A stretch of 64,000 nt of DNA from Bacteroidales bacterium (GTDB lineage Bacteria > Bacteroidota > Bacteroidia > Bacteroidales > F082). The DNA lies in assembly GCA_017549805.1 (NCBI GenBank), contig JAFYNJ010000004.1, positions 62,001 to 126,000 of the forward strand. The letters are read 5' to 3'. The position numbers and the translations under genes were made by a program. This document shows, in pieces, positions 1-64,000 of the stretch (positions are counted from its first letter, which is position 1; each line of letters begins with the position of its first letter). The notes below the pieces were generated by a model. The model was not told the DNA's origin, made no database searches, and worked only from the letters and a program-made list of their open reading frames with translations.

Positions 1-383
1 TCTTCCTTCATCAGCACCTTTTCACCAACTATGCTCACTTCCTGCAACTGCTTGTTTTCCACCACAATACCAATACTTATCCATTGCTCCTTTTCTCTGA
101 TTTCCTTCGAAACCTTTTTGGTACGGTAGCCCACAAACGAAACGATGAAAGTGTGTTCGCCAAACGGCACATCCTTCATCGTGAACCTCCCGCCAGCATC
201 GGTGATCGCACCATTGATAAGCATCCCCTCCGCTTTTTGGAGTTGAACGGTGGCGTAAGGAATGGGTTCACGCGACACGGAATCCGTCACATAGCCGTGA
301 ACGATGGTCAAATTTTGCGCTTGCAAACCAAATGACACGACAGCAAGCAACAGCAAAAGAACCAAATGTAGGTATCTAGACAT
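1..383 (-). CDS. Outer-membrane protein with carboxypeptidase-regulatory-like N-terminal domain (TonB-dependent receptor type), 3' part missing
   Basis: The reading frame starts with ATG at 383 and is open to the window edge, giving about 127 residues. It begins with a signal peptide (MSRYLHLVLLLLLAVVSFG, cleavage near LQAQ). A domain of the CarboxypepD_reg-like family follows, with the typical run IPYATVQL, then GAITDAGGRFTM, then HTFIVSFVGYRT. The last visible residues (LQEVSIVGEKV) are what normally leads into the plug of a TonB-dependent receptor or a related outer-membrane beta-barrel. The family sits in the outer membrane and usually imports a ligand, but the substrate cannot be told from this fragment. 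A promoter-like TAGTTTTG lies at 410-417 on this strand. The gene lies directly downstream of a membrane-anchored regulator on the same strand, so control by that regulator is a reasonable inference. Confidence 0.8.
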   Translation of the reverse strand, partial: MSRYLHLVLLLLLAVVSFGLQAQNLTIVHGYVTDSVSREPIPYATVQLQKAEGMLINGAITDAGGRFTMKDVPFGEHTFIVSFVGYRTKKVSKEIREKEQWISIGIVVENKQLQEVSIVGEKVLMKE

Positions 384-409
384 TGTTTTGTGATTCGTTT
401 TAGAAATAA

Positions 410-417
410 CAAAACTA
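410..417 (-). promoter_or_regulatory. Putative -7 element (TAGTTTTG) for the left-edge outer-membrane gene
   Basis: On the minus strand this reads TAGTTTTG, matching the Bacteroidota TAnnTTTG core about 27 bases before the ATG at 383. No clear -33 TTG was seen at the usual spacing, so the promoter may depend on an activator. Confidence 0.4.
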
Positions 418-447
418 CCGTCTTTGTCAAGCGGTTAAAAGGGCAGT

Positions 448-541
448 CCAAACTTTTCCAAACTGGAAAAATTGTAATGTTTTGGGAATGAATTTGTTAA
501 ATAACTATCCATTCCAAACTTTTTGTTGGGAAAGTCCAAAG
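448..541. promoter_or_regulatory. CCAAACT direct repeats and TTTTCC/GGAAAA inverted repeat: candidate operator
   Basis: The gap between the regulator gene and the left-edge gene carries CCAAACT at 448-454, 458-464 and 514-520, plus CCAAAG at 536-541. The first two copies are spaced exactly 10 bases apart. The second lies in an inverted repeat, TTTTCC-AAACT-GGAAAA (454-470). A looser inverted repeat TTCCAA/TTGGGAA covers about 512-532. The sites lie about 30-130 bases upstream of the proposed -7 element at 410-417, where an activator would bind. Function is inferred from position and repetition only. Confidence 0.4.
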
Positions 542-544
542 ATA

Positions 545-1972
545 TTAAGAATTCTCTCCCATTTTTTTTCGCACCCTACCCCTGATTTTATCGACCATGT
601 TAACGGTCGTTCCGAGATAATCTGCTTCCTCTTGGCGTGAAACTTTGAAATACGAAAGAATGAAAGACTTTTTCTCATCCTCGGTTAAGTCGGGGTACTT
701 TTGTCCGAGGGTTTCCCAGAGGCCGGGGTATTTCTCCTCCACCACGGCGAGCATGGCCTTCCAATGGTCCTTGTCGCCGAAAACAGATTGCTCCAAGTCG
801 TTGAGAAGATTCGTTCGCCTGTTATTCAGATAATTTTCCAACAATAGCATGATCCGCTGTTCCTTGTCCAAAGCATCGGAAAGGCGGTCAGCGTAATCTT
901 GTTGGATTTGTTCATGTTCGGCATCCTTTTGCGCCAAGGCTTGGTTTTGCTGCCTGAAGTGGAATAGTTGGGCGTTGATGTCGGCTTCACGTTTTCGCCG
1001 CTTTGCCAATCGGACTTGTGAAATCAAGAAAGCCAACAAAACCAAGGCTGCAATTGCGCTGATCACAATAATCCACCGTTGGCGAGCGATGATTTTCCGG
1101 TTCAACTCGTTCTGCATCACGGCAGTATCGTATTTCTGGCTAACGAGCGCAAGGTTGTTCTTGTGATCCTCCAAATATTTATGCACATCGCCTACATCAT
1201 ACCAATATCTATAATCACAAGCCTTTTCAAAATCGCCTCGCATCTCGGCAAAATCGGCAAGCGTGCCATAATAAAACCATTTCCCTTTTTGTATCTCTGA
1301 ACAATCTGGTTCTGAACGAGTTACCAGCTCTTCCAATTGCTCGTAACAATACGCCATCGAATCCATATCACCCAACTTATAAAAGATGTTCCCCATGTCG
1401 TGGTAATAGTACATCCATAGGCTGTCGTTCATATTAGAAGGGTAGCACTGTATGAATTGGTTGAGGTATTCTTTGGACTTTTCATAGGCGCCGGCATTGA
1501 AATACATGGCATGGAAAGCCGACAAGACCCATTGTTTCGCCTCCAATGAACCACTTTGTTCGGCATAGTCCATCGCCTGGTTCAAATAAACCTCCGCACT
1601 GTCGAATTGCCTGTGGAATTGGTAATAATCTCCCAAAAACGAAACCACTTTGGCACGCTCGTCGTAATGGTCGCCAAAGCCCTCGTCAGCAGCCTTCAAC
1701 AGGGATAGGATCTCTTCTTTATCGGCATAGAGGCCCAAACAGCATGCAATCTGATACCGGGCATGGGCCACAGTGAGCGAATCGTCGGCCAAGAGTCCGT
1801 AATGCTCCGCCTCCTTGAACAGGCGCATGGCCTCCATCTTGTTGCCTGAATCCCTTTGAATGCAGGCGTTTTCCAAGGCATCACGGGCGGCTTGCCTTGC
1901 GTCTTGCGGCACTGGATGGCATGCTACCAACACCGAAATCAAGAACAGCAATATCAGATGACGTAGTTTCAT
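545..1972 (-). CDS. Membrane-anchored TPR regulator with lipobox and C-terminal HTH
   Basis: A 475-residue protein. It opens with a lipoprotein-type signal peptide with lipobox LVAC (Cys18). TPR-like helices fill residues 25-280, then comes one strong membrane span at about 299-320 (WIIVISAIAALVLLAFLI). A basic and coiled-coil stretch follows, and the C-terminus resembles a LuxR/sigma-region-4 type helix-turn-helix (VSRQEEADYLGTTVNMVDKI, about 447-466). TPR-TM-HTH proteins are common one-component regulators in Bacteroidales. The TPR part would sense in the periplasm and the HTH would act on DNA in the cytoplasm. A TAATTTTG promoter core lies only 6 bases upstream of the ATG (1978-1985), so the mRNA may have almost no leader. 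Its likely target is the outer-membrane gene downstream. The HTH assignment is by motif only. Confidence 0.75.
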   Translation of the reverse strand: MKLRHLILLFLISVLVACHPVPQDARQAARDALENACIQRDSGNKMEAMRLFKEAEHYGLLADDSLTVAHARYQIACCLGLYADKEEILSLLKAADEGFGDHYDERAKVVSFLGDYYQFHRQFDSAEVYLNQAMDYAEQSGSLEAKQWVLSAFHAMYFNAGAYEKSKEYLNQFIQCYPSNMNDSLWMYYYHDMGNIFYKLGDMDSMAYCYEQLEELVTRSEPDCSEIQKGKWFYYGTLADFAEMRGDFEKACDYRYWYDVGDVHKYLEDHKNNLALVSQKYDTAVMQNELNRKIIARQRWIIVISAIAALVLLAFLISQVRLAKRRKREADINAQLFHFRQQNQALAQKDAEHEQIQQDYADRLSDALDKEQRIMLLLENYLNNRRTNLLNDLEQSVFGDKDHWKAMLAVVEEKYPGLWETLGQKYPDLTEDEKKSFILSYFKVSRQEEADYLGTTVNMVDKIRGRVRKKMGENS

Positions 1973-1977
1973 AGGGA

Positions 1978-1985
1978 CAAAATTA
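1978..1985 (-). promoter_or_regulatory. -7 element TAATTTTG for the TPR-HTH regulator
   Basis: Reads TAATTTTG on the minus strand. The G is 6 bases from the ATG, so transcription would start at or next to the start codon. Confidence 0.45.
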
Positions 1986-2016
1986 GTGTTTTTAACGCAA
2001 TTCCATCAAAAAAACG

Positions 2017-2024
2017 TACCTTTG
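2017..2024 (+). promoter_or_regulatory. -7 element TACCTTTG for prfB
   Basis: Matches TAnnTTTG 26 bases upstream of the prfB ATG at 2050. No convincing -33 TTG was found. Confidence 0.55.
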
Positions 2025-2049
2025 CACTCCGAAAACACCTATTTAAATT

Positions 2050-3169
2050 ATGATCACATTAGACCAACAAAAAGAATTATGTAAGAGGGTTGAGGCCTTG
2101 AGGAGGTATCTTTGACGTGGACCGTCGTACCATAGAGGCCCAAGAATTAGATGAAAAGACCCAAGATCCCCAGTTTTGGAATGACCCGAAAGCCGCCGAG
2201 GCGACCATGAAGAAGGTGCGTGAGGTGAAAGGCTGGCTCAACGGCTACAAAAAGGCTGAAGACGCCTACAATGACTTGGCTGTGTTGTTCGATTTTGCCA
2301 AGGAAGGCGAAGCCACCGAAGAAGAGGTGGATGCACAGTATGCCGATGCCTTGAAGATTGTGGAAGACCTGGAATTCAAGAACATGCTTCAGGAGGAGGC
2401 CGACCCGATGAGCGCCGTGCTGAAAATCAATGCAGGTGCAGGCGGCACCGAGGCTCAAGATTGGGCGCAGATGCTCATGCGCATGTATATGCGTTACGCT
2501 GAGAATCACAAGTACAAGCTCACCATCTCGAACCTTTTGGAAGCCGAAGACGCTGGCATCAAACAGGTGACCATGAAGCTCGAAGGCGAATATGCCTACG
2601 GCTACCTGAAAGGCGAAAACGGTGTGCACCGTCTGGTGCGCGTGAGTCCTTACAACGCCCAAGGCAAACGCATGACTTCGTTCGCTTCCGTTTTTGTCAC
2701 CCCTTTGATTGACGACACCATCGAGATCGTGGTGGAACAGTCGAGATTGTCGTGGGACACCTTCCGCAGCGGCGGTGCCGGTGGACAGAACGTCAACAAG
2801 GTGGAGTCGGGCGTGCGTTTGCGCTACCAATACAAAGACCCCTACACTGGCGAAGAAGAAGAGATCTTGATTGAAAACACCGAAACCCGCGACCAACCTA
2901 AGAACAAGGAGAACGCCCTTCGCCTTTTGAAGTCACAGCTCTATGACCGTGAGATGCGCCACCGCATGGAGGAGCAGAACAAGATTGAAGCTGGTAAACT
3001 GAAGATCGAATGGGGTTCGCAGATTCGCTCTTACGTGTTCGACGACCGCCGTGTGAAGGACCATCGCACCAATTACCAGACCTCTGATGTTCAAGGTGTC
3101 ATGGATGGCGGTATCGACGAGTTTTTGAAAGCTTACCTGATGGAATTTGGCGGAGGGAAAAGATCATGA
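2050..3169 (+). CDS. prfB: Peptide chain release factor 2, expressed by programmed +1 frameshift (join 2050-2112, 2114-3169)
   Basis: RF2 ends translation at UGA and UAA by triggering peptide release on the ribosome. A short first frame starts at ATG 2050 (MITLDQQKELCKRVEALRRY), reaches CTT and then an in-frame TGA at 2113-2115. Skipping one base (2113) joins it to the long frame from GAC at 2114 to the stop at 3169, about 372 residues in all, the normal RF2 length. The catalytic GGQ lies in GGAGGQNVNK near residue 245. The codon-recognition loop reads RVSPYNAQGKRMTSF, that is SPY rather than the SPF of E. coli RF2. Annotating the GTG at 2117 as the start would lose the first 22 residues. Expression is autoregulated: low RF2 lets the ribosome pause at UGA and shift frame. 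Confidence 0.97.
2101..2116 (+). promoter_or_regulatory. prfB: Programmed +1 frameshift signal of prfB
   Basis: The sequence AGGAGGTATCTTTGAC has an internal Shine-Dalgarno-like AGGAGG (2101-2106) three bases before the slippery CTT (2110-2112), then TGA followed by C, the weak stop context. It is nearly identical to the classical E. coli RF2 site, which has AGGGGG. Confidence 0.95.
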
Positions 3170-3174
3170 CACGG

Positions 3175-3290
3175 CGTCATTGCGAGCGAAACGCAGTGGA
3201 GCGCGGCAATCCAACTTGATCCAAAATAGCTTTGATTGTTCAGGTTGGATTGCCACGTCGCTCCGCAAAGCTACGCTCCTCGCAATGACG
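3175..3290. repeat. Palindromic REP/MITE-like element, GTCATTGCGAG family, copy 1
   Basis: A 116-base inverted repeat between prfB and cstA. It begins CGTCATTGCGAG and ends CTCGCAATGACG. Inner arms are GGCAATCCAACtTGA and TCAgGTTGGATTGCC, around the centre TCCAAAATAGC. It shares the outer arms, the CAATCCAAC arm and the CCAAAATAG centre with the copy at 6745-6830. It can fold into one long hairpin and has no coding capacity. Confidence 0.85.
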
Positions 3291-3340
3291 TAAAGCGATA
3301 ATTGCTCAAACGAAACAACTGATCGAAAAATAAACTAATA

Positions 3341-4795
3341 ATGATAACCTTTTTCATCGCATTAGCCGTATTGATTCTTGGCTATATCGTTTACGGAAAG
3401 ATTGTTGAAAAGCTTTTTGGAGCCGATCCCAACAGGGCTACGCCGGCCACCACCATGGCCGATGGCGTGGACTATGTACCGATGAAGCCTTGGCGGATTT
3501 TCTTGATCCAGTTTTTGAACATCGCCGGAGTGGGTCCCATCATCGGAGCCATCATGGGTGCGCAGTTCGGTACGGCCTCCTTCCTGTGGATCGTGCTGGG
3601 CAGTATCTTTGCCGGAGCCGTCCACGACTATTTGGCGGGCATGATTTCCTTGCGCGACAAAGGTGCCAGCTTGCCTGAGATCCATGGAACCTATCTGGGC
3701 AGCACCGCCAAGCAGATCATGCGTGGCTTCACCATCATCCTGATGATCTTGGTGGGTGTGGTATTTGTGAACACCCCTGCCACCCTGCTCAACGCCCATT
3801 TCACCCCAGAATGGAACAAATACATTTGGATTATCATCATCTTGGTTTACTACCTGATTGCCACCCTGTTGCCCATTGACAAGCTCATCGGCAAGATTTA
3901 CCCTATCTTTGGCATCCTGCTGTTGGGCATGGCCGTGGCCATCTTTGTGGCGTTCCTCATCTATAAACCAGAGATTCCTGAACTGTGGAGCGGCATGCAA
4001 AACCGTCATCCCGACGCGGCCAACAACCCCATCTTCCCGATGATGTTCATCAGCATCGCCTGCGGTGCCATCTCAGGCTTCCATGCCACCCAATCGCCCC
4101 TGATGGCGCGCTGCATGGTCAATGAAAAGCAAGGCCGTCCCATCTTCTACGGTGCCATGATCACTGAAGGTGTCGTCGCTTTGATTTGGGCTGCCGCCGC
4201 CGCCTATTTCTTCGGTCCCGACAGCGTGGCAGATGTCACTGGCAAGAGCGGTGCCGCCATCGTGGGCATCATCGCCAACACCTGGTTCACCCCGATCATC
4301 GCCACCATCACCATTTTGGGTGTCATCAGCGCTGCTGTCACTTCGGGCGACACCGCCATGCGCTCGGCACGCTTGATCTTCGCCGATTTCATGCATTTCG
4401 ACCAGAAGCCCATCAAGAATAGGTTAATTATCGCCGTCCCAATGTTCGCCGTCACGGCTGCCATCTTGGTCTATAGCATCGCCGATGCCAAGGGCTTCCA
4501 AGTCATCTGGCGTTACTTCGCCTGGGCCAACCAGCTGCTCGCCACGGTCACACTTTGGGCTGTTACGGTTTATTTGGCCAAGAACAAAGGCAAACTCTGG
4601 TATCTGATCACTTTGATTCCCGCCTTGTTCATGACCATGGTAACAGGTTGCTTCCTCTTCGTGGCCAAAGCCGCCGACGGAGGTTTGGGTTCTATCTTGC
4701 CACGGCCAGTGGGATATGGCATCGGAGCTGCAATCACCCTCATTGGGTTGATCGCCTTTATCATTTGGAATAAGAAGCGCAAGCAATCCCTATGA
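3341..4795 (+). CDS. cstA: Carbon starvation protein CstA family peptide/pyruvate transporter
   Basis: A 484-residue inner-membrane protein with a dozen or more hydrophobic spans. The N-terminal part carries the CstA signature: DYVPMKPWRIFLIQFLNIAG, then GPIIGAIMGAQFG, then AGAVHDYLAGMISLRD. It is shorter than E. coli CstA (about 700 residues), as is usual for the short Bacteroidales form. The family is linked to uptake of peptides and, in some members, pyruvate when carbon is scarce. The start ATG at 3341 follows an A-rich leader, and the stop overlaps the next ATG by 4 bases (ATGA). The protein is therefore probably co-translated with the ABC-F gene. Substrate is not determined from sequence. 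Confidence 0.93.
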   Translation: MITFFIALAVLILGYIVYGKIVEKLFGADPNRATPATTMADGVDYVPMKPWRIFLIQFLNIAGVGPIIGAIMGAQFGTASFLWIVLGSIFAGAVHDYLAGMISLRDKGASLPEIHGTYLGSTAKQIMRGFTIILMILVGVVFVNTPATLLNAHFTPEWNKYIWIIIILVYYLIATLLPIDKLIGKIYPIFGILLLGMAVAIFVAFLIYKPEIPELWSGMQNRHPDAANNPIFPMMFISIACGAISGFHATQSPLMARCMVNEKQGRPIFYGAMITEGVVALIWAAAAAYFFGPDSVADVTGKSGAAIVGIIANTWFTPIIATITILGVISAAVTSGDTAMRSARLIFADFMHFDQKPIKNRLIIAVPMFAVTAAILVYSIADAKGFQVIWRYFAWANQLLATVTLWAVTVYLAKNKGKLWYLITLIPALFMTMVTGCFLFVAKAADGGLGSILPRPVGYGIGAAITLIGLIAFIIWNKKRKQSL

Positions 4796-6744
4796 TTTCC
4801 ATCCAGAACCTGAGCATGCATTTCACCGGTGAAGACCTCTTCACCAACATCAACTTCCTGATTCGGGAGAAGGATCGTATTGGCTTGGTCGGACACAATG
4901 GTGCCGGCAAAACCACCTTGCTCAGGCTCATCTGCGGACTGGAACAACCCTCCAAAGGAGACATCATCATCCCCGAAGGCATTACCATCGGCTATCTGCC
5001 TCAAGAGAAAAACGTCAACAGCACCAAAACGGTGTTGGAAGAAGCCTTGTCGGCCTTTGATGAATACCACCAACTGGAAGCCGAGGTGGAACGCCTGCAG
5101 CAGGAGATGATGGAACGTACCGACTACGAAAGCCGGGAATACCAACGCTTGATCGAGCATTTGAATCTTTTGAATGACCGTCTTGCCATGATGGGCGGCA
5201 ATTCCATCGAGGGTGAAGCCGAGCGCATTCTGGTGGGATTGGGTTTCGAACACGACGACATGCCACGACCGATGCGGGAATTCAGCAACGGCTGGCAAAT
5301 GCGTGTGGAACTGGCCAAAATCCTGTTGCGCAAGCCCAATTTGTTGCTCCTCGACGAGCCCACAAACCACCTCGACATCGAATCCATCCAGTGGCTGGAA
5401 GGCTTCCTGAAAACCTATTACGGTGCCATCCTGATGGTCTCGCACGACCGTGCCTTCTTGGACAACATCACCATTCGCACCATTGAAATCAGTAACGGCA
5501 AGATCTACGACTATAAAGCCTCCTACTCCGACTATGTCAACCTCCGCGAGGAGCGCGTGGATATGCAGCGTAACGCCTACAACAACCAGCAGCGTGAAAT
5601 CAAGGAGATTGAGGCTTTCATTGAGCGTTTCCGCTACAAGGCCACCAAGGCCAAGCAGGTGCAGAGTCGTGTGAAGCTGTTGGAGAAGATGGAGGAGATC
5701 GTCGTGGATGACATTGACAAAACCGCCATCCACTTCCGTTTTCCACCAGCACCGCATAGCGGAAAAGTCACCTTGGAGCTCAACCACGTGGGCAAGGCCT
5801 ACGGCGACAACGTGGTGCTGAACGACGTGAACCTTTTGATCCCTCGTGGCGAGAAAATTGCTTTCGTGGGTCGCAACGGCGAAGGCAAATCAACCCTATC
5901 GAAAATTATCTGCGGTGTTCTTGATCACGAGGGCGAAGTGAAATTAGGCCACGAGGTGAAGATTGGCTACTACGCACAAAACCAGCAGGACATGCTCGAC
6001 ATGAACAAGACCGTGTTCGAGACCTTGGACGATGTGGCTGTGGGCGACATGCGGTTGAAGGTCAAAGGCCTGTTGGGCGCTTTTCTTTTCCGTGGCGACG
6101 ATATCGACAAGAAGGTAAAGGTGCTTTCAGGCGGTGAAAAGGCTCGTTTGTCTTTAGCCCGGATGCTCCTCTTCCCTACCAACCTCTTGGTCTTGGATGA
6201 GCCCACCAACCACTTGGACATGCTCTCGAAGGACATCCTAAAGAACGCCCTGATCCAATACGACGGCACTTTAATCATCGTATCGCACGACCGCGACTTT
6301 CTGCAAGGCTTGACCAACAAGGTGTATGAGTTCAAGAAGCCCCGCATCAAGGAATATATTGGCGACATCTATGATTTCCTGGAACAGAAGAACCTCAGCC
6401 ACCTGAAAGAGTTGGAGATTGCCGCCAAGCAACAACCCAAAACCATTGCGCCCGAGCCCGTTTCACAAAACAAGCTTAATTACGAGCGCAAAAAGCAGAT
6501 CGACGCCAAGTTACGTAAGGTGGACAAGGAGATTCAGCGCTTGGAGGATGCCATCGGCAAGCTGGAAGGCGAATTGGCCGAGCAAGATGCCATCATGGCC
6601 AATCCAGAAGTACATCCCGAGGTCAAGATCGACAACGATTGGTATTGGGCTTACGGCAAGAAAAAAGAAGAGCTACAACGGCTGATGGATGATTGGGGAG
6701 AGAAACAAATAGAGCGCGAAGAGGTAATGAAAGAGTATGTTTAA
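4792..6744 (+). CDS. ABC-F family ATPase (ribosome-associated, Uup/YdiF type)
   Basis: A 650-residue soluble protein with two ABC domains and no membrane spans, which defines ABC-F. Domain 1 has Walker A GHNGAGKTT (about residue 36) and Walker B LLLLDEPTNHLD. Its signature reads FSNGWQMR, with Asn where SGG is usual. The ABC-F linker follows. Domain 2 has Walker A GRNGEGKST, the canonical signature LSGGEKARL and LLVLDEPTNHLD. A charged coiled-coil tail (about 560-650) resembles the DNA- or rRNA-binding C-terminus of Uup. Such proteins act on translating ribosomes. Some give antibiotic resistance, but nothing here indicates that role. It overlaps cstA by 4 bases. Confidence 0.93.
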   Translation: MISIQNLSMHFTGEDLFTNINFLIREKDRIGLVGHNGAGKTTLLRLICGLEQPSKGDIIIPEGITIGYLPQEKNVNSTKTVLEEALSAFDEYHQLEAEVERLQQEMMERTDYESREYQRLIEHLNLLNDRLAMMGGNSIEGEAERILVGLGFEHDDMPRPMREFSNGWQMRVELAKILLRKPNLLLLDEPTNHLDIESIQWLEGFLKTYYGAILMVSHDRAFLDNITIRTIEISNGKIYDYKASYSDYVNLREERVDMQRNAYNNQQREIKEIEAFIERFRYKATKAKQVQSRVKLLEKMEEIVVDDIDKTAIHFRFPPAPHSGKVTLELNHVGKAYGDNVVLNDVNLLIPRGEKIAFVGRNGEGKSTLSKIICGVLDHEGEVKLGHEVKIGYYAQNQQDMLDMNKTVFETLDDVAVGDMRLKVKGLLGAFLFRGDDIDKKVKVLSGGEKARLSLARMLLFPTNLLVLDEPTNHLDMLSKDILKNALIQYDGTLIIVSHDRDFLQGLTNKVYEFKKPRIKEYIGDIYDFLEQKNLSHLKELEIAAKQQPKTIAPEPVSQNKLNYERKKQIDAKLRKVDKEIQRLEDAIGKLEGELAEQDAIMANPEVHPEVKIDNDWYWAYGKKKEELQRLMDDWGEKQIEREEVMKEYV

Positions 6745-6830
6745 CGTCATTGCGAGGAGTGAAACGACGAAGCAATCCAACCTGACCCAAAATAGTTCTG
6801 GTTGGATTGCTTCGCTACGCTCGCAATGAC
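6745..6830. repeat. Palindromic REP/MITE-like element, GTCATTGCGAG family, copy 2
   Basis: Starts CGTCATTGCGAG immediately after the ABC-F stop codon and ends GCTCGCAATGAC. The inner arms GCAATCCAACC and GGTTGGATTGC pair around CCAAAATAG. It fills the gap between two convergent genes and may also act as a bidirectional terminator-like hairpin. Confidence 0.85.
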
Positions 6831-6842
6831 ACCTTCGCGGTT

Positions 6843-8627
6843 TTATTCGATAATCAAATCAAACGGCATCCTTGCTTGGATACCTGTGTTCTTTTGGAGG
6901 TTCTCCAAGCCTTCCACATAATGGTAATACACACCTAATTTCTGTTTCAAGGCGGCATCAATTTCATCGGTCTTGTTCATCGATTCCATGATGCGGGTGA
7001 AGAAGTCCTTAGCCTTGGGCATCTCAACCACCTTGTAATCATTGCCGAGGTTGGCTCTTTCAGCGGCAAAGGCGATGGCATCTTCCATGTCACCAAGTTG
7101 GTCCACGAGTCCCAACTCAATGGCGTCGGCACCAGCCCACACACGGCCTTGGCCAATGCTATCCACGTAGGTCTGGCGCATACCACGACCTTCTGCTACG
7201 CGTTGCGTGAACTCGTCGTAGGTTTTTACCACATTTTCCTGCAACTTGGCATATTGGAACTGGGTAAGCGGCTCGGCTACGCTACCGAAATCGGCATTCT
7301 CATTGGTCTTGGCGACATCGAAAGTCAAGCCCAGTTTGTCGTTGAGGAAGCCCTTCATGTTGGGGAAGGTGCCGAACACGCCGATGGATCCCGTGAGCGT
7401 GGTGGGGTCGGCAAAGATGTAGTCGCCCTTGGCCGAGATCCAGTAACCGCCCGAAGCGGCATAGTTGCCCATGGAGACGATGAGAGGCTTCACTTCCCTG
7501 GTCAGGTCGAGTTCACGACCAATGACAGCTGAGGCCAAAGCGCTTCCTCCAGGAGAGTTGACACGCAGCACAACAGCCTTCACATCCTTGTCCTCACGTG
7601 CCTTGCGAATGGTCTTGGAAAGATTTTCAGAATAGATGGCTTGATCCTCATTGCCCTTGCCATCAAAAATCTGACCGGAAGCATAGATAACGGCTACTTC
7701 GTTTTTGCTGGGGTTCTTGACTTTATAGGACTTGGCATAGTTTGCATTACCGACGGCGTTGAGTTTCTTTGTGCTGCCCGTCAAGCTCTTCAGCTCATCG
7801 AGCACCTGATCCTTGAAATACAGTTGATCCACCAAGCCGTATTCCAAGGCCTTCTGGGCATCGGTCATCAGCTCCAAGTTGTCGGCAATCTGGTTAAGCT
7901 GTTCCACGCTGATATTACGCGTCTCGCTGATCCCTTGCAGAATCTGTCCCCACATAGTGCCCAACAGCTTATCCATCTGCTCACGATTGGCCTCACTCAT
8001 CTTTTCGAGGAAATAAGGTTCCACGGCACTTTTGAAGCGGTTGTTGGGGCCGCGAACGATCTGCATTTCGATGTCAAGCTTGTCAAACAAACGCTTGTAG
8101 AACATGATCTGAGAGGCCATGCCGTGCAAGTCGATCATGCCTTCGGGATTGAGCCAGATCTTGTCGGCAACGGAGGCCATGTAATAGGCACTTTGGGAAT
8201 ACATCTCGCCATAACAAGCGATGAACTTGCCCGACTCCTTGAACTCCATGAGTTTGCTACGGATTTCCTGCAAAGTGGCTGCTGAAGTGGGAATGCTGCT
8301 CAGTTCCAAATAGATGCCTTTGATGTTCGGATCCGTCTTGGCATGCTCAATATTCCGTAGGATCTCGTTCAGACCCGTGGTTTCAATCGTTTCCATGGTA
8401 TTGAAATCGATGGAGCTAAAAGGATCGTCAACGGTACGGTCCGGAATCTCATAGTTGAGTTTCATGAGCAACACCGAGTTGGGTTTGACAACGGTAGAGG
8501 TTTCAGATGGGGACTTTGAAAAGCCCGCAATCAGGGCGGAATACACGCCTACTTTCACGAAGAACATGATCAACAACGCGATCAATGTGCCAACAAATGC
8601 GGCAAGAACAACTTTAGAGAATTTCAT
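6843..8627 (-). CDS. sppA: Signal peptide peptidase SppA, 67 kDa type
   Basis: A 594-residue membrane-bound serine protease that digests cleaved signal peptides. An N-terminal membrane anchor (about residues 8-30) is followed by two tandem S49 domains. The catalytic Lys lies in ADKIWLNPEG (about residue 155) of the first domain. The nucleophile Ser is in YAASGGYWISA (about residue 390) of the second. Both match the E. coli SppA Lys/Ser dyad. Length and organisation are normal for the two-domain form. A TACCTTTG promoter core lies on this strand at 8654-8661, back to back with the folK promoter. The gene converges on the ABC-F gene across the repeat at 6745-6830. Confidence 0.95.
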   Translation of the reverse strand: MKFSKVVLAAFVGTLIALLIMFFVKVGVYSALIAGFSKSPSETSTVVKPNSVLLMKLNYEIPDRTVDDPFSSIDFNTMETIETTGLNEILRNIEHAKTDPNIKGIYLELSSIPTSAATLQEIRSKLMEFKESGKFIACYGEMYSQSAYYMASVADKIWLNPEGMIDLHGMASQIMFYKRLFDKLDIEMQIVRGPNNRFKSAVEPYFLEKMSEANREQMDKLLGTMWGQILQGISETRNISVEQLNQIADNLELMTDAQKALEYGLVDQLYFKDQVLDELKSLTGSTKKLNAVGNANYAKSYKVKNPSKNEVAVIYASGQIFDGKGNEDQAIYSENLSKTIRKAREDKDVKAVVLRVNSPGGSALASAVIGRELDLTREVKPLIVSMGNYAASGGYWISAKGDYIFADPTTLTGSIGVFGTFPNMKGFLNDKLGLTFDVAKTNENADFGSVAEPLTQFQYAKLQENVVKTYDEFTQRVAEGRGMRQTYVDSIGQGRVWAGADAIELGLVDQLGDMEDAIAFAAERANLGNDYKVVEMPKAKDFFTRIMESMNKTDEIDAALKQKLGVYYHYVEGLENLQKNTGIQARMPFDLIIE

Positions 8628-8653
8628 GATGTAAGTTTTTAGTGTTCGGTGTG

Positions 8654-8661
8654 CAAAGGTA
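8654..8661 (-). promoter_or_regulatory. -7 element TACCTTTG for sppA
   Basis: Minus-strand TACCTTTG, 27 bases before the sppA ATG. A TTTG that could serve as -33 lies at 8684-8687, 22 bases away. Confidence 0.55.
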
Positions 8662-8675
8662 TAAATAATAAAGGT

Positions 8676-8683
8676 TATTTTTG
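8676..8683 (+). promoter_or_regulatory. -7 element TATTTTTG for folK
   Basis: TATTTTTG ends 13 bases before the preferred folK start at 8697. An upstream ATG at 8649 would precede this promoter, which argues for the later start. Confidence 0.45.
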
Positions 8684-8696
8684 CAAAAAGGAAGCC

Positions 8697-9191
8697 ATGA
8701 CCCGATGTTATATTTTATATGGATCGAACCAAGGCGACAAGGAAGCCCTATTGGAACAAGCCTGCGCGCTTATTAATAAGAGGTGCGGGATGTTGGTGGA
8801 GCGATCGTCTGCTTACTCGACGGAACCCTGGGGATTCAACGCCGACGAATGGTTCCTGAACGAATTGTTGGTAGTGGAAACCGAATTGGAACCCGATGCA
8901 TTGATGGACGCTTTGATGGACATCGAGAAAGCATTGGGAAGGGTTAGGCATCCCGAGAAAGAAGGTTATTGTTCCCGCACTGTTGACTTGGACATTCTAT
9001 ACTTTGGAGATCGGATCATCCGAACCGACAAGGTGACAGCGCCGCATCCAAAACTGCATCTGAGGCGGTTTGCGCTATTGCCATTATGCGAGTTGGTACC
9101 CGATTTCCTGCATCCAGAATTCAATTTGAGCCAAAAACAATTGCTGGATAATTGTTCCGATCCAAGTAAAGTTTATGTATCTTTGCCTTGA
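8697..9191 (+). CDS. folK: 2-amino-4-hydroxy-6-hydroxymethyldihydropteridine pyrophosphokinase
   Basis: HPPK transfers pyrophosphate from ATP to 6-hydroxymethyl-dihydropterin, the step before dihydropteroate synthase in folate synthesis. The 164-residue product starts MTRCYILYGSNQGDK, the family's opening (YxxLGSNxGD). It carries RTVDLDILYFGDRII, the metal-binding DLDIL motif, and then TAPHPKLHLRRFALLPLCEL, the family's C-terminal block (HPxLxxRxFVLxPL). A longer frame from 8649 adds 16 residues without homology features, so ATG 8697 is preferred. The stop is followed within 2 bases by the deoxynucleoside kinase start. Confidence 0.93.
   Translation: MTRCYILYGSNQGDKEALLEQACALINKRCGMLVERSSAYSTEPWGFNADEWFLNELLVVETELEPDALMDALMDIEKALGRVRHPEKEGYCSRTVDLDILYFGDRIIRTDKVTAPHPKLHLRRFALLPLCELVPDFLHPEFNLSQKQLLDNCSDPSKVYVSLP
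9178..9185 (+). promoter_or_regulatory. Internal promoter core TATCTTTG overlapping the end of folK
   Basis: TATCTTTG lies 8 bases before the ATG at 9194. If active it would give the kinase gene its own near-leaderless transcript. Confidence 0.45.
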
Positions 9192-9193
9192 TT

Positions 9194-9835
9194 ATGGAGT
9201 ACAATTACATCGCCATAGAAGGAACCATCGGAGCGGGCAAGACCACGCTCTCAACCCGCATTGCCAACGATTTTAACGGCAAGTTGGTGCTGGAAGAGTT
9301 TGAGGCCGACAAGAACCCGTTCCTGCCGAAGTTCTACAAGGAGCCCGACAAGTATGCCTTTCAGGTGGAGATGACCTTTTTGGCCTTGCGTTTCCAGCAA
9401 TTGAAGGACAAACTGGCAAATCTGGATTTGTTCCACGACTTCATCATTTCGGACTATTATGTCGCCAAGTCGTTGATCTTTTCCAAGAACAACCTGCAGG
9501 AAGACGAGTATCAGCTGTTCGCTCGCTTTTTTAACATCATTTTTGCCAACCTACCCAAGCCCGAGTTGATGGTGTATCTGTATCTGGACGTCGATCACCT
9601 GCAGTATAACATAAGGAAACGAGGCAGGACCTACGAGCAAAGCATTTCCAACGAGTATCTGGAGAGCGTGCAGCAGGGTTATTTCGACTTCATCAAGCAA
9701 CAGCAAAACGAGATGCGTATTTTGGTGCTGGACACCAATAGGTTGGATTTTGTGGCCAACGAGAAGGATTACCAACAGATCATCGAGGCCATTAGCCAGC
9801 CTTACGATATTGGCGTCCATAGAATAGAGTTTTAG
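9194..9835 (+). CDS. Deoxynucleoside kinase (dGK/dAK family)
   Basis: Salvages deoxynucleosides by phosphorylating them to 5'-monophosphates. The 213-residue product opens MEYNYIAIEGTIGAGKTT, with the P-loop at residues 10-18. It has the family's substrate-side acidic residue in LVLEEFEADKNPFL and the LID arginines in RKRGRTYEQ. A TTG at 9188 is possible in the same frame, but ATG 9194 is preferred because folK ends at 9191. The deoxynucleoside used (dA, dG or others) cannot be told from these motifs. Confidence 0.9.
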   Translation: MEYNYIAIEGTIGAGKTTLSTRIANDFNGKLVLEEFEADKNPFLPKFYKEPDKYAFQVEMTFLALRFQQLKDKLANLDLFHDFIISDYYVAKSLIFSKNNLQEDEYQLFARFFNIIFANLPKPELMVYLYLDVDHLQYNIRKRGRTYEQSISNEYLESVQQGYFDFIKQQQNEMRILVLDTNRLDFVANEKDYQQIIEAISQPYDIGVHRIEF

Positions 9836-9913
9836 ATAAAAGATAAAAGATAAGAGATAAGAGATAAAAGTTGATGGATTAATCTTTAACTTTTATCTCT
9901 TATCTTTTATCTC
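9836..9913. repeat. GATAAAA/GATAAGA tandem repeats forming a long inverted repeat
   Basis: Left arm: purine-rich tandem units (GATAAAA, GATAAGA) ending GATAAGAGATAAAAGTT near 9871. Right arm: its complement AACTTTTATCTCTTATC, from about 9888. The loop is about 16 bases. It sits immediately after the kinase stop and before the GC-rich terminator. Confidence 0.7.
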
Positions 9914-9917
9914 TAAA

Positions 9918-9952
9918 CTAAAAAAGGCCGCCCAAACGGGCGGCCTTTTTAG
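9918..9952. terminator. Bidirectional intrinsic terminator
   Basis: The perfect hairpin GGCCGCCC-AAA-CGGGCGGCC is flanked by A-rich and T-rich tracts (CTAAAAAA before, TTTTTAG after). It can stop transcription both from the kinase gene (plus) and from the convergent OmpA gene (minus). Confidence 0.93.
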
Positions 9953-9972
9953 TTGTCTCTTCTCAAGAATGA

Positions 9973-11934
9973 TTACTTGACGAAGACTTCAGCGCGACGG
10001 ATGAGCGGCAGGATTTGCTTTTCGAGTTCAGGATACACATTGATCATGTTCTTGATCTCTTGTTCTTTTCTTGCCTGGCTACCAGCGTTGTTGATCACGT
10101 TGACAATTTGATCCTTGTCCTTGATGTTGGAGTTCTGAACGAGTTCGATGAACTTATCCCAGTCAGGACCGAAGCCCTTTGAGGAGAAGCTGAAGTCTTT
10201 TTCGTTCAGTTTCACTTTCTTGATCTGGTCTTTGATAGCCTTCTCAGCAGCCGTGGCACGGTTGTCGGCCAAGTTGTTGTTGAGTGAGAGTTCACCTTCA
10301 GGTGATGCCCAGCCTTCGATTTCGAAGCCATTGACAGCCTCACCGGCGGCAAGTTTAGCAGCAAGAGCCTTGGCAGCTTCCTTGTTCATCTTGGTGTTGG
10401 GCTTCAGATCGGCTGAATTGTAATCGAAGTAGAAGATCGCGATCGGCTCTCTTGGAGCAGCAATCTTGACAGGTGCACCTTGTTGCCAATCACCAAAGAC
10501 ATCGTCCTTGCAGTTGGCCTTGACATAGACGTTGTAGTCACCAGGTTCCACATCGTTGAAGGTGTAGGTGGTAGCTTTCACGCCAGCGACGGTAGCAGCT
10601 TCGGGAGTGCCCTCACCGAAGAAGATGTCGTAAGATTCAGCATCGCCATTCCAGCTGACGGTTACATTGTAGCCATCGACAGCAGTCTTGAGGTTGCTGA
10701 TTTCGCACTTCACGACAGGAACGAGAACGCCCTGGGTGATGACTCTGTCGCCACCTTGTGTGAAGTAGGTGTTCTTGACGATGTCATCCTGGGTGGGATA
10801 GATGGTGCCGTTATAGACATAGAACATCGGGTTGCCGATGAGCTTGCCATTCTCCATGCCCGGAACATAGTCCATGCAGTAGTGCTTGGTGAATTCGCCA
10901 CCGTTCTTGTAGTTGACTTGGAAGTCGCCTTGGCCTTTAACCTTCTCGCCGACGAAAGTGACGGGAGCCAGTTCAACCTGGCCGCCTTCGTAAGTCATGG
11001 TAGGAGTAATGTTCATGACAGCTTCCTTCTCGAAGTATTCGCCAGGAATAGTGAAAATAACATCGTAGCAAACCTTGCCGTCTTCTTCCTGAAGCGGTTC
11101 GGGATTGACCTTCATGCCAATGCTCTTGGCGTTGGCAGCCATGGTTTCGATATCGCACTGCTTCTTGTTGAACTTGAGACGCAGACCAGCGTTCACCGAG
11201 CTGTACATATCGTTGATGACTTGGATGTCATCCGGCAATTTCTGAACTTGATCCAGCTTATCGTTGCCAGCCCAAGTAAAGGTGTAGTCGATGAACAGGT
11301 CAAGCATGCGGGCGACATTGAAGTTGAGTTCAGCACCAACCGGAACGGTGAAGGTCATTTCAGCGTCATCTTTCTTGGCAATCAGCTCAGCATCGTCAGC
11401 CATAGCCTTAACAGCACCGGCATGATAGCGGATACCACCGATACCAACATGAGGAATGAAGTTGAACACTCTTCTCGGATTGTAGCCGAAGAACAGGTTG
11501 CTCAGGTTGAAGGTCAAATTGAGGTTGGCTTCCATGAAGGTCGTCATGTCAAGTTTGGCATTCTCAAAGCCCTTGTCGGCCAAGGTCTGGTCTTCAACAG
11601 CCTCAAAGCCTACCAAACGTTGACCCTCTTTTTCACCTTGAAGTGTAGCGGTACCAAACTTAGCATTGAGACCAATCACCTTGCCCAGTTGATAACCGAG
11701 ACCAACCTGGCCATCGTAGTTCTTCAGGAAATAAGGATCCAATTTCTTAGTTTCAAAATTGAACGGGACACCGCCATAATTGGCAAGGTCCGTGTGATTG
11801 ACGGAGAGACCGCCTTCAGCGAAAATGTAAAAATACTTTTCAACAGGAAGAGTCTGTTTCTTTTGAGCATAGAAGCTCAAAGGAAGGATTGCCATCATGA
11901 CAATCATCATCAATTTCGTCAAATTCTTCTTCAT
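9973..11934 (-). CDS. OmpA-family outer-membrane protein with central Ig/FN3-like domain
   Basis: A 653-residue protein with signal peptide MKKNLTKLMMIVMMAILPLS (cleavage near FYAQ). Residues about 35-260 resemble an OmpA-like beta-barrel (alternating patterns such as GGLSVNHTDLANYGG and PHVGIGGIRYHAG). The middle has an extracellular-type segment followed by a fibronectin-III-like domain (VDGYNVTVSWNGDAESYDI, about 425-510). The C-terminus is an OmpA peptidoglycan-binding domain: IAIFYFDYNSADLKPNTK, then EIEGWASPEGELSLNNNLAD. It probably links the outer membrane to the cell wall. A TATTTTTG promoter core with a TTG 20 bases away lies at 12000-12030 on this strand, leaving a leader of about 60 bases. 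That fits a highly expressed structural gene. Confidence 0.88.
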   Translation of the reverse strand: MKKNLTKLMMIVMMAILPLSFYAQKKQTLPVEKYFYIFAEGGLSVNHTDLANYGGVPFNFETKKLDPYFLKNYDGQVGLGYQLGKVIGLNAKFGTATLQGEKEGQRLVGFEAVEDQTLADKGFENAKLDMTTFMEANLNLTFNLSNLFFGYNPRRVFNFIPHVGIGGIRYHAGAVKAMADDAELIAKKDDAEMTFTVPVGAELNFNVARMLDLFIDYTFTWAGNDKLDQVQKLPDDIQVINDMYSSVNAGLRLKFNKKQCDIETMAANAKSIGMKVNPEPLQEEDGKVCYDVIFTIPGEYFEKEAVMNITPTMTYEGGQVELAPVTFVGEKVKGQGDFQVNYKNGGEFTKHYCMDYVPGMENGKLIGNPMFYVYNGTIYPTQDDIVKNTYFTQGGDRVITQGVLVPVVKCEISNLKTAVDGYNVTVSWNGDAESYDIFFGEGTPEAATVAGVKATTYTFNDVEPGDYNVYVKANCKDDVFGDWQQGAPVKIAAPREPIAIFYFDYNSADLKPNTKMNKEAAKALAAKLAAGEAVNGFEIEGWASPEGELSLNNNLADNRATAAEKAIKDQIKKVKLNEKDFSFSSKGFGPDWDKFIELVQNSNIKDKDQIVNVINNAGSQARKEQEIKNMINVYPELEKQILPLIRRAEVFVK

Positions 11935-12097
11935 AACGTAATCAATTTAGTTAATACTTAATTTTATGTTCAATTGCTTTAATTACTATTTAAACCGAAC
12001 AAAAATAGAATTTTTTTTCTTTTCAAACAATTTTTTTGTTTTTTTTCAACAATTTTTTCAACAATTTTTGATTTTTTAATAAAAAACATTCAAAAAA
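11935..12097. other. AT-rich intergenic region
   Basis: Extremely A+T-rich stretch, with runs such as CAACAATTTTTT repeated around 12048-12068. It separates the OmpA gene from the 3' end of the SpoU methyltransferase gene upstream of it on the same strand. It holds the OmpA promoter and, through the T/A runs, may terminate the SpoU transcript. No ORF was recognised. Confidence 0.6.
12000..12030 (-). promoter_or_regulatory. Promoter of the OmpA gene (TTG-N20-TATTTTTG)
   Basis: On the minus strand TATTTTTG (12000-12007) is preceded by TTG (12028-12030) with 20 bases between, close to the Bacteroidota consensus. Confidence 0.55.
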
Positions 12098-12634
12098 TCA
12101 TCTTTTTAAGAAAATTTGTCTAAAAACATCCCACATAAGAATTCCTGAACAGACTGAAACATTCAGTGAATGCTTGGTACCTTCCTGTGGTATTTCAATG
12201 GCAGCGGCGCAAAAAGGCAAGGCTTCCTCGCTGACGCCATCGACTTCGTTTCCCATGATGAACGCCGAATAGGGTTCGGCTATGAAGTCCTGCAACATGA
12301 CGCTGTCTTCCACCTGTTCTACAGCATAAATCTTGTAATGCATCGATTCGAGTTCCTTGCAGGCGGCTTCCGTGGTCTCAAAATAGCGCCATTTCACAGT
12401 TTCATCCGCCCCCAATGCCGTCTTGTGGATTTCCCGATGCGGCGGACAGGCCGTGATGCCACAAAGAAACAGTTCCCCGATCCTGAAAGCGTCAGCAGAA
12501 CGGAACACGGCACCCACATTGCTCAAGGAGCGAATGTTGTCCAACACGATTACCACTGGCAATTTGCCAACTTGTTCGTATGCATCCTTCGAGAGCCTAT
12601 GAAGCTCTTCCATTGTCAGTTTTCGCATAACCAT
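12098..12634 (-). CDS. SpoU/TrmH-family RNA 2'-O-methyltransferase
   Basis: A 178-residue SPOUT methyltransferase. It shows the three family motifs: [12 protein letters not shown] (motif 1, Asn and Arg at about 38-44), [14 protein letters not shown] (motif 2) and [20 protein letters not shown] (motif 3). These form the trefoil knot that binds SAM. It lacks the extra N-terminal L30e-like domain of RlmB-type enzymes, so it is nearer the short tRNA/rRNA methylase group. The target nucleotide is unknown. ATG codons at 12634 and 12628 are both possible. The promoter core TATCTTTG is at 12645-12652 on this strand, leaving only a few bases of leader. Confidence 0.9.
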
Positions 12635-12644
12635 ATTATTTATA

Positions 12645-12652
12645 CAAAGATA
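12645..12652 (-). promoter_or_regulatory. -7 element TATCTTTG for the SpoU gene
   Basis: Minus-strand TATCTTTG, 10 bases from the ATG at 12634. Confidence 0.5.
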
Positions 12653-12703
12653 AGAAAAATTCCATTTGGCACAAGCGAAGAACCATTATGTTTGAGAATT
12701 TCG

Positions 12704-12711
12704 TATTTTTG
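12704..12711 (+). promoter_or_regulatory. -7 element TATTTTTG for mutS
   Basis: TATTTTTG ends 18 bases before the mutS ATG at 12730. It lies downstream of the alternative ATG at 12688, which supports the later start. Confidence 0.5.
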
Positions 12712-12729
12712 TCACATCAAAACGGAAAA

Positions 12730-15327
12730 ATGGCAAAAGATAGTAGCGACACCCCGTTGATGAAACAATACAACGCGTTCAAGGCCAAATATCCCGACGC
12801 GATGCTGTTGTTCAGAGTGGGTGATTTTTATGAGACCTACGGCCAAGATGCCGTAAAAGCCTCGGAAGTGCTGGGGATCGTACTCACCAAGCGCTCCAAC
12901 GGCGCGGCGGCCGACATGGCCATGGCAGGATTCCCCCACCATGCATTGGATACCTATTTGCCCAAGCTGGTGAGGGCCGGACTAAAAGTGGCCATCTGTG
13001 AACAGCTGGAAGACCCAAAGCTCACCAAGAAGCTGGTGAAACGCGGCGTTATCGAGTTGGTGACTCCCGGCGTGACCTACAATGACAGCGTGCTTGAGCA
13101 GAAGGAAAACAACTTCCTTGCTTCGGTGCATTTGGACAAAGAGATCTCTGGCGTGGCGTTTTTGGATGTTTCCACGGGAGAGTTCTATCTTACCCAAGGC
13201 AACAATGAATACATTGACAAGCTGCTGCAAAGCTTCAATCCTTCGGAAGTATTGGTGCAACGCAACAAGCGCCGCGACTTTATCGAACTGTTCGGCGGCA
13301 AGCACTACCTCACGGTTTTCGACGACTGGGTTTTCTCTGAAGACTATGCCAACGAGGTGCTGAACCGTCATTTCAACACCACTTCACTGAAGGGTTTCGG
13401 AGTTGACGACTTCCCAAAAGGCATCGTGGCTGCAGGCGCTTGCATACATTATTTAATAGAAACCCACCACGAACAAATCAACCACATCACTACCCTGTCG
13501 CGCATCGACCAAGGGCAGTTCGTTTGGTTGGACAAGTTCACCATCCGCAACCTGGAACTGTTGCACACCTCCAATACCAATGCCAAGACGCTGATCGAAG
13601 TCATCGACAAAACCGTCTCCCCCATGGGCAGTCGTTTGATGCGCCGTTGGATCGCCTTGCCTTTGAAGAACAAGGAACAAATCAACACGCGTTACGAGGT
13701 GGTGGAGTATTTTACCCAGCATCGCGAAGCCATAGAGCCATTCCAAGAATCCATACGCGCCATCAACGACCTGGAACGACTGATCTCCAAAGTCTCCCTT
13801 TCGAGAGTCAACCCCAGGGAACTGTTGCAGGTGGGAAGGGCGCTCGACCAAGTGGAGACGCTGAAACAGCTTTGCTCCGAAAGCCAGCATGAGTCTCTCA
13901 AGGTGTTTGCCGAGCAGCTGAATCCCTGCGCCAGCATCCGCGAACGCATCAAAAGGGAGCTGAATCCAGAAGCCCCCGCCCTGCTCTCTAAGGGAAATTT
14001 CATGGCCGAAGGAGTCGATCCCGAACTGGATGAGTTGCGAGGCTTGTCGCGCTCCGGCAAGGACTACTTGATGAATATCCAGAAACGCGAGACGGAAGCC
14101 ACGGGGATTTCCTCGTTAAAGGTTGGCTATAACAATGTGTTCGGCTATTATCTTGAAGTGACCAATACCCACAAGGAGAAGGTGCCACAGGAGTGGATCC
14201 GCAAGCAAACTCTTGCCAACGCCGAGCGCTACATCACGGAGGAACTGAAGGAATACGAACAGAAGATCCTGGGAGCGGAAGAAAAGATCGCCGCCATTGA
14301 GCAACGGCTTTACGCCGAGCTGGTCGGGGCCGTAACCGAATTTGTGGAGCCCATCCAGTTGGATGCTTCCTTGATCGCACGTCTGGACTGCTTGGTGAGT
14401 TTTGCCGACATCGCCTTGAAATTCAACTATGTCAGGCCGACCATCGACGATTCCTTCGTGCTGGACATCAAAGAAGGCAGGCATCCTGTCATCGAACAAA
14501 TGTTGCCCGTAGGGGAAAGCTATATCGCCAACGACGTTTATCTCGACAAAGACAAGCAGCAGATCATCGTTATCACCGGTCCCAACATGTCGGGCAAGTC
14601 GGCCTTGTTACGCCAAACGGCTCTGATCGTGCTGATGGCTCAGATGGGCAGTTTCGTGCCGGCAGCTTCAGCACGCATCGGCTTAGTCGACAAAATCTTC
14701 ACCCGTGTGGGTGCCTCCGACAACATCTCGTCGGGCGAATCCACCTTCATGGTGGAGATGAACGAAACGGCGAGCATCCTAAACAATGTGTCGTCAAGGA
14801 GCCTTGTGCTGTTGGATGAAATCGGCCGCGGCACCAGCACCTACGACGGCATCAGCATCGCTTGGGCCATTACCGAGTTCCTACACGACCATCCCGTGAG
14901 CCGTGCCAAGGTGATGTTTGCCACCCACTATCACGAACTGAATGAGATGGAAGCTTCTTTCCCGAGAATCAAGAACTACCATGTGACGGTAAAGGAGGTG
15001 GGCAACAAGATGGTCTTCCTACGCAAATTGAAAAGGGGCGGCAGTGCCCACAGCTTCGGCATCCATGTGGCCGCCATGGCCGGCATGCCCCGTAAGGTGG
15101 TAGAACGCGCCGAAAAACTACTCACTTTATTGGAGAAATCCCATACGGGTGAACAAGTGGACAAGGCTGCCTTGAAACCCGAAGAGCCGATGCAGCTGAG
15201 CTTCATCCAGCTGGACGATCCCCTGCTGCTTCAGATCAAGGAGGACATCCTTAACACCAACATTGACACCTTGACACCCGTAGAGGCCTTGATGAAACTC
15301 AATGAGATCAAGAAACTGCTTAAGTAA
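12730..15327 (+). CDS. mutS: DNA mismatch repair protein MutS
   Basis: Recognises mismatches and recruits MutL. The 865-residue product starts [18 protein letters not shown]. It has the mismatch-contacting Phe-x-Glu in [11 protein letters not shown] (about residues 35-45), the connector, lever and clamp regions, and the C-terminal ATPase. The ATPase carries Walker [14 protein letters not shown], the [10 protein letters not shown] loop, Walker [16 protein letters not shown] and the ATHYHEL motif. Length and domain order are those of MutS1. An ATG at 12688 is in frame, but the residues it adds are not MutS-like and it precedes the promoter core. Confidence 0.97.
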
Positions 15328-15383
15328 GTTGAAAGCTGAAAACTGAAAGATAAAAGCCAAATAAGATTTTTTTTAAAAAAGGC

Positions 15384-15413
15384 TTGCAGGAAAGAAAAAA
15401 GGTTGTATCTTTG
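15384..15413 (+). promoter_or_regulatory. Promoter of the tRNA cluster (TTG-N19-TATCTTTG)
   Basis: TTG at 15384-15386 and TATCTTTG at 15406-15413 are 19 bases apart. This is one of the best matches in the window to the Bacteroidota -33/-7 promoter, 15 bases before the first tRNA. Confidence 0.8.
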
Positions 15414-15428
15414 CCGCGCAATTCGCAA

Positions 15429-15501
<73 letters not shown>

Positions 15502-15513
15502 CAAACGCCAAAG

Positions 15514-15585
15514 CGGAATTCTTGGAGCAGCGAGCGCAGAAGCAAAGTTCACTTTGATTCTGCCGAGTCGCGAACAAGAATGCCG
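15514..15585. repeat. Long imperfect hairpin between the two tRNA-Gly genes
   Basis: CGGAATTCTTG pairs with CAAGAATGCCG at the ends. GCGCAGAAGCAAAGT pairs with ACTTTGATTCTGC around a two-base centre (TC, 15549-15550). The 72-base structure looks like a dispersed palindromic element or a processing/termination hairpin. Confidence 0.65.
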
Positions 15586-15599
15586 ACTTTCGAATAAAG

Positions 15600-15672
<73 letters not shown>

Positions 15673-15680
15673 CCACAAGG

Positions 15681-15704
15681 TCCCGAGTGAAATCGGGATT
15701 TTTT
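15681..15704 (+). terminator. Terminator-like hairpin after tRNA-Gly copy 2
   Basis: TCCCGA-GTGAAA-TCGGGA followed by six T. The short stem just before tRNA-Leu could attenuate read-through. Confidence 0.6.
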
Positions 15705-15712
15705 GTGTAAGT

Positions 15713-15797
15713 GCCTGAGTGGTGGAATTGGTAGACACGAGGGACTTAAAATCCCTTGCCCTTTAAAGGCGTGCCGGTTCGATCCCGGCCTCGGGTA
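15713..15797 (+). tRNA. tRNA-Leu (anticodon TAA)
   Basis: An 85-base class II tRNA. The acceptor GCCTGAG pairs with CTCGGGT, the anticodon stem AGGGA/TCCCT encloses CTTAAAA (anticodon TAA), the long variable arm contains TGCCCTTTAAAGGCG, and the T-arm is GGTTCGATCC. Confidence 0.96.
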
Positions 15798-15801
15798 CAA
15801 G

Positions 15802-15848
15802 AAAGACCTTGTAAATGGCTGATAATCAAGCTCCATACAAGGTCTTTT
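15802..15848 (+). terminator. Terminator hairpin after tRNA-Leu
   Basis: AAAGACCTTGTA pairs with TACAAGGTCTTT across a 22-base loop and runs into TTTTCTTT. Confidence 0.65.
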
Positions 15849-15920
15849 CTTTGTGAATCCCCAAAATTTGGTCACTGTTTGGTCACAACTCTGGAGAACG
15901 GGAAGGCGATAAATTGGAAT

Positions 15921-16115
15921 TTAGTTGTCGCTTTTAGGCTTTCTCTTCTCTTCTTCCTTATAGGACAATAACATAGACAGGGCAAGCAACGCATTTGCGA
16001 GTAAACCAAGTATTTTGGCGAATCCCCATCCAGGGTAAAAGAACCATACAATGAAAAGAATCACAAACAATGCAGCGAATGCTACCTGCCATTTTTGTTT
16101 TTTATTCATACTCAT
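15921..16115 (-). CDS. Small membrane protein, unknown function
   Basis: About 64 residues from the Met at 16115 (MSMNKKQKW), with a possible start also at 16109. A longer frame to 16136 overlaps the promoter core TATCTTTG (16136-16143), so the short start is preferred. Two hydrophobic spans (AFAALFVILFIVWFFYPGW and ILGLLANALLALSMLL) are followed by a charged tail rich in Lys and Glu (KEEEKRKPK). It should be an inner-membrane hairpin. No family was recognised. It follows the cyclo-ligase gene on the same strand but has its own promoter. Confidence 0.65.
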   Translation of the reverse strand: MSMNKKQKWQVAFAALFVILFIVWFFYPGWGFAKILGLLANALLALSMLLSYKEEEKRKPKSDN

Positions 16116-16135
16116 AAGTTCCGATTTATCGAACA

Positions 16136-16143
16136 CAAAGATA
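16136..16143 (-). promoter_or_regulatory. -7 element TATCTTTG for the small membrane protein
   Basis: Minus-strand TATCTTTG, 21 bases before the ATG at 16115. Confidence 0.5.
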
Positions 16144-16153
16144 GAACAACTAA

Positions 16154-16681
16154 TTACAGGCTAATCACCTCATCCATCAGGATGTCAAACGGTTCGGTGG
16201 GGACTTCGTCCACCAGTTGGAAATCGAAGCAGATGCCGATGCGCTTCACGTCGAGATGCTGGCACAGGAAACGGTCGTAATAGCCCTTGCCCCTGCCGAT
16301 GCGATTACCCTTACGGTCGAAGGCCACCCCAGGAACGACAATGAGGTCGAAACCACCGGTGTAGGGTTCGTTTTGGGGTTCCAAGATATTGAAATCACCC
16401 ACGGCAAAGGCCGTGTCCTTGCCGTATTCCACGGGAACGATGTCGTCACCGACCACGGTAGGCAGGATAATGGCTTTCTGCAGATGCCATTTCTCCAGGA
16501 AGGCTTGGGTCTGCACCTCGTCAGGCAAGGCGCTATAGAGCATCACCCGCTCCGCCTTGATAAAATCGGGATGTTGTTCCAACTTTTCCAAGATGCGTTC
16601 GGATTGTTCCAACAACTGCTCCTTGGTGTGTTGTTTTTTCAACGCCTTGATCTGGGCTCTTAACTCTCTTTTATCCACCAT
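16154..16681 (-). CDS. 5-formyltetrahydrofolate cyclo-ligase
   Basis: Converts 5-formyl-THF and ATP to 5,10-methenyl-THF, recovering folate from its storage form. The 175-residue product starts MVDKRELRAQIK. It has the family block PGVAFDRKGNRIGRGKGYYD, with the glycine-rich phosphate/folate loop, and IGICFDFQLVDEVPTEPFD near the end. ATG 16681 is preferred over 16699. It overlaps the stop of the upstream lipoprotein gene by 11 bases, which suggests translational coupling. Confidence 0.92.
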   Translation of the reverse strand: MVDKRELRAQIKALKKQHTKEQLLEQSERILEKLEQHPDFIKAERVMLYSALPDEVQTQAFLEKWHLQKAIILPTVVGDDIVPVEYGKDTAFAVGDFNILEPQNEPYTGGFDLIVVPGVAFDRKGNRIGRGKGYYDRFLCQHLDVKRIGICFDFQLVDEVPTEPFDILMDEVISL

Positions 16682-17636
16682 ACGCGGAGCCTGCGACAAA
16701 TTTCACGGTTTTGTTCATTCCTTTCTGGCAGAAATCGATGCCTTCGATCGGGGTGACGAAGGAGGAATTCCATTCGCCTTCCTTCCGACGAATCTCGAAG
16801 ATGCCTTTGACATCCTCATCGTTGCCCTTGACTCCGTTTTCGGAATATACGAACGCTTCCGTCAGCTCATAACCGAAACGAAACACCATGTTGTCCCAGT
16901 CGGCTTCGAGCTCCCAAAAGCGGCCGCGTTCCTCTTCCATCCTGTCGTGTGCGCGGTCATCAATCACATATTGCATCTTCCAGTCTTCGCTAAGATACAG
17001 GCGATAGACCAACACTTCATCATTATCGCTGTATTCGAGGTTGTGCTCCAGCAGGTACAGCGGAACCTCATGCTTTCCACCTTGCGCATCCAACCCATAG
17101 ATCGTCACGTAGTCGTAATTGATCTCGCCATCCTCGCTTTCATACTCGCCTCCGGGACCCGCTTCAAAGCCAACGATGCCCTCAAAAGGCATCAAGGTTG
17201 CCTCAAGGTCGCCCGTACTGATGGAGTTCCACAGGCTCAGGATCTGCACCTTACCTTCAGGCAGAAGCACACAGAGGATAGGGTTGAAATCCTGTCCGAT
17301 GTCGCCGATACAGATGCCTTGGGGTTCTCCCAACAGGCCTTCCACCTCCACAGGACCGTCGGGCAATCGGTACATTTCCTCGTCATTGGACGTTTGATAA
17401 ACCACTTGCTCCTTGTCGAATGTCAGCCACACACCACCATCTTTGATCTCACCCTTTATGGCAACTTTCTCGTCATCCCACAAGAAATACTCCTGGGACA
17501 GTGCCGGGGTCACTGTCGTGGTGTTAGGTTGTTGCGGTTCCGAGGGAGCCGTGTTGGTTTCATTTTTCTTGGTCTTGTTGTTGCAGGCCGTTGCCAGCAA
17601 CAACACGCCAAATAATGCTACAATAATGCGTTTCAT
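16671..17636 (-). CDS. Lipoprotein of unknown function
   Basis: A 321-residue protein with signal peptide MKRIIVALFGVLLLATAC (lipobox ATAC, Cys18) and a low-complexity Thr/Pro/Asn linker (about 20-45). The globular part is rich in acidic and aromatic residues (EYFLWDDEKVAIKGEIKDGG). Internal blocks such as YDYVTIYGLDAQGGKHEVPL suggest an all-beta fold. No known family was recognised. It lies between a YitT gene (24 bases upstream) and the cyclo-ligase gene, all on one strand, and is probably co-transcribed with them. Confidence 0.75.
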   Translation of the reverse strand: MKRIIVALFGVLLLATACNNKTKKNETNTAPSEPQQPNTTTVTPALSQEYFLWDDEKVAIKGEIKDGGVWLTFDKEQVVYQTSNDEEMYRLPDGPVEVEGLLGEPQGICIGDIGQDFNPILCVLLPEGKVQILSLWNSISTGDLEATLMPFEGIVGFEAGPGGEYESEDGEINYDYVTIYGLDAQGGKHEVPLYLLEHNLEYSDNDEVLVYRLYLSEDWKMQYVIDDRAHDRMEEERGRFWELEADWDNMVFRFGYELTEAFVYSENGVKGNDEDVKGIFEIRRKEGEWNSSFVTPIEGIDFCQKGMNKTVKFVAGSAYGG

Positions 17637-17660
17637 AATAAGTATTTTCGTTTTTAACTT

Positions 17661-18557
17661 TCAGTTTTTAATTGCCTCAAACCCTTTGCCATAGGCCCCC
17701 ATCACCATGTTCATTGTCATGAAGGCAGAAGGATCCTCTTCCTTCACAATGCGGAGAATTTGTTGCGCCTCACGTTTATGGGTGACTACCATCAAGATAT
17801 CGCCCTCATGCTTGGTGTACCAACCCCTCCCCTTGATCAAGGTGACACCACGATGCATCTCGTTGCCGATACGCTCAGCCACCTTTTCAGGCTCTGCGGT
17901 AAAGATAAAGGCCTGCACCGATTGTTTGTTGCCAGTCAACACCAAGTCAATGCAATAGCTGCAAACGCCCATCACCACAAAGCCATAGATGATCGCCTGA
18001 ATCTTATCGCTCTCGAGTACAAAATACGAACAGCCAATAATGATGATATCGCAGAAAAGAATCACCCTGCCTTGGGAGATGTTGCGGTACTTGCACACCA
18101 TCATGGCCACAATGTCGGTGCCGCCCGTGCTGCCTCCCTGGGTGAAAGCAATGCCTATGGCGATACCCGCCAGTGCACCACCGATAAGGGCGGACAGAAA
18201 CTTGTCATCCACCAAAGGTGCCATCGTTCCAGCCAAGATGGGATCTGTGATGTAATGCTGCAAGAGGGAGAAAAACAAAGAAGACACGGCAATGGAATAC
18301 ACCGTCTTGATACCGAACGAAGGCCCAAGCACCTTCAGTGAAATCAGCACCAAAATGCCGTTGATGACGAAAACGGAAATACCCGTGGAGATTCCCGTGG
18401 CATAGAAGATCAAGGTGGCGATACCGCTGACGCCGCCGCCCAGCACATGTTGCGGGATGAGGAAACCCGTCCAGCCGAATGCCATCATCAGCAAGGCAAA
18501 GGTGATGATGACATAACGCCTGATTTCGGAAAGGATTTTAGTCTTATCAGTCTTCAT
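17661..18557 (-). CDS. YitT family membrane protein (DUF161 + DUF2179)
   Basis: About 298 residues from MKTDKTKILSEIRR. The N-terminal two thirds has five or six membrane spans with the YitT glycine-rich motifs LGGGVSGIATLIFYATG and FTQGGSTGGTDIVAMM. The C-terminal soluble DUF2179 domain carries RGVTLIKGRGWYT. The biochemical role of the family is unsettled. Longer starts at 18587 and 18569 lie inside the upstream gene, so ATG 18557, one base after that gene's stop, is chosen. Confidence 0.88.
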   Translation of the reverse strand: MKTDKTKILSEIRRYVIITFALLMMAFGWTGFLIPQHVLGGGVSGIATLIFYATGISTGISVFVINGILVLISLKVLGPSFGIKTVYSIAVSSLFFSLLQHYITDPILAGTMAPLVDDKFLSALIGGALAGIAIGIAFTQGGSTGGTDIVAMMVCKYRNISQGRVILFCDIIIIGCSYFVLESDKIQAIIYGFVVMGVCSYCIDLVLTGNKQSVQAFIFTAEPEKVAERIGNEMHRGVTLIKGRGWYTKHEGDILMVVTHKREAQQILRIVKEEDPSAFMTMNMVMGAYGKGFEAIKN

Positions 18558-18558
18558 A

Positions 18559-20010
18559 TTATTTTGCATTGATTTCCAAAATACCATTTCGGTTTACCAC
18601 CACCATGAAAGCCTTGTATTCAATCTGATCAGCCCACTTGAACTGCAACACGATGTGAAGGGTATAAACACGATCCGCCTTCAAAGTGTGCAGTTGATGT
18701 TGTTCGTCGAGGCAATGCACCAACGACTCGGGATTATCCATCTTCTTTGTTAGGAAGTTGATATGGTAACGCATGATGTCGTTGATGCCCTTGAAATCAT
18801 AGTTATAGTGATTCTTCAACAATCCTTGGTCGATTTCCACTTTCTTGCGATACAGAATAATCTTCTCCTCAAGGAAGGCATTGTCGGCTTCCAATGTAGT
18901 ACGTTCGCGCAGTGTCATCACTTCGGCAGGCACTTTGTCGTCAGTAATGAAATCCATACCTTCTTTGATCCATCCGATTTGCTTGTCCTTGATGCTGACC
19001 ACGGTCTTGTTGTCGTAGTATTTGTCTTTCAGCTGATAGGCAAACATCCATCGGGTCAACTCCTTGATCCTGTCTTTCAACATATAAATCAGGATGACTG
19101 TGATGAAGATCAGCGAGGGATAGTTGCCCAGATATTTCGTGAACGGCATGGTCACCAGCAGCGATACCATCATCGCCAGACCCGCAGCCAGACTGAAGGA
19201 GATCTGCTTCACAGCCTGCCCGTCCTGGGTGGTATTGACTTTCAGAAACAAGGCACTCTCGATGTATTTTTTCAGCAGGCTATGGCGATACACCAGCTGC
19301 CTGTTGTTCTTCTCGTCATCGATAACCGCATGGCTGTAGCCTTGTTGAATCTTGTAAGTCTCTTCCTCCACGAAGAGTTGCTCCAGCTCCTTGCGAGCTA
19401 AATCCAGTTCAGGGTCGTTTTGCTTGTCCATAACCCGGATGATACGCAAGGCGCGTATCTCCACCTGATGGCTCATGAATTCATCGGCAAAGGCGTATTT
19501 CGAAGAAAGCTCCTCGGGAAGACCCTTCATCAAGGCCGACAAGTTCCTAAAGTCCGTCAACACCCGACGCACCTCCGAAGTGAATTGCTTGCATCGTTCA
19601 ATTGTCAAGCTGTCAGTGATGTTCTTGCTGATGTTGGTGGCTGCATCACGAATCGAGCTTTTGAAAATCGAACCAAACAGTTTCAACTGAAACTCAAACT
19701 CACTGCGATGTTCCGACGAAGGGTCCGCCACCACATCCGTCACGGCCTGTTTCAGGTTCCCATAGGGCACCGCCGTCTCGCCGACGATGTCTTTCAGTGC
19801 AAAGGAGGGCGTGATGAGGCGGACATTCGACTTCATGTCGGTATAGAACCGTTCCTTGCTGTAGGTATCCTTATTGATATCCAGTCCGTTAGGGACAAAA
19901 ATCCAGGTATTGACATCAAAGTGCTCATCCTTGACATCTTCCCGTCCGCTGAATCCCACCTTGAATTCGATGGCGAACTTGTCATGTATTTTCGTCTGAA
20001 TATCTATCAT
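18559..20010 (-). CDS. Conserved membrane protein of unknown function with two central spans
   Basis: A 483-residue protein that I cannot assign to a family. Residues 1-270 are soluble and mixed alpha/beta, opening IQTKIHDKFAIEFKVGFSG, with several charged helices. Two adjacent membrane spans follow at about 272-310 (FSLAAGLAMMVSLLVTMPF and YPSLIFITVILIYML). The soluble C-terminal half ends in a beta-rich segment (YTLHIVLQFKW, AFMVVVNRNGILEINAK). There is no signal peptide, so both soluble parts should face the cytoplasm. It sits 11 bases downstream of a DASS transporter and 1 base upstream of YitT on the same strand, so it is probably part of a transport-related operon. Confidence 0.75.
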   Translation of the reverse strand: MIDIQTKIHDKFAIEFKVGFSGREDVKDEHFDVNTWIFVPNGLDINKDTYSKERFYTDMKSNVRLITPSFALKDIVGETAVPYGNLKQAVTDVVADPSSEHRSEFEFQLKLFGSIFKSSIRDAATNISKNITDSLTIERCKQFTSEVRRVLTDFRNLSALMKGLPEELSSKYAFADEFMSHQVEIRALRIIRVMDKQNDPELDLARKELEQLFVEEETYKIQQGYSHAVIDDEKNNRQLVYRHSLLKKYIESALFLKVNTTQDGQAVKQISFSLAAGLAMMVSLLVTMPFTKYLGNYPSLIFITVILIYMLKDRIKELTRWMFAYQLKDKYYDNKTVVSIKDKQIGWIKEGMDFITDDKVPAEVMTLRERTTLEADNAFLEEKIILYRKKVEIDQGLLKNHYNYDFKGINDIMRYHINFLTKKMDNPESLVHCLDEQHQLHTLKADRVYTLHIVLQFKWADQIEYKAFMVVVNRNGILEINAK

Positions 20011-20021
20011 ATCAAATCAGA

Positions 20022-21605
20022 TTAGATGAACAGTCCCGGGGTAATGCCGAGCCATTTCAAAACCGTTTCGCCCCAGATCAAAATCAATATCCAGGCAAAA
20101 GTCATCATGGTGATGCCATATTTGAAGGCATCGGTCTGGCTGTACATGTTAGTATTATAGAGCAATGCGGCAGGCTTGCTGTTGAAAGGCAGCACATAGC
20201 AATGTTCGATCAGCATGGCTACGGGCAGTGAGAGACTCATCACGGGGAAGCCGAAACGGGCCTCCACGCCAAGTGCAATGGGCACAAACACCATCGTTCG
20301 GATGGTCTTGCTTTGGAACACCAGGCCGGAATACATCATCAAGAAGGTCAAGATGACATACAACACCCAGAAGGGCGTATTGGAGGTGATGCCAAGGCTG
20401 TCGAAGCCCGCGTTGACCATGGTATTGGGAAGGTCGGTAGCGTTAAGGCCAGAGCCCAAGGTATAAGCACCAGCGGAGAACAGCATGAGGTGCCAAGGGA
20501 TGTCAACGTCGTTCCATTTCACCACACCGATGCCAGGAAGCAGGGCAATGATGGCGCCCAAAAGCGCGACGATGGTTTCGTCAATGTTATGGAAGGTGCC
20601 TTTGGTAACCCACAGGAAAAGCACCAGAATAAAAATGCCCACGGCTTTGTATTCCTCAGCCTTCATCTTGCCCATGGCGTCGAGTTCCTTTTTCAGGCGT
20701 TCCAAACCACCATCAATCTGTGGTTTCTGTTCTTCCTTCTTCATGGGAAAGAAGATATGCATACCCACCAACAGGCCAACCACTAAAGTGATCACACTCA
20801 TGGGACCCACGGCAACCAGCCAGTCGGAATAGCCGAAGTCGCAACTTCCCACGAACCCGGCAATCAGCGAGATTGCCAACAAGTGAGCGCCACTGCCGGT
20901 ATAGAACGCATTGGCACCGACATTCACTTGAAACAGGTTTTGGATGACAAGGTTTCGTCCGAAATTGTTGCGATGGTCACCCGAGGCACCGTAAATGGCA
21001 CAGACGGTCATGAAGATGGGAAGCATGATGGTCGCCTTCACCGTGGTAGCGGAGATAAAGGCCGACAAAACCAAATTTATGATCAAGAAACTCCACAACA
21101 CTCCTTTGGCACTTTTGCCGAACTTGATCACAAAGGCCAAGGCCAGTCGCTTGGCGAATTGGGTCTTGACCAACATGCTGGCCAGCACAAACGAAAGGAT
21201 GTTCAGCCACATGACCGGATGGCCGAGTTGTGCCAAGGCTTCTTTTTGAGATGTGACATTACAGATCACTGTGCCGAGGATGATCAGCAGGGAGGTGAGG
21301 TAGTTGGGAATGGCTTCTGTCATCCAGAGGATGAGACCCGCAATGAAGATGGCAAACATGGCGTAGTTGGAACGCAGGAAGGCCTCCATGCCGATTTCTT
21401 CGCAGCGTTTCAGCGCCTTGGCCGTCAGCAGTTCGGGATTGAGGTTGTCGATAAACCCAATCGGCACAAACCAGTAAAGCAACACAAAAGCAATGAGAGC
21501 GAGCGGTCCGCCGAGACGGGCCATCCACTTCTCGAAGGAGGATTTCTGCATCTTGGGCAGTTTTTCCACCTTGTAGTTGTTCATGTCAAGCGGGTCGAAA
21601 GTCAT
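20022..21605 (-). CDS. DASS/SLC13-family sodium:dicarboxylate (or sulfate) symporter
   Basis: A 527-residue inner-membrane protein with about 12 spans. It has the DASS features MTEAIPNYLTSLLIILG, an SNT-like first substrate/Na+ motif in FISATTVKATIMLP (SAT in place of SNT), and the second-half equivalent near PFNSKPAALLYNT. The family imports Krebs-cycle dicarboxylates, citrate or sulfate with Na+, and the exact substrate is not clear here. It appears to be the first gene of a minus-strand run with the unknown membrane protein, YitT, lipoprotein and cyclo-ligase genes. Confidence 0.85.
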   Translation of the reverse strand: MTFDPLDMNNYKVEKLPKMQKSSFEKWMARLGGPLALIAFVLLYWFVPIGFIDNLNPELLTAKALKRCEEIGMEAFLRSNYAMFAIFIAGLILWMTEAIPNYLTSLLIILGTVICNVTSQKEALAQLGHPVMWLNILSFVLASMLVKTQFAKRLALAFVIKFGKSAKGVLWSFLIINLVLSAFISATTVKATIMLPIFMTVCAIYGASGDHRNNFGRNLVIQNLFQVNVGANAFYTGSGAHLLAISLIAGFVGSCDFGYSDWLVAVGPMSVITLVVGLLVGMHIFFPMKKEEQKPQIDGGLERLKKELDAMGKMKAEEYKAVGIFILVLFLWVTKGTFHNIDETIVALLGAIIALLPGIGVVKWNDVDIPWHLMLFSAGAYTLGSGLNATDLPNTMVNAGFDSLGITSNTPFWVLYVILTFLMMYSGLVFQSKTIRTMVFVPIALGVEARFGFPVMSLSLPVAMLIEHCYVLPFNSKPAALLYNTNMYSQTDAFKYGITMMTFAWILILIWGETVLKWLGITPGLFI

Positions 21606-21656
21606 AGTTTAAAGTTTAGAGTTGAGAGTTGAGAGGTAGTTGAAAGTTGAAAGTTT
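21606..21656. repeat. Short tandem repeats (AGTTTAGAGTTGAGAGTTGA type)
   Basis: Purine-rich units such as GTTGAGA, GTTGAAA and GTTTAGA are repeated several times just upstream of the DASS start. Confidence 0.55.
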
Positions 21657-21688
21657 AGAGTGTGGAAACGGGATCGTTTCCACACTCT
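21657..21688 (-). terminator. Strong hairpin after the CYTH gene
   Basis: The 14-base perfect stem AGAGTGTGGAAACG / CGTTTCCACACTCT has a GGAT loop. It lies 12 bases past the CYTH stop on the minus strand, but the T tract is weak. Confidence 0.65.
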
Positions 21689-21700
21689 GTCAAACAATTT

Positions 21701-22177
21701 CTATTTCCAGTTCTTGTAAGGATTCTTCATCAACATGGAGTTGAAGTACTTGGGGTCGCCAGTGACCTCTTCGCCAAGCCATGCGGGCTTGTCGAAAGGT
21801 TCGTTCTCGTCGGCGAGTTCCACTTCGGCGACGGTCAGACCGTCGTTGTCGCCGTAGAACTCATCCACCTCCCAAGTGTGTTTCCCGTCGGTGTTCTTGA
21901 CAAGATAGCGGGTCTTGTCGATCACACCAGGTTCGCAGATTTCAAGGAGGCTTTGCACTTCCTCGACAGAAATCTCCTTCTCCCATTCGAAGCGGGCAGC
22001 ACCAGAGGCGTTGCCGATACCCTTGATGGTGATGAAACCCTTGTCGCCTTTCACTCTCACGCGAACGGTGCGTTCCGGCACGCTGGAGAGGTAGCCTTGG
22101 GTGATTCGGGTAGCCTTGAAGGCCTCAGTCTTGAAGTCGCCTTTTACCAAAAATTTCTTTTCTATTTCTTGTGCCAT
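21701..22177 (-). CDS. CYTH domain protein (inorganic triphosphatase-like)
   Basis: A 158-residue single-domain CYTH protein. The defining ExExK motif is at residues 4-8 (EIEKK). The tunnel-fold Arg/Lys strands follow: TVRVRVKGDKGFITIKG, FEWEKEISVEE, IDKTRYLV, TWEVDEFYGDNDGL and VAEVELADENE. The family binds triphosphates with divalent metal, and most bacterial members of this size are tripolyphosphatases. The gene follows another CYTH-like gene by 30 bases and ends before a strong hairpin, so it is probably the last gene of the operon. Confidence 0.9.
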   Translation of the reverse strand: MAQEIEKKFLVKGDFKTEAFKATRITQGYLSSVPERTVRVRVKGDKGFITIKGIGNASGAARFEWEKEISVEEVQSLLEICEPGVIDKTRYLVKNTDGKHTWEVDEFYGDNDGLTVAEVELADENEPFDKPAWLGEEVTGDPKYFNSMLMKNPYKNWK

Positions 22178-22207
22178 AATCTGTCGTTTTCAAAAAAGTT
22201 ACGAATG

Positions 22208-22855
22208 TCATTCATTGGCCAACGGCTTGTCGGACATGCCGATGACACGCTTGATGGCTTGCAGGTAGTTGATGTTCTCGACACCTTCGAGACCGACATC
22301 CTTGATGGTTTTCTTGATGTCTTCGATCTCGGTCGATTCCGAGTTGATGGTCACCACCTTGGCGCCGTTGATGAGCACTTCGCCAAACTCACAGATAGTG
22401 TCATTGACCATATAGCCGAAGCGGCGTTTGTGGACGCGGACGGCAGCCAGATCCGGATTGGCCTTCACCATTTTCATAAACTCATTGTAGGTATAAGTTT
22501 TCTTGCGCATGACGGGGGCTTTCACCATGAAGGCGGGGAACACTTCCTTCTCAAGGACTTCCTTTGAGATGGGGAACTCGCCCTTCATCAGGGGATTCCA
22601 CTGCTCGAGGCCGTCAACGGTCTGGACATAGGTCTTGATGTCCATCTTGCCGTCGCGAATCTTGGTGTTGTTGATATCGTTTTTGCGGGAGATGATATAG
22701 ATCTCGTCGCTAAGACGCTCCCAAACCTTCTCTGGGACAGGTGCGGAGAGGCGGGCCATGCGTTTGTGGGCCTCGCAGAAGCACTGTCCGAAGGAGCGGA
22801 ACTCAAATCTCGGCTTTGACACTTCGCCGATTTTCATTTCTTCTTTTTTTGCCAT
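22208..22855 (-). CDS. Uncharacterised protein, possibly a divergent CYTH-like fold
   Basis: About 215 residues from MAKKEEMKIGEV (ATG 22855; an alternative is at 22864). It has no signal or membrane span. YIISRKNDINNTKIRDGKMD and the following GLEQWNPLMKGEFPI resemble the Arg/Lys strands of CYTH proteins. AAVRVHKRRFGYMVND, ICEFGEVLINGAKVVTINSE and VENINYLQAIK resemble the later strands. The ExExK motif is not seen at the N-terminus (FEFRSFG is in that position). The resemblance and the neighbouring true CYTH gene suggest a paralogous or partner triphosphate-binding protein, but this is inference. Confidence 0.6.
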   Translation of the reverse strand: MAKKEEMKIGEVSKPRFEFRSFGQCFCEAHKRMARLSAPVPEKVWERLSDEIYIISRKNDINNTKIRDGKMDIKTYVQTVDGLEQWNPLMKGEFPISKEVLEKEVFPAFMVKAPVMRKKTYTYNEFMKMVKANPDLAAVRVHKRRFGYMVNDTICEFGEVLINGAKVVTINSESTEIEDIKKTIKDVGLEGVENINYLQAIKRVIGMSDKPLANE

Positions 22856-22872
22856 TTTTATCAAATATTAAA

Positions 22873-22894
22873 GGGCGGACACATAGGTCCGCCC
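22873..22894. repeat. GGGCGGAC/GTCCGCCC palindrome
   Basis: GGGCGGAC-ACATAG-GTCCGCCC lies in the gap between the lamin-tail lipoprotein gene and the CYTH-like gene upstream of it on the minus strand. It could be a terminator stem or a dispersed REP-like sequence. There is no T tract. Confidence 0.6.
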
Positions 22895-22904
22895 CTACCA
22901 GTTA

Positions 22905-24209
22905 TTATTCTTGTGGGATAGGTTCACCGTCGGCTGGGTTGGCTTCGCCCGGGGTAGGATCAGCCAGTTTCCAATCGCCGCCATCGGGAGTACGGGCGTA
23001 TGATTGAGGAGCCACATTGCTCATGGCATCACCCCATGTACCACCATCAGGACATCTGGTGAAGATATCAAGTTGAGTGCCGTCAGCCAAGAAGAGGGCA
23101 ATACGGATGGCCTTCTTTCCGGAGAGGCCGCTACCAAAAATGTAGTTCGTTCCTTCCAATTCGGGATGATCGGCTACGACATCTTCGCTATAGAGCACCA
23201 CATAGCCGTGAGCAGGCACGGTGATAGTAGCGTCGCCAATCCAAATCGGAGCGTCCTTATCGTCCTTTTCGATATACAAACCTTCCAAAGGCAGGTCAAG
23301 GTTGCCCTTGTTGTAGATTTCAATGAATTTGGTATCGCCATTCAACTCGTTGAGAATAAGGTTGTGGAAGTTGGGACCTTCAGGACCGCCTTCAAGACCC
23401 ATCACCTGAACAGTACCATCCAAGTTGGCTTCACCCGGAGTAGGATCGGCATAATACCAGCTACCATCGGCGTTGAGGCTATAGGATCCAGAATAAGGAA
23501 TGAATTCCGGAGCATTTTGGTCAATATCCACCAAGTTGAAGTCGTCGATGCTTTCACCAGCAGGGGTGAAGAGTTGGATGCGGACGTTTTTCTTGGCGGA
23601 GAGACCGCTGTGGAAGATCAGGCTCTCAGGATAACCTTCATGGGCGGCTGAAACATCCTCGCTATACAGCAAGAGATAGCTACCAGCTTCGATTGACACG
23701 GTGTTGTCGGCTACCCAGTTCTGTGTACCGTCTTTCTCAATGTAAACGCCGTTGAGGAAGAGGGCTTCAGCACCTGAATTGTAGAGCTCGATGAACTTGT
23801 CGTTGCCATTGAGTTCGTTGAGACGCAAGACTGAATAATCAAGGGCGACGGCGCCAACCGTGTATTCCATGACAGGCGACTTGGCCACAAGTTCACCTTC
23901 AGCAACAATATAGAAGCTTACCGTAACATCATCGGCCTGACCTGGGATGACAGCGGTGAATAGACCTTTTTCCGTTCCTTCGGTCATCACAACCTCAACA
24001 GGGGCTTGTTCTCCAATTGTATAAACCAATTTCGCAATAAAATCGTTGAAGCTGGTGATGGTAGCCATCACAGTGACATCGTTGTCGGCTTGAACGGCGG
24101 TAGGAGTATAAGTAACATTGGAGATGGTAACGCCAGGATATTGCGGATCCTTGACACAGGAAGCCATCACAACAACAAGGGCTAATGCCGCAAATAATAT
24201 CTTTTTCAT
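22905..24209 (-). CDS. Lipoprotein with two lamin-tail (LTD) domains
   Basis: About 434 residues from MKKILFAALALVVVMASC (lipobox MASC). An N-terminal beta-sandwich-like region (YPGVTISNVTYTPTAVQAD) is followed by two LTD repeats. One is at about 130-270 (LRLNELNGNDKFIELYNSG, then FLNGVYIEKDG). The other is at about 290-430 (LILNELNGDTKFIEIYNKG, then LEGLYIEKDDKDAP). Each repeat ends with the same DPTPGEAN stretch. LTDs occur in secreted and surface proteins, often with nucleases, but no catalytic domain is present here. It lies 36 bases downstream of a phosphate-type porin gene on the same strand and is probably a surface partner of that porin. Confidence 0.85.
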   Translation of the reverse strand: MKKILFAALALVVVMASCVKDPQYPGVTISNVTYTPTAVQADNDVTVMATITSFNDFIAKLVYTIGEQAPVEVVMTEGTEKGLFTAVIPGQADDVTVSFYIVAEGELVAKSPVMEYTVGAVALDYSVLRLNELNGNDKFIELYNSGAEALFLNGVYIEKDGTQNWVADNTVSIEAGSYLLLYSEDVSAAHEGYPESLIFHSGLSAKKNVRIQLFTPAGESIDDFNLVDIDQNAPEFIPYSGSYSLNADGSWYYADPTPGEANLDGTVQVMGLEGGPEGPNFHNLILNELNGDTKFIEIYNKGNLDLPLEGLYIEKDDKDAPIWIGDATITVPAHGYVVLYSEDVVADHPELEGTNYIFGSGLSGKKAIRIALFLADGTQLDIFTRCPDGGTWGDAMSNVAPQSYARTPDGGDWKLADPTPGEANPADGEPIPQE

Positions 24210-24245
24210 ATTAGTTCGATTTTTATAGTTTGACATTGAGTTGGT

Positions 24246-25637
24246 TTAGAAAGCGACCTGGAAACGGGCCAGCAGCATGTGGTAGTTGACACCGGCATCA
24301 CCAGCGTCGTTGACAACCTTGGTGTAGTCCTTGGTCTTGTTGCCGTCAGCATCAAGGCCCACATAAAGTTTACCCTTACCATTGGCATAACGGTCGTTGT
24401 TGACATATTGGTAGTTGAGCGCCATCTTCACATTCTTGCCAATGTAGAAGTTGAGGGCTGCGCCATAGAGCTCGGCAGAGCCACCAAAGATGGCTACATC
24501 GCTGCTGCGACCTTCATAGTCGTTCATATCGAGGAATTCATACTTGAGGGCCAATTCCACATCGCCCCAGCTTTCACCGCAGCGAACACGGTTGAACTTG
24601 GCTCCGTCGCTGTCATAGCTCTGCTTGCCACCGAAGAGGAGGCAGCCGCCTTCGACATACCAGCCATAGAAGTGATAGGGCTTGTCGAGGACGACCTTTT
24701 CAGGATCCATATAGGTCCAATCCGACAACCAAGCGCTTTCGAGACGGAGACCCTGATAGTGGCCAGCCAATTCAGCAGTGGCGATCAGATTGTGGTCGGT
24801 GTCTTTGATGTCGTCTGTGTCGATATACTTCTTACGGCTGATGTTGGTGGCGTTACGGCAGCTGAAACGAGTGCCGTTGTAAACACCCATCTCATCGGAG
24901 GTTTTGGGGGTGTCATACATGACAGCGCCACCAATATGGATGCCATAGTCGGCTTCGTTCATGGGGCGAACCACAACCTTGCCAAGGTAGGAAAGGCCTT
25001 CGTCCATGCCATAGTTCTTGTTGTTGTCTTCCACGAAGGTACGGGTTTCCTGGCCTTCAATTTCTTGGAACAAAATGCTACCGCTTCCGAAGAAGTACTT
25101 GTTGCTATACTTGGCGAAAACACCGAGGTGACGGCTGGGCGCGAATGCACTGACCACCATCGGGCGTTCCAAGAACTCAAGGTAACGCGAGGAGGTATTG
25201 CGCGACAGGGAGAAGTCGGGCTTCTGGCTACCCACGCTGAACTGCCAGTTCTCAAGGCCGTTGTAGCGGACGATAGCGTCTTTCAGCTCGAACGAGCCGT
25301 TGGCCAGTTCCATATCCACTTCACCGTACCAATCGGGAGTGATTTGGGTCTTCACGGCGAAACGGGCACGGCGGATGCTGGCACCGTCACCAATCGGGTC
25401 AGCCCATTCCTGAGCGCCGAAATAGTGTCCGAAATCGACCTGCACACGCGAGTCGAACCAGAATTTGTAGTCTTTGTCTTTGGATTCGAAGACAAGGATG
25501 CCATCACGCTCAGTGGCGGTTACATCCTTCACGCTTACTTTGTTGCCGTACTGGTCAACAGCTTGATCAGTCTTCTGGGCAAAAGCCGCTGCTCCGATAA
25601 CGAACAGGGCGGCCATCAATAATGATAGTCTTTTCAT
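24246..25637 (-). CDS. OprO/OprP-family outer-membrane porin
   Basis: A 463-residue protein with signal peptide MKRLSLLMAALFVIGAAAFA (cleavage before QKTD) and a beta-barrel body ending in Phe (LLARFQVAF), as outer-membrane barrels do. Porin_O_P features are the early FWFDSRVQVDFGHYFG, then SIRRARFAVKTQITPDWYG and then WQFSVGSQKPDFSLSRNTS. The family includes the phosphate and polyphosphate porins OprP and OprO. Bacteroidota members are often induced by phosphate limitation, but specificity is not proven by sequence. Its neighbours encode an LTD lipoprotein and CYTH proteins, hinting at (poly)phosphate use. Confidence 0.88.
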   Translation of the reverse strand: MKRLSLLMAALFVIGAAAFAQKTDQAVDQYGNKVSVKDVTATERDGILVFESKDKDYKFWFDSRVQVDFGHYFGAQEWADPIGDGASIRRARFAVKTQITPDWYGEVDMELANGSFELKDAIVRYNGLENWQFSVGSQKPDFSLSRNTSSRYLEFLERPMVVSAFAPSRHLGVFAKYSNKYFFGSGSILFQEIEGQETRTFVEDNNKNYGMDEGLSYLGKVVVRPMNEADYGIHIGGAVMYDTPKTSDEMGVYNGTRFSCRNATNISRKKYIDTDDIKDTDHNLIATAELAGHYQGLRLESAWLSDWTYMDPEKVVLDKPYHFYGWYVEGGCLLFGGKQSYDSDGAKFNRVRCGESWGDVELALKYEFLDMNDYEGRSSDVAIFGGSAELYGAALNFYIGKNVKMALNYQYVNNDRYANGKGKLYVGLDADGNKTKDYTKVVNDAGDAGVNYHMLLARFQVAF

Positions 25638-25661
25638 AGTACTGATTTTTTATTGTAGTTT

Positions 25662-26504
25662 TTAGTAGTAATAATACATTGGTTTTCTGTTCTCGTTTTC
25701 TTCCATCCAATGGGAAAGGAATCCCTGGAGAATATTGGTGTATCCGCATTTGAAGTCGCAGTCATAGCTCTCATAGCGGTATTGGTCACCGTTGCTGTAG
25801 ATGATGTCGTACATCCAAGGGGTACAACCTTCGTCGAGTCTCCCTCTGGTCTGATTCATTTTCAGACGGTCGACATTGAATATGACACGAAGGTCTTCCA
25901 GCATCTCAGGTTCTCTTTCGAATTCCTGATGCTCGCCAGTTTCCTCATTCTCATAAGTCAACAAAGCGTGGCCATCCTTACGCTCGAGGGTGTAACGTTC
26001 CTTTCCATACACATAAAGGAACGACACCACTTCGTTGGGCGCAAAAGGCAGTTCCTTCCAGTGGTCAAGGCATTGGCAGATCTCACTGAAAGCCGCTCCA
26101 TAGCCTTGGGGGCCATGCATGTAACCGCCAGCACTGATGTTATAACCCGAGGCATAATCCACATCCAGGTGCCATGAAGTTCCATCCAGGACATCAAAAG
26201 GCGGTTGATAATAGCCATGGTATTTGTACACTTTGTGCTTCATGACAATGTGCTGAAGGCTGTCGAACACTGAATGGTCGTCGATGACGAACTCCTTCTC
26301 GCCAGGCAAACCCTCGTCGAAGCGGAACAACACCCGACCGTCCTCAGTTTCCTTGACATAGTAGCCGAAACCGCTGAAACGGTTCATACCACCACCTTCC
26401 GACAAAGAAAAGGAAATGATGGTATCGTTCTCGGGCCCATGCCCAGACGACTGGCAGCCAAACAGCGAAAGCAGGCTGGCGAGCACAACCATTGCCTTCA
26501 TCAT
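25662..26504 (-). CDS. Lipoprotein of unknown function
   Basis: A 280-residue protein with signal peptide MMKAMVVLASLLSLFGC (lipobox LFGC). The mature part is acidic with many aromatic residues (KYHGYYQPPFDVLDG, WHLDVDYASGYNISAGGY) and ends MYYYY. No family was recognised. The start overlaps the stop of the upstream C1B protease by 4 bases (ATGA), so it is translated with that gene. A role as an inhibitor, chaperone or surface partner of the protease is possible but not shown. Confidence 0.75.
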   Translation of the reverse strand: MMKAMVVLASLLSLFGCQSSGHGPENDTIISFSLSEGGGMNRFSGFGYYVKETEDGRVLFRFDEGLPGEKEFVIDDHSVFDSLQHIVMKHKVYKYHGYYQPPFDVLDGTSWHLDVDYASGYNISAGGYMHGPQGYGAAFSEICQCLDHWKELPFAPNEVVSFLYVYGKERYTLERKDGHALLTYENEETGEHQEFEREPEMLEDLRVIFNVDRLKMNQTRGRLDEGCTPWMYDIIYSNGDQYRYESYDCDFKCGYTNILQGFLSHWMEENENRKPMYYYY

Positions 26505-27742
26505 TTGATTCCAAGTTTCTTGGCAATATCCTTCGGGAGGGCATCCTTATGCACCACGATGTTCAGGGTCTTGTAGCGCACGAAGGCCTTAGAGACAAAC
26601 CAGGTGCCGTGATACTGTCCGGCATCGCCCCAGCTGTTCTTCACGATGAAGTATTCGTTGCCAATCTGATCCTTGGCAGTACCATAGATCAACATGCCGT
26701 GGTCGTCACCTGTCTCATAGTTGTCGTAAGCAATCTGGCGTTCCTTCTGGGTGACCCATTTCTGCGGGGTGGGATGGTTCATGGCTTCCTTTTTGCGGTC
26801 GGCAGCGCTCAATCCCATCCAGTGGGCCATGTCGCTACCAGTGAGGTCCTTGCTCTTGGCTTCATAGTCGGGCAGTACGGCGATACCAGCCATCTTGCCA
26901 CGGAGCCAGCCTGACTCGCTCACATCGGAGCCCCAAGCAATCGTATAGCCTTTGTCGATGGCATTGTCCATGACTTGCATCAACTCGTCGATGGGAAGGT
27001 TCCAAGCCTGTCCCCAGCGCCAGTTGTCCTGCACTTCGATGACGAAGGGCTCGTAGAAAGGATGATGGGTGAACGAGGTGAGGTTGACATAGTCGTCCAT
27101 GTTGAGGCCGGTGGATTGGGCAAAGCTCATGGGCGTATATTTCTTGCCGTTGTAGGTGAACTCGGTCGGAGGCACACCGAGGTAAGCATCATAAATGCCA
27201 GCCAGGGCCTTCTTCCACAGCGGGTTGCCGTCTTTGTCCATCTGGATCTTGCGGCTCTTGATGACGCCTTCAATCATCGGGTCGGTCACAGCGGAAAGCT
27301 CGCTGAAGTTCGAGAGCGAGTCGCCATGCATGGCACCGGCAGGCATTTCGCTGTCGGGAACCAAGCCATAATGCCTGATGGCATAGAGCACATCACCGAA
27401 GGAGCCGCCTTGCGAGAAGGAGACGTCGCCATGGGTGCGGACAGCAGCATCGGCACGATCCAAATAGGTCTTGTAAACAATGTACATTTCAGAGAAATCG
27501 TATTCCGGCTTGCCCATACGGAGCAGTTCCGACTCGAAGAAAGCCAGCGAAGAATAGCACCAGCAGGTACCAGCCTGGTTTTGGTCTTTGATGGAGGTAA
27601 TGGGCAACACTTTGATAGTGTCAAACTTGAAACCTTCGCCTTCTGATTTGTCATCAGGACGAGGCATTGGCGGTTGAGGTTGGGCCACGGCGGCGACGCT
27701 GAGCATCATGGCTGCGGCAGCGAGAAAATGTCTGATTTTCAT
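26501..27742 (-). CDS. Secreted C1B-type cysteine protease (PepC/bleomycin hydrolase-like), paralogue A
   Basis: About 413 residues from MKIRHFLAAAAMMLSVAAVA (signal peptide). An upstream ATG at 27790 overlaps the preceding stop, but the A-rich stretch before 27742 looks like a leader. Papain-fold residues are clear: oxyanion Gln and nucleophile Cys in DQNQAGTCWCYSS, His in GDDHGMLIYGTAKD, and Asn in FIVKNSWGD. PepC and bleomycin hydrolase are normally cytoplasmic aminopeptidases, while Bacteroidales have exported versions with signal peptides, as here. It shares about the same length and all motifs with the gene at 27787-28938, so the pair is a tandem duplication. Confidence 0.9.
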   Translation of the reverse strand: MKIRHFLAAAAMMLSVAAVAQPQPPMPRPDDKSEGEGFKFDTIKVLPITSIKDQNQAGTCWCYSSLAFFESELLRMGKPEYDFSEMYIVYKTYLDRADAAVRTHGDVSFSQGGSFGDVLYAIRHYGLVPDSEMPAGAMHGDSLSNFSELSAVTDPMIEGVIKSRKIQMDKDGNPLWKKALAGIYDAYLGVPPTEFTYNGKKYTPMSFAQSTGLNMDDYVNLTSFTHHPFYEPFVIEVQDNWRWGQAWNLPIDELMQVMDNAIDKGYTIAWGSDVSESGWLRGKMAGIAVLPDYEAKSKDLTGSDMAHWMGLSAADRKKEAMNHPTPQKWVTQKERQIAYDNYETGDDHGMLIYGTAKDQIGNEYFIVKNSWGDAGQYHGTWFVSKAFVRYKTLNIVVHKDALPKDIAKKLGIK

Positions 27743-27786
27743 GTTGTTGATTTGTTTATTTGTTGTTTTAATTGTTGAATTGTTTT

Positions 27787-28938
27787 TCATCTTTCAATTT
27801 TCAACTTCCCACTCATGGATTTCGAAAGTGCATCCTTGTGCAAGGTGAAGAAGATGGTATATTGGCGAAGATACTGTTCAGAGCAGTACCAGTAGCCTTT
27901 GTAGGGTCCTCTCTCGGTACCCCATGAGTTCTTGATTTTGTAGTATTTGTTGCCGTTTTGGTCCTTGGCGATACCTACCACCAGCATGCTGTGGTCATCG
28001 CCTGCATCCCAGTTGTCGTATGCTTTCTGGTGATCCTCATCGGTGACTTTCTTTTCGGCGACGATCTCTTCCCAAAGAGTGGCTTCGGGATCTTCTGGAA
28101 CGATGCCAATGCCCATCTTGCCCGAGAAGCCCTTGTTGCTGACATCCTGAGCCCAGCCAAGTGTATAGCCATGCTCCAGGGCATAGTCAACAGCCTCCAT
28201 CAGTTCATCAAGAGGCATGTTGTAGGCCGGTGTCCAAGTCCAGTTGTCGGGAATCTCCACCATGCAAGGCTTGTAGTTCTCCTCGCTGGTGAAAGAGCAA
28301 ATCTCGATGTAGTTGGAGGGATCGATGCGATAAGCTTCCGCGAACGACTTGGGGGTGTATTTCTTGCCATCGACCGTGAAGTTCTCCGGCACTTCGCCAA
28401 GATAGGCGTCCAGCACTCCCTGCACGGCCTTGGGTCCTGCGGGTGAGATCTTCTTGTTGCCGTTCTTGGTGATGGCACGGGCCACCGATCCGACGACTTC
28501 GTTCATCTCGGCATGAACATGGCGTTCTTCGCCGATCACCTTGCCGCTATAGTCGGACTCAGGCATCATGCCGTACTTGTCGATCATGTACAACACGTCG
28601 CACACCTCGCCGCCTTGGCTGAGCGAGCTGCCGCCATGCATGCGGATGTATTTCGACACTTTCTCTGCCCAAGCGTTGCGCACCACAAACATCTCGGAGA
28701 GGTTGAACTCCTTGCCATACAGGCGAAGGATTTCCGCTTCCACGAAGCCGATGCCGGCAAAGCACCAGCAGGTGCCCGAACTGCCTTGGTTATCCACCGC
28801 GGTGTGCGGCACATTGACTGTCTCCGTAAACTGATAGACAGGTTCTTTTTCCTCCTTGTTCTCGGTTTCTTGAGCCCAAGCCATCGAACCGACTCCCAAC
28901 AGGAGGGCCATTGACAAAGATACGATTCTATTCATCAT
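27787..28938 (-). CDS. Secreted C1B-type cysteine protease (PepC/bleomycin hydrolase-like), paralogue B
   Basis: A 383-residue protein with signal peptide MMNRIVSLSMALLLGVGSMA (cleavage near WAQE). Active-site blocks are DNQGSSGTCWCFAGIG (Gln, Cys), GDDHSMLVVGIAKD (His) and YKIKNSWGTERGPYKG (Asn). It aligns along its length with the neighbouring protease: LSQGGEVCDVLYMIDKYGMM matches FSQGGSFGDVLYAIRHYGLV, and DAYLGEVPENFTVDGKKYTP matches DAYLGVPPTEFTYNGKKYTP. It has no T9SS tail, so it is probably periplasmic. It is preceded by a T9SS cargo gene 18 bases upstream. Confidence 0.9.
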   Translation of the reverse strand: MMNRIVSLSMALLLGVGSMAWAQETENKEEKEPVYQFTETVNVPHTAVDNQGSSGTCWCFAGIGFVEAEILRLYGKEFNLSEMFVVRNAWAEKVSKYIRMHGGSSLSQGGEVCDVLYMIDKYGMMPESDYSGKVIGEERHVHAEMNEVVGSVARAITKNGNKKISPAGPKAVQGVLDAYLGEVPENFTVDGKKYTPKSFAEAYRIDPSNYIEICSFTSEENYKPCMVEIPDNWTWTPAYNMPLDELMEAVDYALEHGYTLGWAQDVSNKGFSGKMGIGIVPEDPEATLWEEIVAEKKVTDEDHQKAYDNWDAGDDHSMLVVGIAKDQNGNKYYKIKNSWGTERGPYKGYWYCSEQYLRQYTIFFTLHKDALSKSMSGKLKIER

Positions 28939-28956
28939 GTTATAGTTTTAATGTCA

Positions 28957-30321
28957 TTATCTCACGACTGCTTTCACGAAGCTTGTTCCATTGCCCACCA
29001 GATACAATCCGGCGTTCAGCTGGAATTCACAATGGGTTGCATTCTTTTGGAAAGCAGCCCTGCGACCCAACAGGTCATACACCGTGACATCGGCTGGCTC
29101 GGCACTCTCCACGGTGAGGTAACCCGCGCCGGAACAGACCTCGAACGCGGCCTCTTGATACTCGCCGACATTGGCGAAACCAGAATAATAAAGCGTGAAT
29201 TCCGTATCGAGATTGGCAGAGGCGATGGAACACGATTGCCATTTGTTGTTGAGTGGCATCTCCATGCCCAGCACGAAGCCCATGCCTCGGCTGAGGGTGG
29301 ATTTCCAAATCGAAGCAAGGCCCAAAACGGAAGCGGCATCGACTGAGAGATCGAATTGGTTTTCATACACATCCCTGACAATCCAATCCACTTCGTTGTA
29401 GATGCTGGCTACCTTCATCACTTCATTGCCATTGGCATCGAATTGGTATTCCGATTTGCTGTCCATGCTCATCCCCGAGCCAAACCAGCCACCCACATAG
29501 TAAGTTTCGGATAGGAGTTTCCCATCCTCGTACTCAAAGTCATAACGATAGTCATTCATCCATTGATTGGCAAAAGGACCCCAGCCGCCTTTGCGCTGCG
29601 ACAACAGGCTGATGCATTGGTGCTGTTCGTCATATGTCAAAGTATCTTTTTGCGTCGCGTTCCAATTGCCATCGCGAACGCTGTAATAGACACTGCTGAC
29701 CAACCCGCCTTGTTCATCGTAGTTGTATTCATACTTGCCGCCTGCCATCCATTCACCTGCACTGTCCAGTCTGTCATAAATCATGGTAAGCAACACATTG
29801 CAGTTGTCGTCATATTCGTAAGTGTAGCGCATGGAAGCCATCCAAACCGAATCGAACTGTTCACGGGTCACGCTTTCCACCAGACGGTTTCCGTTGCATT
29901 CCGTATATTGGTACACCTCACGATAATACGGTTCCCAGCCCTCACCGTTCCAACGATGATGCAGGGTCGAATCGCCATTGATTTCGGAAAGATAGGTCGG
30001 CACCCATACTTGGTCACGCCATTCATAGTTCGTCTCGACCATTTTGTCATCGTTAGGTTGTTCCGCCTCTTCGTTGTAGGTATAGACATTCTTCCAACGA
30101 GTCCAGTCGAAATTGTCGGAACCTACCACGCTGTCGAGTTTCAAGGTATAGTCTCCACGATGGGTTTGCGGAGCCTGGAAAGGAATGCCATCGGGATGCT
30201 CCATCCGATATGTCATGTATTCCAGATGGTTATGGAAGAATAGGGGGGATTGTGGTTGTTGCGCCTTCAAGGTCATCATGAAGGCGATCAACATTATGGT
30301 AAAGGTTATCTTTTTCATCAC
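28957..30321 (-). CDS. Secreted protein with Y-rich repeats and a T9SS-type C-terminal sorting domain
   Basis: A 454-residue protein with a signal peptide (MMKKITFTIMLIAFMMTLKA, cleavage before QQPQ). The body has repeated Y-x-Y-D/E-x-x-G/N units (YTYEYDDNCNVLLTMIYD, YEYNYDEQGGLVSSVYY, YDFEYEDGKLLSETYY, SEYQFDANGNEVMKV). They resemble RHS/YD-like or DUF4595-type beta repeats. The end (DVTVYDLLGRRAAFQ, then GLYLVGNGTSFVKAVV) is a type A T9SS sorting domain, although the usual PNP motif is absent. It should be secreted across the outer membrane and anchored or released. The ligand is unknown. Confidence 0.8.
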   Translation of the reverse strand: MMKKITFTIMLIAFMMTLKAQQPQSPLFFHNHLEYMTYRMEHPDGIPFQAPQTHRGDYTLKLDSVVGSDNFDWTRWKNVYTYNEEAEQPNDDKMVETNYEWRDQVWVPTYLSEINGDSTLHHRWNGEGWEPYYREVYQYTECNGNRLVESVTREQFDSVWMASMRYTYEYDDNCNVLLTMIYDRLDSAGEWMAGGKYEYNYDEQGGLVSSVYYSVRDGNWNATQKDTLTYDEQHQCISLLSQRKGGWGPFANQWMNDYRYDFEYEDGKLLSETYYVGGWFGSGMSMDSKSEYQFDANGNEVMKVASIYNEVDWIVRDVYENQFDLSVDAASVLGLASIWKSTLSRGMGFVLGMEMPLNNKWQSCSIASANLDTEFTLYYSGFANVGEYQEAAFEVCSGAGYLTVESAEPADVTVYDLLGRRAAFQKNATHCEFQLNAGLYLVGNGTSFVKAVVR

Positions 30322-30342
30322 TGAAATCTTTAAACGTCAAAC

Positions 30343-33120
30343 TTACATCAATACAACTTTTTGAACCCTGTTTCCATGGTCGGTACGAATGTTGAAATAA
30401 TACACACCCGAATCCAGCCCCGAAAGCTCCAAGTTCATCTCGTTGCCATTTGCCTTACGGCTCATGACCTGTTGTCCGGTCACATTGAACACCTTGACCT
30501 CACGGAGGCCTTCCATGTTAACGGTCACTGAACCCTTGGTAGGATTGGGATACAAGGTCGCATCAGCCATCTCGTTTTCGCCAATGGCATAATTCCCATA
30601 ATAGGCTTTGTTGGAGGGACTCGATTCCACCCCGTTCAAAACACCCGTCACTTGATACATCAAGGCCTCTCCTCTGATACCATCTTCGAATTGCGGTTCC
30701 ACAAGGCCTTCCGCCACAAGTTCGCCATTGCAATATACGTTGTACGTCTCAGCCAACAGGGCAGGTTTCCATTGCAGTAACAGAGATGACGCATCTTGTT
30801 GTTCCAAGACAAGATCAAATGGAATATGGGTACGGTTCACCATCAAATAACACAGATCGGGATGCTGCAGTGAACGGGCAGGCGCCGATTCGATGTCCAG
30901 GTCCGGATAAGCGGCAACGATCATATAGTAATACCTGCTGCCGTCGGGAACTCTCGCGCTTTCAGTATATTCAGTGGAGTTGGCACCCAATTGTTTGACG
31001 CGTTTGTATTGGTCACCTTCAGCCTTGCGGAAAACCTTGTATCCCGCATGACCTTCAGTATTCTCAGGGCTCTCCCATTTCAATTTCAGCTTGCCGTTTG
31101 CCAACAACTCATAATCGAAATTGCGAGGAGCCCTTTCATCGTCAACGATAGCGCAAACCGTATTGGAAGGATCGGTCTCCCCTTCCTTGCAGAATGCGGT
31201 AACGAAATAGCTATGGAATTCCTGAGCCATCTCCACATCCGTATAGCTTGTCTCATCAACGATGGTATAGAACTGGCCGTTGCGATAGATGTTGTAGCCA
31301 TAGCCAGGATCAGTGATGCCGGTCCATTGCAGCGCCACATCGTTGCCAATGACTTCTGCATGGAGAGCCGTGGGCTTTTCAACGCTCCCTTGGCCGTCGC
31401 ATGTATTGACCATTTCATAGAAAAGGCCTGATGGCATTTCAGTTGACGGACCCTGATAGGAGAACAGTGCCATCTCATTGCCGTCCAAAATCTCGATTCC
31501 CAGATTCAGGCTGTCGGTCGGAGCCGTCCACAGGATGGAAAGCCTGCCTTGGGGGATCTCCACTTGATACTCCGATTCGCCTCGATCGGCTGTCAGCTCA
31601 GCAATTGCAATGCCTGCGGAATTCAAGATGGTGATGGCGCCATCGCCCCATCCTCCTTCATTGTCCGAGGTAAGTTTGATCGTCCAATCGCAAACGGGAC
31701 CAAGAATGATCCCTCTGGCCCAAGCCTTACGTCCTCCGGCACCTTGACATACGGCGCGGACTGAGTAATCCACCGTAATCGGCTTCCCAACTGGGTCAAC
31801 ATAAGTCATGGCCTCACCCACTGCTGGGTTCTCAAGGGTGTGAACCACCTCACCGTCACGAAGGATCTCCATGGCGTCGATGGATTCGAGTGGGTGTCCG
31901 TCAAGTGTGGTGGTAGGATTGATCCACGACAGGGTGACGGAGAATTCTTCATCGCCATTGGGCACTGCAGTAAAGGCATCGGGAGCCTTGGCCGTGTGGG
32001 CGAAAACGTCAGCGGGCACAAAGTTGGTGATCACACCTTGATCCGAATTGAAAGCATAACCCGACACATCGAGACCGTCGATCACAAAGAAGCCGTCACC
32101 AGAACCGCTCCATCCCCAATTGAAATGGAACATGTCGTTGCTGTCGTAGCCGTCGCACACAAAGGCGTGGCCACCGCTGCCACCAGTATCTTGACCTGAA
32201 TAATAGCAAGGCCATCCCATGTCGAACTGATCCCTCAGCAAGGCATGGAACTCTTCCAAGGAATAGCTGTCGCGATAATGCAGGCGGCAGCAGTTCGTAT
32301 AGCCGAAATACTTCAGCACGGCATCCGGCACGTCTTGCGAATAGGCACCGCTGCCATCAGTGCCATAGCTCATGTCAACCGCGATGCCGCAATGATACAT
32401 GAACAGGGCGATGGCATCGATGTTCTCCTCCGGCGACATCTCGCCAATGCTCGCAGGCATCAAGGAGAAGTCGTATTCCGCAGCGGAGAAGTCGGCCGAC
32501 AACAAACCGAACTGATAGTGGTTATAGGAATGCTGGCCATAGCCATGGGTGGGGTGTTTCCAATAGTTCATCACCTGCGACATGGCCGTAGCCACGCAAC
32601 CAGCATAAGAGCGCGCACCGTTGCTTTCCCTTGGACAGAACTTGTTGTAGGGATAGTTTTGATTCCATCGCGTCTGCACCAAATAGAAGGATTTCTTGTT
32701 CCCTTTCACCACTTGTTCTTTATCTTCCAGCAAAGCCGACCATTCCTTGGCAACTTGCCCGTCGGGATTGATGGCAGCACGCATTGCGGCTTGACGTCCC
32801 TGGCTGATGTTATCGAGATAATACATCATCTCGGGCGATGGGTTTTCCATGTCGAAAACACCTTCGTCGGAATAGCCGATGATGGGACGGAATGCATCGT
32901 CGGATGAAACGATAACGAAACCTGTGGAGCCCACATTGAACACATAGAACGCTGAAGTCGTCATGACCAAACGTAGGTCAGAGGCCCTTGAATTCAAGGT
33001 AAAGTTGGCTTGGACAAAGCTTTCACCGGCCTTGCGCGCCAGGGAGAGATCCACCGGAGCCGCTACCAATTGGCTGATGCCCAGCAGTAATAACAAAAAT
33101 GTAAGTAGTTTTTTAGCCAT
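30343..33120 (-). CDS. C10 (streptopain/PrtT-like) cysteine protease with FN3 domains and T9SS tail, copy 1
   Basis: A 925-residue secreted protease. In order: signal peptide (MAKKLLTFLLLLLGISQLVA); Spi-type inhibitory propeptide (about 22-120, FYVFNVGSTGFVIVSSDD); and C10 catalytic domain (about 145-370). The catalytic domain has Cys in YAGCVATAMSQVMNYW (about residue 174), His in SGGHAFVCDGYDS (about 318) and the family motif MFHFNWGWSG. Several fibronectin-III-like modules follow (VALQWTGITDPGYGYNIYRN, then KLKWESPENTEGHAGYKVF). A T9SS type A sorting domain ends the protein (LYPNPTKGSVTVNMEG, then KVFNVTGQQV). SpeB-type enzymes degrade host or environmental proteins. This is probably the first gene of a minus-strand run reaching 21701. 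Confidence 0.93.
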   Translation of the reverse strand: MAKKLLTFLLLLLGISQLVAAPVDLSLARKAGESFVQANFTLNSRASDLRLVMTTSAFYVFNVGSTGFVIVSSDDAFRPIIGYSDEGVFDMENPSPEMMYYLDNISQGRQAAMRAAINPDGQVAKEWSALLEDKEQVVKGNKKSFYLVQTRWNQNYPYNKFCPRESNGARSYAGCVATAMSQVMNYWKHPTHGYGQHSYNHYQFGLLSADFSAAEYDFSLMPASIGEMSPEENIDAIALFMYHCGIAVDMSYGTDGSGAYSQDVPDAVLKYFGYTNCCRLHYRDSYSLEEFHALLRDQFDMGWPCYYSGQDTGGSGGHAFVCDGYDSNDMFHFNWGWSGSGDGFFVIDGLDVSGYAFNSDQGVITNFVPADVFAHTAKAPDAFTAVPNGDEEFSVTLSWINPTTTLDGHPLESIDAMEILRDGEVVHTLENPAVGEAMTYVDPVGKPITVDYSVRAVCQGAGGRKAWARGIILGPVCDWTIKLTSDNEGGWGDGAITILNSAGIAIAELTADRGESEYQVEIPQGRLSILWTAPTDSLNLGIEILDGNEMALFSYQGPSTEMPSGLFYEMVNTCDGQGSVEKPTALHAEVIGNDVALQWTGITDPGYGYNIYRNGQFYTIVDETSYTDVEMAQEFHSYFVTAFCKEGETDPSNTVCAIVDDERAPRNFDYELLANGKLKLKWESPENTEGHAGYKVFRKAEGDQYKRVKQLGANSTEYTESARVPDGSRYYYMIVAAYPDLDIESAPARSLQHPDLCYLMVNRTHIPFDLVLEQQDASSLLLQWKPALLAETYNVYCNGELVAEGLVEPQFEDGIRGEALMYQVTGVLNGVESSPSNKAYYGNYAIGENEMADATLYPNPTKGSVTVNMEGLREVKVFNVTGQQVMSRKANGNEMNLELSGLDSGVYYFNIRTDHGNRVQKVVLM

Positions 33121-33159
33121 AAAGTATGATGTTTTGTTTATCTATTATCATTAAGGTGT

Positions 33160-33167
33160 CAAAAGTA
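33160..33167 (-). promoter_or_regulatory. -7 element TACTTTTG for the C10 protease operon
   Basis: Minus-strand TACTTTTG, 40 bases before the ATG at 33120, with a TTTG at 33184-33187 upstream. Confidence 0.45.
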
Positions 33168-33273
33168 ATAAAAATAATCTTTCAAAGTATGAAATTTAAA
33201 AAAATATAACGGTTTGCTCCCAGTCGGCATTGGTTTAAAAGAATAAAAAAGTAAATATATTTACTATTTTTAC

Positions 33274-33281
33274 TATTTTTG
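33274..33281 (+). promoter_or_regulatory. -7 element TATTTTTG for the cysteate synthase gene
   Basis: TATTTTTG ends 21 bases before the ATG at 33302. A GTG-started frame at 33281 would overlap it and is rejected. Confidence 0.5.
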
Positions 33282-33301
33282 TGGGTCAAAAACTTAAAAC
33301 C

Positions 33302-34585
33302 ATGGGAAAATACCAACTGATGAACGTGGCCGATGGCCGCATTTTTGAAGATAAAGGATGGACTTTAGACGATCCGGAAGGCAAGACGCCGAGCTTGGTG
33401 AGAGCCCTCTACGAACAGAAACAATTGCATGTCGGCGATGATGGTCTTGGGCTCTACAAATTTGCCGACTGGATGCCCATTAAAAAGGTGTTGGCGAATC
33501 CCTCCTGCCCTATCACCTACAAGAGCGAGAAGCTGGCGAAACGTTTGGGGCTGAACAACCTTTATATCACCTTCAGCGGTTGGTGGCCGGCCAAAGGTGC
33601 CAACATGACTACCTGCTCCTTCAAGGAGACCGAGGCCTACTCGGTTTGTGCCAGACTGGGTGAAGCCCAGAAAGACCAGGTGCTGGTAGTGGCCTCGGCA
33701 GGCAACACGGCACGAGCCTTTGCCAAGGTATGTTCCGACAACGGCATTCCGTTGCTGCTCTGCGTGCCGCAGGACAACATCAAGGCGTTGTGGTTCGACA
33801 AGCCGCTGAATCCCTGTGTGAAGTTGATTACCACGGCATCGGGCAGCGACTATTTCGATGCCATCCAGCTCTCCAACTACGTTTGCGAGCTTGAAGGCTT
33901 TCTCGCCGAAGGCGGTGCCAAGAACATCGCCCGTCGCGACGGCATGAGCACCACCATGCTATCGGCCGTGACCACCATTGGCCGCATTCCCGACTATTAC
34001 TTCCAGGCCGTAGGCAGCGGCACCGGCGCCATCGCCGCCTGGGAGGCCAACCTGCGCTTCCTCGAGGACGGTCGCTTCGGAGCCAACAAAGCCCATTTGT
34101 TTGTGTCGCAAAACAAGCCTTTCGTTCCCATGTACGAAGCTTGGAAACAAGACTCACGCCCGATGTTACCCTACGATCCGGACCAGGCCCGCAAAGACGC
34201 TGCCGAAATCTGCGCTCCGGTTCTCTCGAACCGCAAACCACCCTATTCACTGGCCGGAGGACTCTACGACGCCCTGAAAGACACCCAAGGCGACATCTTC
34301 GCCATCAGCAATGCAGAAGCCAACGAAGCCAAGAAACTCTTTGAGGAAACCGAAGGCATCGACATCTACCATGCCGCAGCCGTGGCCTTGGGCTCCCTAA
34401 TCCAATCCATTCATATTAATAAGGTAAAAGCCGATGATGTCATCATGCTCAACATCACCGGCGGCGGCGAAAAGCACTTCATGGAGACCCACAAAATCCA
34501 CTATCTGGAGCCGAGCCACATTTTCCCGATGGGCTTTACCAAAGAGGATGTCAGCAGGGTCATGGAGGCACTGATGAAAAAATAA
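33302..34585 (+). CDS. Cysteate synthase (threonine-synthase-like PLP enzyme)
   Basis: A 427-residue fold-type II PLP enzyme starting MGKYQLMNVADGRIFEDKGW. The PLP Lys is in TTCSFKETEAYSVCARLG, the phosphate-binding loop is GSGTGAIAAWEANLRF, and ASAGNTARAFAKVC contacts the cofactor. It resembles the threonine synthase relative that makes L-cysteate from O-phosphoserine and sulfite (known first from methanogens), and not ordinary ThrC. In Bacteroidota the enzyme supplies cysteate for sulfonolipids such as capnine and sulfobacins. That makes it a marker for sulfonolipid synthesis, although the acyltransferase partner is not in this window. It is monocistronic by spacing, 72 bases before rplU. 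Confidence 0.8.
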   Translation: MGKYQLMNVADGRIFEDKGWTLDDPEGKTPSLVRALYEQKQLHVGDDGLGLYKFADWMPIKKVLANPSCPITYKSEKLAKRLGLNNLYITFSGWWPAKGANMTTCSFKETEAYSVCARLGEAQKDQVLVVASAGNTARAFAKVCSDNGIPLLLCVPQDNIKALWFDKPLNPCVKLITTASGSDYFDAIQLSNYVCELEGFLAEGGAKNIARRDGMSTTMLSAVTTIGRIPDYYFQAVGSGTGAIAAWEANLRFLEDGRFGANKAHLFVSQNKPFVPMYEAWKQDSRPMLPYDPDQARKDAAEICAPVLSNRKPPYSLAGGLYDALKDTQGDIFAISNAEANEAKKLFEETEGIDIYHAAAVALGSLIQSIHINKVKADDVIMLNITGGGEKHFMETHKIHYLEPSHIFPMGFTKEDVSRVMEALMKK

Positions 34586-34608
34586 TTCGGAAAAAATAAG
34601 AGAAATGG

Positions 34609-34637
34609 TTGCACAATCAAAAAAATGTGTAATTTTG
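34609..34637 (+). promoter_or_regulatory. Promoter of rplU-rpmA (TTG-N18-TAATTTTG)
   Basis: TTG at 34609-34611 and TAATTTTG at 34630-34637, with the start codon 21 bases further on. Confidence 0.65.
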
Positions 34638-34657
34638 CAGTCCGAAATTTTAGAGAC

Positions 34658-34969
34658 ATGTACGCAATTGTAGAAATAGCAGGACAGCAGTTCAAAGTTA
34701 CGAACGGTCAAGAGATTTTCGTCAACAGACTGCAAGGTGAAGAAGGAAGCAAGGTTTCTTTCGACAAAGTATTATTGATTGACAACGACGGCGCTACCCA
34801 AGTGGGAGCTCCCACAGTTGCCGGTGCCAACGTCGAGGCGACGATTAAGGAGCACTGCAAGGGCAAGAAGGTCATCGTGTTCAAGAAGAAGAGAAGAAAA
34901 GGTTATCAGACCTCTAACGGCCATCGCCAGTATTTGAGCAAGGTCGTTATCGACAACATCATCATGTAA
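34658..34969 (+). CDS. rplU: 50S ribosomal protein L21
   Basis: A 103-residue protein from [18 protein letters not shown], the L21 opening. It has [18 protein letters not shown] in the middle and the C-terminal [16 protein letters not shown] that binds 23S rRNA. A start at 34625 would add 11 residues before the promoter core and is rejected. rpmA follows after 23 bases, the usual L21-L27 pair. Confidence 0.97.
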
Positions 34970-34992
34970 AAACCCGAAAAAACAGAAAAGAT

Positions 34993-35265
34993 ATGGCACA
35001 CAAGAAAGGCGTCGGTAGTTCCGAGAACGGTCGTGAGTCCGCAAGTAAGCGACTCGGAGTTAAAATTTTCGGTGGACAAGCTGCCATCGCGGGCAACATC
35101 ATCGTCCGTCAGCGCGGCACCAAGCACAACCCTGGCAAGAACGTCGGTATGGGCAAGGACCACACCCTCTATGCCAAGTGCGACGGCATCGTGGAGTTCG
35201 TGAAGAAAAAAGACAACAAGTCGTTTGTCTCCATCATCCCGGTGGAAGGCACAATCGCCGAATAA
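34993..35265 (+). CDS. rpmA: 50S ribosomal protein L27
   Basis: A 90-residue protein. The N-terminus [20 protein letters not shown] reaches the peptidyl-transferase centre. The family block [20 protein letters not shown] is present. No extra N-terminal peptide needing cleavage (as in Firmicutes) is seen. It is followed by an intrinsic terminator. Confidence 0.97.
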
Positions 35266-35292
35266 TTTTTTTTCATAAGATACATTTTTTTG

Positions 35293-35322
35293 CCGGCTAT
35301 CGACTGATAGCCGGTTTTTTTC
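35293..35322 (+). terminator. Intrinsic terminator of rplU-rpmA
   Basis: CCGGCTATC-GACT-GATAGCCGG followed by a run of seven T: a 9-base perfect stem. Confidence 0.9.
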
Positions 35323-35325
35323 GTT

Positions 35326-35333
35326 TATTTTTG
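35326..35333 (+). promoter_or_regulatory. -7 element TATTTTTG for serS
   Basis: TATTTTTG, 26 bases before the serS ATG and just past the L27 terminator. Confidence 0.5.
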
Positions 35334-35359
35334 CGACAAATTTCAAACAGCGTCAAGCA

Positions 35360-36631
35360 ATGTTAGTACTATCCTACATCCGTGATCACAAAGAAGAGGT
35401 GATCGAACGCCTGTCCATCAAGAACTTCACCAATGTCGCGCTCATCGACGAGATCCTGAAGCTGGACGACGAACGCCGCGCCACCCAAAAGCAATGCGAC
35501 GAAACCCTGGCTGCGCTCAACAACAACGCACGCGCCATCGGCGACCTCTACAAGCAAGGCAAAGCCGCCGAAGCCAACGAGATGAAAGCAAAGAACAACG
35601 AGCTGAAGGAACTGGGCAAGACCCTTGCCGACCGTCTTGAGGAAATCAAGAAGGAGATCCAAGTCAAGCTCGTGGATATCCCCAATACGCCCCGCATCGA
35701 CGTACCCCGTGGCACTTCATCCGCCGACAACGTCAACGTGCACCAGGAAGGCGAGATGCCCCAGCTTTACGAGGGCGCCAAGCCCCACTGGGAACTGCTC
35801 AACCAATACAACCTGGCCGACTTCGACCTCGGCAACAAGGTCACCGGCGCCGGCTTCCCCTTCTACAAGGGCAAAGGCGCCAAGTTGCAGCGCGCGCTAA
35901 TCAACTTCTTCCTTGACGAGGCTTCTGCCGCCGGCTACAACGAGACCCAACCGCCCGTCGTGGTGAACGAGGCCTCTGCCTACGCCACCGGCCAGCTCCC
36001 CGACAAGGAAGCACAAATGTATGCCGTGCCGCTCGACGGCTTCTACCTCATCCCCACCGCCGAAGTGCCGCTGACCAACATGTTCCGCGACACCATCGTC
36101 AAGGAAGAGCAGCTGCCCATCAAGACCGTGGGTTATTCCAACTGCTTCCGCCGCGAGGCCGGCTCCTACGGCAAGAACGTCCGCGGCCTGAACCGCCTGC
36201 ACCAGTTCGACAAGGTGGAAATCGTAGAGATTGCCAATCCTGTGGGTTCCTACGACCGTCTCGAGGCCATGAAGAACCATGTGGCAGGTTTGCTCCGCAA
36301 GCTTGAACTGCCTTTCCGCATCCTGCACCTTTGCGGCGGCGACATGAGCTTCACCTCCGCCACCACCTACGACTTCGAAGTGTGGTCGGCTGCCCAGCAG
36401 CTCTGGCTTGAGGTCAGTTCCGTGTCGAACTTCGAGACCTTCCAGGCCAACCGCCTGAAGCTCCGCTTCAAGGACAAGAACGGTAACATCCAACTTGTGC
36501 ACACCCTCAACGGCAGTGCCCTTGCCCTGCCTCGCATCGTGGCCGCACTGCTCGAAGACCATCAAACCCCGGAAGGCATCCGCATCCCGAAAGCCCTCCA
36601 AAAATACACCGGCTTTGACATCATTTCGTAA
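35360..36631 (+). CDS. serS: Seryl-tRNA synthetase
   Basis: Class II synthetase of 423 residues that charges tRNA-Ser. The N-terminal long coiled-coil arm (about 30-110), which grips the variable arm of tRNA-Ser, is followed by the catalytic core. Motif 2 is NCFRREAGSYGKNVRGL and motif 3 is HTLNGSALALPRIVAALLED. The serine-binding block TAEVPLTNMFRD is present. The start at 35360 gives the standard MLVLSYIRDHKEEV opening. Its 3' end overlaps the next gene's TTG start by 17 bases. Confidence 0.97.
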   Translation: MLVLSYIRDHKEEVIERLSIKNFTNVALIDEILKLDDERRATQKQCDETLAALNNNARAIGDLYKQGKAAEANEMKAKNNELKELGKTLADRLEEIKKEIQVKLVDIPNTPRIDVPRGTSSADNVNVHQEGEMPQLYEGAKPHWELLNQYNLADFDLGNKVTGAGFPFYKGKGAKLQRALINFFLDEASAAGYNETQPPVVVNEASAYATGQLPDKEAQMYAVPLDGFYLIPTAEVPLTNMFRDTIVKEEQLPIKTVGYSNCFRREAGSYGKNVRGLNRLHQFDKVEIVEIANPVGSYDRLEAMKNHVAGLLRKLELPFRILHLCGGDMSFTSATTYDFEVWSAAQQLWLEVSSVSNFETFQANRLKLRFKDKNGNIQLVHTLNGSALALPRIVAALLEDHQTPEGIRIPKALQKYTGFDIIS

Positions 36632-37127
36632 CCCGATAATATGCATCGTCACCTTCTTGCTCTTGGCATGTTCATGCCAGAGCAAGAAGGCTGATTCCAT
36701 CCCCCAACTGCTGAAACAACTCGATAAAGACGGCATGGTGCTCGAAAGGATCGAGCAGAAGTATCCCGACAACATCGAAGCCAACTTCCATTGGTGCGAC
36801 TCCATGCTGCAATTCATCCCCCAAGACCAAATCGGCGACTGTTTCGACGTGCTCAACCTCGCCCAGGCTTACCTTGGCCAATTCAACGAGATGCTGCCCA
36901 TCATGAAGCACGACATGGCCTACATCAAGACACAATTGGGCAACCTTCAGAACGATATCGACACGCACTACATCAGCGACTCGCTCGCCGCAGTGTATCT
37001 CCAAGACGAGATCGCCTCAGCCGACACGCTGCACAACAGGATCGAATACTTCGAAGACCGGCTCTCCCATCAGGACAAAGAACTGAAATCGCTGAGGAAA
37101 ACCATCAGTAAAGCCGCATCAAAATGA
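36615..37127 (+). CDS. Small lipoprotein with TTG start, unknown function
   Basis: About 170 residues. The frame has no ATG near its signal peptide. TTG at 36615 gives MTSFRNPIICIVTFLLLACSC, a well-formed lipoprotein signal (lipobox LLAC). A TTG at 36495 would add 40 residues from inside serS and is less likely. The mature part is helical and charged (LLKQLDKDGMVLERIEQKYP; DEIASADTLHNRIEYFEDRL) and probably forms a coiled coil. No family was recognised. The stop overlaps the following TPR gene by 4 bases, so the two are translated together. Confidence 0.7.
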   Translation: MTSFRNPIICIVTFLLLACSCQSKKADSIPQLLKQLDKDGMVLERIEQKYPDNIEANFHWCDSMLQFIPQDQIGDCFDVLNLAQAYLGQFNEMLPIMKHDMAYIKTQLGNLQNDIDTHYISDSLAAVYLQDEIASADTLHNRIEYFEDRLSHQDKELKSLRKTISKAASK

Positions 37128-38935
37128 GGAGAACCGTCTGCTTCCTGTGTTTTCTCACCCTCTTCCTGACGCTGCCCTCCATTGCCCAAAACAAGGATCC
37201 GCAACTCCAGGTGGATGAGAAACTGGCCAGCAAGAAATTCCAAAGCCAAGATTACGACCTAGCGAAGGAGCTCTATCAAGAACTCTATAAAAAACACGGG
37301 CAGACCCACCACTTCAACCAATATGTGGAATGCCTGATCCGACTGAATGCGTTTGAAGAGGCGGAAAAAGAGCTCAAATCCTTCATTCGCAAGAACCCCA
37401 CCTATGGAAAAGCAAGGGTTGACCTGCTTTACGTTTACATCCAAGAAAACAAGAAGGACAAGGCCGATGACCTCTTTAAACAAATCCTCAAAAACTTTCC
37501 CGACAACAAAAACGCCATCCTCAACCTCGTCAACCTACTCAAAGGCCGAATGCTGAACGACTATGCGTTGACGGTTCTCGACATAGGTGCCAAAAACAAC
37601 ACCGACAACGACCCTCTCTATATCGAGAAAGCCAACCTCTATTATTCCATGCTCAACTACGAGCAGGCTTTCGAGTATTACTTCCTTGAACTCGAGAACA
37701 ATCCCGACCAATACAAACTCATCAAGAACCGTTTCCAAACCCTATTGCTGTACGACGTCAACAAGAGCATCGCCGACGAGATGCGCATCGCCCTGTTGAA
37801 AAAGACCCAGGAGAAGCCCGACAACGAACAGTTTGCCCAACTGCTGATGTGGTTTGCCCTCCAAGAAGAGGACTACGACATCGCGTTGGCACAATGCAAG
37901 AGCCTCGACCGACGCAACAACGACCAAGACAAACAGATCATCAACACGGCGCACATCTGTCTTGACAACGGACAATACGAATTGGCCAAAGATGCCTTCG
38001 AATACGTGATGAAAAAAGGCAAAGTCAACCCCTTCTATGGCGAAGCCGTCATCGGCGCCATCAAAACGGAGAACCAGCTTTGCAAGGTCAATCCCAAAAC
38101 GGACACCAAGACATACGAGCGCTTGAGCAAAAAGATTGAGGATGCCTACAACGATGTGGGTTCCAAGGAGATTCCCGGACTGGTGGAGATCCAAGCCGAC
38201 ATCATGGCCTATCACCTGGGCCAGTCGGCGCAAGCCATCGACCTGCTGCAACAAACCATCGGCCAAACCAACAACAAGATCCAACAAAACCAACTGAAAC
38301 TCAAATTGGCCGACATCTATCTCTATAACGACGAGGTTTGGGAAGCCACCCTGCTCTACAGCCAAGTCGACAAGAGCATGAAGGAAGAGCCACTTGGACA
38401 TGAAGCCCGCTTCCGCAATGCCCAACTGCGCTATTTCATTGGGGAGTTTGCCTGGGCCGAAACCCAGCTCAACGTACTCAAGGCTGCCACATCCAAACTC
38501 GTCGCCAACGACGCCATGAGCCTGTCGCTCATCATCGGCGACAACCTCGAATACGACACCACAGGCATGGAACTCAAACGTCTGGCCCGTGCCGACTACA
38601 AGATTTATCAGCACAAGGACGACCAAGCCTTGGTCATCCTCGACTCCATCAGCGTGGACGGCAACGAGATCAGCAAACCCCACGCCCTATACCGCCTCGC
38701 CGAAATCAAAGAAAAAAACCAAGACTACACTGTCGCCGATAGTCTTTACCTGCAGATCGTCAGCGATTTTCCCGACAGCTACATGGCCGACGACGCCTTG
38801 ATGCACGCTGCCCTCATCGAGCACCAAAAGTTAAAGAACAAGGAAGCCGCCAAACAACACTACGAGCGGCTAATCGACGAATATCCAACCAGCCTTTATA
38901 CTGCACAAGCAAAAAAGAACTACAGGAAGTTATGA
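37124..38935 (+). CDS. Exported TPR-repeat protein
   Basis: A 603-residue protein with signal peptide MRRTVCFLCFLTLFLTLPS (cleavage near IAQN). It is made almost wholly of TPR-like helical pairs from 30 to 600, for example YDLAKELYQELYKKHGQ, YVECLIRLNAFEEAEKELKS and DSLYLQIVSDFPDSYMADDA. It is likely periplasmic or outer-membrane-associated and a scaffold for protein partners, the lipoprotein encoded just upstream being one candidate. The start overlaps that gene's stop (ATGA), and its own stop overlaps the ksgA ATG in the same way. Confidence 0.85.
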   Translation: MRRTVCFLCFLTLFLTLPSIAQNKDPQLQVDEKLASKKFQSQDYDLAKELYQELYKKHGQTHHFNQYVECLIRLNAFEEAEKELKSFIRKNPTYGKARVDLLYVYIQENKKDKADDLFKQILKNFPDNKNAILNLVNLLKGRMLNDYALTVLDIGAKNNTDNDPLYIEKANLYYSMLNYEQAFEYYFLELENNPDQYKLIKNRFQTLLLYDVNKSIADEMRIALLKKTQEKPDNEQFAQLLMWFALQEEDYDIALAQCKSLDRRNNDQDKQIINTAHICLDNGQYELAKDAFEYVMKKGKVNPFYGEAVIGAIKTENQLCKVNPKTDTKTYERLSKKIEDAYNDVGSKEIPGLVEIQADIMAYHLGQSAQAIDLLQQTIGQTNNKIQQNQLKLKLADIYLYNDEVWEATLLYSQVDKSMKEEPLGHEARFRNAQLRYFIGEFAWAETQLNVLKAATSKLVANDAMSLSLIIGDNLEYDTTGMELKRLARADYKIYQHKDDQALVILDSISVDGNEISKPHALYRLAEIKEKNQDYTVADSLYLQIVSDFPDSYMADDALMHAALIEHQKLKNKEAAKQHYERLIDEYPTSLYTAQAKKNYRKL

Positions 38936-39741
38936 AGACAGAAGACAGAAGACAGAAGTCGGAAGTCAGACCCAAGAAAGCATTGGGGCAGCATTTCCTG
39001 ACCGACCAGAACATCGCCAAAAAGATCGTCGATCAGCTCTCACCTGATGTGGAATCCGTCGTGGAGGTGGGTGCCGGCACTGGTGTGTTGACCCAATTCA
39101 TGGTGAACGAAATCCTCGACAAGTTCTATGTCATCGAGATCGACCGTGAATCCATAGAATACCTTCAACAGCACTACCCCACTCTTGGCGACCACCTCAT
39201 CCAAGGAGACTTCCTAAAGGCTGATCTTAGCCAATTCGGAAAGCAAAACATGGCCATCATCGGCAACTTCCCCTACAACATCAGTAGCCAGATCTTTTTC
39301 CAGGTGTTGAAATACAAAGAACAAGTAGTGGAGGTTGTAGGCATGGTGCAGAAGGAGATGGCCGAGCGTATGGCCGCCAAGGAAGGCAGCAAGACCTACG
39401 GCATTCTGAGCGTGTTGATGCAGGCATGGTATGACATCGACTACCTCTTCACCGTGCACGAAAACGTGTTCAACCCACCGCCCAAGGTAAAATCGGCAGT
39501 CATCAAGATGCGACGCAACACCGTCACCGACCTGGGTTGTGACGAGAAGTTGTTCGTAACCATCGTAAAACAGGCGTTCAACCAGCGCCGCAAGACCCTT
39601 CGCAACTCGTTGCGCACGCTACTCAGCCCAACAATCATCGAGAACGAGGTGTTCAACAAACGCCCCGAGCAACTATCCGTAAAAGAGTTTATTGATTTGA
39701 CGAACCTGATCAGCTCCTCCGCATCGCGTGACGCACAGTGA
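38932..39741 (+). CDS. rsmA: 16S rRNA dimethyladenosine transferase (KsgA/RsmA)
   Basis: Dimethylates two adjacent adenosines in helix 45 of 16S rRNA. The 269-residue product has ALGQHFLTDQNIAKKI at the start of the fold, SAM-binding VEVGAGTGVLTQF, IQGDFL and the catalytic NFPYNISSQIFF (NLPYN type), and ends in the small C-terminal domain. The first 12 or so codons derive from a repeated AGAAGACAG tract (38936-38962), giving MKTEDRRQKSEVRPK, which is not a conserved part of the enzyme. The 3' end overlaps the convergent permease gene by 32 bases. Confidence 0.95.
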   Translation: MKTEDRRQKSEVRPKKALGQHFLTDQNIAKKIVDQLSPDVESVVEVGAGTGVLTQFMVNEILDKFYVIEIDRESIEYLQQHYPTLGDHLIQGDFLKADLSQFGKQNMAIIGNFPYNISSQIFFQVLKYKEQVVEVVGMVQKEMAERMAAKEGSKTYGILSVLMQAWYDIDYLFTVHENVFNPPPKVKSAVIKMRRNTVTDLGCDEKLFVTIVKQAFNQRRKTLRNSLRTLLSPTIIENEVFNKRPEQLSVKEFIDLTNLISSSASRDAQ

Positions 39742-40924
39742 GGAACGCCGAGGTGCAGCCTACCACGAGGATAGTGGCAAAGATCAGCAACACGTCCTTC
39801 ATCTTCAACACCACAGGATAGGCGTCCACCACGTAATTGCCGCCATTGCCAAACTTCACAAATCCAAACTTTTGTTGCAAGAGCACTACTACAATGCCCA
39901 GCAAGAGTCCAATAATGCCGCCTGCCACTGAAATCAACATGCCTTCGTTCATGAAGATTCTTTGAATCAAGCGGTTGTCGGCTCCCATCGCCTTAAGGAT
40001 CCCAGTATCTTTCCTTTTGTCGATCATCAGCATTGAGAGCGAGCCCACCACATTGAAGGTGGCCAAGATCAAGATGAAGGTAAGGATGACATAGACCGCC
40101 CATTTCTCGGAATGCATAATCTTGTAGAGGGTCTCCTGCTGTTCCTGTTGGTCCTTCACGGTAAAGCCTTCACCCAAGAGGGTTTTTACCTCTTTTTTCA
40201 CCTTCTTCAAATCGGCATCAGAACTTAAAAAAAGCTCCATATTCGAGGCTTTTTCATTGTATTCAAGCAGTTCAGAAAGCCATTCGAAAGGTACCAGCAC
40301 CAGTTTCTCATCCAGTTCCTGTTCCGTGGAAAACACACTCTGCACCGTCAACACATCCGAGTTGAAGCTATTTTCCAGACTCATCTGAGAGGCATTGCCC
40401 CGTTTGGGCACATAGACGCGCATCATTGCGTAGGGACTATAGGAATTGATGCCAAGATGCCATGCCACGCCCGTTCCCGGAACGGCAAAATCATACGCGC
40501 CGTCGGAGAGCAGCAACCCATCACCGCCCGAAACAACCTCATCCATGCGGTGTACATTCTGGTAATCCAAGCCCACGCCTTTCACCTGGCCGATATGCTG
40601 CTTTTCGTTGGCACGGAACAGCGCATCCTCGGTTATTGTGGGAATGGCCATCTCAACACCCTCCACGCTTTTGATTTGTCCCAAAGGGAACGCCGTCAGG
40701 TCAATGGTCTTGCCCATGACAGGCGCAATCTGCAAGTCGGGTGCAAGTCGGTTGTTCATGGAAGAGATCACCTTCTCCAAACCGTTGAAGGCCGACAATA
40801 CCACAATAAGCGCAAAGGCTCCTACACTAATACCAATGATGGAAATCCACGTGATGATATTAATGAGATTGTGGCTCTTCTTGGCCAGCAGGTAACGGTT
40901 CGCTATGAACAGCGGCAGGTTCAC
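39710..40924 (-). CDS. LolC/LolE-type lipoprotein-release ABC transporter permease
   Basis: A 404-residue protein of the MacB/FtsX permease class. The first span follows LPLFIANRYLLAKKSHNLIN. A periplasmic domain (about 45-270) comes next. Three C-terminal spans (VYVILTFILILATFNVVG, LISVAGGIIGLLLGIVVV, LLIFATILVVGCTSAFL) have the LolE-like cytoplasmic loop SMLMIDKRKDTGILKAMGAD between the first two. It should form the membrane part of the machine that extracts lipoproteins from the inner membrane for transfer to LolA. No LolD ATPase is nearby. It starts 2 bases after rbfA. Confidence 0.9.
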   Translation of the reverse strand: MNLPLFIANRYLLAKKSHNLINIITWISIIGISVGAFALIVVLSAFNGLEKVISSMNNRLAPDLQIAPVMGKTIDLTAFPLGQIKSVEGVEMAIPTITEDALFRANEKQHIGQVKGVGLDYQNVHRMDEVVSGGDGLLLSDGAYDFAVPGTGVAWHLGINSYSPYAMMRVYVPKRGNASQMSLENSFNSDVLTVQSVFSTEQELDEKLVLVPFEWLSELLEYNEKASNMELFLSSDADLKKVKKEVKTLLGEGFTVKDQQEQQETLYKIMHSEKWAVYVILTFILILATFNVVGSLSMLMIDKRKDTGILKAMGADNRLIQRIFMNEGMLISVAGGIIGLLLGIVVVLLQQKFGFVKFGNGGNYVVDAYPVVLKMKDVLLIFATILVVGCTSAFLTVRHAMRRS

Positions 40925-40926
40925 AA

Positions 40927-41265
40927 TCAGGAATGCAACAGGTTGTCGATGTTTTCGATATAATCCAAGGAATCGTCCTCAAAGAAGCGCAGTTCCGGGA
41001 TGACGCGCATCTGATGGCGCACACGGTTGCCCAGCATGCCACGGATGGCGCGGGCGTTCTGCCCCACTTCCTCCACCACTTTCTTCTTGTCGTCAACGCC
41101 GAAGATGCTCAAGTACACATTGGCATAACCCAAGTCGGAAGTCACCTTCACATGGGTCACGGTGATCATCAGCGAAGGCACTGCGGGCTTCAGCTCCTTT
41201 TGGAAGATGTCGCCCAATTCCTTTAATATCAGCTTGTTTACTTTATCAAGTCGTTTACTATCCAT
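40927..41265 (-). CDS. rbfA: Ribosome-binding factor A
   Basis: A 112-residue KH-fold protein that assists 30S maturation. It opens MDSKRLDKVNKLILKELGDI and contains MITVTHVKVTSDLGYANVYL, the RbfA signature, and RVIPELRFFEDDSLDY near the end. Only 2 bases separate it from the downstream permease gene, so the two are an operon. Confidence 0.95.
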   Translation of the reverse strand: MDSKRLDKVNKLILKELGDIFQKELKPAVPSLMITVTHVKVTSDLGYANVYLSIFGVDDKKKVVEEVGQNARAIRGMLGNRVRHQMRVIPELRFFEDDSLDYIENIDNLLHS

Positions 41266-41313
41266 ATTAATGGTTTTTTCATTTTTCAGCCTGCAAAAAT
41301 AGGCAATTTTATT

Positions 41314-41766
41314 CTATTCGCGCTGTTTTGAATCCATAATGATCGTTACGGGACCGTCATTGATAAGCTCGACATCCATCATGGCACCGAATTCGCCTGT
41401 CAAGACCTCACGGCCCGAAACCTCATGAAGACGTTTCACAAAGAGTTCATAAAGCGGGATGGCGTGTTCGGGTCGGGCGGCACGAATGAAACTTGGGCGG
41501 TTGCCCTTCTTGGTCATGGCATGGAGGGTGAATTGGCTTACGACAAGGAAAGAACCTTCAACTTGATTGATGTCCAAGTTCATGGCATCCTGCTCATCCG
41601 AAAAGATTCGGAGTTTGGAGAGTTTACCGCAAAGCCATTCCACATCTTCTTCATTATCAGCCTCTTCAATACCCAGAAGAATCATCATGCCCAAACCTAT
41701 CGCCGATTTCACCTTGTCGGCGATGGTCACCGAAGCTCTCGAAACACGTTGTGCTACTACCCTCAT
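41314..41766 (-). CDS. dtd: D-aminoacyl-tRNA deacylase
   Basis: Removes D-amino acids (and mischarged glycine) from tRNAs. The 150-residue product starts MRVVAQRVSRASVTI, the family opening. A longer frame to 41835 is not conserved and crosses the opposite promoter region. Active-site blocks are VVSQFTLHAMTKKGNRPSF (SQFT loop) and INDGPVTIIMDS (Gly-cis-Pro). A TATCTTCG sequence close to the promoter consensus lies about 17 bases upstream on this strand. Confidence 0.95.
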   Translation of the reverse strand: MRVVAQRVSRASVTIADKVKSAIGLGMMILLGIEEADNEEDVEWLCGKLSKLRIFSDEQDAMNLDINQVEGSFLVVSQFTLHAMTKKGNRPSFIRAARPEHAIPLYELFVKRLHEVSGREVLTGEFGAMMDVELINDGPVTIIMDSKQRE

Positions 41767-41777
41767 AATCGAATTTT

Positions 41778-41808
41778 TTTGCGAAGATAGGAAAAAGTAG
41801 TATTTTTG
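41778..41808 (+). promoter_or_regulatory. Promoter of the acyl-CoA synthetase gene (TTTG-N19-TATTTTTG)
   Basis: TTTG at 41778-41781 and TATTTTTG at 41801-41808, with 19 bases between: a full match to the consensus spacing. Confidence 0.75.
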
Positions 41809-41850
41809 CGGCCTGTTTTGCCAGAAAAACAGCATTGAAAACGAGAGATA

Positions 41851-43629
41851 ATGGTTATTTACGACGGAACTCCGCTCAGGACTTTTGACATCCTGACGAA
41901 GCTCGAAGGTTTGTACGGAAAAGAGAAGCCTATCCTTTCTGCAAAGGAAAACGGCGAATGGCGCCTTTACACTTTGGGAGAGGCTCGCGACACCATCGAC
42001 AGGATCAGTCGGGCGCTACTTGCCATGGGCATTCAGAAGGGTGACCGGGTGGCCATCTCCTCGCGCAACTGCCCCCAATGGAACTTCATCGACTGGGCCA
42101 TCCAACAAATAGGAGCCGTCACCGTGCCGCTCTACACCACCATCAGCGAGAACGACTACAAATACAACCTCAACCATTCCGAGTCAAAGTTGCTTTTCAT
42201 TTACGGACAGAACATCTACCGCAAGATCCAGAGCATCATGGAGGAGATCCCGACCGTGCAGAAAGTGATCTCCATCGTGGAGCTCGAAGGCTTGACCTGT
42301 CTCGACGATTTCATGGCCTTGGGCGATCAGACCGACCCGCAGTTGCTGGAGCAGGCCAAGTCTGCCGTTGACCGCTATGACCTGGCCACGGTAATTTACA
42401 CTTCCGGCACCACCGGGACTCCCAAGGGCGTCATGCTTACCCACGACAACCTGACTTCCAACACCAAATGCCTCGACACGCTCTTCTATGTTGACGACCA
42501 TGTCAAGTTTTTCAGCTATCTTCCCCTGTCGCACATCTTTGAAAGGCAAGTGGTGTTAGCCTACCTTAACTTGGGCGCCACGGTATATTACGCGGAAAAC
42601 ATGGCCACCATTGTCAACGACATCGGCGAAGTCAAGCCCCATGTGTTCACCACCATTCCCCGCCTGCTCGAAAAGATCCATGCCAACATCCTGCTCAAGG
42701 GCAAGAAGCTGAAAGGGTTCGAAAAGATGGTCTTCAACTGGGCCATCCGTCTCGGTTACCAGTTCAGCGACACGCACCAGAACAGCCGATGCTACAACTG
42801 GAAGCTACGCATCGCCGACAAGTTGGTTTACAGCAAGGTACGCGAAGGCTTGGGCAACAATATCGAAGTCATTATCCTGGGAGGCGCCACCGTCCAGACA
42901 AAGATCTCCAAGCTGCTCACGGCCATGAAGATGCCTGTCATGGAAGGCTACGGCCTTACGGAGACCTCGCCGGTGATCGCCGTCAACAGTCCCGTGACAC
43001 GAAAGATCAAGATCGGCACCGTGGGACTCCCCGTAAACAACGTCGATGTCAAGATTTCAGAACAAGGCGAGATCCTTGCCAAAGGCTCCACCATCATGAA
43101 GGGCTACTACAAATGGCCCGAAGCCACCGCAGAGGTCATCGACAGCGAGGGCTTCTTCCATACGGGCGACCGCGGTGAGATCGACGAGGAAGGCTTCTTG
43201 CGCATCACAGGAAGGGTGAAGGAAATCTTCAAGACCTCGATGGGCAAATACATCAGTCCCACTTTGGTGGAGAACACCATGCTGGAATCGCCCTTCATCA
43301 ACTCGATTATCGTGGTCGGCGAAAACCAGAAGTTTGCAGGCGCCCTGATCGTTCCCAACTTCGACCAGTTGGGCCTGTGGTGCCGCGACAACCATCTTAC
43401 CTTCATCAGCAACAACGAAATGATTGAGGACAAGACCGTCATCAACCATATCAGGAAAGAAGTGGATCGGCTCAACAAGAACCTTGGCGACTACGAGCGT
43501 GTCATGAGGTTCAAGCTCATCGCCAACGACTTCAGCGCAGAAAAGGGCGAAGTCACCAGCACCATGAAGATCCGCCGAAGCGTCATTCAGGAACACTATA
43601 AGGAGCTGATTGAAGAACTGTTTGTATAA
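41851..43629 (+). CDS. Long-chain fatty acid-CoA ligase (AMP-binding family)
   Basis: A 592-residue adenylate-forming enzyme. The AMP-binding P-loop is VIYTSGTTGTPKGVMLTHDN (about residue 180), the A5 motif is MEGYGLTETSPV, the A7-A8 region is HTGDRGEIDEEGFLRITGR, and the C-terminal lysine lies near EVTSTMKIRRSVI. Without membrane spans it is like the bacterial FadD15 group, which activates long-chain fatty acids for lipid recycling. It faces holA tail to tail with no intervening bases. Confidence 0.92.
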   Translation: MVIYDGTPLRTFDILTKLEGLYGKEKPILSAKENGEWRLYTLGEARDTIDRISRALLAMGIQKGDRVAISSRNCPQWNFIDWAIQQIGAVTVPLYTTISENDYKYNLNHSESKLLFIYGQNIYRKIQSIMEEIPTVQKVISIVELEGLTCLDDFMALGDQTDPQLLEQAKSAVDRYDLATVIYTSGTTGTPKGVMLTHDNLTSNTKCLDTLFYVDDHVKFFSYLPLSHIFERQVVLAYLNLGATVYYAENMATIVNDIGEVKPHVFTTIPRLLEKIHANILLKGKKLKGFEKMVFNWAIRLGYQFSDTHQNSRCYNWKLRIADKLVYSKVREGLGNNIEVIILGGATVQTKISKLLTAMKMPVMEGYGLTETSPVIAVNSPVTRKIKIGTVGLPVNNVDVKISEQGEILAKGSTIMKGYYKWPEATAEVIDSEGFFHTGDRGEIDEEGFLRITGRVKEIFKTSMGKYISPTLVENTMLESPFINSIIVVGENQKFAGALIVPNFDQLGLWCRDNHLTFISNNEMIEDKTVINHIRKEVDRLNKNLGDYERVMRFKLIANDFSAEKGEVTSTMKIRRSVIQEHYKELIEELFV

Positions 43630-44628
43630 TCAGTGTAGTAACTTGAAAATCATCTCACGGTAGAGGTCCTTCTCCGATACCTCACCGCTGTTATAGCCTT
43701 TCGATTTCATGTCGAATTCCCTTAGCACCGCGATGCACCGAACACAGTCGGCGATGGAGAAGTTGCGCGCCGCCAGCTGGTAGTCGCGAACAAAGAAGGG
43801 ATTGACGCCGAGCGCCACCGCCAAGGCATTTTGCGAGGGGTCGGTGGCATAATGCACCTTCAGGATCTTGGTGAAATAGCCATACAGGCTGATAGCCGTG
43901 ACCAATAATGGGTTTTCCTTGCCATTGTCGCCGAAATAGTTCACAATCTGGTTGGCCTTCATGATGTCGCGACAGCCGATGGCATTCTGCAACTCAAACA
44001 CGTTGTAGTCCTTCGAGATGCCGATGTTGCGCTCCACGTCGGCATCGTCGATCTTCTTCGATTTCGGCAAGGCGATGATCAGCTTGTCCAACTCATTGCG
44101 AACCTTATGCAAGTCGGTGCCGAGGAAATCCGTCAGCATCTGGGTCGCCTTCGGCGTGATGGCATAGCCTTTCTCGGCCAAATACGACTGGATCCAGCCG
44201 GGGATGTTGTTTTCATAGAGCTTTTTCGACTCAAACAGCACGCCCATCTTGTCGATCTTCTTGGCCAAGGCACGGCGTTTGTCGAGTTTCTTGTATTTAT
44301 AGTCGAAAACGAGGATGGTGGTTGGTGGAATCACCTCCAGGTATTTCTCAAAATCCTCAATGTTCTTCAGATCCTGCGCTTCCTTGACGATAACCACCAT
44401 GTAGCCGCCCATCATTGAGAAGCTCTTGGCATGGGTGGCCACCGTGTCGATATCCACGTCACGGCCGTACACCACAATCTGATTGAAGGCCTTCTCCGTC
44501 TCGTCGAGCACCTCTTCCTCGATGGTATCGGAGATCACATCGATGAAATAAGGTTCCTCCCCCATCAGGAAATAGATGGGAGCGTACTTTTTGTTATGGA
44601 TGTCGGAGAGAATCTGTTCGAAGGTCAT
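43630..44628 (-). CDS. holA: DNA polymerase III subunit delta
   Basis: A 332-residue clamp-loader subunit that opens the sliding clamp. Characteristic blocks are YAPIYFLMGEEPYFIDVISD at the N-terminus, DLHKVRNELDKLIIAL in the second domain, and VFELQNAIGCRDIMKANQIV plus LREFDMKSKGYNSG in the collar domain. Length is normal. The ATG overlaps the stop of the AMP nucleosidase gene (TGATG), so it is the second gene of a two-gene operon. Confidence 0.93.
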   Translation of the reverse strand: MTFEQILSDIHNKKYAPIYFLMGEEPYFIDVISDTIEEEVLDETEKAFNQIVVYGRDVDIDTVATHAKSFSMMGGYMVVIVKEAQDLKNIEDFEKYLEVIPPTTILVFDYKYKKLDKRRALAKKIDKMGVLFESKKLYENNIPGWIQSYLAEKGYAITPKATQMLTDFLGTDLHKVRNELDKLIIALPKSKKIDDADVERNIGISKDYNVFELQNAIGCRDIMKANQIVNYFGDNGKENPLLVTAISLYGYFTKILKVHYATDPSQNALAVALGVNPFFVRDYQLAARNFSIADCVRCIAVLREFDMKSKGYNSGEVSEKDLYREMIFKLLH

Positions 44629-45398
44629 CAGTCAAATCTCAAGTGTTTCACTGTAATGCCGTTATTGATGAGCTGTCGTAATGAGTCCACGCCGATGCGC
44701 AGGTGGTCGCCGACAAAGTTGCTGCTCACCAGTTTGTCGCTTTCAGCCGTCTTCACGCCTTCAGGCGTCATCGGTTCGTCGGAAACGAGCAGCAAGGCAC
44801 CCGTGGGAATCTCATTGTAGAAGCCTACGGAGAACAGGGTGGCCGTCTCCATATCGACAGCCAGGCAGCGGATCCGGCGGAGGTAGTTCTTGAACTCCTC
44901 GTCGTGTTCCCACACGCGGCGGTTGGTGGTATAGACGGTACCTGTCCAATAGTCGCGTCCATAGTCGCGGATGGTAGTGGAAATGGCCTTCTCAAGGTTG
45001 AATGCCGGCAGTGCCGGAACCTCAGGCGGAAAGTAGTCGTTCGAAGCACCTTCCCCACGGATGGCGGCGATGGGCAGGATGAAGTCGCCCACATGGTTTT
45101 TCCGCACCGCGCCGCATTTGCCCAAAAACAGCACCGCTTGGGGATGGATGGCGCCCAGCAGATCCATGATGGTAGCCGCATTGGCACAACCCATGCTGAA
45201 GTTGATGATGGTAATCTCACCGTCGGTGGCACAAGGCATGGGCTTGTCCTTCCCGATCACCTCCACGTTCTGCCAAGCCGCAAAGCGATCCACGTAGTTC
45301 TGGAAGTTCGTCAGCAGGATGTATTTCCCAAATTGGTCCAACGGCAATCCCGTGTAACGGGGAAGCCAGTTCTCCACTATTTCCTTCTTCGTTTTCAT
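44628..45398 (-). CDS. amn: AMP nucleosidase
   Basis: Hydrolyses AMP to adenine and ribose-5-phosphate. The 256-residue product is of the short form found in Bacteroidota, lacking the N-terminal domain of E. coli Amn. The nucleoside-phosphorylase fold shows INFSMGCANAATIMDLLGAI (phosphate-side loop), AVLFLGKCGAVRKN, VDMETATLFSVGF (ribose-binding Met-Glu) and LLLVSDEPMTPEGVK (catalytic Asp). The promoter core TATCTTTG lies at 45418-45425 on this strand. Confidence 0.92.
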   Translation of the reverse strand: MKTKKEIVENWLPRYTGLPLDQFGKYILLTNFQNYVDRFAAWQNVEVIGKDKPMPCATDGEITIINFSMGCANAATIMDLLGAIHPQAVLFLGKCGAVRKNHVGDFILPIAAIRGEGASNDYFPPEVPALPAFNLEKAISTTIRDYGRDYWTGTVYTTNRRVWEHDEEFKNYLRRIRCLAVDMETATLFSVGFYNEIPTGALLLVSDEPMTPEGVKTAESDKLVSSNFVGDHLRIGVDSLRQLINNGITVKHLRFD

Positions 45399-45417
45399 GG
45401 CTTGATTTCTTTTTTTG

Positions 45418-45425
45418 CAAAGATA
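45418..45425 (-). promoter_or_regulatory. -7 element TATCTTTG for amn-holA
   Basis: Minus-strand TATCTTTG, 20 bases before the amn ATG. Confidence 0.55.
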
Positions 45426-45471
45426 AAAAATAATTCAAGAAAAATTTGTTTCAACGAAGCGAAAAAAATAA

Positions 45472-45479
45472 TACCTTTG
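45472..45479 (+). promoter_or_regulatory. -7 element TACCTTTG for the 45526 operon
   Basis: TACCTTTG, with a TTTG 23 bases upstream (45445-45448). It serves the membrane protein, DUF3822 and rsmD genes. Confidence 0.5.
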
Positions 45480-45525
45480 CAGCACCGCTTAAAATGGATC
45501 ATAATAATCAGAAAAATACAAGACA

Positions 45526-46176
45526 ATGAATTCAAAACTGAAAAGCATCCTCATCAACATCGCGTTGTTTGCCGTTGTTGTGTTTTTAGCCATCAAGGTC
45601 ATCCAGAGCATCAAGGCTCCCATTGATTTCGGTAATGAAAAGAAAACCCGCGAAGCACAGGTCGTACAACGTTTGAAAGACATCCGCGACGCCGAGATCC
45701 AATACAAGCAGGCTTACAACAAGTACACCTCCGACTTCGACTCCCTGATTACTTTCTGCCAAAACTACGAAATCCCGATCGTCAAGATGGTTCCCGACCC
45801 GAACGACACCACGTTCACCAAGTCCATCAACGACACCTTGGGTTATGTGAAGGTATTGGACTCGCTCTTTGGAAAGAGAAACAACTTTGATATCAACGAC
45901 TTGAGCATTGTGCCGTTCAGCGATCCCGTCACCAAATTCGAGATCCAGGACAGCATCATCAAGCGCGGCGGTATTTCCGTTCCGGTATTCGAGGTCAAGA
46001 CCCCGTATGATGTGTATCTCGCCACACCAGGCGCCAAATTCACCGAAAAGGAATGGAACACCCGTGTGCAGAATGCCAAAGCTGAATTGGAACAGCTCGA
46101 CAAATATGCCGGTATGAAAGTCGGTTCACTCGAAGAAGCCTCAACCGACGGCAACTGGGAGAAAGACATACTCTAA
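45526..46176 (+). CDS. Single-span membrane protein of unknown function
   Basis: A 216-residue protein with one N-terminal span (ILINIALFAVVVFLAIKVI, about 8-26) and a periplasmic domain. The region after the span (KKTREAQVVQRLKDIRDAEI) is helical, and the rest is mixed (YKQAYNKYTSDFDSLITFCQ). This layout recalls pilin-like or Bacteroidota-specific conserved proteins next to DUF3822, but no named family was recognised. It is the first gene of an operon with DUF3822 (overlap of 1 base) and rsmD. Confidence 0.8.
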   Translation: MNSKLKSILINIALFAVVVFLAIKVIQSIKAPIDFGNEKKTREAQVVQRLKDIRDAEIQYKQAYNKYTSDFDSLITFCQNYEIPIVKMVPDPNDTTFTKSINDTLGYVKVLDSLFGKRNNFDINDLSIVPFSDPVTKFEIQDSIIKRGGISVPVFEVKTPYDVYLATPGAKFTEKEWNTRVQNAKAELEQLDKYAGMKVGSLEEASTDGNWEKDIL

Positions 46177-47003
46177 TGATCGATCCCACGAAAAGCCTTT
46201 CCTATAACATAACCATCCAATGCTCATTGGATGGTTTTTGTTTGGTCATTCACGACATCGAGGAAAACAAGATTGTCGATGTAGAATTGTACCAGACTTC
46301 CGACAACGGCGACGAGAGCATCATCTTGGATGCCCTTGAGAGAGCCGTCTTCAAGAAAGGATTGTATGAAAGGCCTTTCCGCTCCGTACGTTACATCGCG
46401 GGCAACCGCTTCAACACGCTGGTACCTGAGGCACTCTATGACGGGCAATACCTCGAAGCCCATCTGCTGTTCAACCACCGTCTCCCCTCGGGCCATGTCG
46501 TGATGTCGGAAACGCTGCCGGCACTCAAGGCAGTCAATGTGTTTGCCATATCTTCCCTGCAGGAGAAGCGCATACGCAGCTTGTGGAACAATGTCCAAAT
46601 CACCCACCGCTCCAGCGTCTTCCTGAACGCCGTCATGAACGAAGACCCCTACGAGGAGAAAGCCAACGTCTATGTCAACGTCAATAGCCGCAGCTTCGAC
46701 CTCGCCGTCATCAAGGAAGGCGAACTGAGCTTTTTCAACAACTTCAAGTTCGACACCAAGGACGATTTTGCCTATTTCCTGCTATTCGCCCTTGAACAAC
46801 AGCAGCTGCCCGTCCAAGAGATTCCCGTGTATTTCACCGGGCTGATCACGGGCAACTCTGAGATCCTCAAGCTGTGCGAGCGGTATATCAAGAAGATCCG
46901 TTTCATCAGGCCCGATGGAAGCATCAATGTTGACATGGCCTTGAACGACACGCCGTTCCAATATTATTACATCCCTTACAAATCCCTGTCATGCGAATCA
47001 TAA
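46176..47003 (+). CDS. DUF3822 family protein
   Basis: A 275-residue cytoplasmic protein. Its two halves look like duplicated ASKHA-type beta-alpha units (SYNITIQCSLDGFCLVIHDI early; VYVNVNSRSFDLAVIKEG in the second half). DUF3822 is confined mainly to Bacteroidota and is commonly encoded directly before rsmD, as here (overlap of 13 bases). Function is unknown. Confidence 0.85.
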   Translation: MIDPTKSLSYNITIQCSLDGFCLVIHDIEENKIVDVELYQTSDNGDESIILDALERAVFKKGLYERPFRSVRYIAGNRFNTLVPEALYDGQYLEAHLLFNHRLPSGHVVMSETLPALKAVNVFAISSLQEKRIRSLWNNVQITHRSSVFLNAVMNEDPYEEKANVYVNVNSRSFDLAVIKEGELSFFNNFKFDTKDDFAYFLLFALEQQQLPVQEIPVYFTGLITGNSEILKLCERYIKKIRFIRPDGSINVDMALNDTPFQYYYIPYKSLSCES

Positions 47004-47542
47004 GAGGCCGTTACCAAAGGCGTCAGATCGTCGCCCCCAACAACCTGCCAGTGAGGCCTACGACCGACATGGCCAAGGAGAGCCTGTTCAACATCCTGGA
47101 GAATTACATGGACTTTGAGGAAGTCACCGCCCTCGACCTATTTGCCGGCACGGGCAACATCTCCTACGAGCTGGTCTCCCGCGGTTGTCCCAAGGTAACA
47201 GCCATCGATCAGGACAACGGCTGCGTCAGGTTCATCCGTGAGACAGCCAACAAACTCGACATGAAGGAATTGATGGTGGTGCGTTCCGATGTGTTCCGCT
47301 TTCTGGCCAACCACAAGATGAAATACGACCTCATCTTCGCCGATCCGCCCTACGACTGCCAGCATTACAACGAATTGGTCAGACTCGTTTTCGACAATGA
47401 ACTACTGAATGAAGACGGCATGTTCGTGTTGGAGCATGACAAATACGTCCATTTTGAGGAACATCCCCATTTCATGGAACAAAGGCATTACGGCAAAGTA
47501 AACTTCAGTTTCTTTGCACAAACGCTTTATAGTGAGGAGTGA
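46991..47542 (+). CDS. rsmD: 16S rRNA (guanine966-N2)-methyltransferase RsmD
   Basis: A 183-residue SAM methyltransferase acting on G966 of 16S rRNA. The N-terminus MRIIRGRYQRRQIVAP is followed by the RsmD block RPTTDMAKESLFNIL. The SAM-binding loop is ALDLFAGTGNISYE and the catalytic motif DPPY is in LIFADPPYDCQHY. It starts inside the end of the DUF3822 gene and is followed by a GAGTTAG repeat tract. Confidence 0.95.
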   Translation: MRIIRGRYQRRQIVAPNNLPVRPTTDMAKESLFNILENYMDFEEVTALDLFAGTGNISYELVSRGCPKVTAIDQDNGCVRFIRETANKLDMKELMVVRSDVFRFLANHKMKYDLIFADPPYDCQHYNELVRLVFDNELLNEDGMFVLEHDKYVHFEEHPHFMEQRHYGKVNFSFFAQTLYSEE

Positions 47543-47585
47543 GGAGTTAAGAGTGAGGAGTTAGGAGTTAGGAGTTAGGAGTTGG
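47531..47585. repeat. GTGAGGA/GTTAGGA tandem repeats
   Basis: About seven units of 7-8 bases (GTGAGGA, GTTAAGA, GTTAGGA) run from the last codons of rsmD into the 3' end of the convergent acyltransferase gene. Confidence 0.7.
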
Positions 47586-49371
47586 AGGTATATCCGAAGC
47601 GTTTCCTGACTTCCTTTTGTTCTTCTTCGGTGCCATCCCTGAAGAGCGGCATCACCTCGTTTTCCGGAAAATCGGTAAAGGTCAAGAATAGCAGTGCGTC
47701 AAGCGTGTCGTTGAAGTCGGGATCGACATTGAAGCACAGGAACTTGGCGTTCAGCTTCAAATACTTCTTGAACAGGGTGGGCAGGCGGTATTCGCCGTTG
47801 CTCAGACGGAACATAAACTTGTCGAACTTGTCGATCGACTCCATATTCTCCTTCAACAACACCTCCGAATCCACCTTCAGGAAATCGGGATGGAATGGCG
47901 TGATAGGATGCGCCATATTGGCCAGTTCTGGATTCACGGGATGTTTCTCGGAGACATAGCGGACGATCAGGCTTTGGTAGAACTTCGGGTACCACGAGCT
48001 GATACTGACCGGACCGATGAAATGCTCAATTTCAGGATGCCTGATCACCACCACGGCCAAGCCACGCAGCAGCAGCACCAGCGGCAACACTTCACGTTGG
48101 TATTCCACGGTGACAAAAGAACGGCCGAGCTCAATGGTCTTGCCCAACGTCTTGCCAAAGGACTCGTCAAAGCCGAACAGCGTGCTGACATAGAAGCCCT
48201 TGATGCCTTTGGTTTTCATGATCTCGTTGCCGAAACCGAGACGATAGGCGCCGACAATCTGTTGTTTCTTGTTATCCCAGAGGATCAGATGCTTGTAATG
48301 ACAGTCGAACTCGTCGGTATCGAGGCTCTTGCCGGTTCCCTCCCCGATGAAGCGGAAGGCCTCCTCGCGAAGGCGACCCAACTCGTGCATCAGGTTGGGA
48401 ATGGCATCATAATCGGCCAAGAAACAGTCGAAGGTCGAAGCTGAGAACAGCAGACCCTTCTCACGGATGGACTCCAACTCCTGGATCAGCAGCTGGCGGT
48501 CCCTGGCCGGTTCCACGGGTGCCCATTTCCCTTCGTCCAGAACGGGTTGCTCTTTCTTAACATTCGCCTCCAAGGCGTAGGAACGGCTGCGGAGGTAAGC
48601 CGCCAAATCGGCAGGCTTTTCATACAGTTCCAGTTCAGCGGGCGGGATAGGCTTGCCGATTTGCAGATTGAAGCATTTGTCATGCTTGTTGATCAGCTCC
48701 TTGGTCAGGCGCCCTGTGCCCAGCATGGTATGGATCTTATCGACCGTATAGAACCATTTCGAGTTACGTCCATCCCAATACACCGGAATCACCGGAACGC
48801 CCGCATTTTTGATGAGACGAGCGATGGAGTTGCTCCAAGGCAGATCTTCAGGAAAGTCATGGCCATGGTAGCGCGACACCTCGCCTGCCGGGAAAACGCC
48901 CAGGCCATTACCAGCCGCAATATGCTGCACGGCACCTTTGATACCGCCCACGCTGCTCTTCCATTCAGGATTTTTCTCGAAAGGATTCACCGAGAAAAAG
49001 CATTCTTTCAGGTTCGGGATATGCGATAAGATGAAGTTGGCCATGAGTTTGAAATCGGGCCGCACCTTGGCGATGGCGCTCAAAAGCATCACACCCTCGA
49101 TACCCCCGAAGGGATGGTTGCTGACCATCACAAAGCCGCCTTCCTTGGGGATGCTCTCCAAATGCTCGGGACTGACATCGATGGTGATGTGCATGTTTTC
49201 CAGCAGATGGTCGGCAAATTCACGCCCCTGATAATCGGCGGCGCCATCGAAAAGGCGGTTGATCTTTCCCAAACGGAGATAGCCGTAGGCCAATCCGGCC
49301 ACACAACTACCGAAGAAGCCCTTCAGTCCTAGGGCTTTTTTCAAATCCGATTTGGTTACAACTTGCCTCAT
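47575..49371 (-). CDS. Bifunctional acyltransferase: PlsC-like O-acyltransferase fused to OlsB-like N-acyltransferase (OlsF type)
   Basis: A 598-residue protein. The N-terminal half (about 1-260) is a lysophospholipid-acyltransferase-like domain with the active-site His in VSNHPFGGIEGVMLL (His about 85) and VFPAGEVSRYHGHDF. The C-terminal half (about 300-470) matches the hemolysin/OlsB N-acyltransferase group: LILWDNKKQQIVGAYRLGFG, then IELGRSFVTVEYQREVLPLV, then FIGPVSISSWYP. Separate OlsB/OlsA or GlsB/GlsA pairs make ornithine or glycine lipids. The fused form is known as OlsF and carries out both steps. This gene is therefore likely to make an amino-acid-containing membrane lipid. Head group not determined. 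Confidence 0.82.
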   Translation of the reverse strand: MRQVVTKSDLKKALGLKGFFGSCVAGLAYGYLRLGKINRLFDGAADYQGREFADHLLENMHITIDVSPEHLESIPKEGGFVMVSNHPFGGIEGVMLLSAIAKVRPDFKLMANFILSHIPNLKECFFSVNPFEKNPEWKSSVGGIKGAVQHIAAGNGLGVFPAGEVSRYHGHDFPEDLPWSNSIARLIKNAGVPVIPVYWDGRNSKWFYTVDKIHTMLGTGRLTKELINKHDKCFNLQIGKPIPPAELELYEKPADLAAYLRSRSYALEANVKKEQPVLDEGKWAPVEPARDRQLLIQELESIREKGLLFSASTFDCFLADYDAIPNLMHELGRLREEAFRFIGEGTGKSLDTDEFDCHYKHLILWDNKKQQIVGAYRLGFGNEIMKTKGIKGFYVSTLFGFDESFGKTLGKTIELGRSFVTVEYQREVLPLVLLLRGLAVVVIRHPEIEHFIGPVSISSWYPKFYQSLIVRYVSEKHPVNPELANMAHPITPFHPDFLKVDSEVLLKENMESIDKFDKFMFRLSNGEYRLPTLFKKYLKLNAKFLCFNVDPDFNDTLDALLFLTFTDFPENEVMPLFRDGTEEEQKEVRKRFGYTSNS

Positions 49372-49402
49372 ATCAATTTGGCTGCAAAAATAATAAAAAA
49401 TG

Positions 49403-51949
49403 TTATTGTTTTAACAGCTTCCTCACACAAGTGCTTCCATTCTGATGAATCATGTCCAAAAAATAGAGTCCCGAAGGCAACTTCGACAGATCCATCGTCA
49501 TCGTCTCGCCCTCGATTTGCTTTTCCGCAACCAGTTGACCCACAACATTATAAACCTTTACTTTCTGCAACATCACTCCTGAAACGGTCACCATTCCGTC
49601 CGTCGGATTGGGAGCAATTTTCCAAGTCTCCATTTCTTCCACTCCGGTAGGAGAATAATAGGCGTGCAGTTCAAAAACGTTGGGTTCGTATTTCCTATTG
49701 GCTGGCGAGGAAGTACAATCCAAAGCGTCGTAATAGGCATAGAGTTGGTAATAATAGTCGCCTTCCACATTGGCAGTGCCGTCGGTATAAGTAAGCGTCG
49801 AGGCATTCAACAGCTTGATTCGCTTGTATTCCCCATCGGCCGTCCTACGGAAGAGCATGTAACCCGCCAATCCGTCACTAATCTCAGGAGCATCCCATTT
49901 CAACTTAATCTTGAAATTGGATGCCAGCTCATAATCCAGGTTCCGGGGAGGATAGCATGGACCGGCGGTGGCGCAAGTCATGTTGGAGAATTCGCTCTCG
50001 CCGCCTTCGCAAAGCACGGTGGCTTGATAGCAGTGACCGCCCATGGTCGCGGTCTCGTCGAGGAACGAATCGCCTGAAGTGACGATACGATGCAGCAAGC
50101 CGTCACGATAGATGTTGTAGCCGTAGCCCGCATCTCCCACAGCTTCCCAGTCAAGTTGGATGTTGTCGCCGTCGGCGGTGGCAACCAGATTGCCCGGCAC
50201 ATCGCATATTTGATCGCTTCCGCAGCCGTTGTTGGTCTCAAAGAAAATCCCGTTCTTCAGATCGGCCGTCGATCCCGAGAACAAATACAAGCTGTTGCCT
50301 TCCGAATCCTTGATGTTGAAACTCATGGTTTCCACCGTATCGACCGGGGCGGTCCAGCCAAAGCTCAGCCTGCCCAGGGGCAATGCCGGCTGGCAAATTG
50401 ACGGCGTGGCGCTGTTCAACGTACATTGCGAAACCTCATGTCCCGCAGCATTATAGATGGTGATGCAACCGCCATCCCAGCCATTGATGCTGGAGGAAGT
50501 CATGACGACTTTCCAGTTGCATGACGGCCCCACTGCGATGCGCTGTGCATTGGCATGCTTCCCGTGACGGCCGTTGGCCGACAGCACATACACCGCGTAG
50601 TGATACACATCATAACGCGGCAGCCCTGCATCCTCAATCTCGATTGTTGCACCAGGCGCAGCATTGGTAATGGTTTGGATGATCTCATTATCGCGCAGCA
50701 CCACCACTTCCGCAATCGACGACAAGGGGGTGCCATCGAGCGTAGTGGTCGGGTTCGTCCAACTGAGCAAGGTACGCAGCTCCGTGTCGGAAGCAGGCAC
50801 CACCGAAAAGTCCTCAGGGGCGCTGGGTGTTTGGTTATAGATTTCGGAGGGCACGAAGTTGAACATGGCGTCGGCGGGATTGGTGTAGGGAGCCTCATCG
50901 ATGATGTACCAGCCATCGCTGCCACCGCCCCACCCCAAGTTGAAGTGGAACATATCCTTGTCATCGTAGCCGTCACAGATAAATGCATGGCAGCCGCCGT
51001 TATCGCAACCGCCGTAATACATGGGCCATCCCATGTCAAACTGCTCCCGCACCATGGTCTTCCATGTCTCCGTTTCAAAGTCGTTGCGCGAATACTGCAC
51101 AATGGCATCGCTATAGTTGAAATAAGTATGCATGACGCCGGGGATGGGGGATGACGCGCCGCCGCTGCCATCGGGGCCATAGCCCATGTCGATGGTCACG
51201 CCGCAATGGAAGCACAGCGTACCCGTGGCCAGTTTTTCCTCTTCTGTCGAATTGTCGTTGAGCACGTATGGCATGTTGGCCCAATCGTAGGTCGTATTAC
51301 CGAAGTCGGCACAAATCTCGCCATAAACCTCATGCACATAGCAATGGCTTCCTATGCCTTGCGCCGGCGATGCCCAAAAACGCATCAGTTGCGACATGGC
51401 TGTGGCGAGGCAACCCACGATGGCATGACCCCCCGATCCGTCGGGATCTTCGGGACAGCAATAGTTATAGGGATAGCTTTGGTCCCATTTGGTCTTGCAG
51501 AGGAAATCGACCCCTTTGCCGCCGTTTCGAGAAATCAGCTGGCCGTGCGAGAGCACTGACTCCCATTCGGCTGCCACCAATGGCGTAGCCGTTGCGTTGC
51601 CTCTTCTTTGCAATTGGATGCTCTTAGCGATGCCGTCCAGGTAATCCGCCAACGCCGGAGGGATGTTGTTCGCGTCGAAAGCCGACTCGTTGGAATAGCC
51701 AATCACAGGACGATAGGAGTCGTCGGCCGCGATGATCACAAAGCCCTGGGTGCCGTAGTTGAACACATAGAAGGCGCCGTTCGGCTCGGCAAAAACCATT
51801 TCAGGTGTTGTATTTCGGAGCTCAACGTTGAATTTCGCCTCGATGAATTTCGCGGCGGCCGTTTGCACCTGCGAGAAATCAACGGGATTGGCTCTCATGG
51901 CCAGTGTGCCTACAAGCAGGACACACAGGGTAAGAAAAAATCGTTTCAT
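49403..51949 (-). CDS. C10 (streptopain-like) cysteine protease with FN3 domains and T9SS tail, copy 2
   Basis: An 848-residue paralogue of the gene at 30343-33120. In order: signal peptide (MKRFFLTLCVLLVGTLAM); inhibitory propeptide (FYVFNYGTQGFVIIAADDSY); catalytic domain with Cys in IVGCLATAMSQLMRFW (about 178), His in GGCHAFICDGYDDKD (about 321) and FHFNLGWGGGSDGWY; FN3-like modules; T9SS sorting domain (KIAPNPTDGMVTVSG, then VKVYNVVGQLV, then PSGLYFLDMIH). Expected to be secreted as a zymogen and surface-attached or released. It stands alone, with a TATTTTTG core at 51976-51983 on this strand. Confidence 0.93.
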   Translation of the reverse strand: MKRFFLTLCVLLVGTLAMRANPVDFSQVQTAAAKFIEAKFNVELRNTTPEMVFAEPNGAFYVFNYGTQGFVIIAADDSYRPVIGYSNESAFDANNIPPALADYLDGIAKSIQLQRRGNATATPLVAAEWESVLSHGQLISRNGGKGVDFLCKTKWDQSYPYNYCCPEDPDGSGGHAIVGCLATAMSQLMRFWASPAQGIGSHCYVHEVYGEICADFGNTTYDWANMPYVLNDNSTEEEKLATGTLCFHCGVTIDMGYGPDGSGGASSPIPGVMHTYFNYSDAIVQYSRNDFETETWKTMVREQFDMGWPMYYGGCDNGGCHAFICDGYDDKDMFHFNLGWGGGSDGWYIIDEAPYTNPADAMFNFVPSEIYNQTPSAPEDFSVVPASDTELRTLLSWTNPTTTLDGTPLSSIAEVVVLRDNEIIQTITNAAPGATIEIEDAGLPRYDVYHYAVYVLSANGRHGKHANAQRIAVGPSCNWKVVMTSSSINGWDGGCITIYNAAGHEVSQCTLNSATPSICQPALPLGRLSFGWTAPVDTVETMSFNIKDSEGNSLYLFSGSTADLKNGIFFETNNGCGSDQICDVPGNLVATADGDNIQLDWEAVGDAGYGYNIYRDGLLHRIVTSGDSFLDETATMGGHCYQATVLCEGGESEFSNMTCATAGPCYPPRNLDYELASNFKIKLKWDAPEISDGLAGYMLFRRTADGEYKRIKLLNASTLTYTDGTANVEGDYYYQLYAYYDALDCTSSPANRKYEPNVFELHAYYSPTGVEEMETWKIAPNPTDGMVTVSGVMLQKVKVYNVVGQLVAEKQIEGETMTMDLSKLPSGLYFLDMIHQNGSTCVRKLLKQ

Positions 51950-51975
51950 GGCATGCAGCTTGATTATTAAAGATG

Positions 51976-51983
51976 CAAAAATA
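51976..51983 (-). promoter_or_regulatory. -7 element TATTTTTG for C10 protease copy 2
   Basis: Minus-strand TATTTTTG, 27 bases before the ATG at 51949. Confidence 0.5.
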
Positions 51984-52075
51984 AAAAAAGAATGGACTGC
52001 AGCTTGTTTTTTCTTTTTCTTCCTTTAGAATCAATTGCTTTGTCCTTTCGGCTTTTTTATTTGGAAATAAAAGCT

Positions 52076-52083
52076 TATTTTTG
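52076..52083 (+). promoter_or_regulatory. -7 element TATTTTTG for the alarmone/partner-switch operon
   Basis: TATTTTTG ends 17 bases before the ATG at 52101. No other promoter core was noticed in the gene junctions up to 57102, which supports a single transcript. Confidence 0.5.
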
Positions 52084-52100
52084 CCCATTATATCAATAAT

Positions 52101-53195
52101 ATGGACTATACTACCCTCAATCCTCACACTCAAAAGCTACTTGAGCAATACCGCCAACTACTGCCCATCTATGAGCAGATGGCTGAGGTGATCCCTGAGA
52201 AATTGAAGGGGTTTTTCGCCGAAGCGAGCATCATCGTGGCTGCCGTGGAGCATCGCGTGAAAACCGAGGAATCCCTCGCCGGAAAGCTCCAACTCAAAGG
52301 AAACAAATACAAAAGCATCCATGATATCACCGACATCGTGGGCATCCGCGTAATCACTTTCTATAATGACGACGTGGACAAGGTGGCCTCCGTTTTGGAA
52401 CGCCTGTTTGAAATCGACTGGGAGAACTCTATCGACAAACGGAAGGCGCATGAAATCGACAGTTTCGGCTACCTTTCCCTGCATTACATCTGCCGCATCC
52501 CCGAGTCGGCCTACACCAATCCAGAGCATCCTGAACTGAACCAAATCCGCTTCGAGGTGCAGATGCGCACCGTCCTCCAACACGCCTGGGCCAACATGAA
52601 CCACGACACAGGCTACAAGAGCGGAGTGGAAATCCCCAAGGTGTATCTGCGCAATCTGAGTCGTCTGGCGGGCATGCTCGAACTGGTGGACGATGAATTC
52701 AGCCGCATCCGTCAGGAACTTGCCGACTATCGCCGACAAGTGCAACATCTTGTGGCTTCAGGCAACCTGAGCGAGGTGCAACTTGACGGCGACGCCTTCA
52801 ACAGCTATCTTCAGATTGGACCTTTCGACGCTTTGACACGCCAAATCGCCTCCATCAATCAGGCAGAGATCCAACCAGTGGACCTCTCCCCTTTCCTGTC
52901 GTTGTTCAAAGCCATGGGATTCAAGACGCTGGGGGATATCGACAAACTTATAAAGGACTATTCCGATGCGGCCTACCAAATCGCCTGTTTCCAAATCGGC
53001 TTGACCGACATCGACATCCTGTCCTCTTCGGTAGCGCCACAAGATCTCTGCACGGCCTACATCCTCAAAAAAGGAGGAGGCTGCCTTGGATTGATGTGGA
53101 TGCTCGACACCTTAAACGGCCCCTCCGAAGTCAATAAAGCGATGGCCGAACTCTTGATGGAACAAACCAAAGATCTTCCCTTCATGAATCAATAA
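52101..53195 (+). CDS. Stand-alone (p)ppGpp synthetase (RelA/SpoT synthetase domain) with extra C-terminal region
   Basis: A 364-residue protein whose residues about 40-185 match the RelA/SpoT nucleotidyltransferase. ATP-site basic residues lie in HRVKTEESLAGKL (Arg52, Lys54, Lys62), the metal Asp in DITDIVGIRVIT (Asp78), the G-loop in SFGYLSLHYIC, and the catalytic Glu-x-Gln in FEVQMRTVLQHAWAN. The N-terminal hydrolase domain of long RelA/SpoT proteins is absent. So are the TGS and ACT domains. The C-terminal 180 residues are helical and not recognised. It should transfer pyrophosphate from ATP to GDP or GTP. The gene for an HD hydrolase follows after 3 bases. Confidence 0.9.
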   Translation: MDYTTLNPHTQKLLEQYRQLLPIYEQMAEVIPEKLKGFFAEASIIVAAVEHRVKTEESLAGKLQLKGNKYKSIHDITDIVGIRVITFYNDDVDKVASVLERLFEIDWENSIDKRKAHEIDSFGYLSLHYICRIPESAYTNPEHPELNQIRFEVQMRTVLQHAWANMNHDTGYKSGVEIPKVYLRNLSRLAGMLELVDDEFSRIRQELADYRRQVQHLVASGNLSEVQLDGDAFNSYLQIGPFDALTRQIASINQAEIQPVDLSPFLSLFKAMGFKTLGDIDKLIKDYSDAAYQIACFQIGLTDIDILSSSVAPQDLCTAYILKKGGGCLGLMWMLDTLNGPSEVNKAMAELLMEQTKDLPFMNQ

Positions 53196-53198
53196 GCT

Positions 53199-53774
53199 AT
53201 GGCAAACAATCCTTTGAATACAGAACTGTTGGACCGCGCCATCATTTTCGCTGTCCAAGCCCATGCGGGCACAGAACGCCGAGGGAAGGGCTTCCCTTAC
53301 ATCGTTCATCCCATGGAAGCCATGGAAATCGTGGCCACGATGACCACCGACCAAGAACTGCTTGCTGCAGCAGCCTTGCATGATACCGTTGAAGACACCG
53401 AAGTGACAGTTGAAGACATCAGGGCGGAGTTTGGCGACAAGATCGCCTCGCTGGTAGCACAGGAAAGCGAAGAGCGACCCGAAGGTGTGAGCGACGAAGA
53501 CAGCTGGCACGATCGTAAGCGAGCCGCCATCGCCCATTTGGCCAAGGCATCCCGCGACACCAAGATCGTAGCATTAGGCGACAAGCTATCCAACATCCGG
53601 GCCATCGCCCGTGACTATGCCGAGCTGGGCGATGCCCTCTGGAAACGCTTTCACGCCAAGGATCCCAAAGACCACGAGTGGCACTACCGAGGACTGGCAG
53701 ACGCCCTCCGTGAACTGGAAGGGACCTTTGCCTTTAAGGAATTCGAACAACTCATCAATCAAGTGTTTAACTAA
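53199..53774 (+). CDS. Stand-alone HD-domain (p)ppGpp hydrolase (SAH/MESH1-like)
   Basis: A 191-residue protein equivalent to the hydrolase domain of SpoT. The Mn-binding and catalytic residues are complete: His37 (FPYIVHPMEAM), His61-Asp62 and Glu65-Asp66 (AALHDTVEDTEV), and Asp128 with Asn132 (VALGDKLSNIRA). It should remove the 3'-pyrophosphate from (p)ppGpp or related alarmones. Placed 3 bases after the synthetase gene, it rebuilds a bifunctional Rel enzyme as two separate polypeptides. It could also act as the enzyme antidote of a toxic synthetase. Its stop overlaps the next start by 1 base (TAATG). Confidence 0.9.
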   Translation: MANNPLNTELLDRAIIFAVQAHAGTERRGKGFPYIVHPMEAMEIVATMTTDQELLAAAALHDTVEDTEVTVEDIRAEFGDKIASLVAQESEERPEGVSDEDSWHDRKRAAIAHLAKASRDTKIVALGDKLSNIRAIARDYAELGDALWKRFHAKDPKDHEWHYRGLADALRELEGTFAFKEFEQLINQVFN

Positions 53775-54604
53775 TGGAAGCTATTAAGATAACTCTCAAC
53801 GACTATGTGCTCTCCGGCGGCGGCGCCAATGGCGAGAGCTATGACCACAAGACCGATCCATCGGTGATGTTGAAACTTTACTTTCCGGGCAAGATCCAAC
53901 AGCCGCTCGACGAGATGAACTTGGCCCGAAAGGTCTATGACATGGGCATCCCCACACCAGAGCCCGGCGAATATGTGGTCACTGAGGACGGCCGCTATGG
54001 CATTCGCTTCAAGCGCATCTTAGGAAAGAAATCCTATTCGCGTGCCACGGCTGACGAACCTGAAAAGGTAGCGCAATTTGCAGACGAATTTGCCCAAATG
54101 TGCCTCAAACTCCATGCTACCCACGTGGACACCAAACAGTTCGAGAATGTCAAGGACCGCTATTACCGCTTGTTGAAGGAGAATCCTTTCTTCACAACGG
54201 CTGAAAAAGACAAGCTGTCCCGTTTCATCGCCAACACGCCCGACGAGGACACCGCCATCCATGGCGACCTCCAATACAGCAATGCCATCTTTGTTGGTAA
54301 CCAACGCTATTTCATCGACTTGGGCGATTTCTGCTGGGGCAACCACCTTTTCGACACGGGAATGGTTTATCTCTGCTGCTGCCTCAGCGACGAGGCCTTC
54401 ATCAAGGAGACCTTCCACATGTCCAAGGCACTGGCCATCCGATTCTGGGAATGCTTTGCAACATCATATTTCGGGAAAGACATCCCGTTAAAGGAAATTG
54501 AAACCTTGATCCGTCCCTTTGCCGGACTCAAGACCTTGATCGTGGAAAGAGACACCAAACGGCCGATGCCCGAAATGCGGGCGGCATTAAAAACCATCTT
54601 ATGA
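53774..54604 (+). CDS. Aminoglycoside/choline kinase-like protein (TIGR02172-like)
   Basis: A 276-residue protein-kinase-like fold. The ATP-binding Lys is in SVMLKLYFPG, the Brenner/catalytic loop is HGDLQYSNAIF (about 156-166) and the metal Asp is in YFIDLGDFCWGN. The N-terminal segment YVLSGGGANGESYDHKTDPS acts as a nucleotide loop. It resembles a group of APH-like proteins of unknown substrate. Being sandwiched between alarmone genes and a phosphatase gene (overlaps of 1 and 4 bases), it may phosphorylate a protein or small molecule of this pathway. That is inference from position. It is not evidence of antibiotic resistance. Confidence 0.82.
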   Translation: MEAIKITLNDYVLSGGGANGESYDHKTDPSVMLKLYFPGKIQQPLDEMNLARKVYDMGIPTPEPGEYVVTEDGRYGIRFKRILGKKSYSRATADEPEKVAQFADEFAQMCLKLHATHVDTKQFENVKDRYYRLLKENPFFTTAEKDKLSRFIANTPDEDTAIHGDLQYSNAIFVGNQRYFIDLGDFCWGNHLFDTGMVYLCCCLSDEAFIKETFHMSKALAIRFWECFATSYFGKDIPLKEIETLIRPFAGLKTLIVERDTKRPMPEMRAALKTIL

Positions 54605-56793
54605 AGTCCGACAAAAAAGACCGTAGAAAGCTCGGCATGGCGATGGGAGCCGGATTGTTGCTGGTGATCGTGGCTGCCCTTACACTAGAGGCCACCTCCA
54701 TCATCCAATACCTCTTTGCCCAAAGGGAAATCAAAAAAGAGGCATCGCTTCGCGCAGAGAGCGAACTGAAAAGTGCCGAGAACAAGATCATGGGGGTTGT
54801 AAACCAAGCCGAAGCCGCCGTTCGCAACAGTCTCTGGGTGGCCGAGTGGTGTCTGGAATATCCCGACAGCCTGGAACGGATTCCCCAGCGTGTGGTGAGC
54901 GAAAACCCTGTCGTCGTCGGATCAACCATGGCATTGGTTCCCGGCTCCAACCCACAATATCCCCTGTATGCCCCATACGTCGCGAGAGACCTGGAGACTG
55001 GTGAGTTGAAGATGCTTTCACTGGCCACGGAAGAATACAACTATCCCGACAAGGAATGGTTTACCAAACCTATTGAACTGAACGACAGCTATTGGTCGGA
55101 ACCCTATTTCGACGAAAATGGCGGCGACATCTTGATGACCACCTTTTCCATGCCGGTAAAAGACAAAAACGGCTCGATAGCAGCCATCCTAACTGCCGAC
55201 ATCTCCTTGGACTGGCTCACGGATCTCATCGGTGAGCTCAAGGTTTATCCCAATGCCTTCAACATGGTCGTCAGCCGTAGCGGACAGATCATGGTATGTC
55301 CTATTGAAACGCTGGTGATGCAAACCACCGTTGATCAGTTCGCCATGGAATCGGAGAACTACGAGGCACTTGACCGTGTCAACCGAGCCATGCTATCCGG
55401 ACAGTCAGGCGAGATGCCCGTCCGCTATCTGGGACAGACCAACCATGTTTATTTTGCTCCCGTGGAGCGAACGGGATGGTCCTTGTCGATTGTGCTTCCT
55501 GAAAAAGACCTCTACAGCGGTGTCCGTCGGATTGGAATGATTGTAAAGCTGCTACAACTGTTGGGGCTTGCCATGCTGATTGTCATTCTCAGGGTGGTGG
55601 CCAAAAACCAAATCAAATACCAGCGCATGAACGAACAGAAGGAGCGGATGGAAAACGAGCTTCATATCGCCAGTGAAATCCAGATGGCCATGATTCCCAA
55701 GACCTTCCCACCATTCCCGGATCGGACAGACTTGGATTTCGCCGCTTCCATCGTTCCCGCCAAGGAGGTGGGAGGCGATCTATACGACTATTTCATCCGG
55801 GACGAGAAGCTGTATTTCTGCATTGGCGACGTCTCCGGAAAGGGCATCCCGGCATCGTTGGTGATGGCTGTCACAAGGAGCCTGTTCAGAGCCACCTCTG
55901 CCCATGAAACCAGCCCCCAACACATTGTAACGGCCATGAACAACACCATGTCGGAGTCGAACGAGAGCAGTATGTTCGTGACCTTTTTCTGTGGCGTGTT
56001 GAATCTGGCCACAGGTCAATTGCATTACTGCAACGCAGGCCACAACCCACCGCTTATCCTCACCAAAGACATCCGTCTTTTGCCCGTTCAAGCCAACATC
56101 CCGATCGGCATACAACACGGATTTGTGTACAACGAGCAAGAGGCGCAGTTGCAATATGACGACTCATTGCTGCTTTATACCGACGGACTCACCGAAGCTG
56201 AGAACATGCAATCGCAACAATTCGGCCTCAAACGAGTGGAATCCGTGCTCCGCACCCGCCGCGGTTCGCAGGAGCATCTGGAGGCGTTGCAGGCGGCAGT
56301 GACAAAGTTCGTGGGCGAAGCACCCCAAAGCGACGACCTCACAATGCTCTTCATCCATTATCTTCCCAAGGAGGACGTTCAGTTTAAGGAACGCCATCTG
56401 GAGCTTCACAACGACATCCGACAGATTCCGAAATTGGCTGAATTCGTTGAGGGCATTGCCCAAGAAAAACAGCTGAACCAGAGCCTTGCCATGGGCATCA
56501 ACTTGGCCCTTGAGGAGGCCGTGAGCAATGTGATGCTGTATGCCTATCCCAAGGAAATGGACGGCTTGGTTGAGGTGGATGCGATTCTGCGCAAGGACTC
56601 GTTGGAGTTCGTCATCACCGACAGCGGAGTGCCTTTTGATCCCACCGCCGCTCCCGAAGTCGATTTCAACATCCCCATTGAGGAGCGTCCCATCGGTGGA
56701 TTGGGCATCCACTTGGTACGACAATTGATGGATACCGTCAACTATGAGCGGAAAGAAGACAAGAACTATTTGAAAATGAAGAAAAATCTATAG
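54601..56793 (+). CDS. Membrane sensor PP2C (SpoIIE-type) phosphatase fused to an RsbW-like ATPase
   Basis: A 730-residue protein. In order: TM1 (about 12-32, GMAMGAGLLLVIVAALTLEA); periplasmic dCache-like sensor (about 40-300, EYNYPDKEWFTKPI, DNGG-type ligand region); TM2 (about 307-330); and a coiled coil (about 340-370). The PP2C/SpoIIE domain (about 375-590) has metal Asps in EVGGDLYDYF, IGDVSGKGIPASLVMA and SDDLTMLFI, and also contains CNAGHNPPLIL and LLYTDGLTEAEN. The C-terminal GHKL ATPase (about 600-730) has LALEEAVSNVMLYAYP (N box), ITDSGVPFDP (G1) and GGLGIHLVRQLMD (G2). It should sense a periplasmic signal, dephosphorylate a STAS protein and bind or rephosphorylate it through the ATPase part. 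Confidence 0.92.
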   Translation: MKSDKKDRRKLGMAMGAGLLLVIVAALTLEATSIIQYLFAQREIKKEASLRAESELKSAENKIMGVVNQAEAAVRNSLWVAEWCLEYPDSLERIPQRVVSENPVVVGSTMALVPGSNPQYPLYAPYVARDLETGELKMLSLATEEYNYPDKEWFTKPIELNDSYWSEPYFDENGGDILMTTFSMPVKDKNGSIAAILTADISLDWLTDLIGELKVYPNAFNMVVSRSGQIMVCPIETLVMQTTVDQFAMESENYEALDRVNRAMLSGQSGEMPVRYLGQTNHVYFAPVERTGWSLSIVLPEKDLYSGVRRIGMIVKLLQLLGLAMLIVILRVVAKNQIKYQRMNEQKERMENELHIASEIQMAMIPKTFPPFPDRTDLDFAASIVPAKEVGGDLYDYFIRDEKLYFCIGDVSGKGIPASLVMAVTRSLFRATSAHETSPQHIVTAMNNTMSESNESSMFVTFFCGVLNLATGQLHYCNAGHNPPLILTKDIRLLPVQANIPIGIQHGFVYNEQEAQLQYDDSLLLYTDGLTEAENMQSQQFGLKRVESVLRTRRGSQEHLEALQAAVTKFVGEAPQSDDLTMLFIHYLPKEDVQFKERHLELHNDIRQIPKLAEFVEGIAQEKQLNQSLAMGINLALEEAVSNVMLYAYPKEMDGLVEVDAILRKDSLEFVITDSGVPFDPTAAPEVDFNIPIEERPIGGLGIHLVRQLMDTVNYERKEDKNYLKMKKNL

Positions 56794-56796
56794 ATC

Positions 56797-57102
56797 ATGG
56801 AATTGATTATCGAAAGACAAAATGAGGTTGTAACGGTGTTTCTAAAGGGCCGCCTCGACACCTTGGCAGCGCAGGAAGTGTCAGACCAGATGGAGAGCCT
56901 GACCGAAGCGACTTCAGGCACCGTAGTGCTGGATTGTACTGAGATGACATACATCTCCAGTTCCGGCCTGCGTCTATTCCTCACACTCCGTAAAGCCGCT
57001 GCCGAAAAAGGAGGCAAAGTCATCGTCCGCGGCATCAACAACGATATCCGCAGCGTGTTTATGATGACGGGTTTCTTGAACTTGTTTGAGATAGAATCCT
57101 GA
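56797..57102 (+). CDS. STAS-domain anti-sigma factor antagonist-like protein
   Basis: A 101-residue single STAS domain. The switch site lies in VVLDCTEMTYISSSGLRLFL (about 47-66). The SSSG there is where RsbV/SpoIIAA are phosphorylated on Ser. It is the natural substrate of the PP2C and GHKL domains encoded 3 bases upstream, so the genes make a partner-switch pair. No RsbW-like stand-alone protein or sigma-B-like factor is in the window. The downstream target is therefore unknown. It converges on the dicarboxylate symporter gene with 11 bases between stops. Confidence 0.93.
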   Translation: MELIIERQNEVVTVFLKGRLDTLAAQEVSDQMESLTEATSGTVVLDCTEMTYISSSGLRLFLTLRKAAAEKGGKVIVRGINNDIRSVFMMTGFLNLFEIES

Positions 57103-57113
57103 CGAACTTGGGG

Positions 57114-58322
57114 TCATAGATTCTTTCCCAAAAATCTTTGCATCACCACGGCGCATGAGGCATCGCCGGTAACGGACATGACGGTGCGCCCCATGTCGAT
57201 GATGCGGTCGATGCCGGCAGCCACTGCCACGCATTCGACAGGGATGCCCGCCGAGGCGAACACCATCGCCATCAAGGCCAAGCTGCCGCCTGGAATGCCT
57301 GGTGTGCCGATGGAAGCCACCGTAGAGGCGAATGCGATGGCCAGATACTGACTCATGGTGAGGTCGATGCCGCAGCAATTGGCCATAAACACCGAAGCCA
57401 CACCCAGATAAATGGCCACGCCGTCCATATTAATCGTCGCACCCAGCGACAGCACAAAACGGCCAATGTCTTTATTGACGCCCAACTTCTCCGTACACTG
57501 CATCGTATAGGGCAAAGTGGCCACCGACGAGTCGCTGGAGAAAGCGAACAGCATGGCGGGCTGCATGCCCTTGAAAAACTTCAGTGGCGAGAGACGACCT
57601 AACAACCCAACCGTAGAGGAATAGACCACTCCTGCGTGGATGAAAAAGCAGAGATAGGCCAAGGCTAAAAGAGCCGCGTAAGAACCCAACACCGCCGGAC
57701 CGTTGTCAACCACCACGGGAGTCAGCATGCAGAACACCCCTATGGGAGCCAGCGCCATGATGTACTCCAAAATCTTGCCCACCACATCATTGAAGCTGAG
57801 CGTCACCTTCCGAGCCATCTCGCCCTTCTCCCCCACATGGACCATGGCGATGCCAAAAAACAAGGCGATCACGATGACCTGCATCATCGCCATCGAACTC
57901 AGTGGCGAGAGGATATTGTTAGGGAACATATTCACCAACTGATCCATCACCGTAAGATGCGGCGTCTCGATGGCAGCCGCTGTCGCATCCGTGCTGATGT
58001 GGATGACCGGCAGGACACCCTTCAGCAAAGAGGGCACAACCAATCCCAACGTCACTGCAAAGAGAGTCGTCGCCATGAAATAGATCAAGGCACGGAGTCC
58101 CAGTTTGCCCACCTTCTTGATGTCGTTCATCGAGAGGATGCCCGCCATGATGGAGAAAAGCACCAAGGGTACAACGATGAACTTCAAAAGGTTCAGGAAG
58201 ATGATGCCGATGGGCTTGATATACTGGTTGACAAAGTCCGCCTGGTTGCGCAATAGCACACCGGCTATTACCGCAAGCACCAAGGCGATGCCAATTTGAG
58301 CGGTTAGGGATGGCTTTTTCAT
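57114..58322 (-). CDS. Dicarboxylate/amino acid:cation (Na+ or H+) symporter, DAACS family
   Basis: About 402 residues from MKKPSLTAQIGIALV (an ATG at 58331 is also possible). The GltP/DctA fold has 8 spans and two re-entrant loops. Family motifs are SSDSSVATLPYTMQC (HP1), GATINMDGVAIYLG (TM7 NMDG Na+ site) and SIGTPGIPGGSLALMAMV (HP2), followed by ECVAVAAGIDRIIDMGRTVM. It imports C4-dicarboxylates or acidic amino acids. The Arg in DRIIDMGRTV would favour acidic side chains. It is monocistronic and convergent with the STAS gene. Confidence 0.93.
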   Translation of the reverse strand: MKKPSLTAQIGIALVLAVIAGVLLRNQADFVNQYIKPIGIIFLNLLKFIVVPLVLFSIMAGILSMNDIKKVGKLGLRALIYFMATTLFAVTLGLVVPSLLKGVLPVIHISTDATAAAIETPHLTVMDQLVNMFPNNILSPLSSMAMMQVIVIALFFGIAMVHVGEKGEMARKVTLSFNDVVGKILEYIMALAPIGVFCMLTPVVVDNGPAVLGSYAALLALAYLCFFIHAGVVYSSTVGLLGRLSPLKFFKGMQPAMLFAFSSDSSVATLPYTMQCTEKLGVNKDIGRFVLSLGATINMDGVAIYLGVASVFMANCCGIDLTMSQYLAIAFASTVASIGTPGIPGGSLALMAMVFASAGIPVECVAVAAGIDRIIDMGRTVMSVTGDASCAVVMQRFLGKNL

Positions 58323-58377
58323 GCAATTCACTTTTTTTGAATTTCAATTCCTAGGGCGTGTCCTCTTGATACTTTGA

Positions 58378-59106
58378 TCATAACACAAAACTCCGAGGGA
58401 AGAAATCGCTGTAGAAACGGCCGTCAGTAGCAGTGAACTTCAAGACGCAATAGTTGGGATCGGTTACGCCGCCGGGGTAGTATTGTTCATCGCCTTCGCG
58501 CCATATCATCTCCTTACTTTGGGCATCCGTCAGCACCTCCATCGTACCCCGAAGCATCATGCCTTTGAAGCCTTCGGCATCGCAGAAATAGACACTGGCC
58601 TTGGGATTCGCTTTATATTGCGCCACGCGGAGCGAGAAGGTGTTGGTTGTAAAATAAAACACCTTGACGCCCTCACGATTTCGAGGCGACAACATCGCTT
58701 TGGTGCATGGGAAGCCCTCCTCGTCAACCGATGAGATATAGGTGATCGGCAATGTGTCAGCCATTTTAGCTATGAGATCTTTGACACCTGCCAATGCTGG
58801 ATTCTCTGGAACATCATCCGCAATCGTCAGTTCCTTGCGCCAACGCTTCAAATGAGGGAAATACATCTTCATCTGGCCGATATATTCTTCCTTTGTGATG
58901 GGTTGGGGAAGCCCCTTGTTGACCTCATCGACAAACTGCGCGCAGAACTCAATCATTTCATCCATCGTGCAGTCATTGGTGAACTTGCCGTCCTTATAGC
59001 AATAGATGCAATAGTCCTCGTTTTTGCTGCCGTCGGCATTGGTGCCGAGCATTTCATCGGTGAGCGGCATCCCGCAGCTCTGACAGAATTTCATTTCTTG
59101 TTTCAT
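58378..59106 (-). CDS. Zinc-ribbon plus pyridoxamine 5'-phosphate oxidase-like flavin protein
   Basis: A 242-residue protein. The N-terminal zinc ribbon binds Zn through KFCQSCGMPLTDEMLG and EDYCIYCYKDG (four Cys), the Zn_ribbon_2 type. After a helical linker the C-terminal split-barrel (about 105-242) matches the PNPOx-like general-stress-protein group: TYISSVDEEGFPCTKAML, FYFTTNTFSLRVAQYKANPK, and ASVYFCDAEGFKGMMLRG. It is likely to bind FMN, F420 or heme. The reaction is unknown. The combination is frequent in anaerobic gut bacteria. Confidence 0.85.
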   Translation of the reverse strand: MKQEMKFCQSCGMPLTDEMLGTNADGSKNEDYCIYCYKDGKFTNDCTMDEMIEFCAQFVDEVNKGLPQPITKEEYIGQMKMYFPHLKRWRKELTIADDVPENPALAGVKDLIAKMADTLPITYISSVDEEGFPCTKAMLSPRNREGVKVFYFTTNTFSLRVAQYKANPKASVYFCDAEGFKGMMLRGTMEVLTDAQSKEMIWREGDEQYYPGGVTDPNYCVLKFTATDGRFYSDFFPRSFVL

Positions 59107-59136
59107 TTCAGTATTTTTATTTAGTCTAGTTCTTTG

Positions 59137-59280
59137 TTAAATTCTATATTTCTTTCCTGGGAAATATTTGTTCACTTTTTTGCAATAGTCAGCGTATTCG
59201 GGATATTTGCCGCTGCTGATTTCTTCGGCGAGACTGGTGCTCCCCAAGAAAAGGACGATCAAAAGCAAGGCTCCGATCAT
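59137..59280 (-). pseudogene. 3' remnant of a DUF1295 (steroid 5-alpha-reductase-like) membrane protein gene
   Basis: From ATG 59280 the frame encodes 47 residues. LIVLFLGSTSLAEEISSGKY and PEYADYCKKVNKYFP match the C-terminal end of DUF1295 proteins. The homology continues a few codons upstream of the ATG (IVNWSMIGALL) into the end of the GNAT gene, where it stops. The rest of the roughly 250-residue DUF1295 protein is gone, so this is a truncated tail left after a deletion or recombination. The ATG overlaps the GNAT stop (ATGA), so a short peptide could still be made. Confidence 0.65.
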
Positions 59281-59906
59281 GCTCCAATTGACAATTGTCC
59301 TGGTAAATGCAACTTCTCCTTCTTTGGGAAGGTGGCTTCATATTTCTCGAAAGCCTCGGGGTTCTCGTCGGCCACAAAATAGCCCTTGGGTGGGCAATAG
59401 GTGCCCTCGCGATTGCCCCAGTAACCCGGGATAAGCTCTTGGGCAAGGAAATAAGGCACCTCTGACTCTCGCGGCTCGGCGTGATAGTGTATCTTCATCT
59501 TGCTGGCCAAGTCGAAACCAGCGTGTTTGTAAAACTCAATGTTTCCCTCCATGCTGATGAGCCCTATGCCCATTTTTTTGGCTTTCTCCAGCGCATAGTT
59601 CAGGAGTCTCAGCCCATACCCCTTGCGTTTGTATTCTGGGGCGATGCTGATGGGTCCGAAAGTCCAAGAAGGAAAGTGGCTGCCGTCGTCAAGGATGATT
59701 TCTGCTTTCGAAAACATCACATGACCGATAATGCGACCTTCTTCCTCCATCACCAAATCCAATTCCGGGATGAAATCGGGGTTGTTTCTATATTGGTTGA
59801 GCACATAATGTTCCGTGCATCCTGGACGATAGACATTCCAGAACGCCTCGCGCGTCAGGTTTTCCACCTCTCGATAGTCTTTTGGTTGTTCTAATTGGAT
59901 ATTCAT
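59277..59906 (-). CDS. GNAT-family N-acetyltransferase (YhbS-like)
   Basis: About 209 residues from MNIQLEQPKDYREVENLTRE. Acetyl-CoA-binding motif A is SIAPEYKRKGYGLRLLNYAL (the R/Q-x-x-G-x-G/A loop as RKGYGL). DLVMEEEGRIIGHVMFSKAE precedes it, and a YhbS-type C-terminal extension follows (YFLAQELIPGYWG, then PKGYFVAD). The acyl acceptor is not known. A much longer frame to 60344 covers the neighbouring gene antisensically in frame and is not real. The last few codons (LPGQLSIGA) run into the DUF1295 remnant, so the original C-terminus may be altered. Confidence 0.88.
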   Translation of the reverse strand: MNIQLEQPKDYREVENLTREAFWNVYRPGCTEHYVLNQYRNNPDFIPELDLVMEEEGRIIGHVMFSKAEIILDDGSHFPSWTFGPISIAPEYKRKGYGLRLLNYALEKAKKMGIGLISMEGNIEFYKHAGFDLASKMKIHYHAEPRESEVPYFLAQELIPGYWGNREGTYCPPKGYFVADENPEAFEKYEATFPKKEKLHLPGQLSIGA

Positions 59907-60406
59907 TGTGATGTTATATTTGTTCTGATAAAATGTCCTTCCTGTATCGCAGCAAAGGTAGCAAAAAAGCAAACTACTGCCGCGGTGTATCTTAAATCGA
60001 TGAAGGAGATTGTCAACGGGAGGATAAACAGCAGCAATCCCGAGATTTTGTTCATGGTGCTGTGAACCGTAACGAATCGTTTTTGAACGACAAAACCAGA
60101 AATGAAATTGATGATTTTGATCAAAGCGATGACGCCTATCCAAATATAGAGCCAAAAGGGGATGTCCAGGATAGGAAGCAGCTTCACCAGACAAGCGATG
60201 ACAAAAACAATATCTGCAATCGTGTCCAACTTGGCGCCCAACTCGCTCGCCGTATGAGTCCGTCTCGCTACCCAGCCATCCACCATGTCGGAAACGCCGG
60301 CGGTAAGGTATAAGGCGTAAAATGCCAGCGAAAACACTGGACAAAACAACAGGGCGATGCTACAGAGAATTCGGATCATCGTTATGCTGTTGGCAAGTGC
60401 TTTCAT
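59903..60406 (-). CDS. CDP-alcohol phosphatidyltransferase family protein
   Basis: A 167-residue membrane enzyme with about 5 spans. The catalytic CDP-alcohol signature D-x2-DG-x2-AR-x8-G-x3-D-x3-D is complete in DMVDGWVARRTHTASELG and the following AKLDTIAD. The family joins a CDP-diacylglycerol to an alcohol such as glycerol-3-phosphate, serine or inositol. The small size and neighbours do not settle which. It overlaps the GNAT start by 4 bases. Confidence 0.9.
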   Translation of the reverse strand: MKALANSITMIRILCSIALLFCPVFSLAFYALYLTAGVSDMVDGWVARRTHTASELGAKLDTIADIVFVIACLVKLLPILDIPFWLYIWIGVIALIKIINFISGFVVQKRFVTVHSTMNKISGLLLFILPLTISFIDLRYTAAVVCFFATFAAIQEGHFIRTNITSQ

Positions 60407-60412
60407 AGGTCA

Positions 60413-60760
60413 TCATGCTTTCTTCTTGTATTTTGTTCGCACAATCTCGTATGAATTGGCAACCAAGTCTTTCAGCAGTTCAGTTTCAATGATTTGCGTC
60501 TCCAGCCCTATCCAATATTTGGCATTGAAGTGGCTATCGGGTGGACAAATCCCTTTGGTGGTTTCCAAAAGCTCGGGGATACAATCGGCTTGGCATTTCA
60601 CGATGACGGTCTTAAAGTCGTCGATATCGCAATAGCAAAACGTGTGACCGTTGACATAAAAGGCCAGCACCGAATCGCCTCCTGGCATCTTGGCGAAGGG
60701 CAACTTTTCTTCAACCTCGCCTAATGAAAGGCAGTATTCACGAAAGGATTCAATATTCAT
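60413..60760 (-). CDS. MmcQ/YjbR family protein
   Basis: A 115-residue protein starting MNIESFREYCLSLGEVEEKL. The family pattern is seen in FREYCLSLGEVEEKLPFAKM, LAFYVNGHTFCYCDID, VKCQADCIPELLE and FNAKYWIGLETQIIETELLK, ending near VANSYEIV. MmcQ/YjbR proteins have a CyaY-like alpha/beta fold and poorly known function. An N-terminal extension to 60958 is a shadow of the flavodoxin gene. Five bases separate it from the flavodoxin stop. Confidence 0.9.
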   Translation of the reverse strand: MNIESFREYCLSLGEVEEKLPFAKMPGGDSVLAFYVNGHTFCYCDIDDFKTVIVKCQADCIPELLETTKGICPPDSHFNAKYWIGLETQIIETELLKDLVANSYEIVRTKYKKKA

Positions 60761-60765
60761 AGTTG

Positions 60766-61275
60766 TCAGTTCATCAAACGACTTTCGCCCCAGGTGTACT
60801 GCGGATAGGCTTTCTTGAGGTCGTTTGCCGAACCTGTCACGCCGCTGCCGCCGCTGGTGGCAAAGACGTTGAGCGTCTTGCCGCTCAAGTCGTGGGCTTC
60901 GATAAAGGTGTTGACGATGGTCGGTGCGGTGTACCACCACACAGGGAAGCCAATCCACACCACATCATAGTCGGCGATGTTCTCGCAGCGGCCCTTGATG
61001 GTGGGACGCGAAGTCTTGTCCTGCATCTCGATGGTCGAGCGTGAGGTCTTGTCGCGCCAGTCGAGGTCGGCGGCGGTGTAAGGCACCTCGGGGATGATTT
61101 CATAAAGGTCGGCGTTAAACTCTTTCGCCAGCTTTTGAGCAGCGGCCTTGGTATTTCCAGTGGCCGAGAAGTAAACTATTAAGGTCTTCATTTCCTTGTT
61201 CTCCTTTTTGTTGTTCTGTGCGCAAGCGGTCAGCATCAGACAGCATGCGGCAATGATTAATGTGATGCGTTTCAT
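60766..61275 (-). CDS. Flavodoxin with lipoprotein-type signal
   Basis: A 169-residue protein. The N-terminus MKRITLIIAACCLMLTAC is a lipoprotein signal (lipobox LTAC). The FMN-phosphate loop follows in MKTLIVYFSATGNTKAAAQK, with DVVWIGFPVWWYTAPTIVNT and VFATSGGSGVTGSAND as the other FMN-contact loops (Flavodoxin_4 type). The protein is either exported to the periplasm as a lipid-anchored flavodoxin or initiated at the internal Met (position about 29) as a cytoplasmic one. The gene lies 6 bases after DUF362. Confidence 0.87.
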   Translation of the reverse strand: MKRITLIIAACCLMLTACAQNNKKENKEMKTLIVYFSATGNTKAAAQKLAKEFNADLYEIIPEVPYTAADLDWRDKTSRSTIEMQDKTSRPTIKGRCENIADYDVVWIGFPVWWYTAPTIVNTFIEAHDLSGKTLNVFATSGGSGVTGSANDLKKAYPQYTWGESRLMN

Positions 61276-61281
61276 AACGTG

Positions 61282-62226
61282 TTATTTGTCAATGTTTACA
61301 ATCGTGTACTTCCGGCTGCCGAGCCCGATAGCTTCGGCGTGCTCGATGGTGTGGACGCCGTGTTGCTTGTTGATGCGGTTGAGCAGGTCGGTGGGGTCGT
61401 TGGTGGCCGTCACTTCCTGGTTGTTGACGATGTCAACGCAAGCCTGATCGAGGGCTACAGGATCAGTGGATGCCAAGATGCCGTAGTCTTCAAGTTTCAC
61501 GGGCGCGGGATGATCCACGCAGTCGCAGTCGATACTCATGTTATTCATCACATTGATGTAGATGATGCCGCCCTTCTTTTGGAAATAGTCCACCACGGCC
61601 TGGGCAGCGGCGGCCATGCTTTCGAGGAAGCCGTCCTGGTCGCCGATGTATTCCTTGGTCCAGAGCTTCGCCATATCAAGCACTTCCATCTTACCCGAGG
61701 AGTGGATGTAGGCCTTGCCATTCTGGCTGGCGCAGCCGATGCTGAGGTTCTTCAGGGCACCACCGTAGCCGCCCATGGGGTGACCTTTGAAGTGGTTGAG
61801 GGCAATCATGAAATCGTAGTTGGCGATATGGTCGCCCACAATGTCGTACTTGAGGTGCGTCGAGTCTTGTACAGGAATACGAATCTCACCTTCCTCGTCC
61901 ATGATGTCCACTTTGAAAGTAGGTGTGAATCCGTGTCGAGCGATGACTTTCCAGTGGTTGGCCGATGAATCGCGGTTATCCTGTTCATCGCCAGGACCGT
62001 TACCGTAAGCAGTGTTGCATTCCACGATGGTGCCGTCCACTTCAAAAATCAAGTCCTTGATGAGTTCAGGCTTCAGGTAGTTGGGGTTGCTGCCCTCACC
62101 GGTACTCATCTTGACGGCCACGCGCCCTTTCACCGGAACGCCTAGTGCTTTGTAGATATTGACCAGCCCTTCGGGGCTGATGTTCTTGGTCAGATAGACG
62201 ACCGATTTCTTTTGAGTGTTTTCCAT
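61282..62226 (-). CDS. DUF362 domain protein
   Basis: A 314-residue protein with the DUF362 features VYLTKNISPEGLVNIYKALG, VAVKMSTGEGSNPNYLKPEL, FMIALNHFKGHPMGGYGGAL (His-rich central block), IGCASQNGK and GILASTDPVALDQACVDIV. The 4Fe-4S ferredoxin domain often found in this family is absent. DUF362 proteins are redox-associated in anaerobes, but their reaction is unclear. It is the first gene of a minus-strand run reaching 58378. A TATCTTCG promoter-like core lies 26 bases upstream of the ATG on the minus strand. Confidence 0.87.
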   Translation of the reverse strand: MENTQKKSVVYLTKNISPEGLVNIYKALGVPVKGRVAVKMSTGEGSNPNYLKPELIKDLIFEVDGTIVECNTAYGNGPGDEQDNRDSSANHWKVIARHGFTPTFKVDIMDEEGEIRIPVQDSTHLKYDIVGDHIANYDFMIALNHFKGHPMGGYGGALKNLSIGCASQNGKAYIHSSGKMEVLDMAKLWTKEYIGDQDGFLESMAAAAQAVVDYFQKKGGIIYINVMNNMSIDCDCVDHPAPVKLEDYGILASTDPVALDQACVDIVNNQEVTATNDPTDLLNRINKQHGVHTIEHAEAIGLGSRKYTIVNIDK

Positions 62227-62291
62227 ATTTTCAGTGATTAGTTACAACTGCGAAGATAATGGTTTTTGCTTTCATCTTGTTAAGATATTTG

Positions 62292-62299
62292 TATTTTTG
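62292..62299 (+). promoter_or_regulatory. -7 element TATTTTTG for the secreted protein at 62323
   Basis: TATTTTTG ends 23 bases before the ATG. A TTTG lies 23 bases further upstream. Confidence 0.45.
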
Positions 62300-62322
62300 C
62301 ATTCAATCCAACTTACAAAAAA

Positions 62323-62868
62323 ATGAAAAAAATTGTTCTCACCATCACTTTGGCGCTAATTGCTGCCTTTACATTTGCTCAAAACAACAACCCTGTCGGA
62401 ATGCGGATGGAGGTGACCGAAATCACGCAAGACAACAACGAGTACTCTATCTTTACTTATAAGGATGATGATGGTACTTTTGGTTATTATCTCAGCCTTG
62501 GTCGTGTATATCGCATTTTGGAAATCATCGTTAACGATCGCAATTCCTCGACCTTGGATCATATTAGCGAGACCTGCCTCTATTTGGGCACCACCGCTGA
62601 CGAGGCGTATGATGCGTTGGAGCATCTTCTGGATCTTCTGGACCAGGAACCCGGCACCGCTGTTGATATTCCGTGCAGATTGACCAATGGAAGCCCTACG
62701 CTGACCGATTCAAGTACGGCAACCTGTATTGTCGTCAAGCGATTCTTTCAGCGCAAACGTTTATGCTTCCTCTTTACCAGCGGACGCCATACCGCTCAGG
62801 TTGACTTAACCCGTTCAGCCCTCAAAAGCCTGCGCTGGAACCTTAAAATGGCTCAAAAACTGAATTGA
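62323..62868 (+). CDS. Secreted protein of unknown function
   Basis: A 181-residue protein with signal peptide MKKIVLTITLALIAAFTFA (cleavage before QNNN). The mature part contains SIFTYKDDDGTFGYYLSLGR and ICLR-like basic strands (CIVVKRFFQRKRLCFLF). It may form a small beta-rich domain. No family was recognised. It stands alone and converges on the OhrR-type regulator gene with 9 bases between stops. Confidence 0.7.
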   Translation: MKKIVLTITLALIAAFTFAQNNNPVGMRMEVTEITQDNNEYSIFTYKDDDGTFGYYLSLGRVYRILEIIVNDRNSSTLDHISETCLYLGTTADEAYDALEHLLDLLDQEPGTAVDIPCRLTNGSPTLTDSSTATCIVVKRFFQRKRLCFLFTSGRHTAQVDLTRSALKSLRWNLKMAQKLN

Positions 62869-62877
62869 CCAACTGAT

Positions 62878-63327
62878 TTACCGTGAGTTTCGCTCACTCA
62901 ATTGGGCAATAATACCATCCAGCATCTTAAACAGTTCTGGTGCCGTCTCAGGCGTGACGCTCTCGCAGATGACGGCGTCGCCTACGGTCAAAGGCACTTC
63001 GGTCAGTTGGTCCTGAAGCTTCTTCCCCTTCTTGGTCAACTTGACAATCATCTGGCGGGCATCCTTCGTCCCTTTCGTGCGGGTCAAGATGCCTTCCTTT
63101 TCCATGCGTTGGAGCAATGGCGTGACTGTGTTGGTCTCCAAATAGAGCCGCTTGGCAATGTCGTTCACCGGTTGCGCGTCCTTCTCCCACAGCACCAGCA
63201 GCACCAAATACTGCGGATAGGTCAAGCCCTGCTCCGAAAGCAGCGGATGATAGGCCTGTGTGAGAAGGCGCGAAGCGGTGTAGAGCCTGAAACAGAGTTG
63301 GTTGTCCAACAAAAACTCAGGTCTCAT
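62878..63327 (-). CDS. MarR-family organic-peroxide regulator, OhrR-type
   Basis: A 149-residue winged-helix regulator. The N-terminal peroxide-sensing Cys of OhrR is in place (LLDNQLCFRLYTASRLL, Cys12). The wHTH is at about 45-100: LTYPQYLVLLVLWEKDAQPV, then LYLETNTVTPLLQRMEKEGI, with the wing in TRTKGTKDARQMIVKLT. When oxidised such proteins release DNA and derepress peroxide defence. The ATG overlaps the stop of the glutathione peroxidase gene by 4 bases, so it is in the operon it may regulate. Confidence 0.9.
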   Translation of the reverse strand: MRPEFLLDNQLCFRLYTASRLLTQAYHPLLSEQGLTYPQYLVLLVLWEKDAQPVNDIAKRLYLETNTVTPLLQRMEKEGILTRTKGTKDARQMIVKLTKKGKKLQDQLTEVPLTVGDAVICESVTPETAPELFKMLDGIIAQLSERNSR

Positions 63328-63872
63328 TTCAGCATCTCCTGAATGTCGTTCTCCATCTCCTCAGGCTTCGTGGTAGGCGCGAAACGCTTGATGACACTAC
63401 CGTCCTTCGAGATGAGGAACTTTGTGAAGTTCCAGCGGATCTCGCCTTCCTTGCGACCCTCGGACTTGCTGAGACCGTCCACGAGTTTCATCGTGGCCTT
63501 GTCCTTCAGTCCATGAACCTCCTCATCGGGCACCTGGGTGGTGAGATACTTGAAGATGGGATCAGCGTTCTCGCCAAACACATCAATCTTCTTCATCAAC
63601 GGGAAGGTCACGCCGTGGTTGAGGCGGCAGAACTCGGCAATCTCTTCATCGGAGCCCGGTTCCTGATGTTTGAACTGGTCGCAGGGGAAGCCAAGAATGA
63701 CAAAACCTTGGTTTTGGTACTTCTTGTAGAGTGCCTCCAGACCATCGTACTGAGGAGTAAAACCGCACTTCGAGGCGGTGTTGACAATCATCAGGACTTG
63801 GCCTTTGTATTGGGCCATATCCACTTCCACGCCCTTGTTGTTCAAGGCTTTGAAATCATGAATCGTAGCCAT
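63324..63872 (-). CDS. Glutathione peroxidase family thiol peroxidase
   Basis: A 182-residue Cys-type GPx. The peroxidatic Cys36 is in VNTASKCGFTPQYDGL, the second conserved block is ILGFPCDQFKHQEPGSDEEI, and the Trp-Asn block is IRWNFTKFLISKDGS. Non-animal GPx proteins of this kind usually use thioredoxin to reduce peroxides and lipid hydroperoxides. It lies 2 bases after the ferritin-like gene stop and overlaps the OhrR-type gene. Confidence 0.93.
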   Translation of the reverse strand: MATIHDFKALNNKGVEVDMAQYKGQVLMIVNTASKCGFTPQYDGLEALYKKYQNQGFVILGFPCDQFKHQEPGSDEEIAEFCRLNHGVTFPLMKKIDVFGENADPIFKYLTTQVPDEEVHGLKDKATMKLVDGLSKSEGRKEGEIRWNFTKFLISKDGSVIKRFAPTTKPEEMENDIQEMLK

Positions 63873-63874
63873 AA

Positions 63875-64000
63875 TTACATCTGTTTGATGAGCCAGTTCT
63901 GATAGCCAATCTTCTCGATGAGTTCGAGCTGTTCTTCGCTCCAGTATTGGTCTTCCTCTTCATCGAGCAAGTAGGCCTTCAGCATGTCATAAGTGGTAGG
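63875..64000 (-). CDS. Ferritin/bacterioferritin-like protein, C-terminal end only
   Basis: The last 41 residues of a protein whose start lies beyond the right edge, with stop TAA at 63875-63877. The visible sequence (YDMLKAYLLDEEEDQYWSEE, then QLELIEKIGYQNWLIKQM) is a terminal helix very like that of bacterioferritin, with the Glu-x-x-x-Trp/Leu-x-x-x-Gln-Leu-x-Leu-Ile pattern. It would store iron and limit Fenton chemistry. With GPx and OhrR-type genes directly behind it, the three form an oxidative-stress operon. The identification rests on a short fragment. Confidence 0.65.
   Translation of the reverse strand, partial: PTTYDMLKAYLLDEEEDQYWSEEQLELIEKIGYQNWLIKQM

Follow-up and report, generated by a model that had tools for sequence, protein, structure and literature searches.

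Alarmone synthesis answers starvation, envelope stress and phage. The locus described here, from the genome of a Bacteroidales bacterium, raises the question of how a signal from outside the cell may be tied to such synthesis through five genes standing in one operon. The analysis was done on a window of 64,000 nucleotides (contig JAFYNJ010000004.1, positions 62,001 to 126,000), which is the whole stretch of DNA that was analysed, and on the corresponding loci of related genomes. It suggests that the operon couples an external signal to alarmone level by a route that has not been described before.

The operon consists of five plus-strand open reading frames at 52101–57102 of the window, with gene junctions of +3, -1, -4 and +3 bases. 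The features are given below with their coordinates and strand.

52076..52083, plus strand: Bacteroides-type -7 promoter element TAnnTTTG, 17 bases 5′ of the first ATG
52101..53195, plus strand: SYN, small alarmone synthetase of 364 aa, with a RelA_SpoT domain (about 1–210) and a C-terminal helical domain (about 211–364)
53199..53774, plus strand: HD, small alarmone hydrolase of 191 aa, with an HD_4 domain
53774..54604, plus strand: KIN, APH-fold kinase near TIGR02172, of 276 aa, with an APH domain
54601..56793, plus strand: PHO, predicted membrane sensor, PP2C SpoIIE phosphatase and HATPase_c_2 kinase domain in one protein of 730 aa, by Pfam
56797..57102, plus strand: STAS, anti-sigma-antagonist-type protein of 101 aa, with the phosphoserine motif Y-I-S-S-S-G-L

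The first-pass annotation had described five plus-strand genes with these junctions behind a single promoter core, and both points were confirmed, the former from the ORF coordinates and the latter from the element TAnnTTTG, which we take to be the Bacteroides-type -7 consensus and whose copy at 52076–52083 is the only one on the plus strand within 51900–57200. A sigma-70 scan of 51900–57400 found 7 sites, where shuffled sequence had 4.2 (sd 1.9), with an E. coli-type model that is uninformative for this organism, and terminator-like sites in the same interval numbered 4 against 6.2 (sd 2.6), both plus-strand ones lying within genes. The gene 3′ of STAS is convergent and lies 11 bases from the STAS stop.

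Every one of the five proteins matches at least one Pfam model above its curated cut-off, and the catalytic or phospho-acceptor residues are intact in all of them. SYN scores 68.7 bits with RelA_SpoT (cut-off 27) and has both the conserved catalytic residues and the fold of a small alarmone synthetase (SAS), by which its product would be an alarmone. Against the curated equivalog GTPPhKinYjbM (NF053588) it reaches 60.8 bits, far under the cut-off of 320, so it is a relative of YjbM and not YjbM itself. It shares the catalytic domain fold and residues with the RelP/RelQ (YwaC/YjbM) small alarmone synthetases and differs from them by an added C-terminal domain of about 150 residues and by an operon with its own hydrolase and switch. 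The genome has three RelA_SpoT domains, that of SYN and two in long ORFs (737 and 747 aa) which are long Rel enzymes by length. HD has the marks of a small alarmone hydrolase, namely an HD_4 domain (72.8 bits, Pfam cut-off 27.2) and intact HD/ED metal residues; H37, H61, D62, E65, D66 and D128 are conserved in 98% or more of 116 distinct sequences, and the nearest solved relatives are 7qoe, 4yf1 (Lmo0812) and 7qoc (E 8e-24 to 9e-20).

KIN matches APH (PF01636) with 47.1 bits (cut-off 23.2), and its catalytic residues and fold are likewise those of APH. The full TIGR02172 profile of NCBIfam was aligned with 220.5 bits, just below the cut-off of 228.2, by which KIN would be a neighbour of this kinase-like paralogue family and not a member. 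No solved relative was found by sequence (best E 0.033 with P0003 and 0.064 with the profile), and the fold matches are scattered over aminoglycoside, choline, methylthioribose and macrolide kinases and do not indicate a substrate. KIN is single in its own genome at the threshold used. An aminoglycoside-resistance gene was rejected as the default reading, because KIN is an operon gene and, in the sample of 35 genomes, never occurs without SYN.

The fourth protein carries SpoIIE (170.9 bits, cut-off 25) and HATPase_c_2 (88.9 bits, cut-off 27.4) together with MCP-like_PDC_1 (90.4 bits, cut-off 27) and dCache_1 (58.3 bits, cut-off 45) in its sensor part, all by Pfam, which upholds the earlier claim of a Cache-type sensor; by eye, the dCache/PDC part sits between hydrophobic stretches at about 13–35 and 310–335. 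Within-domain residues D48, D65, D183, D233 and D234 of PP2C are kept in at least 98% of 90 distinct sequences, and E43/E44, N48, D79 and G81 of the HATPase (HAT) in at least 98% of 99. PHO holds the only SpoIIE domain found in its own genome at the threshold used, and of the other HATPase_c_2 genes there, two share a score of 52.7 bits, one of them lying among hydrogenase/PHP-like genes (by eye). STAS scores 65.1 bits with Pfam STAS (cut-off 22.6) and 66.7 with TIGR00377 (cut-off 53.45), and its S54, S55, G57 and L58 are conserved in 98% or more of 100 distinct sequences. The set of PP2C, GHKL and STAS proposed by the first-pass annotation is present in all three parts, although the GHKL (HATPase) part is not separate; HATPase_c_2 lies in the fourth protein, so in the window kinase and phosphatase of the switch form one chain, while in many relatives the HATPase is a separate gene.

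The anatomy fits a partner switch aimed at the synthetase: one protein would unite the sensor with the phosphatase/kinase, STAS would be the messenger, and SYN and HD would write and erase the signal. The reading we put first, with about even chances of being right, is that of a self-contained signalling operon in which the partner switch controls a dedicated alarmone pool, like SiaABCD with an alarmone synthetase as the target. The Cache domain of PHO would sense a periplasmic ligand, and the phosphate on the STAS serine would be stripped by the PP2C and added by the HATPase. STAS would bind SYN in only one of its phosphorylation states, probably when unphosphorylated, and alter the output of the enzyme, as SiaC does with SiaD, and HD would remove the product of SYN and reset the signal. 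KIN may act beside HD on the same nucleotide, on a derivative of it or on HD itself, and a membrane transporter whose gene lies in the operon is probably part of the output in many relatives. We infer the product of SYN, the contact of STAS with SYN, the direction of control, the substrate of KIN and the transporter as an output, and a change of alarmone level would likewise be an output.

The conservation of the set was surveyed at several depths, with locus tallies based on tblastn, over-extended ORFs having shortened the gene-order strings of the affected loci. The SYN query P0001 found a strong match in 40 of 149 genomes of the same family (the own genome included), all of the same genus, and a weak match in five more. 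Among the 39 same-family neighbourhoods (L072 cut and L071 truncated), 8 have the gene order of the window and 22 are of type B, having KIN divergent from (PP2C-)HAT-STAS-SYN-HD, yet adjacent. KIN is only a remnant in one of the 22 (L069), PP2C is missing beside the type B loci L051, L052, L058 and L059, L053 has the type B layout without KIN and PP2C, and three loci have SYN-HD only (L044, L049, L050). At order level, 393 genomes gave six strong SYN matches outside the genus, in 4 other families, and all six have the linked set. A phylum sample of 395 genomes gave 23 SYN matches, of which only the own genome beats E 1e-60 (the next is 1.6e-59), and no other component was labelled in 19 distant or weak SYN loci.

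The named relatives are the best 80 of 296 found and are metagenome-assembled Bacteroidales, mostly from ruminants by their titles. In the 71 of these with at least 4.5 kb downstream, the same strand near SYN holds HD in 69, STAS in 67, HAT in 66, KIN in 63 and PP2C in 63; as a control, the C10-protease and dicarboxylate-symporter genes flanking the operon in the window were each matched near SYN in a single one of the 71 loci, so far does the linkage of the set exceed that of its flanking genes. Where both flanks are available (58 named loci), all five genes share one strand in 49 and follow the order of the window in 39, intervening genes being ignored. Of 78 named loci (two of the 80 had less than 200 bases upstream), 33 carry TAnnTTTG within the 120 bases upstream of the position matched to the SYN start, against an expectation of 0.05 per 120 bases from its window-wide frequency, the upstream DNA being richer in A+T. 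Finally, 96 loci with at least 3.5 kb on either side were drawn from 121 distinct synthetases, the flanks of the window being set by hand as sufficient. On either strand and within about 6.3 kb, with distant KIN paralogues and fusions counted as KIN, they hold HD in 94, STAS in 90, HAT in 89, KIN in 88, PP2C in 83 and the whole set in 78. The gene set is conserved beyond the strain; the first-pass annotation would have judged the linkage probably accidental had the gene order been confined to it. The genes that flank the operon in the window do not travel with the set. At L044, L049, L050, L112, L120 and L126, SYN has neither switch nor KIN close by, which weighs against our first reading.

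The 78 complete sets fall into nine arrangements, for which the SYN tree (quick method) requires at least 11 changes, and with partial sets included there are 21 arrangements and 27 changes, losses counted; most rows are species representatives from a single clade, and they are not independent. Because the set is conserved and is kept through changes of gene order, the linkage of the five genes is not accidental, and its persistence through rearrangement is the strongest argument for a joint function of the parts. The operon layout alone would yield co-expression, and the genes might simply answer one starvation signal, with a switch that has no direct contact to alarmone metabolism. We regard this as improbable, since complete sets persist through those arrangement changes, KIN stays adjacent when divergent in 22 of the 39 same-family loci (one a remnant) and HD is in places fused to KIN.

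True HD::KIN fusions were found at seven loci (L043, L056, L062 and L195–L198), and in L043, L056 and L062 the fused KIN part is a distant KIN paralogue. Eight of twelve apparent HD and KIN fusions (308–333 aa) were discarded as products of over-extended start codons. The fusion of L062 also lies near a PP2C stretch. Co-inheritance was examined in 35 same-genus genomes at least 90% complete, which are 16 of 21 with strong SYN and 19 of 20 listed without SYN. Full-length KIN is present in 13 of the 16 and in none of the 19; among those with SYN, G041 has a 68-residue fragment, and G014 and G098 have no KIN. Fusion thus ties KIN to HD, and co-inheritance ties it to SYN. The first-pass annotation had seen in KIN the missing link between sensor and alarmone; this stays unproven, the HATPase_c_2 domain being the expected STAS kinase and KIN following SYN and HD, not the sensor.

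The switch has a different distribution. All 16 genomes with SYN have a strong SpoIIE domain (E <1e-40), but so do 6 of the 19 without, and 9 of the 12 SpoIIE phosphatase loci fetched hold a PHO-STAS pair away from SYN, six in genomes without SYN (L212–L217) and three in SYN-bearing genomes (L218, L221, L222). These pairs adjoin binding-protein and ABC transporter-like or other genes; L212, L213, L215 and L216 stand beside ABC-transporter and binding-protein-like genes, as was family-tested for L212. Since SpoIIE and PHO-STAS pairs also occur without SYN while KIN does not, the switch is a reusable input cassette, which is not specific to alarmone synthesis, and KIN belongs to the synthetase side.

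A single clade of SYN-linked against stand-alone cassettes was rejected for PP2C, HAT and STAS (p-AU 0.0007, 0.006 and 0.022) with 45, 45 and 44 selected rows and nine stand-alone cassettes, by a quick method with long-branch warnings, so the switches were repeatedly recruited by the synthetase, or the synthetase was repeatedly lost. L135 and the eight module loci in which a binding-protein gene precedes the sensor were compared with both kinds of cassette. Their best STAS match is 73–85% identical to Cache-type modules and 45–50% to stand-alone cassettes, their best HAT match 53–63% to stand-alone and 50–53% to Cache-type, and their best PP2C match 57–64% to stand-alone against 55–60% to Cache-type, being by mean nearer the Cache-type. 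In the STAS tree, six binding-protein-type rows group with 12 Cache-type module rows (support 97), and the stand-alone STAS of L214 and L222 join near the module STAS. On balance STAS follows the SYN-bearing locus more than the sensor type, and sensor types vary between loci while the module-type STAS persists.

The C-terminal domain of SYN is 42–61% identical to that of the window at L042, L056, L196, L199 and L200, which are diverged members of the clade; in ten orphan synthetases elsewhere in the phylum it is 8–15% identical, the core still being 29–44%. The domain follows the clade no less than the module. L056 is among the five and has no STAS nearby. A relaxed domain was sought in six loci without STAS, where four fell in the normal range and two (L062 and L120) just under the 5th percentile of the STAS-bearing rows. 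As the domain is not clearly relaxed without STAS, it is at most a candidate docking site for STAS.

An antiporter stands beside or inside the operon in 34 of the 71 named loci, at positions 3′ of STAS, between PHO and STAS, 3′ of HD or 5′ of SYN, and its presence changes at least 13 times on the SYN tree; the two antiporters scanned carry Na_H_Exchanger and TrkA_C. It was sought without a match in the own genome and two close relatives, while three positive-control genomes matched, so it cannot be the obligatory target, and as a constant part of the set it was ruled out. Other extra genes are an NMT1-like binding protein 5′ of PHO in 8 loci, a Y_phosphatase3-like gene by SYN, STAS or HD in several loci, and an amino-acid-type ABC transporter beside SYN or HD in L120, L122 and L126 (L049 is similar by eye and L050 by gene lengths).

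These observations also bear on the possibility that the switch acts on KIN, on an adjacent transporter or on a distant anti-sigma target, and that SYN and HD are a parallel branch answering the same condition. The nine PHO-STAS pairs away from SYN (six without SYN in the genome), the four of them beside ABC-transporter genes, the recurring antiporters and the SYN C-terminal domain that is not clearly relaxed without STAS would all suit it. We consider it unlikely nonetheless, for L095, L150 and L053 keep STAS beside SYN-HD without a phosphatase, the best STAS match follows the SYN-bearing locus and not the sensor type, and the own genome, with its one SpoIIE protein, has no antiporter match. 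Control of SYN by the switch stays our first choice.

Among known systems, SiaABCD of Pseudomonas aeruginosa is a co-transcribed set of the PP2C SiaA, the kinase SiaB, the STAS-like SiaC and the diguanylate cyclase SiaD. SiaC binds and activates SiaD (PMC8457831, PMC7647112), a precedent for a STAS-like protein driving the synthase of a nucleotide messenger. The likeness lies in one operon with a PP2C, a kinase, an anti-sigma-antagonist-like switch protein and a nucleotide-messenger synthase, and the operon of the window indeed has a sensor PP2C and a STAS with conserved phospho-acceptor beside a synthase gene. It differs in that SiaD is a GGDEF protein whereas the candidate target here is RelA_SpoT, in that its switch kinase belongs to the RsbW-type HATPases and shares a chain with the phosphatase, and in the added hydrolase and APH-fold kinase; PHO scores 49.9 bits against the SiaA equivalog model, whose cut-off is 700. 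RsbU/RsbW/RsbV and SpoIIE/SpoIIAB/SpoIIAA resemble the set in their PP2C, HATPase kinase and STAS with conserved serine, but here no sigma factor was recognised in the set, none was linked among the recurrent neighbours examined, though a target may lie elsewhere, and the constant neighbours are SYN, HD and KIN.

In M. tuberculosis, Rv1364c, Rv1365c and Rv1366 are adjacent, and Rv1364c is a PP2C-HATPase-STAS protein, which resembles our set in standing near a RelA/SpoT-domain gene; to our knowledge no dedicated hydrolase or APH kinase is known in that neighbourhood. PMC8622095 reports that Rv1366 does not synthesise (p)ppGpp, and the title of a paper cited there states that Rv1364c tunes SigF. 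The earlier statement that no characterised system of such composition is known accords with our literature search of open-licence PMC papers: among the matches listed, none describes this composition or connects a partner switch with an alarmone synthetase, though wording may hide a match.

SYN and HD might also be a toxic synthetase with a hydrolase antitoxin of the toxSAS/SAH type, which would make ppApp or pyrophosphorylate tRNA, would be triggered by the switch and KIN and may be a defence system. This was kept because PADLOC gave a defence-candidate match for SYN. The synthetase stands beside an HD hydrolase as in toxSAS/SAH (near in 94 of 96 loci), and chain length and catalytic fold are similar to CapRel. 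SYN seems to lie nearer to ordinary SAS in sequence and fold, and three further signalling genes accompany it. We hold this reading to be quite improbable.

The signalling operon in which the switch governs SYN can be carried further, to a rather unlikely extended form. An extracellular ligand, through the partner switch, would set a private alarmone pool apart from the two long Rel enzymes; the APH-fold kinase, fused or coupled to the hydrolase, would make or clear a phosphorylated alarmone; and the signal would gate the TrkA_C antiporter or another transporter of the operon. If this were true, the alarmone would control ion or solute transport locally, much as c-di-AMP does in Gram-positive bacteria. 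The HD-kinase fusion and the recurring antiporter raise the questions of what the substrate of KIN is and whether TrkA_C senses an alarmone. As the set is present in many ruminant-gut Bacteroidales, many orthologues are at hand for in vitro testing. If the main reading is true, a membrane sensor setting the alarmone via a phosphorylated STAS would be a new route from the outside to the alarmone, and partner switches would control a second nucleotide messenger besides c-di-GMP.

The switch was also found apart from the synthetase. At seven loci of related genomes (L212, L213, L215-L218 and L221) a cassette of an NMT1-like binding protein, a Cache-PP2C-HATPase protein and a STAS protein stands with no synthetase nearby, and ABC transporter-like genes adjoin it in L212, L213, L215 and L216. 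Two further phosphatase-STAS pairs have other immediate neighbours, named by eye only, and a Cache-PP2C protein was found by itself in genome G072:
L214 4980-8895, pair with an apparent peptide-synthetase condensation-domain gene
L222 2-7255, pair with an apparent phosphopantetheinyl transferase and a large gene
L219 4308-6248, Cache-PP2C protein by itself
The module locus of G072 (L058) has no adjoining phosphatase, and the L219 protein may serve its module in trans.

The synthetase likewise occurs without the switch or kinase close by at L120, L122, L126, L049 and L050, where an amino-acid-type ABC transporter adjoins it (called by eye in L049 and by gene lengths in L050); there it may serve transporters and be wired differently. 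One further locus comes from a different family of the order Bacteroidales:
L201 5414-8595, distant HD-like gene (28%) that overlaps an open frame of 864 aa carrying a SYN-like domain

Upstream of the operon, the window carries two minus-strand genes, the first of which perhaps encodes an aminolipid synthase:
47575-49371, minus, one protein that combines an Acyltransf_2/acyltransferase part with a GNAT Acetyltransf_5 part
49403-51949, minus, C10 peptidase of the streptopain type, carrying a Spi inhibitor propeptide and a Por secretion tail

A Y_phosphatase3-like gene adjoins SYN, STAS, HD or a KIN paralogue in L043, L056, L062, L101, L103, L127 and L200, the family being confirmed in L127 only; three of these genes are:
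L043 11077-11901
L056 9635-10468
L062 4143-4976

A Na+/H+-exchanger-family antiporter adjoins or lies within the operon at 34 of the 71 synthetase loci compared, its position differing from locus to locus, and both antiporters scanned (n=2) carry a TrkA_C domain. Examples are:
L139 4638-6140
L150 11188-12675
The linked antiporter is a candidate for the output of the signal.
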